Below, piece by piece: positions 1 to 22,145 of a DNA stretch of 22,145 bases; the stretch's first letter is position 1; the number at the start of each line of letters is the position of its first letter. The stretch spans positions 1 to 22,145 of IMG/VR virus record IMGVR_UViG_3300033146_003125, one strand, 5' to 3'. The notes beneath the pieces are model-generated. The model was given only the letters and a program-made list of their open reading frames with translations. It was not told the origin of the DNA and did not search any database. The stretch is from a virus. A program made the translations under genes and the position numbers.

Positions 1-107
1 TGTGAAGGCTGAAACCATTTAACAATTTTTAGATTGTCTAAAAAATCATTAACTCTTTTTTGAACTTTTTTAGGCAGTTCTTTTCCGTTATCGTCTTGTA
101 AAATCAT
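1..107 (-). CDS. Partial hypothetical protein, N-terminus only
   Basis: The first 35 codons of a leftward gene whose remainder lies outside the window. It starts MILQDDNGKELPKK and continues with a charged, probably helical stretch. The ATG (105-107) follows the same A/T-rich leader (AAATAACT) seen before many genes here and lies 15 bases after the stop of the upstream gene, so it belongs to the same operon. The frame is open to the window edge. No family is recognised, and too little is visible to infer a role. Confidence 0.6.
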   Translation of the reverse strand, partial: MILQDDNGKELPKKVQKRVNDFLDNLKIVKWFQPS

Positions 108-122
108 AGTTATTTGATTAGG

Positions 123-431
123 TTATCTTTTATGTAGTATATAATTTTTAACTCTCTTTCTTAAAATATTTTCTTTCTTTTCTATCAGTTCTTCCATTTG
201 TTTTTCAATCTTATCTATAGTTATATTGGTTTCGGTATCTAATTCGTAAAATGATTTAATAATTGTCATTCCCCCATCAACTTTAAAGCCTTTATAAACT
301 TCTTTCCCATCGCCATCACAAATTGAAGTTAATACTGGTATTGCTGATACTTTCTCACAGGTATATAAAACATTTTTATAAAGCTTAGGTTTTTTACTTA
401 GCTCATCGAGTAATAGTATTCGTTTATTCAT
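123..431 (-). CDS. Hypothetical protein, charged helical C-terminus
   Basis: A 102-residue protein I do not recognise. The N-terminal half is mixed alpha/beta in character with two cysteines (C25, C38). From about residue 70 it becomes a Lys/Glu-rich helix (KQMEELIEKKENILRKR) that could form a short coiled coil. There is no signal peptide or membrane segment. The start is supported by the leader AAATAATAACT directly before ATG, identical in type to its neighbours. The upstream gene stops 5 bases before this start, so the genes are probably co-transcribed. It lies in the run of small accessory genes at the distal end of the leftward block. Confidence 0.7.
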   Translation of the reverse strand: MNKRILLLDELSKKPKLYKNVLYTCEKVSAIPVLTSICDGDGKEVYKGFKVDGGMTIIKSFYELDTETNITIDKIEKQMEELIEKKENILRKRVKNYILHKR

Positions 432-436
432 AGTTA

Positions 437-847
437 TTATTTAATTAGTTTAATATTTCTTCCAAGTTCTTTACAGACTTGTTTTAAGGTAAGTTCTTCT
501 GTGCTATCCTTTTCTATACCTGTAATTTCTCTAAACACCTCAAGGGCTTTTACATTATCTAAATGTTTAAAACCACCTATAAATTCTAGTAATTCTTTTT
601 TCTTAAGTAATTCTTTTTTCTTAGGGCACCCATCCCAAGCATGATGATATTGTTTTGTAAAAGGAATTGAATTATCTTCCATTTGTTCAGTTACATACTT
701 ATCCCCCTCATTATGCTTAGTATGCCAACCTTTCTCTTTTAGTTCACAATAGTCTGTTACAAAGGGTAACCATCCATTTAAAATACCTCTTATTCCATTA
801 TAAAACTCTAATGATTGCTCATTTGTAAGTTGCTGGTTTAATACCAT
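437..847 (-). CDS. Hypothetical protein with in-frame tandem duplication
   Basis: A 136-residue soluble protein with no recognised family. The central part is rich in Trp, His, Cys and Lys (for example GWHTKHNEGDKY and YHHAWDGCPKK), followed by a charged helical segment in which KKKELL occurs twice in tandem because 18 bp of DNA is duplicated exactly. The last third is helical (TLKQVCKELGRNIK). The start overlaps the end of the upstream repeat-protein gene by 10 bases, which suggests translational coupling. There is no membrane segment or signal peptide. The function cannot be inferred from sequence. Confidence 0.7.
   Translation of the reverse strand: MVLNQQLTNEQSLEFYNGIRGILNGWLPFVTDYCELKEKGWHTKHNEGDKYVTEQMEDNSIPFTKQYHHAWDGCPKKKELLKKKELLEFIGGFKHLDNVKALEVFREITGIEKDSTEELTLKQVCKELGRNIKLIK
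588..623. repeat. Perfect 18-bp tandem duplication
   Basis: Positions 588-605 and 606-623 are identical (plus-strand unit AGTAATTCTTTTTTCTTA). The duplication is in frame within the gene at 437-847 and repeats KKKELL. It looks like recent slippage expansion. The unit length equals that of the repeat array in the adjacent gene, although the sequences are unrelated. Confidence 0.9.
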
Positions 848-1230
848 ATTGGCAATACCTCTCTTATCTTTACATAAAATTGATTTATGAGAGCCTCTAC
901 AATGTTATTCCCATCAGAGCAGTTATTCCCAGAAGACCAGCTATTCCCATGAGAGAGGTTATTTCCATTAGACCAGTTATTAGCATCAGAGTAGTTATTT
1001 CCATGAGAGTGGTTATTCCCATTAGACCAGTTATTCCCATTAGACCAGTTATTCCCATTAGACCAGTTATTCCCATGAGAGTGGTTATTCCCAGAAGAGC
1101 AGTTATTCCCAGAAGAGCTGTTATTCCCATGAGAGTGGTTATTCCCATTAGAGCTGTTATTCCCATTAGAGTGGTTATTCCCATAAGAGTGGTTATTCGC
1201 ATTAGAGCAGTTATTAGTAGCGTTATACAT
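838..1230 (-). CDS. Asn-rich hexapeptide repeat protein (17 copies of NNxSxG)
   Basis: A 130-residue protein: a five-residue start (MYNAT), then 17 uninterrupted six-residue repeats of consensus N-N-x-S-x-G (residues 6-107, for example NNWSNG, NNHSHG, NNCSSG), then a non-repetitive tail (IVEALINQFYVKIREVLPIWY split over residues 110-130). Asn1, Asn2 and Ser4 are almost invariant and Gly6 is mostly conserved. Position 3 is W, H, S, C, Y or L, and position 5 is N, H, S, D or Y. A strict six-residue period with an Asn pair suggests a beta-solenoid with Asn ladders (inference). His and Cys at position 3 could also bind metal. The minus strand is preferred over the plus-strand open frame because the start lies 5 bases after the upstream stop and has the AAATAATAACT leader of its neighbours. 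No named family is recognised. Confidence 0.75.
   Translation of the reverse strand: MYNATNNCSNANNHSYGNNHSNGNNSSNGNNHSHGNNSSSGNNCSSGNNHSHGNNWSNGNNWSNGNNWSNGNNHSHGNNYSDANNWSNGNNLSHGNSWSSGNNCSDGNNIVEALINQFYVKIREVLPIWY
910..1215. repeat. 18-bp tandem repeat array (17 units)
   Basis: About 306 bp of degenerate 18-bp tandem units. The plus-strand unit is of the form GTTATTCCCATTAGACCA. The GTTATTCCC half is nearly constant and the rest varies, mainly at bases that set codons 3, 5 and 6 of each hexapeptide. The 18-bp period keeps several reading frames open on both strands, but only the minus-strand frame fits the operon. Confidence 0.95.
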
Positions 1231-1235
1231 AGTTA

Positions 1236-1409
1236 TTATTTATTAAAGTAAAATAGTATCTGTTTTATCACTCCTCTATACTCATCTGCGAGAGTAGGAT
1301 ATTTCTGTGCTAACTGTTCATAAGTCTTTACTGCTATGATAGCTGTTTGGACTTGTACGGCTTCTTCAAGCGTTTCAGTTTGTTCAGCGAGGATATGAAG
1401 GGTCTCCAT
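1236..1409 (-). CDS. Small hypothetical helical protein (57 aa)
   Basis: A short gene translating as METLHILAEQTETLEEAVQ..., a hydrophilic and almost wholly helical protein with heptad-like Leu/Ile/Val spacing over residues 4-35. It ends ...VIKQILFYFNK. It has no recognised family, no Cys pairs and no membrane segment. It stops 5 bases before the hexapeptide-repeat gene and starts 2 bases before the end of the upstream zinc-ribbon gene, so it is tightly packed within the leftward operon. Its ATG follows the A/T-rich leader AATAACTAATC. Expression is inferred from packing and leader only. Confidence 0.65.
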   Translation of the reverse strand: METLHILAEQTETLEEAVQVQTAIIAVKTYEQLAQKYPTLADEYRGVIKQILFYFNK

Positions 1410-1411
1410 GA

Positions 1412-1585
1412 TTAGTTATTATTAAATTTTTTTCGTGGATCTGAGCAATTACTGCAGATTTCTTTACTATTAAACATAAAAATAATTCCTGAGCATATAC
1501 ATTGTCCAAGGTATTTCTTTGAAGGTAATTTGGATTTAAGTTTATGCTTTGCTTTTAAATATGATGGTTTATTAATTGATTCCAT
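1412..1585 (-). CDS. Small zinc-ribbon-like protein (57 aa)
   Basis: Translates as MESINKPSYLKAKHK..., with a Lys-rich N-terminal half and a C-terminal half carrying two cysteine pairs: C29-x-C31 (GQCICSG) and C44-x2-C47 (EICSNCSD). This spacing would suit a small zinc ribbon or knuckle. The basic N-terminus suggests nucleic-acid binding (inference). The start overlaps the end of the upstream gene by 14 bases and the next gene begins right after its stop. It is one of three very small Cys-pair proteins in the window. No specific family is recognised. Confidence 0.65.
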   Translation of the reverse strand: MESINKPSYLKAKHKLKSKLPSKKYLGQCICSGIIFMFNSKEICSNCSDPRKKFNNN

Positions 1586-1949
1586 TATTCTTAAGTTTAA
1601 TAGTTAAATTCTTTATTTGTTGTTCCATTTTCATTAATTTATCAACTAATTGTAATTCAAAATATGTTCTTGATTGTTTTGCTATAGGATGCTGTGGAGG
1701 TAAAGCAATCTTCCTTCTAGGCTTTTCTGATTTCATCTTATAATATCTAGGGGCTAATAAATAAATCTCTTTAGATTGTATCATTTCGTGTAATGCTGAT
1801 TTTGTAGGACTTTTCTTATTCTTATTGAACAAAGTCACGTATGGTAATCCATATTTTTTATTAAGATCAGATATCCATATAGGTTTTTTAGCTATTTCTA
1901 GTATTCTGATTACCTCCTTTTTGTACCAATCCTTGTCGATTTTTCTCAT
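1572..1949 (-). CDS. Hypothetical protein, possible winged-helix plus coiled coil
   Basis: A 125-residue basic protein. Residues 8-60 look like a small helical DNA-binding domain (a helix around VIRILEIAKKPIWISDL followed by KYGLPYVTLFNK). Residues 68-95 are basic and proline-containing (SEKPRRKIALPPQHP). Residues 98-125 form a probable coiled coil (ELQLVDKLMKMEQQIKNLTIKLK). A regulator is possible but the family is not recognised. The start overlaps the upstream gene by 62 bases, an unusually long overlap for this genome; no alternative Met exists before residue 55, and the codons upstream in this frame include a TAA. An old frameshift between the two genes cannot be excluded. Confidence 0.65.
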   Translation of the reverse strand: MRKIDKDWYKKEVIRILEIAKKPIWISDLNKKYGLPYVTLFNKNKKSPTKSALHEMIQSKEIYLLAPRYYKMKSEKPRRKIALPPQHPIAKQSRTYFELQLVDKLMKMEQQIKNLTIKLKNNGIN

Positions 1950-2103
1950 GATAACCGTATTTTTTAATAATATAATTTATACATTGTTGCTCTGTTTTAT
2001 ATCCATATATATTATATAATGGTAATAATGATATTTTGATTTCTCTTGGCGAGAGATCTTTTGAATTAATAACCTTAAAACATACTTTTACTTTATCGTT
2101 CAT
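1888..2103 (-). CDS. Small hypothetical protein (71 aa)
   Basis: A 71-residue basic protein (MNDKVKVCFKVINSK...) of unknown family. Residues 18-50 (LSPREIKISLLPLYNIYGYKTE in two parts) could fold as a small helical domain. The last 20 residues lie in the overlap with the downstream gene and are low in hydrophobics (KNRQGLVQKGGNQNTRNS), which may mean they are incidental. The start has a good A-rich leader (AAAAAATAATT) and overlaps the upstream short gene by 11 bases. Confidence 0.55.
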   Translation of the reverse strand: MNDKVKVCFKVINSKDLSPREIKISLLPLYNIYGYKTEQQCINYIIKKYGYHEKNRQGLVQKGGNQNTRNS

Positions 2104-2242
2104 AATTATTTTTTAATTGTTTAATTTGATCTCTTACTTTTTTTGCTTCAATTACTTCTACATATTGCAAGATTAAATTATAATCTTGCCCTAAACTACC
2201 ATCAGATTTTTCAATGATTTCTAATATGATTTCTTTGTTCAT
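2093..2242 (-). CDS. Small hypothetical acidic helical protein (49 aa)
   Basis: Translates as MNKEIILEIIEKSDGSLGQD..., a single soluble helical protein of 49 residues. The second half (LQYVEVIEAKKVRDQIKQLK) is a likely amphipathic helix. It overlaps the upstream gene by 32 bases and the downstream gene by 11, as is typical of this compact operon, and has an AATATT leader before ATG. No family is recognised. Confidence 0.55.
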   Translation of the reverse strand: MNKEIILEIIEKSDGSLGQDYNLILQYVEVIEAKKVRDQIKQLKNNYER

Positions 2243-2522
2243 AATATTGTTTAGTTAGATTTTTAGGTAAACATGGAACTAGTTCTTCTACTAATTTTCT
2301 ATATTTATGATTTTTATTATCATAAATCTCATTAGCTAAATCAAATACATCACATGAAGTATATCCATAATGTTTATGATGAAACATTAAGGATAAATAA
2401 ATCTTTTCTGTTGTTAATAACGTTTCGATTTCTTCATCTTCGTCTTCATCAAAATCATTATCTGGTAACCCAGTTCCTGTGAAATTACCTTCATCATCAA
2501 ATCCTTTTGGAATATTATTCAT
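2211..2522 (-). CDS. Hypothetical protein with acidic N-terminal stretch
   Basis: A 103-residue protein, first gene after the promoter-like segment at 2545-2583. Residues 9-32 are strongly acidic (FDDEGN ... DFDEDEDEEIE). Residues 33-103 are a helical domain rich in His and Tyr (FHHKHYGYTSCDVFDLANEIYD). The acidic patch is reminiscent of DNA-mimic or protein-interaction tails (inference only). It stops with TGA. The leader TTAATATTTATATT precedes ATG without a Shine-Dalgarno sequence. No family is recognised. Confidence 0.7.
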   Translation of the reverse strand: MNNIPKGFDDEGNFTGTGLPDNDFDEDEDEEIETLLTTEKIYLSLMFHHKHYGYTSCDVFDLANEIYDNKNHKYRKLVEELVPCLPKNLTKQYYEQRNHIRNH

Positions 2523-2544
2523 AATATAAATATTAATTTATTCT

Positions 2545-2583
2545 ATTATATACTACTTTTCTATAAAAGTAAACCCTTTTTTT
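2545..2583 (-). promoter_or_regulatory. Leftward promoter P1 with AAAAAAAGGG upstream element
   Basis: Read on the minus strand: AAAAAAAGGGTTTAC (2583 to 2569), an 18-bp spacer, then TATAAT (2550 to 2545), a consensus -10. The -35 equivalent is GTTTAC (2569-2574). The same A-run plus GGG block occurs at two other leftward intergenic gaps at similar spacing. It would drive the genes from 2522 leftwards. It lies directly after the stop of the small HTH gene, which may regulate it. Confidence 0.7.
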
Positions 2584-2587
2584 ACTT

Positions 2588-2779
2588 TTATATATAATGA
2601 ATATTTATGTTGTGTTTTTCAAAGCATAGAATAAAAGCTATATTTTGTCCTTTAGACATTTTATTAGTTTGATAATATTTATTAATATGTTGTCTAGACA
2701 AATCCAATTCTTTTGCTATATCTATTTGTCTAAAGGTAGATTCATCTATTGTTTTCTTTAGGTCTATTTGTTTATACAT
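2588..2779 (-). CDS. Small helix-turn-helix protein, Cro/XRE-like regulator candidate
   Basis: A 63-residue protein. Residues 15-48 read as a helix-turn-helix: TFRQIDIAKELDLSRQHINK matches the usual pattern of a first helix with Ala (DIAKEL), a turn and a recognition helix beginning SRQH. The remainder (MSKGQNIAFILCFEKHNINIHYI) would be the C-terminal helix and strand of a Cro-sized domain. It is too short to carry an oligomerisation domain like CI. The ATG follows the leader AAATAATAATT. Promoter P1 begins just past its stop, so autonomous or downstream control is plausible. Confidence 0.7.
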   Translation of the reverse strand: MYKQIDLKKTIDESTFRQIDIAKELDLSRQHINKYYQTNKMSKGQNIAFILCFEKHNINIHYI

Positions 2780-2788
2780 AATTATTAT

Positions 2789-2905
2789 TTAAAATGGTAG
2801 ATCTTCTACTTTAATTGTTTGTTGCATTTTAATATGCACATTATCAATCATTTGTTGTGATTCTATTTTTTTGATTTCTTCTTTTTCTTTACGCTTTTTG
2901 ATCAT
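2789..2905 (-). CDS. 38-aa peptide ending in an SSB-like C-terminal tip (VEDLPF)
   Basis: A very short gene: MIKKRKEKEEIKKIESQQ, then MIDNVHIKMQQTIK, then VEDLPF. The first 17 residues are highly charged. The last six (V-E-D-L-P-F) closely resemble the acidic tip of bacterial SSB proteins (D-D-D-I/L-P-F), the peptide that docks to SSB-interacting partners. The window's own SSB-like protein (4301-4687) lacks such a tail. A free tail peptide could compete for or recruit host SSB partners; this is inference from six residues. The start follows AAGGAAAATT and the stop is 9 bases before the HTH gene. Confidence 0.55.
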   Translation of the reverse strand: MIKKRKEKEEIKKIESQQMIDNVHIKMQQTIKVEDLPF

Positions 2906-2927
2906 AATTTTCCTTAAAGCATTTTGT

Positions 2928-3113
2928 TTATAGTTGTATATCATTACTTAATATATTTATAGTATCACCTTTTTTTAATTCATTTCTAAAGGATTTTTTA
3001 ACTTTATCTGAAAGTAATATATTGATTTCATATTCGATGATCTTATCACCCCACTTTTCATGAACTAATATAACAGGAAAGAAATATCTCCAAATTCTTT
3101 TAAATATATTCAT
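2928..3113 (-). CDS. Small hypothetical protein (61 aa)
   Basis: Begins MNIFKRIWRYFFPVILVHEKW, a short basic-aromatic segment followed by hydrophobics that could associate with membrane but is too short for a clear transmembrane helix. The rest is soluble and beta-like (INILLSDKVKKSF ... KKGDTINILS). The start overlaps the stop of the nuclease gene by 4 bases (ATGA), so it is translationally coupled to it. No family is recognised. Confidence 0.65.
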   Translation of the reverse strand: MNIFKRIWRYFFPVILVHEKWGDKIIEYEINILLSDKVKKSFRNELKKGDTINILSNDIQL

Positions 3114-3562
3114 TTTATAAGAGAAGTTAAATCATAAACTCCATCTTTTTTATCTATTCTTATAATATTAGATAATAATGGATCATTTATCTTGATAGAT
3201 TTTTTAGGTGTTATAGCATCAACTAAATAGTCATATTGTTCAGTGTCCATAGCTAATATATAATTCCACTTATGTGGATTCCAAATATTAATCAAAATCC
3301 ACTCTTTACCACCTGCCTGTTTAACTCTTTTTAGTGCTTGTAATTCATGGGCTCTATTACTAAATAGATTAACTAGGGGAATAGATGTTAATGACTTAGA
3401 TATTTTATATTCTAGTCCTAGAAAGGCTTTATTGTAACATAAAACTGCATCAAACGGATTTGTGAATCCTGCATCCACAATTTTATGATAAAACTTAACA
3501 CCTGGTAATGTTCTCAATGATTGTCTAAATTCTGTCTGAAATGTTCTTTCTGTTCTAGCCAT
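3110..3562 (-). CDS. PD-(D/E)xK nuclease, Holliday-junction-resolvase-like
   Basis: A 150-residue protein with the layout of a RecU/Hjc-type resolvase fold. There is an N-terminal Glu-bearing helix (E5, E11), then NPFDAVL with D38, then LGLEYKIS giving E51-x-K53, the catalytic PD-(D/E)xK core. A helix follows (NRAHELQALKRVKQAGG, residues 69-85) and a strand WILINIW, as in RecU-family proteins where this region reads as H..L......GG.a..li. Its likely role is resolving recombination or replication junctions before packaging. It stops with TGA, overlapping the next ATG. The neighbours are an SSB-like protein and a Sak4-like ATPase, consistent with a recombination cluster. The exact subfamily is uncertain. 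Confidence 0.75.
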   Translation of the reverse strand: MARTERTFQTEFRQSLRTLPGVKFYHKIVDAGFTNPFDAVLCYNKAFLGLEYKISKSLTSIPLVNLFSNRAHELQALKRVKQAGGKEWILINIWNPHKWNYILAMDTEQYDYLVDAITPKKSIKINDPLLSNIIRIDKKDGVYDLTSLIK

Positions 3563-3855
3563 TAATCTAATATATTATATGTATATCCTTTCTCACATTC
3601 AGGTAAAAATTTATTATTATCATACCATTTCATTGCTTTTTTCCTTCCTATAAAATAACCATTTGCATATACGACTAAAATAGGCTCAATTGTATATGCT
3701 CTTGTAATATAATGTCGAGGCTTGCCAATTATTATCCCCCTAAATGCAAAATACCAACGAAGATCCTCTCCAAATTTTGCTATTAGTTCTGTGACATTAT
3801 CTTTATCTGATAAAACGTAAGCGATTTCTCTAGAATGTAATTTTTTTCTTTTCAT
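3562..3855 (-). CDS. Hypothetical protein (97 aa)
   Basis: A basic 97-residue protein rich in aromatics (LRWYFAFRG, KWYDNN, GYTYN). Residues 30-75 alternate in a beta-like way (GIIIGKPRHYI ... PILVVYANGYFIGRKKA). It overlaps the start of the nuclease gene by one base (TAATG), which points to coupled translation, so a role linked to the nuclease is possible. No known motif or membrane segment is visible and the family is not recognised. Confidence 0.65.
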   Translation of the reverse strand: MKRKKLHSREIAYVLSDKDNVTELIAKFGEDLRWYFAFRGIIIGKPRHYITRAYTIEPILVVYANGYFIGRKKAMKWYDNNKFLPECEKGYTYNILD

Positions 3856-3867
3856 TATGAAATAAGC

Positions 3868-4104
3868 TTAATCATTAAGTATTTTTCTTATTTTATCAAA
3901 TACCTCAGGTTCTGAATTATTTTTCATTAAAGCTGATACACCATCAGTCATTATAAATGTAATCAGTTTCGCAACATCAACATTACTACCTTCACCATAT
4001 AAACCTACTATAGCATCATTACCATTTTTAACAAATGTTGCAATTAATATATTATGTTTTTTTGCCACTGCTGATATATCGTCTTTAAATTGTTGTTCAT
4101 TCAT
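3868..4104 (-). CDS. Hypothetical protein (78 aa)
   Basis: A 78-residue soluble alpha/beta protein. An N-terminal helix (QFKDDISAVAKKHN) is followed by a strand (ILIATFVKNG), a second strand (AIVGLYGEG) and C-terminal helices (VAKLITFIMTDGVSALMKN). It is not recognised with confidence. Its ATG overlaps by one base the stop of the SWIM-encoding frame upstream (TAATG), which suggests that the SWIM frame is translated and that this gene is coupled to it. Confidence 0.65.
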   Translation of the reverse strand: MNEQQFKDDISAVAKKHNILIATFVKNGNDAIVGLYGEGSNVDVAKLITFIMTDGVSALMKNNSEPEVFDKIRKILND

Positions 4105-4307
4105 TACATTAAATGTTTAATAATAATTTCATCTGCATGTTTACAAGTTTTATTCGTAAGCCATCCTTGACATGTACAGTTAACAACTTTACTATCCTTA
4201 ACTGTTATATCATAAGTAATATTTTTTGTTGATGATTTTACTTTATATACTTCTCCTGTTATTTCAAAATCAAGAGGCTTCTTATTAAATACTTCTTCAA
4301 CTATGCT
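4104..4307 (-). CDS. SWIM zinc-finger extension of SSB, reached by -1 frameshift
   Basis: A frame with no ATG, GTG or TTG start encoding SIVEEVFNKKPLDFEITG, then EVYKVKSSTKNITYDITV, then a zinc-binding part with C-T-C-Q-G-W and T-C-K-H. This is the SWIM pattern CxC-x(n)-CxH. It is in the -1 frame relative to the SSB-like gene and opens right after that gene's A9 run; an in-frame TAA lies just upstream (4314-4316), so entry must be at the run. The 67 residues would extend SSB to a 194-residue fusion. Known SWIM domains bind nucleic acid or protein. Alternatives are transcriptional slippage, a homopolymer sequencing error (ten A would fuse the frames), or a rare ATA start at 4302-4304. Confidence 0.65.
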   Translation of the reverse strand, partial: SIVEEVFNKKPLDFEITGEVYKVKSSTKNITYDITVKDSKVVNCTCQGWLTNKTCKHADEIIIKHLM

Positions 4308-4687
4308 TTTTTTTTAGGTGCTTCAATTTTTTGAATATTAGCAAATGTTTTACCTTCATGTTTACCTTTACCTTTGGTTTGTTTAATTGTGATAATACAT
4401 TCAAGTCCTACTAAATCTTGTTCATCAAATGATCCTGATTCAGGAAGTGTTTTTTCATCACTAATCATTGCAAGTAAATCAGCAAAACATCTAAATCCAT
4501 CACCCTCCATTATAGATGGTGTAATGAATTCCATATGTTCACTTTGATCTTCTAATCCAAATTTAACCATTAATTTATCAGGTCCATTAGGATTTGAATA
4601 AGTATCCGCGCTAATAATAATAGCATTATGTTCTCCCTCTTTTGTAGGTTCATAAGATGGAGAATCCTGTGTGTTGTAATCAATCAT
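4301..4687 (-). CDS. Single-stranded DNA-binding protein-like (DUF669-type)
   Basis: A 128-residue protein with the pattern of phage DUF669-type SSBs: an N-terminal EGEHNAIIISADTYSNPNG, then LMVKFGLEDQ, a helical middle (FRCFADLLAMI), then DLVGLECIITIKQTKGKGK and FANIQKIE, suggesting an OB fold. It would coat single-stranded DNA during replication and recombination. It sits two genes from the Sak4-like ATPase, a common partnership. The C-terminus is APKKKA with no acidic tip, unlike bacterial SSB. The codons CCT AAA AAA AAA GCA TAG end in the only TAG stop found in this window, and a -1 frame continues into a SWIM domain, so two products are likely. Confidence 0.7.
   Translation of the reverse strand: MIDYNTQDSPSYEPTKEGEHNAIIISADTYSNPNGPDKLMVKFGLEDQSEHMEFITPSIMEGDGFRCFADLLAMISDEKTLPESGSFDEQDLVGLECIITIKQTKGKGKHEGKTFANIQKIEAPKKKA
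4307..4315 (-). promoter_or_regulatory. Putative -1 frameshift or slippage site (A9)
   Basis: A run of nine A in the minus-strand message, read in the zero frame as AAA AAA AAA after CCT. It contains the canonical -1 slippery heptamer A-AAA-AAA. The zero-frame stop TAG follows after one more codon, and the -1 frame is open for 67 codons into a SWIM zinc finger. A run of this length also permits polymerase slippage. No strong downstream hairpin is evident by eye. Confidence 0.6.
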
Positions 4688-4717
4688 AATTTATATATTG
4701 TTAAGTAATAAAATTGA

Positions 4718-5074
4718 TTATTTTTCTCTTAATACTTGCAATGATTTTATATTATCTTCTATCGATGGGTAATAATGATAGCCAAAGTTTTTTGTTGTTT
4801 CGCTTCCCATGTATAAATGTCTAATCCCATCGAAATATGCAGTTCCTTCATACATTATCTCAGCATAATTTTTTTTATAAAATTCTTCTTTACCACGCTC
4901 AAATGCTACTATCTGAATTATACAAAAATTAAATCCAACCTTTTCATTAGGTATATTATATTCTATGCGTTTATAATAACATCTAATCTCTTCATTAACT
5001 TCTTTGTATTTCCAATTAATAACATTTTCATTAATTGATTCATGTATTATGTCTTTTAATTGCATTTCATCCAT
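4718..5074 (-). CDS. Hypothetical protein (118 aa)
   Basis: A 118-residue soluble protein lying between the Sak4-like ATPase and the SSB-like gene. It starts MDEMQLKDIIHESINEN, has a beta-rich middle (VGFNFCIIQIVAFERG) and an aromatic region (HLYMGSETTKNFGYHYYPS), and ends in a helix (IEDNIKSLQVLREK). It starts one base before the upstream stop region, so it is in the recombination operon. No family is recognised; a role alongside the annealing machinery is suggested by position only. Confidence 0.65.
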   Translation of the reverse strand: MDEMQLKDIIHESINENVINWKYKEVNEEIRCYYKRIEYNIPNEKVGFNFCIIQIVAFERGKEEFYKKNYAEIMYEGTAYFDGIRHLYMGSETTKNFGYHYYPSIEDNIKSLQVLREK

Positions 5075-5075
5075 A

Positions 5076-5966
5076 TTATTTAAAATTCTTTACCTTATCA
5101 AATATCTTTGCTGCAATATTATTTGTTACAGGAAATTTTAAACAAGGTTTTCCTGTGGCCTTTGCGATAAGATTACATTCATCTACTTCAAATTTTGCAC
5201 CTCTTCTTTTTAATTCTTCACGTAATAGTTTTTTATAATCAACTAGTCCAGAATTTTCCGTTATATTAATTTCAATTTCTTCAACTTTTTGTTCTTCTGT
5301 TTTTATACCATTGATTCTTTTTTGCCATTCGATAAAATTAACAGGACAATCATCACCAATAACTTCTGATCTATCCTTTGTTACAAGGTTTATTTTGTTA
5401 TTGGTTCTTATTTCTCTGTTCCCTTTGACATCAACCTTTAAATAACCAACAACATCCATAAAATACGGAAGAGCTGATGTAGAACCTTTCCCATCAAGGG
5501 ATGGCACGATTTTTCTAATCTTATCTTCATCATTTATATATGCTTCTTGTGCAAGTAATATTACATTCATTGGAAGATCTCTAAAATCTCTAAATATTTT
5601 AATAAGTGTATTTTTTAATTCACCCCAGTTTTGTAACTGCATTGTATGACCTTCCTTTTTTTCAATTTCAAGTTTGAGTGTATTACTTATCTCAGTAATT
5701 GAGTCTAATACAATGGTAGTAAATTTATGATCTTCATCTTTAAGATACGAATACGCATCTTTAAGATCTTTCATTGATTTAATATCAACATATTTAGGCT
5801 TTTTATCTTTAATTGATAATAATCCTCCTTCAGCTGATAAAAATAATACTTTTGTATTATCTTTGTCAATTGCAGAACCTGCGAATACTGTTTTACCGCA
5901 ACCACTAGCCCCATATATAAGAGCTTTAATGTGATGATTTTCCGGGGTATACGTTTTAATCTTCAT
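5076..5966 (-). CDS. Sak4-like single-strand annealing/RecA-type ATPase
   Basis: A 296-residue RecA-fold ATPase. The Walker A GASGCGKT is at residues 19-26, a strand with acidic end (VLFLSAEGG) at 40-48, and the Walker B TTIVLDS with D88 at 83-89. A probable sensor strand follows (NVILLAQEAY), then DGKGSTSALPYFMDVVGYL, the pattern of phage Sak4 proteins. Residues 240-296 form an extra small basic domain (KLLREELKRRG ... KPCLKFPVTNNIAAKIF). Sak4 proteins anneal or exchange single strands with help from SSB; the neighbouring SSB-like gene, exonuclease and resolvase-like nuclease complete a recombination module. The start is the first Met and has an A/T leader. Confidence 0.8.
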   Translation of the reverse strand: MKIKTYTPENHHIKALIYGASGCGKTVFAGSAIDKDNTKVLFLSAEGGLLSIKDKKPKYVDIKSMKDLKDAYSYLKDEDHKFTTIVLDSITEISNTLKLEIEKKEGHTMQLQNWGELKNTLIKIFRDFRDLPMNVILLAQEAYINDEDKIRKIVPSLDGKGSTSALPYFMDVVGYLKVDVKGNREIRTNNKINLVTKDRSEVIGDDCPVNFIEWQKRINGIKTEEQKVEEIEINITENSGLVDYKKLLREELKRRGAKFEVDECNLIAKATGKPCLKFPVTNNIAAKIFDKVKNFK

Positions 5967-5987
5967 AGTACATTTAGTTATTAATTA

Positions 5988-6503
5988 TTATTTACTGGTT
6001 TCTATCATCCATTGAAGCTTCTCTTGATTACTTCCTTTCATTTTATCTATTATATATAAGAATAATTGTTCTAATACTAATACATTTACATTCCCTGACA
6101 CATCTAGTTTTAATTCTTCCTTAAGTGTTTGAAGCTTATTATTACCTTTGAAATTTTTCCTTTTAAGGATCTTTAAACAACACTGATATGTATCTATATA
6201 TCTTCTAACTTCAACACCTTCTATGGCTAATATCCTTATATCGAATGAAGCATTATGAGCTACTAATATGTTATTATCAATTAATAATTGAACTATTTCT
6301 TGATCAATAGATTTATTAAATTCTCTTTTATCTTTTACATCTTCATCTGTAATACCATGAACACCTGTAGCACCTTCATCTATTTCTCTTCCTGGGTTAT
6401 ATAGCGATTCAAAAGTATAATTATCCGTCTTATATGCTAGTTGAATCATACGAGGATCTTTAAACCCTGTAGTTTCTGTATCTAAAAAAATTATATTATC
6501 CAT
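5988..6503 (-). CDS. DnaQ-like 3'-5' exonuclease (DEDD fold) with degenerate motif III
   Basis: A 171-residue protein starting with Exo I motif FLDTETTG (D8, E10), followed by ATGVHGITDEDV (H49), as in DnaQ relatives. Exo II is ILVAHNASFD with D88. The third motif, normally H-x4-D before a Leu-Phe helix, aligns with SGNVNVLVLEQLF (136-148), giving Val/Asn in place of His and Asp. If that alignment is right, activity may be reduced or the motif is displaced. Likely roles are proofreading or DNA end processing in replication or recombination. It overlaps the start region of its upstream neighbour by 8 bases, within the Sak4 operon. Confidence 0.8.
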   Translation of the reverse strand: MDNIIFLDTETTGFKDPRMIQLAYKTDNYTFESLYNPGREIDEGATGVHGITDEDVKDKREFNKSIDQEIVQLLIDNNILVAHNASFDIRILAIEGVEVRRYIDTYQCCLKILKRKNFKGNNKLQTLKEELKLDVSGNVNVLVLEQLFLYIIDKMKGSNQEKLQWMIETSK

Positions 6504-7227
6504 TTATTAGGTTTTTTAATTTGTTTATAAAGTTTATTTTAATATCTCCAGCTTTTAGTTCATCGACATTTACTTGTGGAATATAAGACATAATAAATTC
6601 ATCTACTAATTGTTCAATCACATTTATATTCTCTTTTTTCTTTAATTTAATTATTTCATTTTCTTTTTTTGCTATTTTATTTACTTCTTTAATTGCTTTA
6701 TCTATAGCCTTCTTTTTATCTAGCTCTCTATTTAATAATTCTTGTTGTTCATTTAACTTTGCCTCCTTTGCCTCTAGATATTCTGTTTTTCTTAAACTTA
6801 TAAATTCCCTATATTGTTCTGGACTCATTAATAACAAATCATCATCTTTCATTGTTATTCCAATTTCTTTTAATTCCTCTATCCTTGATGGTAATAAAAT
6901 TTGTCTATCCCTTATTGTCCTTGCCTCATCAATTGAATCTTTCTTAGATTTTAATTCACCTTCTAAATCTTCTGTTATTTTCAACAGTTCTTTCTCTCTT
7001 GCTATAACAGATTTTGCATATTTATTTGCATCATCCCTTAATGTTTTACCATCAGCCTTTAATTTATTTCTATTTGATGAGCAATCCTTAATTGCAACTT
7101 TCAATGCTGCATATCCTTCTTCATTATCTATGTCAATTTCTTTTTTTGACAAATCAGAATACATATCAACTAATATAGTCAATTTATCTTCCCATGGTTG
7201 TAATAGTGTTAAGCTTAATTCAGTCAT
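6496..7227 (-). CDS. Coiled-coil protein, DUF1351-like, recombination-associated
   Basis: A 243-residue protein that is almost entirely helical and rich in Lys and Glu. Residues 30-105 have the pattern of DUF1351-like phage proteins, in which a helical repeat (ALKVAIKDCSSNRNKLKADG) is followed by a long coiled coil. A second coiled coil spans about 150-205 (LEAKEAKLNEQQELLNRELDKK in two parts), and the C-terminus is a short globular piece (VNVDELKAGDIKINFINKL). DUF1351-type proteins commonly sit beside phage recombinases, as here. The family link is tentative. There is no enzyme motif. The genes on both sides overlap it by 8 bases. Confidence 0.65.
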   Translation of the reverse strand: MTELSLTLLQPWEDKLTILVDMYSDLSKKEIDIDNEEGYAALKVAIKDCSSNRNKLKADGKTLRDDANKYAKSVIAREKELLKITEDLEGELKSKKDSIDEARTIRDRQILLPSRIEELKEIGITMKDDDLLLMSPEQYREFISLRKTEYLEAKEAKLNEQQELLNRELDKKKAIDKAIKEVNKIAKKENEIIKLKKKENINVIEQLVDEFIMSYIPQVNVDELKAGDIKINFINKLKNLING

Positions 7228-7750
7228 GATAAATAATATTATGTAAATTTTTAAAATAAGGTATTAATGGTTGTCCAATATCATATGAATTAGGATAAAG
7301 ATCATTATGTAATACCATTTTTGCTTGATCTTGAAGCTGTCCATATGTTTCTACATTTACTGGTTGTTGAAAATATTTTTCATCAACTAATACATCTGAT
7401 TCTAATATCTTTTCAAATCGTTCTATATCCTTTTCATATATATGTAATGAGCCTACAACATGTATATATTTACCTGGCTCAACTTTAAGTATATTAGCAA
7501 AACATTCTTGAATAAATGTAAATTGTGAGATGTCATAAGGAACTCCCCATAAAACGTCTTGTGATCTCATAGTCACTAGTAAATCTAATTTATTATCACG
7601 TAATATAAATTGTAAGTTCTGAGTGCAAGGAATATCAAGCGAATTATAATCATGCATATCTTCATGATAATTATTAATATTTAATGTTGCTTGTCTTGTT
7701 AATGGATCTCTTTTTAATAGGTCCAATATATATTTATATTGCTTTATCAT
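7220..7750 (-). CDS. Thymidylate synthase/dCMP hydroxymethylase family, C-terminal part
   Basis: A 176-residue protein matching the C-terminal two thirds of the TS fold. Spacing from the nucleophile fits E. coli TS without gaps: C42 (PCT, for C146), R62 (MRS, for R166), D65 (for D169), D73 (YDI, for N177), H103 and Y105 (for H207, Y209). Asp at the N177 position favours dCMP over dUMP and is found in T4 dCMP hydroxymethylase, which also has Cys-Thr where TS has Cys-His. The N-terminal third and the central segment with the catalytic Glu are absent. In-frame codons just upstream of this ATG (7751-7768) encode GSYGPR, the expected conserved motif, so the true reading once extended further. The gene is coupled by ATGA to the N-terminal fragment. 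Confidence 0.8.
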   Translation of the reverse strand: MIKQYKYILDLLKRDPLTRQATLNINNYHEDMHDYNSLDIPCTQNLQFILRDNKLDLLVTMRSQDVLWGVPYDISQFTFIQECFANILKVEPGKYIHVVGSLHIYEKDIERFEKILESDVLVDEKYFQQPVNVETYGQLQDQAKMVLHNDLYPNSYDIGQPLIPYFKNLHNIIYHD

Positions 7751-7929
7751 TCGTGGACCATATGATCCATCTCTTTTAATGTCAGTAATGATTTACTAAT
7801 ATCAGTAAGTATATACGTAAATGCAGTAAGCTCTCTCGTAATAATGCCCCTAGGGTTTTGTTCTTTACCATTTATTAATACATCCCGTATTAACATTTTA
7901 TATAAATCATTAAAATTATTTGCTATCAT
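7747..7929 (-). CDS. Thymidylate synthase/hydroxymethylase family, N-terminal fragment
   Basis: A 60-residue product resembling the start of phage TS-family enzymes: FNDLYKMLIRDVLINGKEQ, then NPRGIITREL (N25-P26-R27-G28), the phosphate-binding Arg region (R21 in E. coli TS), then FTYIL. After about residue 41 the expected sequence (NPRxR..., AEWLW helix with the catalytic Glu) is missing, and the ORF ends LKEMDHMVHE with TGA. Conserved GSYGPR lies in the -1 frame at 7751-7768, overlapping this tail. The locus thus looks like a TS-family gene with a central deletion and frameshift. It could be a pseudogene, a split two-subunit enzyme, or an assembly artefact. Confidence 0.7.
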   Translation of the reverse strand: MIANNFNDLYKMLIRDVLINGKEQNPRGIITRELTAFTYILTDISKSLLTLKEMDHMVHE

Positions 7930-8113
7930 TCTTTTGTTTATTAAATAATGAAATTGCTGTATAATTGATGATGTCGATTAGATTATCCTTTTTGAATTGA
8001 TCAAGATTCCTTGATAATTTGAGGGCTATAAGTACATGACAAATATCAGATATAGATAATTTTAAATTGAATGTAGTATCTAATATATCAGAACATAATT
8101 GCAATGATTTCAT
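7916..8113 (-). CDS. Small phage protein, DUF6378-like
   Basis: A 65-residue helical protein. The part SISDICHVLIALKLSRNLDQ followed by NLIDIINYTAIS resembles DUF6378-type phage proteins (pattern D....mialKlaRl......D...DiagYaa), which are found near nucleotide metabolism genes; the match is tentative and incomplete (the usual Trp-Val-Asp is Leu-Ile-Asp here). It overlaps the downstream TS N-terminal fragment by 14 bases and follows the glycosyltransferase by 7 bases, so it is in the candidate base-modification cluster. Confidence 0.6.
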   Translation of the reverse strand: MKSLQLCSDILDTTFNLKLSISDICHVLIALKLSRNLDQFKKDNLIDIINYTAISLFNKQKNDSK

Positions 8114-8120
8114 AATAATG

Positions 8121-9401
8121 TTATTTAATTCTTAATAAATCTGTCTCATCTTTTCTGAGTCTTGTTTTTTCATATCTGTATACTCTAATATATTTCTTAT
8201 TAAAATCAGATGGCTCTATACAAATTGAATTTTGATCAATTTCTGTGTTATATGTACTAATCAAAGATGAAATAAGTTCCTTAGATGTCAAAGTTTCTTG
8301 CTTCTTAAAGCTTATTTGTGATAATATCTTATGTATTACCATTTCAGGATCACATAATTTTTTTGCTGTTTCAATTTGCTTTTTAAGTATATTTCTATAT
8401 AATAAATCATTATGTAAAATTATCTTCATTCTTAAAACTACATCATCATAGTTTTTATCATTCATTGATATAAAACAATCTTGATCAGGAACAACTGTAT
8501 TTAAGAAATGTTCATTAAATATACAAATACATCTATTATTAATCATCTCATACATAGCATATTCAAATCGATTTCCATAATTTTCTGCTTTCAATATAAA
8601 TCCAGAATATGCAAACTTACTTCTTTTAAGTTCATTCATTAAATCTTTATTTTTCATCTCACCTTTCATGTTTACTTTTTCATTTATTAACAATTCTTCA
8701 CCTTTTTTCATAATATTCAAATCATCTTTATTTGGCTCTATTAATTGACTAAAAGATTCAATTGTCCTACCAACACCACAATATAAATATTTTATATCCT
8801 TAAATCTTTTGAATAGCTCCATCATTTCTATTGGTTTCTTAAATGTTGCATATCTTCCTGCATAAGTACATATATCTTCTTTAACTGATAAATCAAAATC
8901 TTCATCAAATTTATATGGAAGTGCAAATTCTTTTATGCTATTCTTTTTATGCGGTAAGAACTTTGCAATCATATTTGCATATTCACTATTCTTATTAAAT
9001 GTAAAAATATAATCACAAAAATTTAATCCTAAGAATATCTTTGGACACTTATTAAAATAAGCTTTAGTATTAAAATGTAAGAATCCAATAATAATAACAC
9101 CTTTATTATGTAATTGTTCTAATTGATCATAGAAACTATTAACCTCTTCAAGTGTTGATTTATTATTAGGAAAGGAATTTATAAATATGATATTAGTATC
9201 AGTTAAATGATCAAGATAATTAGACGTAGTAATTATATCAAACCCTAGTAAGTCAAAGTTTTTTTCATTACTATAATGGGCATTCTTATTATCAAAATTA
9301 ATAATATGTTTTTCATCAAATAATCTTGAAAATTCAATCATAAATTTTGTTGATCCAAGACCATCAATTCCCTGACCATTTAACCAATAGATTTTTTTCA
9401 T
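8121..9401 (-). CDS. GT-B glycosyltransferase resembling T4 DNA alpha-glucosyltransferase
   Basis: A 426-residue protein. The N-terminus has GQGIDGLGSTKF (residues 9-20), which parallels ARGLEGCGVTKF of T4 alpha-glucosyltransferase as I recall it. Further parallels are IIFINSFP (71-78), a Tyr-Ala-Gly-Arg strand before TFKKPIEMM (180-194) and RFEYAMYEMINNRCICIF (278-295), the donor-binding end of GT-B enzymes with E280 and E285. T4 AGT transfers glucose from UDP-glucose to hydroxymethylcytosine in DNA. Here the partner gene is a TS/dCMP-hydroxymethylase relative, which supports a DNA-modifying role. The alternative is a glycosyltransferase acting on host polysaccharide. No membrane segment is seen. 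The C-terminal 60 residues are extra and basic. Confidence 0.7.
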   Translation of the reverse strand: MKKIYWLNGQGIDGLGSTKFMIEFSRLFDEKHIINFDNKNAHYSNEKNFDLLGFDIITTSNYLDHLTDTNIIFINSFPNNKSTLEEVNSFYDQLEQLHNKGVIIIGFLHFNTKAYFNKCPKIFLGLNFCDYIFTFNKNSEYANMIAKFLPHKKNSIKEFALPYKFDEDFDLSVKEDICTYAGRYATFKKPIEMMELFKRFKDIKYLYCGVGRTIESFSQLIEPNKDDLNIMKKGEELLINEKVNMKGEMKNKDLMNELKRSKFAYSGFILKAENYGNRFEYAMYEMINNRCICIFNEHFLNTVVPDQDCFISMNDKNYDDVVLRMKIILHNDLLYRNILKKQIETAKKLCDPEMVIHKILSQISFKKQETLTSKELISSLISTYNTEIDQNSICIEPSDFNKKYIRVYRYEKTRLRKDETDLLRIK

Positions 9402-9412
9402 TTAATAATTAA

Positions 9413-9679
9413 TTATTCTCCAATAACTGGAATATTAGGATCTTGTTCGATAGTGTCATCTGATATAACAACTGGCTTTACTTTTTCAGATAATTCTTTA
9501 ATTGTAGCTTCTTCTTTCTTAACATAAGCCATTATAAGATTTCTATAGTCTTGTGATATCAATTTTATTTCTTGTAAAATCTTACGAGCCTTTTTACATT
9601 GACCATAAACTCCTTTTTCTAATTTTTCAGAATTGACTTCATTTAGCTCTGATACTAAATCTTGTAATTTTTTAAACAT
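9413..9679 (-). CDS. Histone H1/Hc1-like small protein
   Basis: An 88-residue protein starting MFKKLQDLVSELNEV, with EKGVYGQCKKARKILQEIK and LISQDYRNLIMAYVKKEE. This parallels the Hc1-like proteins common in Bacteroidota (pattern f..l..li..l......fe.Gn..a..r.Rk.lqeik.la.eiR.e). The C-terminal 25 residues are acidic and proline-containing instead of the Lys/Ala/Pro tail of some family members. A DNA-compaction or nucleoid role is possible. I chose Met at 9677-9679 over one 31 codons upstream: the downstream start has an A-rich leader and clears the upstream gene, while the longer form would run into the pyrophosphatase reading frame. Confidence 0.6.
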   Translation of the reverse strand: MFKKLQDLVSELNEVNSEKLEKGVYGQCKKARKILQEIKLISQDYRNLIMAYVKKEEATIKELSEKVKPVVISDDTIEQDPNIPVIGE

Positions 9680-9710
9680 TTTTATATAGTGGTTAAATAA
9701 TAAAATGTTA

Positions 9711-10073
9711 TTATAGTTTTTTCTTATCCTTTCCATATCCCCATTCGTCTTGACGTTTATTATTAATATCATGTTTTTTTATAAATGTATCATATATATC
9801 TGTAGCATTTAGATCAAATATAAGACATACAGTTATAAAGAAATGTAATACATCAACTAATTCTAATTTTAATTTTCTAATATTAACTTCACCACCTTTC
9901 TTCCAATGTTTCCGGAGCGGAAGTTCTTGACGGACCTCTGCGAGTTCCTCCTGAATGTGTCCAATAAACTCAATAGCTAAATGTTGTTTATCGTCTTCAC
10001 TCATTGATTTAAAATCGAACCATCGTTTTTCGAACTCCTTTTGAAGATCGAACATGTGTTGTAATGGATCCAT
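9711..10073 (-). CDS. All-alpha NTP pyrophosphatase (dUTPase-2/dCTPase/MazG-like)
   Basis: A 120-residue helical protein with the two metal-binding signatures of this superfamily: E-E-x-x-E at 42-46 (QEELAEVRQE) and E-x-x-D at 71-74 (LELVDVLHFF). The loop LPLRKHWKK and the ending KHDINNKRQDEWGYG resemble dimeric dUTPases. T4 gp56, a dCTPase/dUTPase that protects hydroxymethylcytosine DNA from unmodified C, is of the same fold. It would hydrolyse a dNTP to dNMP and PPi in the host cytoplasm. It is the first gene after promoter P2. The codons for residues 15-60 look more GC-rich than the neighbours. Confidence 0.75.
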   Translation of the reverse strand: MDPLQHMFDLQKEFEKRWFDFKSMSEDDKQHLAIEFIGHIQEELAEVRQELPLRKHWKKGGEVNIRKLKLELVDVLHFFITVCLIFDLNATDIYDTFIKKHDINNKRQDEWGYGKDKKKL

Positions 10074-10101
10074 AATTTAATGTATTAAGTAATGTAGGTA
10101 C

Positions 10102-10139
10102 ACTATATCACATATCTTTATATAGTACAACCCTTTTTT
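10102..10139 (-). promoter_or_regulatory. Leftward promoter P2 with AAAAAAGGG upstream element
   Basis: Minus strand: AAAAAAGGGTTGTAC (10139 to 10125), with TTGTAC (10125-10130) as -35, a 17-bp spacer, then TATAGT (10102-10107) as -10. It lies in the gap before the pyrophosphatase gene and would drive it, the Hc1-like gene and the glycosyltransferase cluster. It shares the A-run plus GGG block with P1 and P3. Confidence 0.75.
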
Positions 10140-10165
10140 ATATTCTTAATATACAAAATATAATA

Positions 10166-10354
10166 TTATTCTATAATATCATTCATATATAGAAGATCAT
10201 AATCATAGTTACATTTACTATAATCTTTATTATCTATCTCTACTGCAACCTTTCTCATACTATGATATACACCTACAATGATACCAGAAACATCTTTTGT
10301 AGTTCCATTAGTATTTATCCGTAAATTTACTTTTTGATTTAGTCTAGGTCTCAT
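10166..10354 (-). CDS. Small hypothetical protein, beta-barrel-like (62 aa)
   Basis: A 62-residue protein: MRPRLNQKVNLRIN, then VSGIIVGVYHSMRKVAVEID, then DLLYMNDIIE. Alternating strands with a central Gly-x-Val turn resemble a small SH3/KOW-like barrel, the type in many tiny phage nucleic-acid-associated proteins. The fold call is weak. The start overlaps no neighbour; the leader AAGTATC precedes ATG. It is followed by the P2 promoter gap. Confidence 0.6.
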   Translation of the reverse strand: MRPRLNQKVNLRINTNGTTKDVSGIIVGVYHSMRKVAVEIDNKDYSKCNYDYDLLYMNDIIE

Positions 10355-10365
10355 GATACTTATTG

Positions 10366-10527
10366 TTAATTATTTAATATTTCGTTGCCTATTTCTAATG
10401 GAAGTAAAAATCCTTGAGGTCCAAACGCTATGAATACTATTATAGCTCCAATCACAGATGAACATAAGAATGCTATCCACATAAAACTTAATATAAAACT
10501 TAATATCACTACAATTAGTTTAAACAT
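10366..10527 (-). CDS. Small membrane protein (53 aa), function unknown
   Basis: Translates as MFKLIVVILSFILSFMWIAF, then LCSSVIGAIIVFIAFGPQG, then FLLPLEIGNEILNN. Residues 3-35 are almost wholly hydrophobic with one possible turn near Cys-Ser-Ser, giving one long or two short membrane helices. A holin is conceivable, but no lysin is nearby; an inner-membrane anchor or superinfection protein is equally possible. It is the first gene after promoter P3 and is followed 11 bases later by the next gene. It starts with ATG after an A/T-rich leader (TTATATATAAC). Confidence 0.65.
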   Translation of the reverse strand: MFKLIVVILSFILSFMWIAFLCSSVIGAIIVFIAFGPQGFLLPLEIGNEILNN

Positions 10528-10563
10528 GTTATATATAAGTTAATTAATATTGACTGTAATTCT

Positions 10564-10602
10564 ATTATATATAGTTTTTTTGATTTTGTACACCCTTTTT
10601 TT
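10564..10602 (-). promoter_or_regulatory. Leftward promoter P3 with AAAAAAAGGG upstream element
   Basis: Minus strand: AAAAAAAGGGTGTAC (10602 to 10588), an 18-bp spacer, then a consensus TATAAT (10564-10569). GTGTAC (10588-10593) takes the -35 place. The A-run begins inside the stop codon of the upstream zinc-ribbon gene. It would drive the small membrane protein gene and those beyond it. Confidence 0.7.
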
Positions 10603-10753
10603 ACAAAAATCTTTTTTTAATTTCTTTTGGGTTACTATCCCATTGACAATTATGACATTTTAAAGCCTTCTTCCTGTTACCTATAGAGTAGATCAACAAC
10701 TTTAATTGTTTACATTTAGGACAACCTAAAAATGGATGATAATTTAATTTCAT
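10601..10753 (-). CDS. Small zinc-ribbon protein (50 aa)
   Basis: Translates as MKLNYHPFLG-CPKCKQLKLL-IYSIGNRKKALK-CHNCQWDSNP-KEIKKRFL. Two CxxC knuckles (C11-C14 and C33-C36) are separated by 18 residues with strand character, a typical single zinc ribbon with a basic tail. Probable nucleic-acid or protein binding. The start overlaps the stop of the CHC2 primase-fragment gene by 4 bases (ATGA), so it is coupled to that gene. An accessory role in priming is suggested by position only. Confidence 0.7.
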   Translation of the reverse strand: MKLNYHPFLGCPKCKQLKLLIYSIGNRKKALKCHNCQWDSNPKEIKKRFL

Positions 10754-11235
10754 ATTAAATAATTAATAGCTTGAATAAAGTCACATTTATTTAGTCTTTG
10801 AATATAATCTATCGTATCTCCTCCAACATTACAAGTATAACACCAATATGAATTAGTCTCTTCATATACATGTAGGCTTGCATTACTATCTTCATGAAAT
10901 GGGCATATTGTCTTGTTTTGTTGTATTGGTGTTGTTATTAAACTTACTATCGGTATTTGTTTTGCTCTTGCAATTTTTTGATTAAATTCCAATTTGCTTT
11001 TATTTTTAATGTCTTCTAAGAGTGATCCATCATCCTGATTAATAGCAAGATCTAATGCAATATTATATATATCATCTTTAAATATACTTATAGCTTCTAT
11101 TCTATGGATATTTCTTCCATTTGTTCCTTTGTTTTTTTTACACCAAGCTATATGACTTAACAATTTGTCAAGATATTGCTCCTCCTCCCTTGTTAAAATC
11201 GTACTTGGTAGATCTATATAGTTCAAATATTGCAT
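10750..11235 (-). CDS. CHC2 zinc-finger primase fragment, stand-alone
   Basis: A 161-residue protein. Residues 108-160 are a DnaG-type CHC2 zinc finger: CPFHEDSNASLHVY with C111 and H114, then WCYTCNVGGDTIDYIQ with C132 and C135, then a helix (FIQAINYLI). Residues 1-107 are helical with no motif I recognise. In DnaG-like primases a catalytic TOPRIM domain follows CHC2, but here the protein ends with TGA right after the finger. No TOPRIM or archaeo-eukaryotic primase domain is visible elsewhere in the window. It may act in trans with the adjacent SF3 helicase or with a primase outside the window. Confidence 0.75.
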   Translation of the reverse strand: MQYLNYIDLPSTILTREEEQYLDKLLSHIAWCKKNKGTNGRNIHRIEAISIFKDDIYNIALDLAINQDDGSLLEDIKNKSKLEFNQKIARAKQIPIVSLITTPIQQNKTICPFHEDSNASLHVYEETNSYWCYTCNVGGDTIDYIQRLNKCDFIQAINYLI

Positions 11236-11385
11236 TTAATCAAATTTAGGTAAATTCACCTTAAACCATTTCTCAGCCTCAATCCTTTTATATAAATTAC
11301 CACGATTTGTAAGTACTATTAACGTAGAATAATCACGATCGCTATTAGGTGTTCTGAATATTTGTATAATTTTTTCTTTTTCCAT
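11236..11385 (-). CDS. Small hypothetical protein (49 aa)
   Basis: Translates as MEKEKIIQIFRTPNSDRDYS, then TLIVLTNRGNLYKRIEAEKW, then FKVNLPKFD. The pattern, with strands IIQIFRT, TLIVLTNRGNLYK and WFKVNLP, suggests a compact beta domain of the kind found as a small accessory protein. It lies between the helicase and primase-fragment genes; the primase-fragment ATG begins right after its stop codon (TAA-ATG). The leader TAAAATTATT precedes ATG. No family is assigned. Confidence 0.65.
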   Translation of the reverse strand: MEKEKIIQIFRTPNSDRDYSTLIVLTNRGNLYKRIEAEKWFKVNLPKFD

Positions 11386-11396
11386 AATAATTTTAG

Positions 11397-12689
11397 TTAT
11401 TTAATTGTATTAGTTAAATATAATCCTTTAAATCCATCAGCATTACCTGGTCCTTTAATTCTTTTATATCCTTTGTTTTCTAATCGTTTATAAAATGTTA
11501 TCTTTCCAACGGCTTTTAGTCTTGATTGATCACAGAAGTATATATAATTTAAATGTAAATCTTTTGCTAATTCAAAACCATTTTCTTTTTTAATTACATC
11601 TTCACTAATCCATAATTCAATATTATCATTATTTGCAATATATTCTTTCATACTCAATAAACATTCTTTTGGTTCTGTAAAATTATTTGTCTTTCTTAAT
11701 TTTAATAGTCCATCAACAGCCCATGAAAATATTTGTTCTGCTTCTGATTGTAATTTATTGTCTAAATCATCATCCCTTTCATCACCTACAAATTTTTTAT
11801 GAAATTCTAATATATGTATTCTTCTTCTAACTGATTCACCTGGGCTTTTAATAAATGGCATTGAATTACATGCTATCATTAATTTCGCTGTAAAGGGCAT
11901 CAATATTTGACTTTTAAATTTTTCATTAACATTAACTGGCTTATTTTCAATTATTTCTTTTATTATACCAGTATCAAATTGTACATTTTGTTCTAAATCA
12001 CCAGAAAAATTAACAAGCTTATTCCTTGTCATAAATATTTGTGATCCATCATTGATATATTTTAAATCAACAATTGAATAATTATGCTCTGTTAAAATAT
12101 ATTGCAATATTTTTATATAAGTACCTTTTCCATTAGCTCCATCACCAAATAATATTAAACATTTATCTAATTTAATATTCGTTGATAAAATATATCCTGC
12201 CCACTCTTGAAGTAAATTAATTCTGCCATCATCTATTTCACACTCAAGCGATGACATTAAAAATTTCATCATCTGTGGGCATTTTGAATTAGGTATATAA
12301 TCATAATCTAATTTATAAAAACAAAATGCTTCTTTTGTATATGGTTCCATCTCAAGTGTCTCAAGATCCAATATACCAGATTTAGTATTTATTGTGTAAC
12401 CTGATCTTATTTCAGATTTTTCTATTTTATCTCTATATATAGGATTATCATATGTATACATTTCTATATATTTTGTAAATGTTTTTTCAAATGATAAAGG
12501 AGGAAATTCGCTATGTTTATTTTTATATTCCTTATTAGCCCAGGCTATTGTATTCTCATCACTTTCAAGTTTCCAATATCCATTTTTATATAAATAAAAA
12601 TGTCCTTTAAAATGAATTATATCATTATTATCAAAAAACATTTTTGCAATTATACCAATTTTTTCTGTTTGACTTAAGCCTTTCATCAA
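11397..12689 (-). CDS. D5-like SF3 helicase (phage/plasmid primase-helicase C-terminal type)
   Basis: A 430-residue protein. Residues 1-150 match the D5_N-type region (GYWKLESDENTIAWANKEY, SGYTINTKSGILDLET, YKLDYDYIPNSKCP). The SF3 helicase core follows: Walker A FGDGANGKGT (181-190), acidic motif NFSGDLEQ (227-234), motif C KLMIACNSMPFI with N275 (269-280) and arginine finger region SVRRRIHILEF (286-296). The C-terminal part (about 350-430) has a winged-helix-like end (GKITFYKRLENKGYKRIKG). It should unwind the replication fork, probably loading at the adjacent divergent region. No primase active-site motif is present at its N-terminus. It is the first gene of the leftward block, with start 20 bases from an inverted repeat. 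Confidence 0.85.
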   Translation of the reverse strand: MMKGLSQTEKIGIIAKMFFDNNDIIHFKGHFYLYKNGYWKLESDENTIAWANKEYKNKHSEFPPLSFEKTFTKYIEMYTYDNPIYRDKIEKSEIRSGYTINTKSGILDLETLEMEPYTKEAFCFYKLDYDYIPNSKCPQMMKFLMSSLECEIDDGRINLLQEWAGYILSTNIKLDKCLILFGDGANGKGTYIKILQYILTEHNYSIVDLKYINDGSQIFMTRNKLVNFSGDLEQNVQFDTGIIKEIIENKPVNVNEKFKSQILMPFTAKLMIACNSMPFIKSPGESVRRRIHILEFHKKFVGDERDDDLDNKLQSEAEQIFSWAVDGLLKLRKTNNFTEPKECLLSMKEYIANNDNIELWISEDVIKKENGFELAKDLHLNYIYFCDQSRLKAVGKITFYKRLENKGYKRIKGPGNADGFKGLYLTNTIK

Positions 12690-12707
12690 TTATTTTAATA
12701 TTCAAAA

Positions 12708-12766
12708 CAGCCCATCATTCTATACTAAATAACTCGCACGTACAATAATATGATCCTGATGGGCTG
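12708..12766. repeat. Inverted repeat in helicase leader (CAGCCCATCA / TGATGGGCTG)
   Basis: A perfect 10-bp inverted repeat, arms at 12708-12717 and 12757-12766, separated by 39 bp. It would lie in the 5' leader of the leftward transcript, 19 bases from the helicase ATG. No T-run follows on either strand, so it is unlike a simple terminator; an operator or RNA structure is possible. Confidence 0.85.
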
Positions 12767-12808
12767 ATGTGAAAACTAAAAAAATATTGTACATAATTTG
12801 TGCGGGTT
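12731..12808. repeat. Imperfect inverted repeat AACTCGCAC / GTGCGGGTT
   Basis: Arms at 12731-12739 and 12800-12808 pair over nine bases with one G:T-type mismatch. They overlap the inverted repeats on either side, so alternative structures are possible. Confidence 0.6.
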
Positions 12809-12856
12809 AATTAGTATTTTGAGTATAAATTGGACTTGTGATTTTGTACAATATTT
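12782..12856. repeat. Inverted repeat AAATATTGTAC / GTACAATATTT with a third half-site
   Basis: Perfect 11-bp arms at 12782-12792 and 12846-12856 separated by 53 bp. The core GTACAATA also occurs at 12739-12746, giving three copies in 120 bp. The right arm contains the leftward -35 element TTGTAC. This arrangement suits an operator pair controlling the divergent promoters (inference). Confidence 0.8.
12822..12851 (-). promoter_or_regulatory. Leftward promoter for helicase operon
   Basis: Minus strand TTGTAC (12846-12851), 18-bp spacer, TATACT (12822-12827, five of six to TATAAT). The -35 is the same TTGTAC as in P2 but lacks the GGG block and is embedded in an inverted-repeat arm. A start near 12815 would leave a leader of about 125 bases containing the inverted repeat at 12708-12766. 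Confidence 0.5.
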
Positions 12857-12980
12857 AGTGTTTACAGAAATTATATATAAGTTGAAATAACAATTAAAAG
12901 TTTTAAAGAACTTTTAACAAAAGATGAACTTTTAACAGATTGGTGGTTTACAAAATTTAAAATATAGTTTATAATATTTG

Positions 12981-13003
12981 TTGAACTTTTAACTTTTAAC
13001 TAA
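12981..13003. repeat. 23-bp direct repeat, copy 1
   Basis: Identical to 13118-13140. It begins TTGAACTTTTAAC and ends TTTTAACTAA. The flanking bases on both sides differ between copies. Confidence 0.95.
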
Positions 13004-13117
13004 CTTTTAATTGACTATTTTTGAATCTATATAAGGAATAATTAATATATTTATTAAAAGATTAAAAGTATATAGTATATTATAGTAATAATAATATCTA
13101 TATATATATAATAGAGC

Positions 13118-13140
13118 TTGAACTTTTAACTTTTAACTAA
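13118..13140. repeat. 23-bp direct repeat, copy 2
   Basis: Identical to 12981-13003, 137 bp apart start to start, on the other side of the most AT-rich stretch. Confidence 0.95.
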
Positions 13141-13239
13141 TTTGCTTAAAAATTAAAATATCTTTTTTTTGAAAATATTTTATAATAATATTTAATAACA
13201 AAAATTTCATTTCATCCACAAATGTTATATAATATATAC

Positions 13240-13581
13240 ATGAAAAATAAATTAACTAAACAAGAGAAAGATTCAATATTAAAAGCAATTGAGCTTGGAT
13301 CTTCTTGTGGCACAGATATCTATTTTGAGACTGGAGTTAAATATGAGAAAATAATAGCTTGGATGAGTGAAGATAAAAATATGGAGCTTATGCATCGTCT
13401 TAGTAAAAAACCTTTATACAAAGCTAAGAAAAAAGTAATGGAAGAATCAAATGATCCAAGGGATGCTCGTTGGTTGTTAACTCATCATAAAGAAACAAAA
13501 ACAGATTGGAGTGATAGAACTGAATTAACAGGTAAAGATGGTAAGGATCTATTACCTAAACCTATCATAGATGTTACATAA
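13240..13581 (+). CDS. terS: Terminase small subunit
   Basis: A 113-residue protein, first gene of the rightward block and upstream of the large terminase. The N-terminal helical part (KLTKQEKDSILKAIELG, then SCGTDIYFETGVKYEKIIAWMSEDKN) fits the helix-turn-helix DNA-recognition domain of small terminases. The middle helix is oligomerisation-like (YKAKKKVMEESNDPRDARWLLTHHK). The C-terminus TDWSDRTELTGKDGKDLLP is very typical of phage TerS tails. It recognises packaging sites and stimulates TerL. I chose Met at 13240; an in-frame ATG at 13222 would add six residues encoded by the promoter-like TATAAT segment. Confidence 0.75.
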   Translation: MKNKLTKQEKDSILKAIELGSSCGTDIYFETGVKYEKIIAWMSEDKNMELMHRLSKKPLYKAKKKVMEESNDPRDARWLLTHHKETKTDWSDRTELTGKDGKDLLPKPIIDVT

Positions 13582-13584
13582 ATG

Positions 13585-13652
13585 ACTTCTAAGAGACTTA
13601 TACTAGATTAATATATATATTAATGGTTTCAATATTAAAACTCCTTAGAAGT
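13585..13652. repeat. Inverted repeat with nested AT palindrome downstream of terS
   Basis: Arms ACTTCTAAG (13585-13593) and CTTAGAAGT (13644-13652) are perfect over 9 bp, and a fully palindromic 18-mer ATTAATATATATATTAAT (13607-13624) sits in the loop. Together they could fold as a structured RNA or act as a partial terminator or processing site between terS and the next genes. No T-run follows the right arm. Confidence 0.65.
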
Positions 13653-13689
13653 GATTTAAATCAATAATTGGTTTACTAAAAAAAGATTT

Positions 13690-13860
13690 ATGTCAAAGTG
13701 TATGTTCTGTAAAATACAGACTCCTGATGGAATAATTAAATGCAATAATTGTGTTAAAGAGAAGAAAACAATTAACTTTGTGCTTGCTGGTAATGGTTGG
13801 GCGGCATGTGAAAGTAGTGAAAGGAAACAAAGATATAATAAATTAGTAAATGGAATTTAA
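13690..13860 (+). CDS. Small zinc-finger protein (56 aa)
   Basis: Translates as MSKCMFCKIQTPDGIIKCNN-CVKEKKTINFVLAGNGWAAC-ESSERKQRYNKLVNGI. Two CxxC pairs (C4-C7 and C18-C21) make a zinc knuckle or treble-clef-like unit, with a helical basic C-terminus. It overlaps the large-terminase start by 11 bases, so the pair is probably translationally coupled. A packaging accessory role is suggested by position only. It is too short for a nuclease and no HNH motif is seen. Confidence 0.65.
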   Translation: MSKCMFCKIQTPDGIIKCNNCVKEKKTINFVLAGNGWAACESSERKQRYNKLVNGI

Positions 13861-15112
13861 ATCGACTACAGCAACAAAGAAGATTATAAAGCTTTCTAAG
13901 CGTATTAGAGCTGTCCCTGGAGGTACATCAGCATCAAAAACTATTAGTATACTGCTTTATTTGATCGCAAAAGCTCAGAGTGATAAAATACCTACTCTTA
14001 CATCTGTTGTATCGGAATCATTTCCTCACTTAAGAAGAGGTGCGATGAGAGATTTTGAGAATATCATGAGAGGACATAACTATTGGAAGGATAATTTATG
14101 GAATAAAAGTCAAAATACGTATACATTTGAGACTGGTAGTATAATTGAATTCTTTAGCGCTGATCAACATCAGAAGCTTCGTGGAGGTAGACGTGATAGA
14201 TTATTCTTGAATGAGTGTAATAACATAGCCTTTCAAGCATTCGAAGAGCTTGAAGTAAGAACAAAAGAGTTTGTGTTCCTTGATTGGAATCCTACAAATG
14301 AGTTCTGGTATTACACAGAGGTGAAAGATAAGCGTACAGATTATGAAGAGTTAACAATCACATACAAGGATAATGAAGCATTATCACAGCAGATTATTGA
14401 TTCTATAGAACAAAGAAAGAATCGGAAGGGTTGGTGGAAGGTATATGGATTAGGTCAATTAGGTGAAGTAGAAGGTAAGATCTATAAGGATTGGAAGATT
14501 ATTGATAGTATTCCACATGAAGCTATATTGGTTTCTCGTGGTCTTGATTTTGGTTTTACTAATGACCCTTCAGTATTAGTTGATATTTATAAATACAATG
14601 GAGGTTATATCATAGATGAACAGTTTTATCGTAAAGGAATGCATAATAAGACTATTGCTGATTTTATTGGTAATCTTGAAAACCAAGATGTGATGACAAT
14701 GGCAGATAGTGCAGAACCTAAAAGCATTGATGAAATACGAAATTACAATATTAATATCGTAGGAGTAACTAAAGGCAAAGGAAGTGTGAATGCAGGAATC
14801 GATTTTGTACAATCACAAAGGATTAGCATTACTAAAAGAAGTGTCAATGTAATCAAGTGCTATCGTAATTACATGTGGATGATAGACAAAGATGGCGTGA
14901 TATTAAATAAACCAGACCATGCTTTCAGTGATCCTATGGACGCTATTCGTTATGGCATGAGTCCTCTTAATCGGATAGAAGAACAACCTGATAATATTTT
15001 ATCAGAGTTGCAATTTATTGATAAAAAAAGATTCATTAGTGCAAAACAACCTAGTAACAATAAAAGTGATGATATACTAGCAGAAGAACAATTTTTAAAT
15101 AGTATGATATAA
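13850..15112 (+). CDS. terL: Terminase large subunit, ATPase and nuclease
   Basis: A 420-residue packaging motor. The ATPase domain has a Walker A variant GGTSASKT (24-31), LFLNE with E122 as Walker B glutamate (118-122), and coupling motif DWNPTN (145-150). The RuvC-like nuclease has RGLDFGFTNDP with D233, MADSAEPKS with D286, and SDPMDAIRYGM with D364. Length and motif spacing match PBSX/T4-like phage terminases. It translocates DNA into the prohead and cuts concatemers together with TerS. The N-terminus MEFKSTTATKKII starts without a Shine-Dalgarno sequence. The Asn before E122 (usually Asp) is also found in related terminases and need not be defective. Confidence 0.9.
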   Translation: MEFKSTTATKKIIKLSKRIRAVPGGTSASKTISILLYLIAKAQSDKIPTLTSVVSESFPHLRRGAMRDFENIMRGHNYWKDNLWNKSQNTYTFETGSIIEFFSADQHQKLRGGRRDRLFLNECNNIAFQAFEELEVRTKEFVFLDWNPTNEFWYYTEVKDKRTDYEELTITYKDNEALSQQIIDSIEQRKNRKGWWKVYGLGQLGEVEGKIYKDWKIIDSIPHEAILVSRGLDFGFTNDPSVLVDIYKYNGGYIIDEQFYRKGMHNKTIADFIGNLENQDVMTMADSAEPKSIDEIRNYNINIVGVTKGKGSVNAGIDFVQSQRISITKRSVNVIKCYRNYMWMIDKDGVILNKPDHAFSDPMDAIRYGMSPLNRIEEQPDNILSELQFIDKKRFISAKQPSNNKSDDILAEEQFLNSMI

Positions 15113-15184
15113 CAAACTATTTTTTATGATGTGTATATCTCAATTTATTAAACATAAGCGAAAATTATTATATAATTATAGCGT

Positions 15185-16933
15185 ATGGAAATAACTTTGA
15201 ATAAAAAATTAAATATTAATGTTGTAAGCAACACAGAACATGTTGCAGTACAGACAGCTTTAAAAGTTATTAGTGATAATGCATCAGGGAAAAACATACA
15301 AGATAGTAAAAACCAGATGATTCAAGATTTATTTGAAGCTGGTTTCAATGTTAATAGTCCTGATGGAACAATAAAAATACAATCAAAATTATTACAGCAA
15401 GTGTTTTGGAGGATGGCCAGTAGAATGAAGCCATTAGATTTTATGATGCATGGCACAGATCGACCAGAAGCAGTAGAAAAGATAATGACTGATGGTATGT
15501 CTACTGTATTAGATAAAGGTAATTATATCAGTTCTTTACGAGATAAAGGTGGAGCCTTTATGAATCTATTATTATATGGGGATGCTTTTATACAGGTAGG
15601 AACAGATGATAGTGAATACCCTATTAGGTTCAATTCAATTGATAATAGTAATTTTTATACAGACACTTTAAGTACAAAAATTAGGGGAGGGAATGGAAGA
15701 GAGTGTAGACAAGCAGTTGTTATATTCAGTCATTCATGGAGTGAGGTTGTCGCTATGTTCCCTAAATTCAAAGATAAAATGGGGAGTGGAAGGATACCAA
15801 GAGATATAGGCACAGGAAAAGAAACAGAAAGGACTTTGAATCAAACAACAACAGATGAAGGTGATTTGACAGAAGTAGCATATTTATATGATATAAATGC
15901 AAATAATTATACTATTTTTGTTGGGGAGCAATGTACTGTGGTTGAAGAACATAAAGGGGAAAATTATCCATTTATGCTTTATGGTAAAGCATATATTCCT
16001 GTTATTCAGTTTATTGGTACTCCATCTACAAAAGGATTCTATAATCATGGTATTGGAGACATGATATATGATATTGCTGTTATGTCTCGTAAGTTATTCA
16101 ATATGGGATTAGGACATGCAGAAGAAGGTGCTTTTCCTATCACTCATGTTAATATTCCAAAGAATAAAACAAGTATATATTTTAGAAAACTTGCGGCCGC
16201 TTACGAGATGAGAAAACAGGGCAAGAAAGGATTTGTTGCAATGGAATATGATCCTGCTGCTCCAAATAATGAGAGAGTAAGTGCTGAAACATTATTAACA
16301 GCTTCACAATTACAAGAATGGCAAGTATTATGGGATAATCTTACTAGGGAATTATCTCGTATGGGTATCAATATTGACGAGGTATCAACTCAAGGGCAAG
16401 TTACAGCAACTCAAATACTTAAAGAAGAAGCAGCTCAGAATGCATTTATTAAACAAATAATGGAGTGGAATGCTTCTGAGACTGAAAAACTTGTAGAAAT
16501 AACAATAGAAAACATTAAAGAATTTATATCTATAAACAATAAGACACCACTTGATTTAACTACTCAGATTAAGTTAGAAAATGGAACCTTAAGAAGGGCA
16601 GATAATATCACAATGGGTATGATAAGTGAAGAATTTAAGAATTATCATTATTTTGTAAGGGTTAACTCACGAAGTGGGGTTATACCTAGTAATTTATTCC
16701 AACAAGCTCAGATTCGTAATATATTACCTACATTAGTACCTGGATCTCCTAGTTATAATAAGCAAGTATTAAAATTAAGCCAATTAAATGATGTTGATAT
16801 TAGCATGGAAGATTTGCAACCAGCAATGCAACCACAACAACAAGCTGCCCTGGGGGATATGGATCAATCGATGATGATGAGTGGCACTGATCGAGAATCA
16901 ATAAGACCTGGCGAATTAAAGCCAGCAATATAA
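15185..16933 (+). CDS. Portal protein
   Basis: A 582-residue protein directly downstream of the large terminase, where the portal gene is expected. Residues 70-130 (QQVFWRMASRMKPLDFMM ... NLLLYGDAFIQVG) look like the portal wing/stem pattern of an Ala/Gly-rich helix then an exposed strand. ELSRMGINIDEVSTQGQ, then TATQILKEEAAQNAFIKQI (about 400-440), matches the portal clip-to-crown region, where a Thr-Ala-Thr/Glu-Ile motif is typical. The C-terminal 60 residues are Gln/Met-rich and disordered-looking. Twelve copies would form the head vertex channel. Assigned by order and pattern; no single diagnostic motif. Confidence 0.75.
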   Translation: MEITLNKKLNINVVSNTEHVAVQTALKVISDNASGKNIQDSKNQMIQDLFEAGFNVNSPDGTIKIQSKLLQQVFWRMASRMKPLDFMMHGTDRPEAVEKIMTDGMSTVLDKGNYISSLRDKGGAFMNLLLYGDAFIQVGTDDSEYPIRFNSIDNSNFYTDTLSTKIRGGNGRECRQAVVIFSHSWSEVVAMFPKFKDKMGSGRIPRDIGTGKETERTLNQTTTDEGDLTEVAYLYDINANNYTIFVGEQCTVVEEHKGENYPFMLYGKAYIPVIQFIGTPSTKGFYNHGIGDMIYDIAVMSRKLFNMGLGHAEEGAFPITHVNIPKNKTSIYFRKLAAAYEMRKQGKKGFVAMEYDPAAPNNERVSAETLLTASQLQEWQVLWDNLTRELSRMGINIDEVSTQGQVTATQILKEEAAQNAFIKQIMEWNASETEKLVEITIENIKEFISINNKTPLDLTTQIKLENGTLRRADNITMGMISEEFKNYHYFVRVNSRSGVIPSNLFQQAQIRNILPTLVPGSPSYNKQVLKLSQLNDVDISMEDLQPAMQPQQQAALGDMDQSMMMSGTDRESIRPGELKPAI

Positions 16934-16983
16934 TAATAATTTCTTTAAAATAATAATTTTTTATAACTTAATTTAATAAAATA

Positions 16984-17262
16984 ATGAAGTACATATCAAT
17001 TTATAAAGTAAAACCAGGTAATGGACAAGCTGGTGTGATCGAAGAAATTCCATTTGAAGCTTATAAAAAGCATCCTGAAATGTATACCATAGTTAATGGT
17101 ATTCCATTTGATAAGAAAGAAGAAGTTCCAGAAGAGGTAGCATTAACAAAAGCAGAATGTATTGCTATATTAGAAACAGCAGAAGTTGAATTTGATAAAG
17201 GTGTTAAGGTAGCAGAATTAAGAGATTTAGTTAATAGTCTTAAAGATGAAAAATCTAATTAA
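16984..17262 (+). CDS. HeH/LEM-like domain protein
   Basis: A 92-residue acidic protein. The C-terminal part (about residues 53-88: LTKAECIAILETAEVEFD, then GVKVAELRDLVNSLKDE) is a helix-extended-loop-helix pattern of the HeH/LEM type, often seen at the C-terminus of small phage head or neck proteins. The N-terminus (MKYISIYKVKPGNGQ...) is a small beta domain. The next gene overlaps it by 17 bases. Its place between portal and scaffold suggests a virion assembly role (inference). Confidence 0.65.
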   Translation: MKYISIYKVKPGNGQAGVIEEIPFEAYKKHPEMYTIVNGIPFDKKEEVPEEVALTKAECIAILETAEVEFDKGVKVAELRDLVNSLKDEKSN

Positions 17263-17536
17263 ATATTTAAATTCTTTAGGAAAAACTGATAGTGATCTTG
17301 CAGATTTATTAGGTGGAGAGCATATAATTGCTCAATTTGGAAAATTTTACGATAAACATTTTAAAATATTATCAGTAATAACTGCAGTAAAATTAAATGA
17401 ATTTAATGTAAATAATGAATATGATTCTAAAGAACACACAGCGTATATGAAAGGATTATCAGAGCTCATTAACATTTTTGTACAGTGTAGTGATATGCTG
17501 CTAGCAGAAGATAATAAAACCTCATCAGAGGATTAA
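17246..17536 (+). CDS. Hypothetical protein in virion module (96 aa)
   Basis: A 96-residue helical protein with no recognised family: MKNLIKYLNSLGKTDSDLADL, then a helix KILSVITAVKLNEFN, then a helix MKGLSELINIFVQCSDMLL, ending in the acidic AEDNKTSSED. Its ATG lies within the previous gene. Position between portal and scaffold suggests a structural or assembly accessory role, but nothing in the sequence specifies it. Confidence 0.65.
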   Translation: MKNLIKYLNSLGKTDSDLADLLGGEHIIAQFGKFYDKHFKILSVITAVKLNEFNVNNEYDSKEHTAYMKGLSELINIFVQCSDMLLAEDNKTSSED

Positions 17537-17597
17537 TTGTCTTCCTAGAGTAGTGTAACTAATATACCTACATTTATTTCCTTAAAAACATTTAAAT

Positions 17598-18260
17598 ATG
17601 TCTGAGATTAAAACAGATGACACTGAGTTGTTTACAAACAGTAATCAATCTGAGTCTAATACAGATGATGATTCTGGCACTGGAGAACAGGAATCTGAGT
17701 CTTCTAGTGAGCAGGATATAGATGTTCAGCCAAAAGAATTAACTGCTGAACAGCAAGCTCAAAAACAAGTTGATGCACTTACTTTAAAAGTTTTAGATGG
17801 TGATATAGATTTAGATAATCTACCATCAGATCAAAAATGGATGAAGAAAGCTGTAGAAAACAAGTTGAAAGTTTCGCAACGTCAGCCAGAAGTTGCTGAT
17901 TTAGTGGCAAAAGAGATCTCTAAAAGAGAAGATGATAAACTATTCAAAGAAGTTAAATCTTCATTATCTGATATGGAACTTAATAAGTCACAAAAAAAGC
18001 AATTACAAGTAGAATTGGATGATTTAATGGATTTAGGAGCTCCTAAAGGGCAAGCTTTACAAAAAGCTTTAAAAATAGTTGGAGCAAAACCTAGAGACAT
18101 TGAACAAATAGCTTCTAAAAAGAAAGCTGCAACAATTCCACAAGTAGGTTCTTACCGAGCTAAGGATGATGAGCTTATAAAGCCAGACGATCCAAGGTTC
18201 GAGAAATTATCACAAGATGATAAAGTTAAAATGTATGAAAAACTGCGTAGTGCAGCTTAA
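17598..18260 (+). CDS. Scaffolding protein candidate
   Basis: A 220-residue protein directly before the capsid gene, the usual place of the scaffold. Residues 1-45 are disordered and rich in Ser, Asp, Glu and Thr (DDDSGTGEQESESSSEQD). Residues 46-75 and 85-145 are helical coiled-coil-like (EQQAQKQVDALTLKVLDG; KEISKREDDKLFKEVKSSL). The C-terminus is basic (GAKPRDIEQIASKKKAA, then DDPRFEKLSQDDKVKMYEKLR). Acidic N-terminus, helical middle and basic capsid-binding end fit phage scaffolds. No protease domain is seen. The call rests on order and composition. Confidence 0.7.
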   Translation: MSEIKTDDTELFTNSNQSESNTDDDSGTGEQESESSSEQDIDVQPKELTAEQQAQKQVDALTLKVLDGDIDLDNLPSDQKWMKKAVENKLKVSQRQPEVADLVAKEISKREDDKLFKEVKSSLSDMELNKSQKKQLQVELDDLMDLGAPKGQALQKALKIVGAKPRDIEQIASKKKAATIPQVGSYRAKDDELIKPDDPRFEKLSQDDKVKMYEKLRSAA

Positions 18261-18337
18261 ATAACATTAAGGCTGAATAAGGAAAAATATTTTATATTAA
18301 GTCGATTTTTTAATTGACATACAAACATATTTTTCTT

Positions 18338-19498
18338 ATGAACTCATTCGATCCGCTAAACCCGGAAGTCTGGACAGCTACGGTACAAGATTATTTAAAC
18401 AAGATGCTTATCTCTCAAAAGATTTGTAATCGTAAAGCAGAAGCATTGTTAAATGATGGAGATACTGTAAACTTTCCAGAATTAACTGATATTCGTATTC
18501 AATCATACTCACAAGGTACTGATCTTGATATTGATGATCAAACAGCTATTCAATCTCAATTAGTAGTTAATCAATCAAAAGCGGCTACTTTTGCACTTGA
18601 TAGAGTACAACGTAAACAAGCAAGAGCTAATTATGCTGTTGATCTTGCTTATCAAAGTTCTTTCCAACTTAAAAACAACGTTGATCAAAACGTTATTAAC
18701 ACAGGTATTAATGGTGCTGCAGAAACTGTTGCAGGTGGAACTTTATCTACATCAACAATTATTACTAAATTAGGTAATGCTTATGCTGCTCTATCTAGAA
18801 ATAATGCTGTTGACGCTCCTTTATTTGGTATAATTGATCCTGAACGTCAGGCATTATTGACTCAAACTTTTGTTGCTAATGGTTTCGTAGAAGCTGATAG
18901 TAAATTAAAGAATCAATTTGTTGGACGTGCTCAAGGATTCAACATGTTCGTATCAAACAATCTTCCTTCTTCTGTAGTATTAACTATGGACACTCAGCCT
19001 ACTGCTGGTGATACAATTACAATCCTTGGTAAAACATGGACTTGGATTGCTGATGGTAGTACTGCTACTGCTGGTCAAATCAAGGTTGGTGCTAATGTTG
19101 CTGATGCTAAAGCTATTCTTATAGCTGCTATTAATGGAACAACTCCACCAAGTGCAGGTGATTATATGGATATAGCTACCAATGGTCGTCGTAAATATCA
19201 GAATGCTCAAATTAGTTGTTCTGCTTTCTCTGGTGATGATGCTACTATAACAAGTTATGGTAAAATCGGAGCTGCTGAAACTTTTACTGCTGCTACAAAT
19301 GTATTTGCTGCAGAAACTTCTAGTATGCTATATGGTAGGACTGGAGCAATTTCTCTAGCTATTCAAATGCAACCAGAATTAACAATTGCACAAGAGCCAA
19401 AACAATTAGTTAAAAACTATATTACTCACATAGTATTCGGTAGTAAGATATTTAGCAGAGACGAAGAACGTCTTGTTAAAATGACTTACAATGTTTAA
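18338..19498 (+). CDS. Major capsid protein (HK97 fold) with inserted domain
   Basis: A 386-residue protein. Residues 1-210 fit the HK97-type coat: N-terminal arm (PEVWTATVQDYLNKMLISQKI), GDTVNFPEL, a spine helix (KAATFALDRVQRKQARANYAV), a P-loop region and IIDPERQALL. Residues 330-386 return to the coat (MLYGRTGAISLAIQM ... FGSKIFSRDEERLVKMTY). About 211-328 is an insert with AGDTITILGKTWTWI, then GQIKVGANVADAKAILIAAIN, a module I know from other phage virion proteins. It is the most regularly codon-adapted gene here (many GCT, GGT, CGT). I used ATG at 18338, not the in-frame TTG at 18314, because MNSFDPLNP starts a plausible coat arm. Confidence 0.85.
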   Translation: MNSFDPLNPEVWTATVQDYLNKMLISQKICNRKAEALLNDGDTVNFPELTDIRIQSYSQGTDLDIDDQTAIQSQLVVNQSKAATFALDRVQRKQARANYAVDLAYQSSFQLKNNVDQNVINTGINGAAETVAGGTLSTSTIITKLGNAYAALSRNNAVDAPLFGIIDPERQALLTQTFVANGFVEADSKLKNQFVGRAQGFNMFVSNNLPSSVVLTMDTQPTAGDTITILGKTWTWIADGSTATAGQIKVGANVADAKAILIAAINGTTPPSAGDYMDIATNGRRKYQNAQISCSAFSGDDATITSYGKIGAAETFTAATNVFAAETSSMLYGRTGAISLAIQMQPELTIAQEPKQLVKNYITHIVFGSKIFSRDEERLVKMTYNV

Positions 19499-19512
19499 TT
19501 GAGTTATTCATG

Positions 19513-19538
19513 AGGGTAGTAGTAAGATCCTACTGCCT
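19513..19538 (+). terminator. Weak stem-loop after capsid gene
   Basis: AGG/CCT (19513-19515, 19536-19538) and AGTAG/CTACT (19518-19522, 19530-19534) can pair around a 7-base loop with internal bulges, 15 bases after the capsid stop. No T-run follows, so this could be an RNA-stability or attenuation hairpin more than a full terminator. Confidence 0.3.
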
Positions 19539-19572
19539 TCAATCAATAATTTAATTCAATAATATAATAATC

Positions 19573-19827
19573 ATGTCTAGTCCAATTGACCCATCCAACC
19601 AGTTCATTAATGTTACACCTAGTGATACAGATCTATTAAAATATAATGGTAATGTATCTACATGTAGAGGTATACTATTAGAAGTGGCTGGTGATATTGC
19701 AATTAAGGATGATGAAAATAATACTGTTGTAATTGCAGGTTTAGCTGCAGGTGTTATTCATCCAATTGCAACACAACAAATTTTATCAACTAATACTACA
19801 GCTACCGGAATAGTAGCTTATTTCTAA
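19573..19827 (+). CDS. GTA spike-base-like head protein
   Basis: An 84-residue beta-rich protein: SPIDPSNQFINVTPSDTDLL, then STCRGILLEVAGDIAIKDDE, then NNTVVIAGLAAGVIHPIATQ, then ILSTNTTATGIVAYF. This closely follows the pattern of the Rhodobacter gene transfer agent spike-base protein (Rcc01079 type: VTPSDT...CRGLYVGGAGD..V....G..V.F.GV.AG..LP.....V..TGTTAT.IVA.Y). In the GTA the relative forms the base of head spikes. Its position right after the capsid gene fits a capsid-surface role. The call is by remembered pattern and not by a search. Confidence 0.65.
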   Translation: MSSPIDPSNQFINVTPSDTDLLKYNGNVSTCRGILLEVAGDIAIKDDENNTVVIAGLAAGVIHPIATQQILSTNTTATGIVAYF

Positions 19828-19839
19828 TAAAAATTATTT

Positions 19840-19986
19840 ATGCCAGGATTAGCAATTGCAATCACAGATTCGATAATAGTAAATGAGGCTATAATTGGAG
19901 GAGCAGCATTAGTTGATAATTTATTGTTGGAAACAGGCGATAATACTTTATTAGAGACAGGAAATTTCCTCCTATTAGAAACTTAA
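19840..19986 (+). CDS. Short hydrophobic LLLETG-repeat protein (48 aa)
   Basis: Translates as MPGLAIAITDSIIVNEAIIG, then GAALVDNLLLETGDNTLLET, then GNFLLLET. The last 20 residues contain three copies of L-L-x-E-T, spaced by Gly-Asp/Asn. Similar LLLE(N/T)G repeats end many small phage proteins placed just before tail-fibre genes. Alternating hydrophobic residues suggest beta strands. It sits between the spike-base-like and fibre genes with gaps of about 15 bases. Function is unknown. Confidence 0.65.
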   Translation: MPGLAIAITDSIIVNEAIIGGAALVDNLLLETGDNTLLETGNFLLLET

Positions 19987-20004
19987 TTTTTTAACTTATA
20001 TATA

Positions 20005-21279
20005 ATGGCAGATGCAAAATTAACAGCCCTAGCAACAGCTACAGGTATGAAGAATACGGATTTGATGTATGTTGTAGACGATGTTGGTGGAACTCCAACT
20101 AGTAAAAAGATAACACTAGCAAATTTCAAGAAAGGTATCTCTAAATATGATGCTACTGTTGGTATTAACGGTAATTATTCAGATATTCAAGCGGCAATTA
20201 CAGGTGTAGGTGGTACAGATATCAAATTATTATTGATAAGCGATGTAACAGAAGATTCAGATATAACAGTACCTACAGGATTACAATTATTTATTGATTT
20301 AGGCTCAAATGTATTAACAATGAATGATTATGATTTTAAATTTTCAGGAATTGCTAATATTAATATTCAAGGGGCTGGAGTAAATACGAATGCAAAAATT
20401 AAATGGGCAAGCACAGATAATAATTATATGATAGATTGTAGTAGCTATCCTACATCATCAGTTGTTGTTAGTGGATTTACATTTGAAAATAATTCAACAG
20501 CAACATCATCCTATCTTTCTCATGGGGTTCAGAAAATATTTGATATGAAAATAAAATGTGCAAATGTAAATGGTAGTGGATTATATTTTAATGAGGGTTG
20601 TTCAATGGCCTCTAATATTTGTATTTCTGGTGGAGGTTCTTCTTGCAGTAGTACATTTTCAATTTATGGGGAATCTGTAATAGACAATATAATTTTTACA
20701 GATACATTTTCATCAACTTTCAGTGGCTTTACTATTTCAGAAGAATGTACATTATCAAATATCATTAATACATCTTCACAGCTGATGGTTATAGGATGCT
20801 CGAATGGTAGAATTAATATAGATAATTGTACTAGTATAGGATATGGAATTAAATTTTATATTGACACGCCATTAGAATGTAATATTACAAATTGCTCGCT
20901 TGACTCTAATAGTTTTATAGATTGTGTTAATTCTTATAATACAAATATTAGTAATGTTATTTGTGATAAAATTGATTTAACGGATGCTTCATGTCATAAC
21001 ATCTCAATTTCTAATGTAAGATTAACAAGTTTATTGGATATTTATGGTGATAGAATAAAAGTATCAAATTGTGAATTATTAGGTGGTGCCACTATTCAAT
21101 CAGATGCAGATGATAACGGATTCAGTAATTGCCAATTTGGAGCAGATGCAGGAGGTGGAAGTAATACTTTAACAATAGCAAGTGGGGCTAATAGAACTCG
21201 TGTTGTTGGTTGTATGAGTGACGCAGCAATTTCAGATAGTGGTACAGATACAGAACTTGCAGCAAATACTATTTATTAA
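20005..21279 (+). CDS. Tail fibre/tailspike with right-handed beta-helix
   Basis: A 424-residue protein. Residues 1-50 (ADAKLTALATATGMKNTDLM, then YVVDDVGGTPTSKKITLANF) match a widespread N-terminal adaptor of phage fibres and spikes. Residues 55-370 are repeated short strands with Asn/Ser/Cys turns (NISNVICDKIDLTD, ISISNVRLTSLLDIYGD, IKVSNCELLGG), typical of a right-handed parallel beta-helix. The C-terminal 60 residues include GGGSNTLTIASGANRTRVVG. Such proteins trimerise and bind or cleave host surface glycans. No obvious catalytic Asp/Glu pair is apparent. It lies in the rightward virion operon. Confidence 0.8.
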   Translation: MADAKLTALATATGMKNTDLMYVVDDVGGTPTSKKITLANFKKGISKYDATVGINGNYSDIQAAITGVGGTDIKLLLISDVTEDSDITVPTGLQLFIDLGSNVLTMNDYDFKFSGIANINIQGAGVNTNAKIKWASTDNNYMIDCSSYPTSSVVVSGFTFENNSTATSSYLSHGVQKIFDMKIKCANVNGSGLYFNEGCSMASNICISGGGSSCSSTFSIYGESVIDNIIFTDTFSSTFSGFTISEECTLSNIINTSSQLMVIGCSNGRINIDNCTSIGYGIKFYIDTPLECNITNCSLDSNSFIDCVNSYNTNISNVICDKIDLTDASCHNISISNVRLTSLLDIYGDRIKVSNCELLGGATIQSDADDNGFSNCQFGADAGGGSNTLTIASGANRTRVVGCMSDAAISDSGTDTELAANTIY

Positions 21280-21311
21280 AAATAACCGTGTATTAATTAA
21301 TTAATAATAAT

Positions 21312-22121
21312 ATGGGAGATAATAAAACACAGAACTTTACATATAATTACGGAGGGGCAAGCGGCCAACAAGTTGCTATCTCAAAAACAGCTGATTATAC
21401 TATAACTGTAGATGATATTATAAAAGGAGTAGTTATAGTTTGTAATACAACCGCTGGAGATGTAACTTTAACACTTCCACAATTAAGTACATTGCCAGAT
21501 GATGGAATACTACAATCATTTTCAATAGGTCATAGCGGAGGAGGTAATGATGTTATTTTAAAGACTAATGCTTCTGATAATTTTGTATATGATTCTACAA
21601 GTACAGAGTTTAATTTAGGTAATGGCAATTTCCACTTCACATTAGCTGGTGTTTATAATGGGTCTACTGGGAGATGGGGATTCCAAAGGAATTTAACTAT
21701 TAAGGCTCAAATGTTAAGAACAACAGATTGGACTGCATCAAATTTTAGTTCAATGACTATAATTCCTTTTGAATCAGAGAATTACAATAACAATGATGAG
21801 TTATTAGTTGATACAACTGGTGCAAGTGCAAAATACACAGTTAAAACAAGTGGAAGCTATAAAGTTAATTATAAAATTGATATTGATTCTACGGGTGGTT
21901 CAACATGGAACGCAACAGCACAGCTATGCAAGAATGGCACTTCATTAGGAGAGGGTTATAAAGTAAAAACAGGTAATTATGGGAATGAGGATGGTATGCT
22001 CGGATTGCCTACAACTTACTTAGACTTAGATGCTGATGATTATATTGATTTAAGAATTGACCAAAACAACCTTACTGGAAAATTAATAAGAGCTTCATTA
22101 AGTTTAGAATTAAGAATTTAA
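21312..22121 (+). CDS. Tail fibre/receptor-binding protein with C1q-like C-terminal domain
   Basis: A 269-residue beta-rich protein. Residues 15-130 form one domain (GQQVAISKTADYTITVDDII ... DVTLTLPQLSTLPDDGILQ ... GVYNGSTGRWGFQR), a pattern common in phage fibre domains. Residues 135-269 look like a C1q/TNF-type jelly roll: an exposed Asn-rich loop (ENYNNNDELLVD), KYTVKTSGSYKVNYKIDID, then TYLDLDADDYIDLRIDQNN and an ending SLSLELRI. It probably binds the host surface next to the beta-helix fibre. The start has an A/T-rich leader (AATTAATAATAAT). The assignment is by fold-like pattern. Confidence 0.7.
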   Translation: MGDNKTQNFTYNYGGASGQQVAISKTADYTITVDDIIKGVVIVCNTTAGDVTLTLPQLSTLPDDGILQSFSIGHSGGGNDVILKTNASDNFVYDSTSTEFNLGNGNFHFTLAGVYNGSTGRWGFQRNLTIKAQMLRTTDWTASNFSSMTIIPFESENYNNNDELLVDTTGASAKYTVKTSGSYKVNYKIDIDSTGGSTWNATAQLCKNGTSLGEGYKVKTGNYGNEDGMLGLPTTYLDLDADDYIDLRIDQNNLTGKLIRASLSLELRI

Positions 22122-22123
22122 TT

Positions 22124-22145
22124 ATGACAAATAACGATATTATTT
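22124..22145 (+). CDS. Partial gene start at window edge
   Basis: An ATG with the leader TTTAATT, 2 bases after the previous stop, reading MTNNDII to the window end. It probably continues the virion operon. Seven codons give no clue to function. Confidence 0.45.

Follow-up and report, generated by a model that had tools for sequence, protein, structure and literature searches.

The DNA analyzed here, referred to below as the window, is an IMG/VR virus record of 22,145 bases with a G+C content of 28.6%, in which the minus strand carries replication and recombination genes and the plus strand carries packaging and head genes. Judged by the terminase, the closest sequenced phages are Flavobacterium phages (44% identity), which points to the Bacteroidota as the likely host. 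Terminases that are 68% and 64% identical to that of the window were also found in contigs JAJYBC010000025.1 (L119) and JAQTOC010000010.1 (L120), which are binned into small-genome MAGs (a bacterium and a Nanoarchaeia, respectively); both may be mis-binned phage contigs. The locus under study contains a gene for an SSB that ends in a run of nine A, a SWIM-encoding segment in the -1 frame, and, two genes upstream of the SSB gene, a gene for a Sak4-like ATPase that is the probable functional partner of the SSB (Table 1).

Table 1. Features of the SSB locus, in window coordinates.
Feature	Position	Strand	Description
Next gene	3868..4104	-	78 aa; the ATG start overlaps the TAA that closes the SWIM frame
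-1 frame	4104..4313	-	Last two codons of the A-run, 67-codon SWIM extension and TAA; candidate fusion of 194 aa
SWIM motif	4137..4178	-	C-T-C-x8-C-K-H; 16.1 bits against a Pfam cut-off of 19.6; aligned with the SWIM segments of G005 and L106
Zero-frame TAG stop	4301..4303	-	The only TAG stop among 39 candidate genes
Zero-frame SSB ORF	4301..4687	-	128 aa, OB fold, end ...APKKKA-TAG
A9 slip run	4307..4315	-	Zero-frame A_AAA_AAA inside; A9 or A10 at the same place in relatives
Sak4-like single-strand annealing ATPase	5076..5966	-	phrog_124, E=3.5e-45; AAA_24, E=1.5e-27

In a profile search, the product of the SSB gene matched the SSB family phrog_378 (E=6.7e-6), and it showed a weak match, under the cut-off, to the NCBIfam phage replication protein NGO0469. 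Its AlphaFold model, built from an input of three sequences, adopts an OB fold (pLDDT 72), and among PDB entries this model was closest to OB-fold structures of PrgE (TM 0.57-0.59, E from about 3e-5 to 1e-4). These findings support the assignment of the gene product as a phage SSB of the OB-fold type, which is predicted to bind ssDNA. PrgE of plasmid pCF10, an OB-fold DNA-binding protein and the closest solved fold, nevertheless shares only 14-17% identity with the window SSB, and has neither a SWIM tail nor recoding. The zero-frame SSB of the window lacks an acidic C-terminal tail. Direct reading confirmed the end of the gene as CCT-AAA-AAA-AAA-GCA-TAG, as stated in an earlier note on this DNA, and likewise its claim that TAG serves as a stop nowhere else in the window. 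We also considered read-through of this TAG but discarded it: beyond the TAG, the zero frame soon closes in the window, and in the related genes described below it closes immediately.

The A9 is the only A or T homopolymer of nine or more bases in the window, where an order-1 Markov model predicts 3.4. Among the eight Lys-Lys-Lys stretches encoded by the window genes, only the one at the SSB end is written as A9, the other seven all being interrupted by AAG; at an AAA usage of 77%, the probability of AAG in seven of seven is about 0.015 (hand arithmetic). The earlier note had pointed to the slippery heptamer A_AAA_AAA within the run. The heptamer is indeed present, but it is not telling by itself, and its evidence alone is weak because eight other in-frame sites exist in the genes. 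What counts is the nine-base length of the run and its conservation rather than the heptamer. For the junction segment at 4256-4345 (90 bases), the comparison variants of the run that we propose are A8, A10 and AAGAAGAAG.

Past the A9, the -1 frame stays open for 67 codons, which include the SWIM pattern, and closes at a TAA (4106..4104), the last base of which is the first base of the downstream ATG (TAATG). The upstream boundary of this frame is a TAA formed by the first bases of the A-run itself. We scored the frame with the phage's own codon usage, taking 65-codon windows of real genes for comparison. It scored +13.4 bits including a stop penalty of -5 (18.4 without the penalty), against a mean of 18.2 bits (sd 8.0) for the real-gene windows and means of -44 and -64 for shifted frames; the other two forward frames over the SWIM extension scored -35 and -89 bits. 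The codon usage of the -1 frame is thus normal for a gene of this phage. The encoded zinc-ligand pattern, CxC...CxH, reads CTC-x8-CKH in the window and CSC-x8-CKH in the related contig. While the window segment lies below the curated Pfam cut-off for SWIM (PF04434; Table 1), those of the related contig and of an unrelated phage, L106, reach 21.6 and 19.7 bits, respectively. The AlphaFold model of the SWIM segment, which has modest confidence, consists of three strands and then helices, and a PDB fold search with this model gave no usable match.

The SWIM frame has no ATG, GTG or TTG ahead of the motif, as the earlier note had observed, nor does it have a CTG. An NTG start ahead of the CxC is in fact missing from all three SWIM frames (the window and two in the related contig). 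This bears on the reading in which the SWIM segment is made as a separate protein, through coupled translation or by initiation at an uncommon codon (ATA or ATT, for example). Such codons do occur in frame, and L106 (IMGVR_UViG_3300005683_000025) carries, at 3503-4161, a gp32-like SSB gene and a coupled stand-alone SWIM gene after it, the two overlapping by the four bases ATGA. The candidate genes of the window, however, start with ATG in 37 of 39 cases and with TTG in the remaining two, which, together with the lack of an NTG start in any of the three frames, makes a separate SWIM protein very unlikely here. L106 is an unrelated phage in which the SSB-SWIM pairing exists without recoding, and since its SSB is gp32-like and its SWIM gene separate, the pairing evidently occurs with different SSBs.

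The arrangement described in the earlier note recurs when homologous SSBs are compared. A contig of 40,683 bases, IMGVR_UViG_3300005613_000153 (L021, L092), was reached through relatives of the large terminase, and it contains two SSB genes, ending in GT-A9-TTAG and GACG-A10-TTAG, each followed by a SWIM segment in the -1 frame after the A-run. In both, as in the window, TAG after the run ends the zero frame, and A_AAA_AAA is kept in the zero frame and in the right phase in all three SSB genes. The two SSBs match phrog_378 with E=2.6e-4 and, weakly, 0.011; they share 36% and 39% identity with the window SSB and 29% with each other, and the SWIM segment of this contig is identical to that of the window at 14 of 35 positions. 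The -1 arrangement is therefore found in three SSB genes on two contigs, both metagenomic, and is conserved across divergent SSB homologues. Because the two cases in the related contig share one SWIM segment, they and the window together represent two independent SWIM sequences, not three.

The two SSB genes of the related contig lie in different cassettes, one comprising a Sak4-like ATPase, a PD-(D/E)XK exonuclease and the SSB, and the other a phrog_10048 protein, a YqaJ exonuclease, an HNH-like gene and the SSB. These cassettes (L092 37-5793 and L140 3109-8921) are situated between near-identical flanks: a 118-base stretch ahead of both is 95% identical, and past them 3644 nt are 99.8% identical, starting within the A-run. 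The cassettes are thus unlike up to the A-run, and the -1 relation is preserved in both. From this pattern we infer that the single contig represents two strain variants assembled together, with a cassette exchange that ended at the A-run.

Homopolymers are prone to sequencing error, and both records are metagenome assemblies, so that the three genes could in principle be ordinary in-frame fusions from which a base was lost in sequencing or assembly. An identical one-base loss would then have had to occur three times, on two contigs and in runs of two different lengths. Since none of the three junctions departs from the -1 relation, we do not expect a base-calling error and regard this explanation as highly improbable. 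The two run lengths also bear on phase variation, in which the length of the run would differ among virions, so that genomes with one extra A encode a plain fusion and those with the run as found here encode the short form. Poly-A tracts are unstable in replication and serve phase variation elsewhere (PMC3711429), but the cassettes of the related contig carry A9 and A10 with the -1 relation unchanged, as would be expected if it is the phase of the two frames that is maintained, without drift. Phase variation is accordingly an unlikely account of this locus.

We propose instead that the gene encodes two forms of the SSB. Most decoding would end at the TAG and yield the short, tail-less OB-fold SSB, while a fraction would slip at the A9 into the -1 frame and yield a 194-residue SSB with the SWIM zinc-binding domain as its C terminus. 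The slip could arise from an extra A added by RNA polymerase or from the ribosome slipping on A_AAA_AAA, and both routes would give the identical fusion junction (...EAPKKKSIVEE...). On the strength of the sequence comparisons, a recoded SSB-SWIM fusion made alongside the tail-less SSB is a likely and well-supported candidate. We also consider it probable, with good confidence, that the explanation as a whole holds, namely that one gene gives two SSB forms through slippage on the A-run, with the SWIM domain as the proposed replacement of the annealase-recruiting tail. Both the production of the two forms and their ratio are what we infer.

A stimulatory RNA structure common to the three junctions was not found (best z-scores: window, -1.9; relatives, -0.9 and +0.5), and there was no conserved upstream Shine-Dalgarno (SD) sequence at the window junction. 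A stem-loop or an upstream SD is common at programmed -1 frameshifts, although neither is obligatory. With transcriptional slippage, RNA polymerase would add an A on the A9-A10 run and the resulting mixture of mRNAs would be translated normally. All three runs are 9-10 bases long, past the 7 required by the ribosomal heptamer, a downstream stem-loop is not consistent across the junctions, and bacterial RNA polymerase slips with high efficiency on 9 A or T (PMC5009743); against this, the zero-frame A_AAA_AAA in all three genes suits a ribosomal -1 slip, and phages are known to shift ribosomes without stimulators (PMC5009743). We give this route about an even chance. In the ribosomal counterpart, tandem tRNA-Lys would slip on A_AAA_AAA near the in-frame TAG. 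The phase of the heptamer is correct in each gene, 9-A runs gave 40% frameshifting in reporter cassettes in E. coli, with efficiency increasing with run length (PMC3711429), and a Shine-Dalgarno-like AAGGAAG lies just upstream of the run in one relative. The window, on the other hand, has no conserved stem-loop or upstream SD, and the surplus length of the run would not be needed, leaving the ribosomal route a real possibility of somewhat less than even chance. We therefore lean slightly towards transcription, because there is no shared stem-loop and the runs exceed what the ribosomal heptamer needs.

Wider searches for this arrangement gave neither another frameshifted case nor an SSB-SWIM fusion. 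A protein-pattern search of viral and genome contigs revealed no close relatives of the SSB or the SWIM segment beyond IMGVR_UViG_3300005613_000153, and tblastn against phages and plasmids gave no significant match. Viral contigs were also scanned at the DNA level for poly-A with CxC-x8-CKH after it, at a single spacing range shorter than the window's own spacing. This returned 24 stretches, in which the SSB -1 case occurred only in IMGVR_UViG_3300005613_000153; many of the remainder were plain in-frame SWIM proteins, some appeared to be chance-like, and one was L106 with its separate SWIM gene next to an SSB gene. Searching for the SSB motif HEGKTF ahead of poly-A returned 12 stretches, with an SSB and SWIM together again only in that contig. 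Across 380 genomes from the phylum of the MAG with the 68% identical terminase, one SWIM protein was found, and it was unrelated. A group of single-frame viral proteins of 100-130 aa with a CxC-x8-CKH SWIM end was also encountered (L098, L102-L105, L111, L113, L116 and L118); these proteins start with MLEILKETTVW... or MIEILQEVTDW....

The C-terminal tails of SSBs act as a hub that recruits repair and recombination proteins to SSB-coated DNA. In phage HK620, where the SSB gene likewise lies near the gene of a Sak4 annealase with which it is functionally paired, stimulation of Sak4 requires the last six residues of the cognate SSB (PMC5928155). That tail is acidic (NDYPPF), in contrast to the window, where the zero-frame SSB is tail-less and the SWIM segment lies in the -1 frame. 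A relative whose Sak4 is 54% identical to that of the window has an SSB ending in ...EDLPFS and no SWIM match. In our model, the SWIM domain would stand in place of the acidic C-terminal tail by which ordinary phage SSBs recruit the annealase, and slippage would set the share of ssDNA-bound SSB that carries a recruiting or DNA-bridging tail. By analogy, based on the tail requirement in HK620, the EDLPFS end in the relative with the 54% identical Sak4, the tail-less window SSB and the pairing in L106, the SWIM domain most plausibly serves in the tail's stead to hold the annealase or DNA. Its partner would not be Sak4 alone, since one cassette of the related contig has a phrog_10048 protein in place of Sak4. 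More tentatively, slippage may set the share of SSB bearing a SWIM annealase handle while the poly-A acts as a recombination joint through which different SSB/annealase cassettes come to be joined to one and the same SWIM tail, a combination that we consider possible but rather doubtful.

C-terminal variants made by slippage are already known from dnaX and from the Ig-like extensions of phage proteins (PMC5009743). In the dnaX gene of Thermus thermophilus and E. coli (tau/gamma), a replication protein is similarly made in two C-terminal forms through slippage on an A-rich run, whether transcriptional or by a ribosomal -1 shift, but there the slip produces the shorter form, whereas here it would produce the longer one and add a zinc domain to an SSB. 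In phage T3 coat, Lactobacillus phage A2 and Listeria phages, a fraction of the protein gains a C-terminal domain by a -1 or +1 frameshift (PMC5009743); these are virion proteins with largely Ig folds, in contrast to the DNA-metabolism protein and zinc-binding SWIM domain of the window. The eukaryotic Shu complex offers another likeness, since its SWIM protein Shu2/SWS1 partners RecA/Rad51-like ATPases in recombination (PMC6316741), and the SWIM segment of the window is linked to an SSB encoded near a Sak4 gene. Shu2/SWS1 is, however, a separate protein that binds a Rad51 paralogue, while the SWIM domain here would be fused to the SSB. Moreover, the Shu2/SWS1 signature CxC...CxHxxA (PMC6316741) differs from CKHADE and CKHLSP, in both of which the third residue after the His is not A, and the absence of HxxA makes this a parallel, not a kinship.

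Slippage recoding is thus a known kind of mechanism, but the literature searched contained no example of it acting on an SSB or adding a SWIM tail: neither an SSB-SWIM protein nor SSB recoding was encountered there, although the coverage was partial and does not prove absence. Recoding in phages has mostly been reported for structural genes. If the proposed fusion is made, phage recoding would reach a DNA-metabolism gene, and slippage, by fixing how much of the SSB bears a hub domain and how much does not, would be a simple means of tuning recombination. The small SWIM proteins of phages would then also have a suggested role.

Elsewhere in the window, a short thymidylate-synthase-like gene (7220-7750, minus strand, 176 aa), which matches the later part of its family only, lies near an alpha-glucosyltransferase-like gene (8121-9401, minus strand; phrog_2888, E=4e-21), and a pyrophosphohydrolase/dUTPase-like gene is found at 9711-10073. 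Together, these genes hint at modified, glucosylated DNA. At 838-1230 on the minus strand, a 130-residue protein is built of GNNxS-type repeats, five residues (15 bases) long and near-perfect, and weakly matched a collagen-like tail protein; because of the 15-base repeat, long ORFs are also open at the same position on the plus strand and in another frame of the minus strand.
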